Origin: Sphingobacteriales bacterium
GTDB lineage: Bacteria; Bacteroidota; Bacteroidia; Chitinophagales; Chitinophagaceae
Assembly: GCA_004294195.1 (NCBI GenBank)
Contig: REAQ01000054.1
Coordinates: forward strand, 1-6,665
Length of the DNA stretch: 6,665 nucleotides
Reading direction: 5' to 3'
Below are positions 1 through 6,665 of the stretch, in pieces. Position 1 is the first letter of the stretch, and every line of letters begins with the position of its first letter. Position numbers and translations under genes: made by a program. The notes below the pieces were generated by a model that was not told where the DNA came from, did not search any database, and worked only from the letters and a program-made list of their open reading frames with translations.

Positions 1-731
1 TTGAACTCTTCCTTATGATTGGAGATATATTTATTGATCTCGGCGTCAGTCACTTTAATGGAGCTGTCAGAAATGGTAGTGTAAGGAACAACTACATAAT
101 TCAGGCTTGCTACACTTGAGTTGTCTGCATTCATTTTCTCGATCATCCATTTGGGCATGTAAGAGCCCATGGAAAGAAGGGAAGTATATTTATCTGCCAG
201 GCTTCTGGTGATCAACGGTTCAATCAGCTGATCGTTTACCATTTTCACTTCTTCCTGCTTCTTGCTTTTCTTCACATTATTAAACCAGTTCTTTGCTGCC
301 TGAACATCAAAAGCACCGGTGTTGGGATTGGTGAACAGTTGTTTGAATTCTGCAGGAGCATCCTCAGAAAACAAAAGTTCACTCATTTCTTTAGGGGTGA
401 AAGCGAGGCCAAGCTTACTCGTTTGCTCATTGATCAATTCTTCCTGGATATATCCATTCCAAATGCTCTCAATGATGTTCTGGGTCATAACTTCGTTGCT
501 GGCCATGCCCTGCTGACGGTTGGATTCCTCGATCTGCCTTACCCGGTCATTGAATTCCATCCTGTCGATCTTATTGCCGTTGATAGAACCTACTGAACTG
601 GTTTCACCGGCAAAAAGACCGCTACTTCCGCCAATAAAGGCATCCTGGACCAAAAATCCGATCAAGCTCAGGGCGATCAGACTGGTAAGCAACACGGCAG
701 CTTTGTCACGCAACTGTTGGATAATAGACAT
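1..731 (-). CDS. PpiD/SurA-like membrane-anchored peptidyl-prolyl isomerase, 5' part only
   Basis: I translated this on the minus strand from the ATG at 731-729; 243 codons are visible and the frame is still open at the left edge. The product starts MSIIQQLRDKAAVLLTSLIA. A short cytoplasmic N-terminus is followed by one hydrophobic segment (about residues 11-30, ending GFLVQDAF). This is the PpiD-type layout: an uncleaved inner-membrane anchor with the rest in the periplasm. Residues about 47-60 read 'SVGSINGNKIDRMEF', the usual entry into the SurA_N-type chaperone domain, followed by long amphipathic helices. The rotamase (parvulin) domain expected in this family would lie beyond the window. 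The family helps fold outer-membrane and secreted proteins. The start is supported by a consensus promoter about 32 bases upstream, and there is no clear Shine-Dalgarno. The gene runs away from the putative origin. The family is fairly sure; whether the parvulin domain is active cannot be judged here. Confidence 0.85.
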   Translation of the reverse strand, partial: MSIIQQLRDKAAVLLTSLIALSLIGFLVQDAFIGGSSGLFAGETSSVGSINGNKIDRMEFNDRVRQIEESNRQQGMASNEVMTQNIIESIWNGYIQEELINEQTSKLGLAFTPKEMSELLFSEDAPAEFKQLFTNPNTGAFDVQAAKNWFNNVKKSKKQEEVKMVNDQLIEPLITRSLADKYTSLLSMGSYMPKWMIEKMNADNSSVASLNYVVVPYTTISDSSIKVTDAEINKYISNHKEEF

Positions 732-762
732 ATACTATTATAAATGTTTTTTAAAAGGGAGG

Positions 763-794
763 CAAAAATAGGTGAATTTGGGCTTATCAACAAA
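763..794 (-). promoter_or_regulatory. Bacteroidota-type promoter of the PpiD-like gene
   Basis: On the minus strand there is TTTG (794-791), a 20-base spacer, then TATTTTTG (770-763). This matches the Bacteroidota sigma-ABfr consensus, TTTG at -33 and TAnnTTTG at -7, with normal spacing (or 17 bases from the adjacent second TTG). Transcription would start near 756-758, leaving a short AT-rich leader before the ATG at 731. The -33 element overlaps the first DnaA-box-like site (784-792), so DnaA binding there could affect this promoter; that last point is inference. Confidence 0.7.
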
Positions 795-804
795 CTGTGG
801 AAAA
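784..804. promoter_or_regulatory. DnaA-box pair, left edge of the oriC candidate
   Basis: TTATCAACA (784-792, plus strand, one mismatch to TTATCCACA) is followed after three bases by TGTGGAAAA (796-804), which is TTTTCCACA on the minus strand and fits TTWTNCACA. The two sites face each other across ACT. The pair overlaps the -33 element of the leftward promoter. Confidence 0.5.
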
Positions 805-911
805 CAGGCAAAATATGCGCGGGAATTGGATTTGAGAAGTATATATACCATCCTTTCCACATATAGTTGTGTATTGCCCGGTATTATGGTAAGGGGATTT
901 CACAGGGATGG

Positions 912-971
912 TGTGGATAATCGGGATATTGGTGGATAAAGCCCATTTTTACCCATCCCGGATGTGGATGA
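912..971 (-). promoter_or_regulatory. Core DnaA-box array, three same-strand sites
   Basis: Three DnaA-box-like 9-mers lie on the minus strand: TGTGGATAA (912-920, exact complement of TTATCCACA), GGTGGATAA (931-939, one mismatch) and TGTGGATGA (963-971, one mismatch). Their starts are 19 and 32 bases apart. Same-strand arrays at short spacing are typical of the high-affinity part of bacterial origins, where DnaA first loads. Confidence 0.6.
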
Positions 972-1162
972 AATAGGAAAACTTGTTGATGGGCCGTATG
1001 TGTATTTTACCATTCAGGGGTGTTCAGAAAACTTATTAGTGACTATACCCATGTAAACTAACAGATGATCCGCCAAAGGTGCCGATCTTTTTTTCCGATG
1101 GTCTTTTTAATCCACCGTTGTGAATATATTGGCTAAACGCCGTGCTGGCTTAGATGAACTGT

Positions 1163-1192
1163 TGTGGATTGAATGTGAGTTGCCGTGGATAA
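1163..1192 (-). promoter_or_regulatory. Second DnaA-box pair near the AT-rich tract
   Basis: TGTGGATTG (1163-1171) keeps the 7-base core ATCCACA on the minus strand but has two mismatches at its outer end. CGTGGATAA (1184-1192) is TTATCCACG on the minus strand, one mismatch. Their starts are 21 bases apart on the same strand, close to the 19-base spacing in the core array. They lie about 60 bases before the AT-rich tract. Confidence 0.45.
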
Positions 1193-1250
1193 ACAGCCGA
1201 TCGGTATATTTCCAAAATTGCTACAAAAAACATATCCCCTAATTCACAGA

Positions 1251-1300
1251 CCTAATAGTAATAAGTATTTTTATAAATAATTAAGTATTAATAATACTAC
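1251..1300. other. AT-rich tract, candidate DNA unwinding element of oriC (and nadA leader)
   Basis: Only 7 of these 50 bases are G or C, the lowest GC stretch in the window. It begins 2 bases after a DnaA-box-like site (TAATTCACA, 1240-1248) and ends 5 bases before a consensus one (TTATGCACA, 1306-1314), which suits an unwinding element. At 1253-1264, TAATAGTAATAA reads 3'-AAT-AAT-GAT-AAT-5' on the plus strand, resembling DnaA-trio repeats. An imperfect palindrome sits at 1284-1298 (AGTATT-AAT-AATACT). The tract is also the immediate upstream region of nadA: TATTTTTA (1266-1273) is one base from the TAnnTTTG -7 consensus, but no convincing -33 TTG lies at the right distance, so I do not call a nadA promoter with confidence. 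Confidence 0.5.
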
Positions 1301-1305
1301 GGTTG

Positions 1306-1314
1306 TTATGCACA
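1306..1314 (+). promoter_or_regulatory. Consensus DnaA box overlapping the nadA start codon
   Basis: TTATGCACA fits TTATNCACA exactly and contains the nadA ATG (1308-1310). It closes the right side of the AT-rich tract. It could be part of the origin, a site where DnaA represses nadA, or a chance result of an ATG followed by His-Asn codons. Confidence 0.4.
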
Positions 1315-2300
1315 ATGATTTAGTACAGATTGGGAAACGAGGATTCTACGATGTGGCCATTAATCCCGCGCTGGATCTTTTCGCTGAGATCAAAAGATTG
1401 AAGAAAGAAAAGAATGCAGTGCTGCTGGCGCACTATTACCATGATGCGGATATACAGGACATCGCAGACTATATCGGGGATAGCCTGGGCCTTGCCCGTC
1501 AGGCAGAAAAGACCGATGCAGACATGATCGTATTTGCCGGTGTGCATTTTATGGCTGAAACTGCCAAGATCCTGAACCCCACCAAGAAGGTAGTGATCCC
1601 TGATCTCAAGGCAGGTTGCTCATTGAGCGACTCCTGTCCCCCACCCCTCTTTAAACGCTTTAAAGAGGCCCATCCTGACCACATCGTTATTTCCTATATC
1701 AACTGTAGTGCAGGCATCAAAGCGCTCAGTGACGTGATCGTGACGAGCTCTAACGCGCAATTTATCGTGGAGAGCTTTCCAAAGGAGCAGAAAATCATTT
1801 TTGCGCCCGATAAGAACCTGGGTGCCTACATCAACAAGGTGACGGGCAGGAACATGCTGCTATGGGACGGCGCCTGTATGGTGCATGAGATCTTCAGCAT
1901 GGAAAAGATTGCCCGGTTGAAAACACGCCACCCCGAGGCAAAGATGATCGCACATCCGGAATGTGAGGATCCGGTATTAAAGCTTGCTGATTTCATCGGG
2001 TCTACCACACAGCTATTGAAATTTACGGAGACGGACCCGGGTAATGCGTACATTGTGGCCACAGAAACCGGGATCCTGCATCAGATGATGAAGAACTCGC
2101 CGCAGAAGACTTTTATACCCGCACCTCCGCATAATGCATGTGCTTGTAACGATTGTCCGCATATGAAACTCAACACCCTGGATAAATTATACCTGTGTAT
2201 GGAGTATGAGCAGCCGGAGATCCTGATGGATGAGGAGTTGAGACTGGCTGCGCGGAAACCGATCGAGAGAATGCTGGAGCTTTCTAAAACCATCGGTTAA
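1308..2300 (+). CDS. nadA: Quinolinate synthase NadA
   Basis: This 330-residue protein matches NadA, which condenses iminoaspartate with dihydroxyacetone phosphate to give quinolinate, the second step of de novo NAD synthesis from aspartate. It works in the cytoplasm with an oxygen-sensitive [4Fe-4S] cluster. The three pseudo-repeated domains each carry landmarks: '[21 protein letters not shown]' (39-59), '[12 protein letters not shown]' (80-91) and '[14 protein letters not shown]' (97-110) with a cluster Cys at 104; '[21 protein letters not shown]' (130-150); '[11 protein letters not shown]' with Cys190; 'HPEC' (216-219); 'TETGILHQM' (252-260); and '[12 protein letters not shown]' (278-289), where Cys283 is the likely third ligand. 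The length is normal. The ATG at 1308 has no clear Shine-Dalgarno, but the next in-frame ATG lies far inside the conserved domain. nadB and nadC are not in the window. It is the first gene of a probable three-gene transcript, and its start lies at the edge of the oriC candidate. Confidence 0.95.
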
Positions 2301-2309
2301 AAAACGTTG

Positions 2310-3208
2310 ATGAAATTCGTTTTAAGTTTTATTTTTTTATGGTGTTTTTTCACTGCTTCCGCACAGCGAAAAGATCAGACCTTACAAGCTGAAGTAGAAA
2401 ATATTTGCAAAGGTTTTCATGGATTGGTAGGTGTTGCAAAGGTTTTCATGGAGTGGTAGGTATTCACATCCTTCACATCCCTTCCGGAAAAACCGTTTCA
2501 GTGAATGCAGATACGGTGTTCCCAACGGCCTCGATGATTAAAATCCCGATCCTGATTGGGATAATGGATAAAATAAGAAACGGAAGCCTGGATTATCACG
2601 CCAATCTGATGTACAGGGATTCTTTGCTTTATCCAGGTGAAGATATCCTGGGTTCTTTCAAAGATAGCAGTGTAGTAAGTTTATCTAAAGTGATGATGTT
2701 GATGCTGACCACTTCGGATAATACAGCGAGCTTGTGGTTACAATCTTTGGCTGGTAGTGGAACCAGAATAAACACAATCCTAGATAGTGCAGGTTTCAAC
2801 AATACACGGGTGAATTCAAGGACACCCGGACGAGAAGAATTTAGAAAGAAATATGGGTGGGGACAAACCACACCAAGGGAGATGGTGGAGCTGATGAAGA
2901 TGATCTATCAACGTAAAATGCTTGATGAAAAATCTTCTAACCAGATGCTTCGATTGTTGGGCAGGAATTATTGGGATGAGCAAGCTATTTCCGAGATACC
3001 ACCGGATGTTTTTGTGGCATCAAAAAATGGCGCAGTGGATGCCAGCAGAAGTGAGACTTTACTGGTGATGGCACCATCATCGCCCTTCATTTTTTCCATT
3101 ATTACCAAAGAGCAACAGGATACATCCTGGGGGAATGATAACGAGGGATGGGTTCTAGCAAAAAAACTTTCGACGTTACTTTGGAGATACTATAGCAAAA
3201 AATCATGA
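2310..3208 (+). pseudogene. Secreted class-A-beta-lactamase-like serine hydrolase, frameshifted by a 29-bp duplication
   Basis: The ATG at 2310, 9 bases after nadA, starts a signal peptide (MKFVLSFIFLWCFFTASAQ, likely cut after about residue 18). This frame stops at TAG 2457-2459 after 49 residues. The catalytic domain continues in another frame from about 2436 to the stop at 3206-3208. Removing one 29-bp repeat joins the frames into 289 residues, a normal length for the beta-lactamase2 family. Numbered on that restored protein: nucleophile motif FPTASMIK (Ser65, Lys68), SDN (126-128), an omega-loop-like region ending GWGQTTPREM (173-182), and KNG (229-231) where true class A enzymes have KTG or KSG. 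I see no Glu at the spacing of Glu166 before the TTP. It is therefore probably a PBP-like or other serine hydrolase of the periplasm, not a proven beta-lactamase. A TTG at 2405 or GTG at 2453 could start the catalytic frame, but without a signal peptide. The ORF is otherwise intact, so the break is recent, reversible, or a sequencing or assembly error. Confidence 0.8.
2407..2464 (+). repeat. 29-bp imperfect tandem duplication that breaks the hydrolase frame
   Basis: Two adjacent 29-base copies (2407-2435 and 2436-2464) begin GCAAAGGTTTTCATGGA and differ at only two positions (T/G at 2424/2453, G/A at 2433/2462). Their boundary can slide two bases to the left. In its proper frame each copy encodes CKGFHG(L/V)VG(V/I), the start of the catalytic fold. 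Because 29 is not a multiple of three, the second copy shifts the frame and exposes TAG at 2457. The two differences mean the duplication is not brand new, or that it arose from diverged templates. Confidence 0.9.
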
Positions 3209-3816
3209 TCAAGACAGTAATTTTTGACCTGGGCGGCGTATTGATCGACTGGAATCCGGACTATCTCTACAAGACTATTTTTGACAGTGAGGAAGAGATG
3301 AGGTGGTTTTATGATAACATCTGCACGCCTGATTGGAATGAAGAGCAAGACGCAGGCAGGGATCTTCATGAAGGCACAGAAATTCTGGTCAAAAAGTTTC
3401 CGGAGCACGAACATAATATACGGGCGTACTATTCCCGATGGGAAGAAATGTTGAACGGTCCGATCCACGATACGGTTGAGATCTTCAAAGAACTGAAAGC
3501 GTCAAATTTTTATCAGATTTTGGCGTTAACAAACTGGAGTCACCAGACTTTTCCCATTGCATTGGAAAGGTTTGATTTCCTGCACTGGTTTGATGGTAAA
3601 GTGGTTTCTGGTGAAGAGAAGACAAGAAAACCATTTCTGGATATCTATGAAATGGTGATCAACCGGTTTAATGTGGATCCTGCTTCAGCAGTTTATATTG
3701 ACGACAATGTTCGTAACCTCGTGCCGGCCAGGGAGTTGGGAATGGCAGCGATTCACTTTAAAAACCCGGCCCAGCTCAGAGAAGAATTGAAAGCACTTGG
3801 TGTAAAACTGCTTTAA
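3205..3816 (+). CDS. HAD-superfamily phosphatase, subfamily IA (YihX-like)
   Basis: This 203-residue cytoplasmic HAD hydrolase has motif I 'VIFDLGGVLID' (5-15; nucleophile Asp8), motif II 'LALTNWS' (106-112; Thr109), motif III in 'EEKTRKP' (137-143; Lys139 or Lys142) and motif IV 'VYIDDN' (163-168; Asp166, Asp167). An alpha-helical cap occupies about residues 16-90, as in C1-cap subfamily IA. Position +2 from the nucleophile, normally the Asp general acid, is Gly10. The DxG form is common in YihX-like (glucose-1-phosphate phosphatase) and haloacid-dehalogenase-like proteins, so it need not mean loss of activity. The substrate is not predictable from sequence. The ATG overlaps the stop of the upstream hydrolase gene (ATGA, 3205-3208), suggesting co-transcription and translational coupling. 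The length is normal for the family. Confidence 0.88.
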   Translation: MIKTVIFDLGGVLIDWNPDYLYKTIFDSEEEMRWFYDNICTPDWNEEQDAGRDLHEGTEILVKKFPEHEHNIRAYYSRWEEMLNGPIHDTVEIFKELKASNFYQILALTNWSHQTFPIALERFDFLHWFDGKVVSGEEKTRKPFLDIYEMVINRFNVDPASAVYIDDNVRNLVPARELGMAAIHFKNPAQLREELKALGVKLL

Positions 3817-3888
3817 GAAAACTTTGGCCTTTTTAAATGTTGGACTTTGTGTGTTTGGCAGTCTATTTTCGAACAACCCAAAACAATT

Positions 3889-5022
3889 ATGCAAACACGT
3901 CTACTTTTTATTACGCTGCTGATCGCATTTTTTGCATCCTGCAGTAGTTCCAACAAGACGGTTACCTACGCTGAGAATCGTGCATTGAATGATGCATTGA
4001 AAAAGCTTGAGAAAAAGCCGAACGACCCCGAGATCCGAAAGGATGTCATCGATCTCTATCATCAGGCCGTAAACCAGCATGAACAACGCATTCAGGCTTA
4101 TAAAGGCAGTGTGGATATGGGCCGTTTTGATGCGATGATCGCAGAATATAATACCCTGCAGAAGATCAATGAATCCATTAGGACTTCTTCGGTGTTTCGC
4201 GAGGTGGATACCAAGAATTATAGTGCTGATATTCAGTCTGTGAGGGCTGAAGCTGCAGAGACTTTTTACCAGTCTGGTTTAAGAAACCTCGACTATGGCA
4301 CCAAGCGTGAAGCAAGGCGTGCCTATGATGATTTTCAACGGGCTAAACGCTATGTGAATCCATATAAAGATGTGGATGTATTGATGCGGACCGCCTATGA
4401 AGCTTCAGTAGTCAATGTACTCATCAACCCCATCCAGAATTCTTTTCCCGGGATGTGGAACAACAACAACTGGAATTTTGATCCAAGGATTCGTTTTCTG
4501 CATGAACAACTTGCGCGCGATTTGGGTGGACAATCAGGGACCAACCAGGTGAGATATTTCACTGATATAGATCTCCGCAGGTTGAACATCAGACCGGATG
4601 TGGTAGTAGATATCAACTGGAATTTTATGCAGAGTCCGCCCAATATCATCAATCGATATGACAAGCAGCTGAGCCGGAATATTGAGATCGGGAAAGATAC
4701 TAGCGGCAGACCCGTGTACCAAAATGTGCGTGCTACACTTCACGTCACCCGGTACCAAAATCCATCTAACGACATTGACTACCGTATAGTGGATGCAACC
4801 ACCAACCAGACCCTTGATTGGAACCGTGTACAAACAAGTTCTAACGGACAGATATTTGAAACAGCAACATTTACAGGTGATTCCCGTGCGTTGAGTCAGG
4901 ATGATTGGAGACTGGTGAATAACCGCGGTGGCAACGGAAACCAACAGGACCAAATGATCAGGGATATGTACGATGACTTGCTGCGGGAATTGCGGAACCG
5001 CATTTCTACAAGGGTATTCTAG
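3889..5022 (+). CDS. Lipoprotein of unknown function with helical, TPR-like N-terminal part
   Basis: I chose the ATG at 3889 (377 residues) because it begins a lipoprotein signal: MQTRLLFITLLIAFFASC, with basic Arg4, a hydrophobic core, and Cys18 after Phe-Ala-Ser as a plausible lipobox. An upstream TTG at 3847 would add a non-signal-like extension. After Ser-rich residues 19-21, residues about 28-170 are charged, helix-forming and TPR-like ('KKLEKKPNDPEIRKDVIDLY', 'AAETFYQSGLRNLDYGTKRE'). The C-terminal half is richer in beta-like and Asn/Asp-rich sequence ('MWNNNNWNFDP', 'RPDVVVDINWNFMQSPP') and ends NRISTRVF. I do not recognise a named family. The acidic surface-export signal seen after Cys in some Bacteroidota lipoproteins is absent, so a periplasm-facing location is more likely (inference). 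It lies 72 bases after the HAD gene, with no clear consensus promoter (TATTTTCG at 3864-3871 is one base off the -7 box but no -33 fits), and is convergent with feoB. Confidence 0.8.
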   Translation: MQTRLLFITLLIAFFASCSSSNKTVTYAENRALNDALKKLEKKPNDPEIRKDVIDLYHQAVNQHEQRIQAYKGSVDMGRFDAMIAEYNTLQKINESIRTSSVFREVDTKNYSADIQSVRAEAAETFYQSGLRNLDYGTKREARRAYDDFQRAKRYVNPYKDVDVLMRTAYEASVVNVLINPIQNSFPGMWNNNNWNFDPRIRFLHEQLARDLGGQSGTNQVRYFTDIDLRRLNIRPDVVVDINWNFMQSPPNIINRYDKQLSRNIEIGKDTSGRPVYQNVRATLHVTRYQNPSNDIDYRIVDATTNQTLDWNRVQTSSNGQIFETATFTGDSRALSQDDWRLVNNRGGNGNQQDQMIRDMYDDLLRELRNRISTRVF

Positions 5023-5028
5023 AGATTT

Positions 5029-6665
5029 TTACTTCAGGAGTTGGTATGCCAGCAAACTGAGCAGGTAGGCGAGGCCAGTCATGTAAACCGCCTGGATGAT
5101 GGGCCATTTCCAGGTTCCCGTTTCTCTTCTCACTACTGCCAACGTGCTCATGCATTGCATGGCCAGCACATAGAAGATCATAAGGGAGACACCCGTTGCC
5201 AGGGTGTATACTTTAGAACCATCTGGTTTGGTAGCAGCGTTCATTTTTTGGCGTAATGTTGGATTGTTTTCATCGGCCCCTTCTTCCACTGCATACAGTG
5301 TAGCCATGGTGCCCACAAATACTTCGCGTGCTGCAAATGAAGTGATCAATGCAATACCGATTTTCCAATCAAAGCCCAATGGTTTAATAGCAGGCTCAAT
5401 CCATTTGCCTGCAATACCCGCATAGGAATTTTCAAGTTTGAGCCTGCTGTTATCTGCATCAGAAACTGCAGCGCTGGCGGCCGGTACACTGATTTTTCCA
5501 TCGGGGCCATAACTGCTCAAAGCCCACAACAAAAGGGAGATTACCATGATCACCTTACCTGCATCAAACACAAATATTTTTGCTTTCTGGAACATGGTGA
5601 GGAAGATATTCTTCCAACGCGGAGGCCGGTACAAAGGGAGCTCGAGAATGAAGAAGCTTTTTTCTTCCATTTTGATGAACCACTTCATCACATAAGAAAC
5701 GGCCATGGCCATGACGAAGCCCAGCAGGTAGAGGCCCATCATCACCAGGCCTTGTAAGCTCAACACACCTAAAACGGTTTGCTTCGGAATAACAAGGGCA
5801 ATCAATATCGTGTATACTGGAAGTCGCGCACTGCAGCTCATGAGTGGCGTAACCATTATGGTGAGGAGTCGCTCTTTGCGGTTCTCAATATTTCTCGCGC
5901 TCATGATCGCAGGCACCGCACAGGCGAGGCTGCTGATCATTGGCATCACACTCTTTCCGTTCAGGCCCACTTTGCGCATGATCTTGTCCGTCAGGAAACT
6001 GATTCGCGCCATATATCCAGTGTCTTCCAGGAATGTGATCAATCCAAACAGGATCATGATCTGGGGAACGAAAACGAGGATGCCACTAAGTCCCGCCAGG
6101 AAGCCATTGATGAGCAGGTCAGTGAACCATCCGGGCTGCATAATGGATGAAAGCCAGTTCCCCAATGCCCCAAACGCCCATTCAATGGCGTTCATCGGAT
6201 ATTCTGCAGCCCAGAAAATACTTTGAAAAAGGAAAAACAGTACTGCAAACATGAACGCGTAACCCCAAACCCTGTGCAACAGGATTTCATCAAAACGCTC
6301 TGGAAGGCTTTTCGGACGATGGAAAGGCTCTTCACTGACGGTATCGTCCAGGATCTTACTGATCCGCGCATACCTACGCAGGATCTCATCGGCCTGAACT
6401 TTGGTATGGTTGAACTGGCTGGCCTTTTCGATGTCTTCAATCTTGTCTTGCAGATTCGCGGAAAAGCTCATCTGCTCATGGTTGATGAGGTAGTGAACGG
6501 CAGAATATTCGCTTAGGTTGGGGAACAAAGTTTTGAGTGCGTTCACCGGCTCCTGGCTCATTTCGCCAACAGGGACAAAAGCAGGTTGAACGCCAGTATG
6601 CGATGCAACTCGAATAATTTCCGCCTTCAGCGCAACAATCCCTTCGTTTTTGCGGGGATTAATGA
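5029..6665 (-). CDS. feoB: Ferrous iron transport protein B, N-terminal G domain outside the window
   Basis: The minus-strand frame is open from the right edge to the TAA at 5031-5029, giving 544 visible residues. The ATG at 6561 is internal: the frame continues upstream with 'INPRKNEGIVALKAEIIRV', the end of the FeoB G domain. About 150-200 N-terminal residues, with the nucleotide-binding motifs, should lie beyond the window. Counting from the Met at 6561: a cytosolic helical linker (about 1-95, including 'LFPNLSEYSAVHYLINHEQ'), then multiple membrane segments; Gate 1 'GLNGKSVMPMISSLACAVPAIM' (199-220) and 'SCSARLPVYTILI' (242-254); and the Gate 2 core 'SFAAREVFVGTMATLYAV' (408-425), ending 'LLSLLAYQLLK'. 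The protein imports Fe2+ across the inner membrane. The gene ends 6 bases from the convergent lipoprotein gene. The conserved Cys of both Gate 1 segments are present, so the permease half looks intact. Confidence 0.95.
   Translation of the reverse strand, partial: INPRKNEGIVALKAEIIRVASHTGVQPAFVPVGEMSQEPVNALKTLFPNLSEYSAVHYLINHEQMSFSANLQDKIEDIEKASQFNHTKVQADEILRRYARISKILDDTVSEEPFHRPKSLPERFDEILLHRVWGYAFMFAVLFFLFQSIFWAAEYPMNAIEWAFGALGNWLSSIMQPGWFTDLLINGFLAGLSGILVFVPQIMILFGLITFLEDTGYMARISFLTDKIMRKVGLNGKSVMPMISSLACAVPAIMSARNIENRKERLLTIMVTPLMSCSARLPVYTILIALVIPKQTVLGVLSLQGLVMMGLYLLGFVMAMAVSYVMKWFIKMEEKSFFILELPLYRPPRWKNIFLTMFQKAKIFVFDAGKVIMVISLLLWALSSYGPDGKISVPAASAAVSDADNSRLKLENSYAGIAGKWIEPAIKPLGFDWKIGIALITSFAAREVFVGTMATLYAVEEGADENNPTLRQKMNAATKPDGSKVYTLATGVSLMIFYVLAMQCMSTLAVVRRETGTWKWPIIQAVYMTGLAYLLSLLAYQLLK

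Follow-up and report, generated by a model that had tools for sequence, protein, structure and literature searches.

The replication origin (oriC) of gammaproteobacteria adjoins gidA/mnmG. One description of how an origin opens is the basal unwinding system (BUS), for which the account in PMC8287927 gives a DnaA box or tandem boxes, a spacer of at most 16 bp and at least three DnaA-trios with a middle A (consensus 3'-GAT-5'); the reported distance from the first box to the trios peaks at 10-13 bp (PMC8287927). Within the Bacteroidota, the oriC of Elizabethkingia meningoseptica, an Ori-Finder prediction, is described in excerpts of PMC8994065 as a segment of 649 bp that carries AT clusters and three boxes resembling TTATCCACA, and by the coordinates given there it lies 1.9 Mb from dnaA.

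The DNA analysed here (the window) is a stretch of 6,665 nucleotides that forms one complete contig (C337) of a genome in 398 contigs, 75% complete. The closest named contigs coding for NadA carry the labels Chitinophagaceae or Bacteroidota. The bacterium likely belongs to the Chitinophagaceae, and the family of 147 related genomes used for comparison appears to be Chitinophagaceae-like. An origin between a ppiD-like gene and nadA had been proposed for this window. We estimate at roughly 95% the probability that the interval 732-1307 is the chromosomal oriC, where DnaA is predicted to gather and to open an AT-rich stretch (Table 1). This agrees with the original prediction and is supported by a cluster of boxes beyond chance in both the window and its relatives, an adjoining AT-rich element, a conserved cassette, the GC skew of the relatives and, as an independent marker, parS-like sites nearby (10 of 12 relatives). 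The predicted gap of 576 bases is indeed present and separates divergent genes, the PpiD/SurA-like gene starting at 731 on the minus strand and nadA at 1308 on the plus strand. No tRNA was found in the window. Farther to the right, the 5' part of an ORF of the Beta-lactamase2 family (PF13354; 2310-3208) includes a tandem direct repeat of about 29 bases, imperfect and recognised by eye; an upstream ATG frame closes soon after the repeat and the gene looks split in the contig. Another ORF (3889-5022; 377 aa) has an N-terminus that looks lipoprotein-like by eye and gives no Pfam match at E 0.001.

Table 1. Features of the predicted origin and its flanking genes (positions in the window).
Feature	Position	Strand	Basis or remark
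PpiD/SurA-like peptidylprolyl isomerase gene, 5' part, left of origin	3..731	-	Pfam SurA_N_2, E 2.1e-29
Gene-free origin interval, predicted oriC, 576 bases	732..1307	.	Box counts here; in relatives, tests of skew and clustering
Inverted box pair TTATCAACA/TTTTCCACA, ppiD-proximal, second conserved block	784..804	.	Shared with three near relatives in an alignment
Weak DnaA box CTTTCCACA, two mismatches to TTATCCACA	853..861	+	
Perfect DnaA box TTATCCACA	912..920	-	
DnaA box TTATCCACC	931..939	-	
DnaA box TCATCCACA	963..971	-	
Weak DnaA box ATATTCACA	1119..1127	-	
Weak DnaA box CAATCCACA	1163..1171	-	
DnaA box TTATCCACG	1184..1192	-	Loci L036 and L023 have a box at equal distance from nadA (within 2 bp)
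Unwinding cassette, 32 bp: tandem boxes, spacer, four DnaA-trios; predicted opening site	1232..1263	+	Trio rule, PMC8287927
Cassette box 1 ATATCCCCT	1232..1240	+	
Cassette box 2 TAATTCACA	1240..1248	+	
Cassette spacer GAC, 3 bp	1249..1251		
DnaA-trios CTA ATA GTA ATA (3'-GAT TAT CAT TAT-5' on the other strand)	1252..1263		
AT-rich stretch, 12% G+C, predicted DNA unwinding element	1250..1299	.	
nadA, quinolinate synthase, right of origin; ATG at 1308	1308..2300	+	Pfam NadA, E 1.2e-121; NCBIfam nadA above cut-off

The cluster of DnaA boxes exceeds chance, as estimated from 1000 dinucleotide shuffles of the 576-base gap. Six boxes have at most one mismatch to TTATCCACA (shuffle mean 0.28; six reached in 0 of 1000), and the rest of the window beyond 784-1314 holds only one such box. 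For the motif TTWTNCACA, ten sites with at most one mismatch were observed against a mean of 2.07, a number reached in none of the shuffles, and two full matches lie wholly within the gap against a mean of 0.11 (5 of 1000 shuffles reach two). The original prediction had counted three full matches. All three exist (796-804 and 912-920 on the minus strand, 1306-1314 on the plus strand), but the third overlaps the start codon of nadA and therefore only two are wholly inside the gap. Its six one-mismatch sites become eight on recounting (784, 853, 931, 947, 963, 1119, 1184 and 1240), and its chance expectation of 0.03 full matches, lower than that from the shuffles, rested on equal base frequencies. 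Among 122 upstream sequences, each about 1 kb long, 29 contain the inverted pair of 784-804 in the strict version TATNAACAWANTGTGGAAAA.

A single strongly conserved block, TTATCCMC-NWATYCACA-NNN-NTAATARTAATA, is seen upstream of nadA when 124 of 127 loci are compared (three with fewer than 330 bases upstream were left out; the 127 loci overlap partly and some genomes occur twice). A loose form of this cassette fits 107 of the 124 upstream sequences (86 distinct sequences). Conservation of its columns is partly built in, because the rows were chosen by pattern; the eight columns of box 1 are free of this effect. In the window, the trios begin 3 bp past the second box and 11 bp past the first, and the trios of Bacillus subtilis are oriented in the same way relative to their boxes. 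With two weak boxes (three and two mismatches), a 3-bp spacer and four trios, the segment 1232-1263 is, by the rule as set out in PMC8287927, a predicted BUS-type module. The low-GC tract noted originally is real, and an AT-rich element lies beside the boxes in the relatives too (by eye, in a listing of 122 sequences).

The strict core of the cassette is found in 75 of the 147 family genomes, as a single copy in 74 (76 matches in total), and a reversed control pattern gives five matches. Of the 76 core matches, 64 share the strand of nadA and precede it closely: 44-184 bp separate them from the NadA match, whose start may itself fall a few codons inside the gene. The 72 genomes without a strict core may have variants, assembly gaps or true absences, and variant cassettes were seen in two relatives, G106 and G114. 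When a consensus, derived from loci of the same family, was scored over 200 kb, the site upstream of nadA was the best match in six of six genomes; the variant site has eight mismatches in G106 (next best ten) and seven in G114 (next best nine). The sole strict core match of G114 (G114:C1:2922308-2922329, at 2.92 Mb) lies near the skew terminus, away from the origin, and is perhaps due to chance. The cassette was also considered as a signature of the whole phylum. This was rejected: in a phylum sample, the strict core occurs in 10 of 14 family members and in 15 of 381 others, among which the control pattern gives 14 matches, and the two-box form is present in 4 of 9 members of the family and in one of 386 other genomes, with no control matches. 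Outside the family, it is thus at background.

Since the window's own genome is in 398 contigs, origin status was tested in relatives, those used for GC skew being selected as single contigs. The original prediction had named a skew minimum near the site as a check and the outcome in these relatives speaks for it. When three genomes were sampled, each at 20 stretches of 20 kb, the switch from minus to plus fell at 2.22-2.46 Mb (site at 2.376), 5.32-5.62 Mb (site at 5.567) and 6.98-7.36 Mb (site at 7.075). In all three, this interval of about 5% of the genome holds the site upstream of nadA and never dnaA. On a finer scale (200 kb centred on the site), the minimum lies within 400 bp in three of six genomes (+243 bp in G114, -220 bp in G119, +359 bp in G022) and is 10-40 kb off in the other three (about +10 kb in G018, +12.6 kb in G106 and +40 kb in G055). 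The skew of 9.5-kb flanks was calculated for 49 of 80 named-contig loci and for 60 control stretches from three genomes: 46 of the 49 loci have the higher value on the side of nadA, versus 35 of 60 controls, and a change of sign from minus to plus is seen in 36 of the loci versus 8 of the controls; these control stretches are not divergent gene pairs, and gene direction may therefore contribute to the difference. A fit to ORF strands, which is noisy, counts against an origin here: it placed the origin elsewhere in three of three genomes (in G106 about 0.1 Mb off).

The density of boxes again singles out the site. It is the densest 600-bp segment within 200 kb in six of six genomes, with 5 to 12 boxes, and the maximum in 60 sampled 20-kb stretches from three genomes is 1-4. 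Among 81 of the 127 loci (those at least 12 kb long with 3 kb upstream), the segment before nadA outranks every other part of the locus in 70, is tied in seven and is not the densest in four. Whole-genome counts of exact TTATCCACA are, among the matches listed, near the control in many genomes and proved uninformative.

Sites resembling parS (GTTNCACGTGNAAC) are present 2-13 kb from nadA in the single-contig relatives, with the exception of G004 and G141, in which no exact site was found (2 of 12 genomes). Of 32 such sites, 31 lie within 14 kb of nadA, the other being a site in G018 at 0.8 Mb; a reversed control pattern gives five sites in the 12 genomes. The window's own genome has two parS-like sites, both on contig C331 beside mnmG and ybeY. 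Of 28 flank stretches searched, 19 contain an mnmG homologue, at a distance of about 3-14 kb from nadA (several of the other nine hold little flank), and 17 a ybeY homologue; taken together, the homologues of these two genes lie at about 2-15 kb. From the position of these homologues in the relatives, C331 and its parS-like sites are probably near the window. We infer that the skew and parS results of the relatives carry over to the window's genome. The mnmG gene of C331 (locus L243, 1461-3229) reads in two overlapping frames; this contig therefore carries a frameshift, either real or from assembly.

The original prediction noted that dnaA is not in view, and in the relatives it is indeed distant. 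In each of the 12 single-contig relatives at least 0.4 Mb separates it from nadA, and its loci, of 2.4-3.5 kb, have at most two boxes per 600 bp in all 12. A dnaA-linked origin was therefore rejected. In the window's own genome (75% complete) dnaA was looked for and not found, as against 12 of 12 other genomes searched, and an assembly gap is most likely responsible.

Conservation of the boxes together with gene order, proposed as another check, favours an origin in the relatives. The gene context itself is common: of 110 loci, 78 have ppiD in divergent orientation no more than 4 kb from nadA, and 23 of the other 32 hold at most 1.5 kb upstream. Nine hold about 10 kb without a ppiD match (L020, L022, L027, L034, L060, L061, L063, L069 and L071). 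In G022 and G119 the ppiD match is 28 and 56 kb away, and ppiD was dropped as a constant anchor of the origin. Twelve of the 76 strict core matches are not directly before nadA on its strand, and five of these were examined. In four (G017, G130, G134 and G139) the cassette has ppiD within about 0.6 kb, in a geometry like that of the window, and no nadA; at the fifth (G099), five boxes fall within 450 bp and mnmG is found at a distance of about 2.2 kb. G139 is of the same genus as the window, and there the place of nadA is taken by HAD and feoB genes, as if the origin-side nadA had been lost or replaced. The NadA that this genome does encode is distant (53% identity) and lies on a different contig (G139:C15:32503-33438 and L290), with none beside the cassette. 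Judging by these loci, the origin would usually have both neighbours and could lose either. The ppiD/nadA context of the original prediction thus stands as common, with neither gene an obligatory neighbour.

The events at the origin can be pictured by following the BUS model, from which the order of loading, filament growth and melting is taken. DnaA-ATP would bind the scattered boxes (784-971 and 1119-1192) and the tandem pair at 1232-1248, and a DnaA filament would grow from the tandem pair onto the four trios. The stretch of 12% G+C would then melt, permitting helicase loading. After firing, forks would leave in both directions, one through ppiD and the other through nadA towards mnmG and parS.

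A cluster of boxes is by itself no proof of an origin. The boxes could be a site for titration or reactivation of DnaA (datA/DARS-like), or a regulatory cluster near the origin, with replication starting elsewhere nearby, and the skew minima that lie 10-40 kb away in half of the six genomes would suit such an arrangement. It fits poorly, however, with the minima found at the site itself in the other half, with a trio cassette and an AT-rich stretch attached to the boxes, and with the absence of any denser 600-bp cluster in the surrounding 200 kb of all six genomes. We regard it as very improbable. A further explanation concerns transcription of nadA: the block 1232-1263, whose end is 44 bp before the nadA ATG and which is overlapped by a weak sigma-70-like site (1243-1271), could be a promoter, operator or riboswitch, with the DnaA boxes regulating both divergent genes. 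Yet the block stands beside ppiD without nadA in the four loci described above, the window has no Rfam match to a riboswitch or other RNA family at curated thresholds, promoter-like matches in 700-1400 number 2 versus 2.8 expected, and the skew switch and parS would be left unexplained. This explanation we find hardly credible.

The block, as part of an origin, may nevertheless have a double role and also serve transcription of nadA. A bolder proposal is that the near-invariant 32-bp cassette is a single-copy barcode of the origin throughout the family and that nadA, transcribed outward from the opening region itself, ties the synthesis of NAD to the opening of the origin. Such transcription is suggested by the usual position of the nadA start, no more than about 200 bp from the cassette, but we consider the proposal as a whole doubtful.

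A correct oriC reading would fix where replication begins in a family sampled by 147 genomes, and this point would be far from dnaA. At least one single-contig record, that of G114, which begins at dnaA, 0.7 Mb from the site, would then misplace its start. The pattern search for the cassette works even on fragmentary genomes and would aid estimates of growth rate from read depth as well as ori-ter analyses. The conserved cassette is also a ready substrate for testing, in Bacteroidota, the validity of the BUS model, which was developed on other bacteria.

An oriC is a known kind of object; what is new is the conserved 32-bp cassette as its predicted opening region. A literature search for this origin returned nothing relevant, passages of PMC7111523, PMC5850607 and PMC13342612 had no bearing on the question, and the family-wide cassette with its gene context was not found in the literature searched; DoriC records may list single genomes. 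Like that of E. meningoseptica, this is a predicted Bacteroidota oriC with boxes and AT-rich DNA, distant from dnaA in the relatives, but it has a trio cassette, a feature not mentioned in the excerpted description of PMC8994065. It resembles the gammaproteobacterial origin in that many of the relatives' loci have an mnmG homologue close by, although here it is ppiD and nadA, and not mnmG, that abut the origin. The closest likeness in structure is to the BUS of the B. subtilis oriC and its predicted counterparts as outlined in PMC8287927: tandem boxes, a short spacer and at least three middle-A trios, here beside an AT-rich stretch, with a distance of 11 bp from the first box to the trios that fits the 10-13 bp peak. 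It differs in that the two 9-mers of the cassette share one base, the first trio often departs from GAT, conservation across the family is strong and unwinding is, in this case, predicted.
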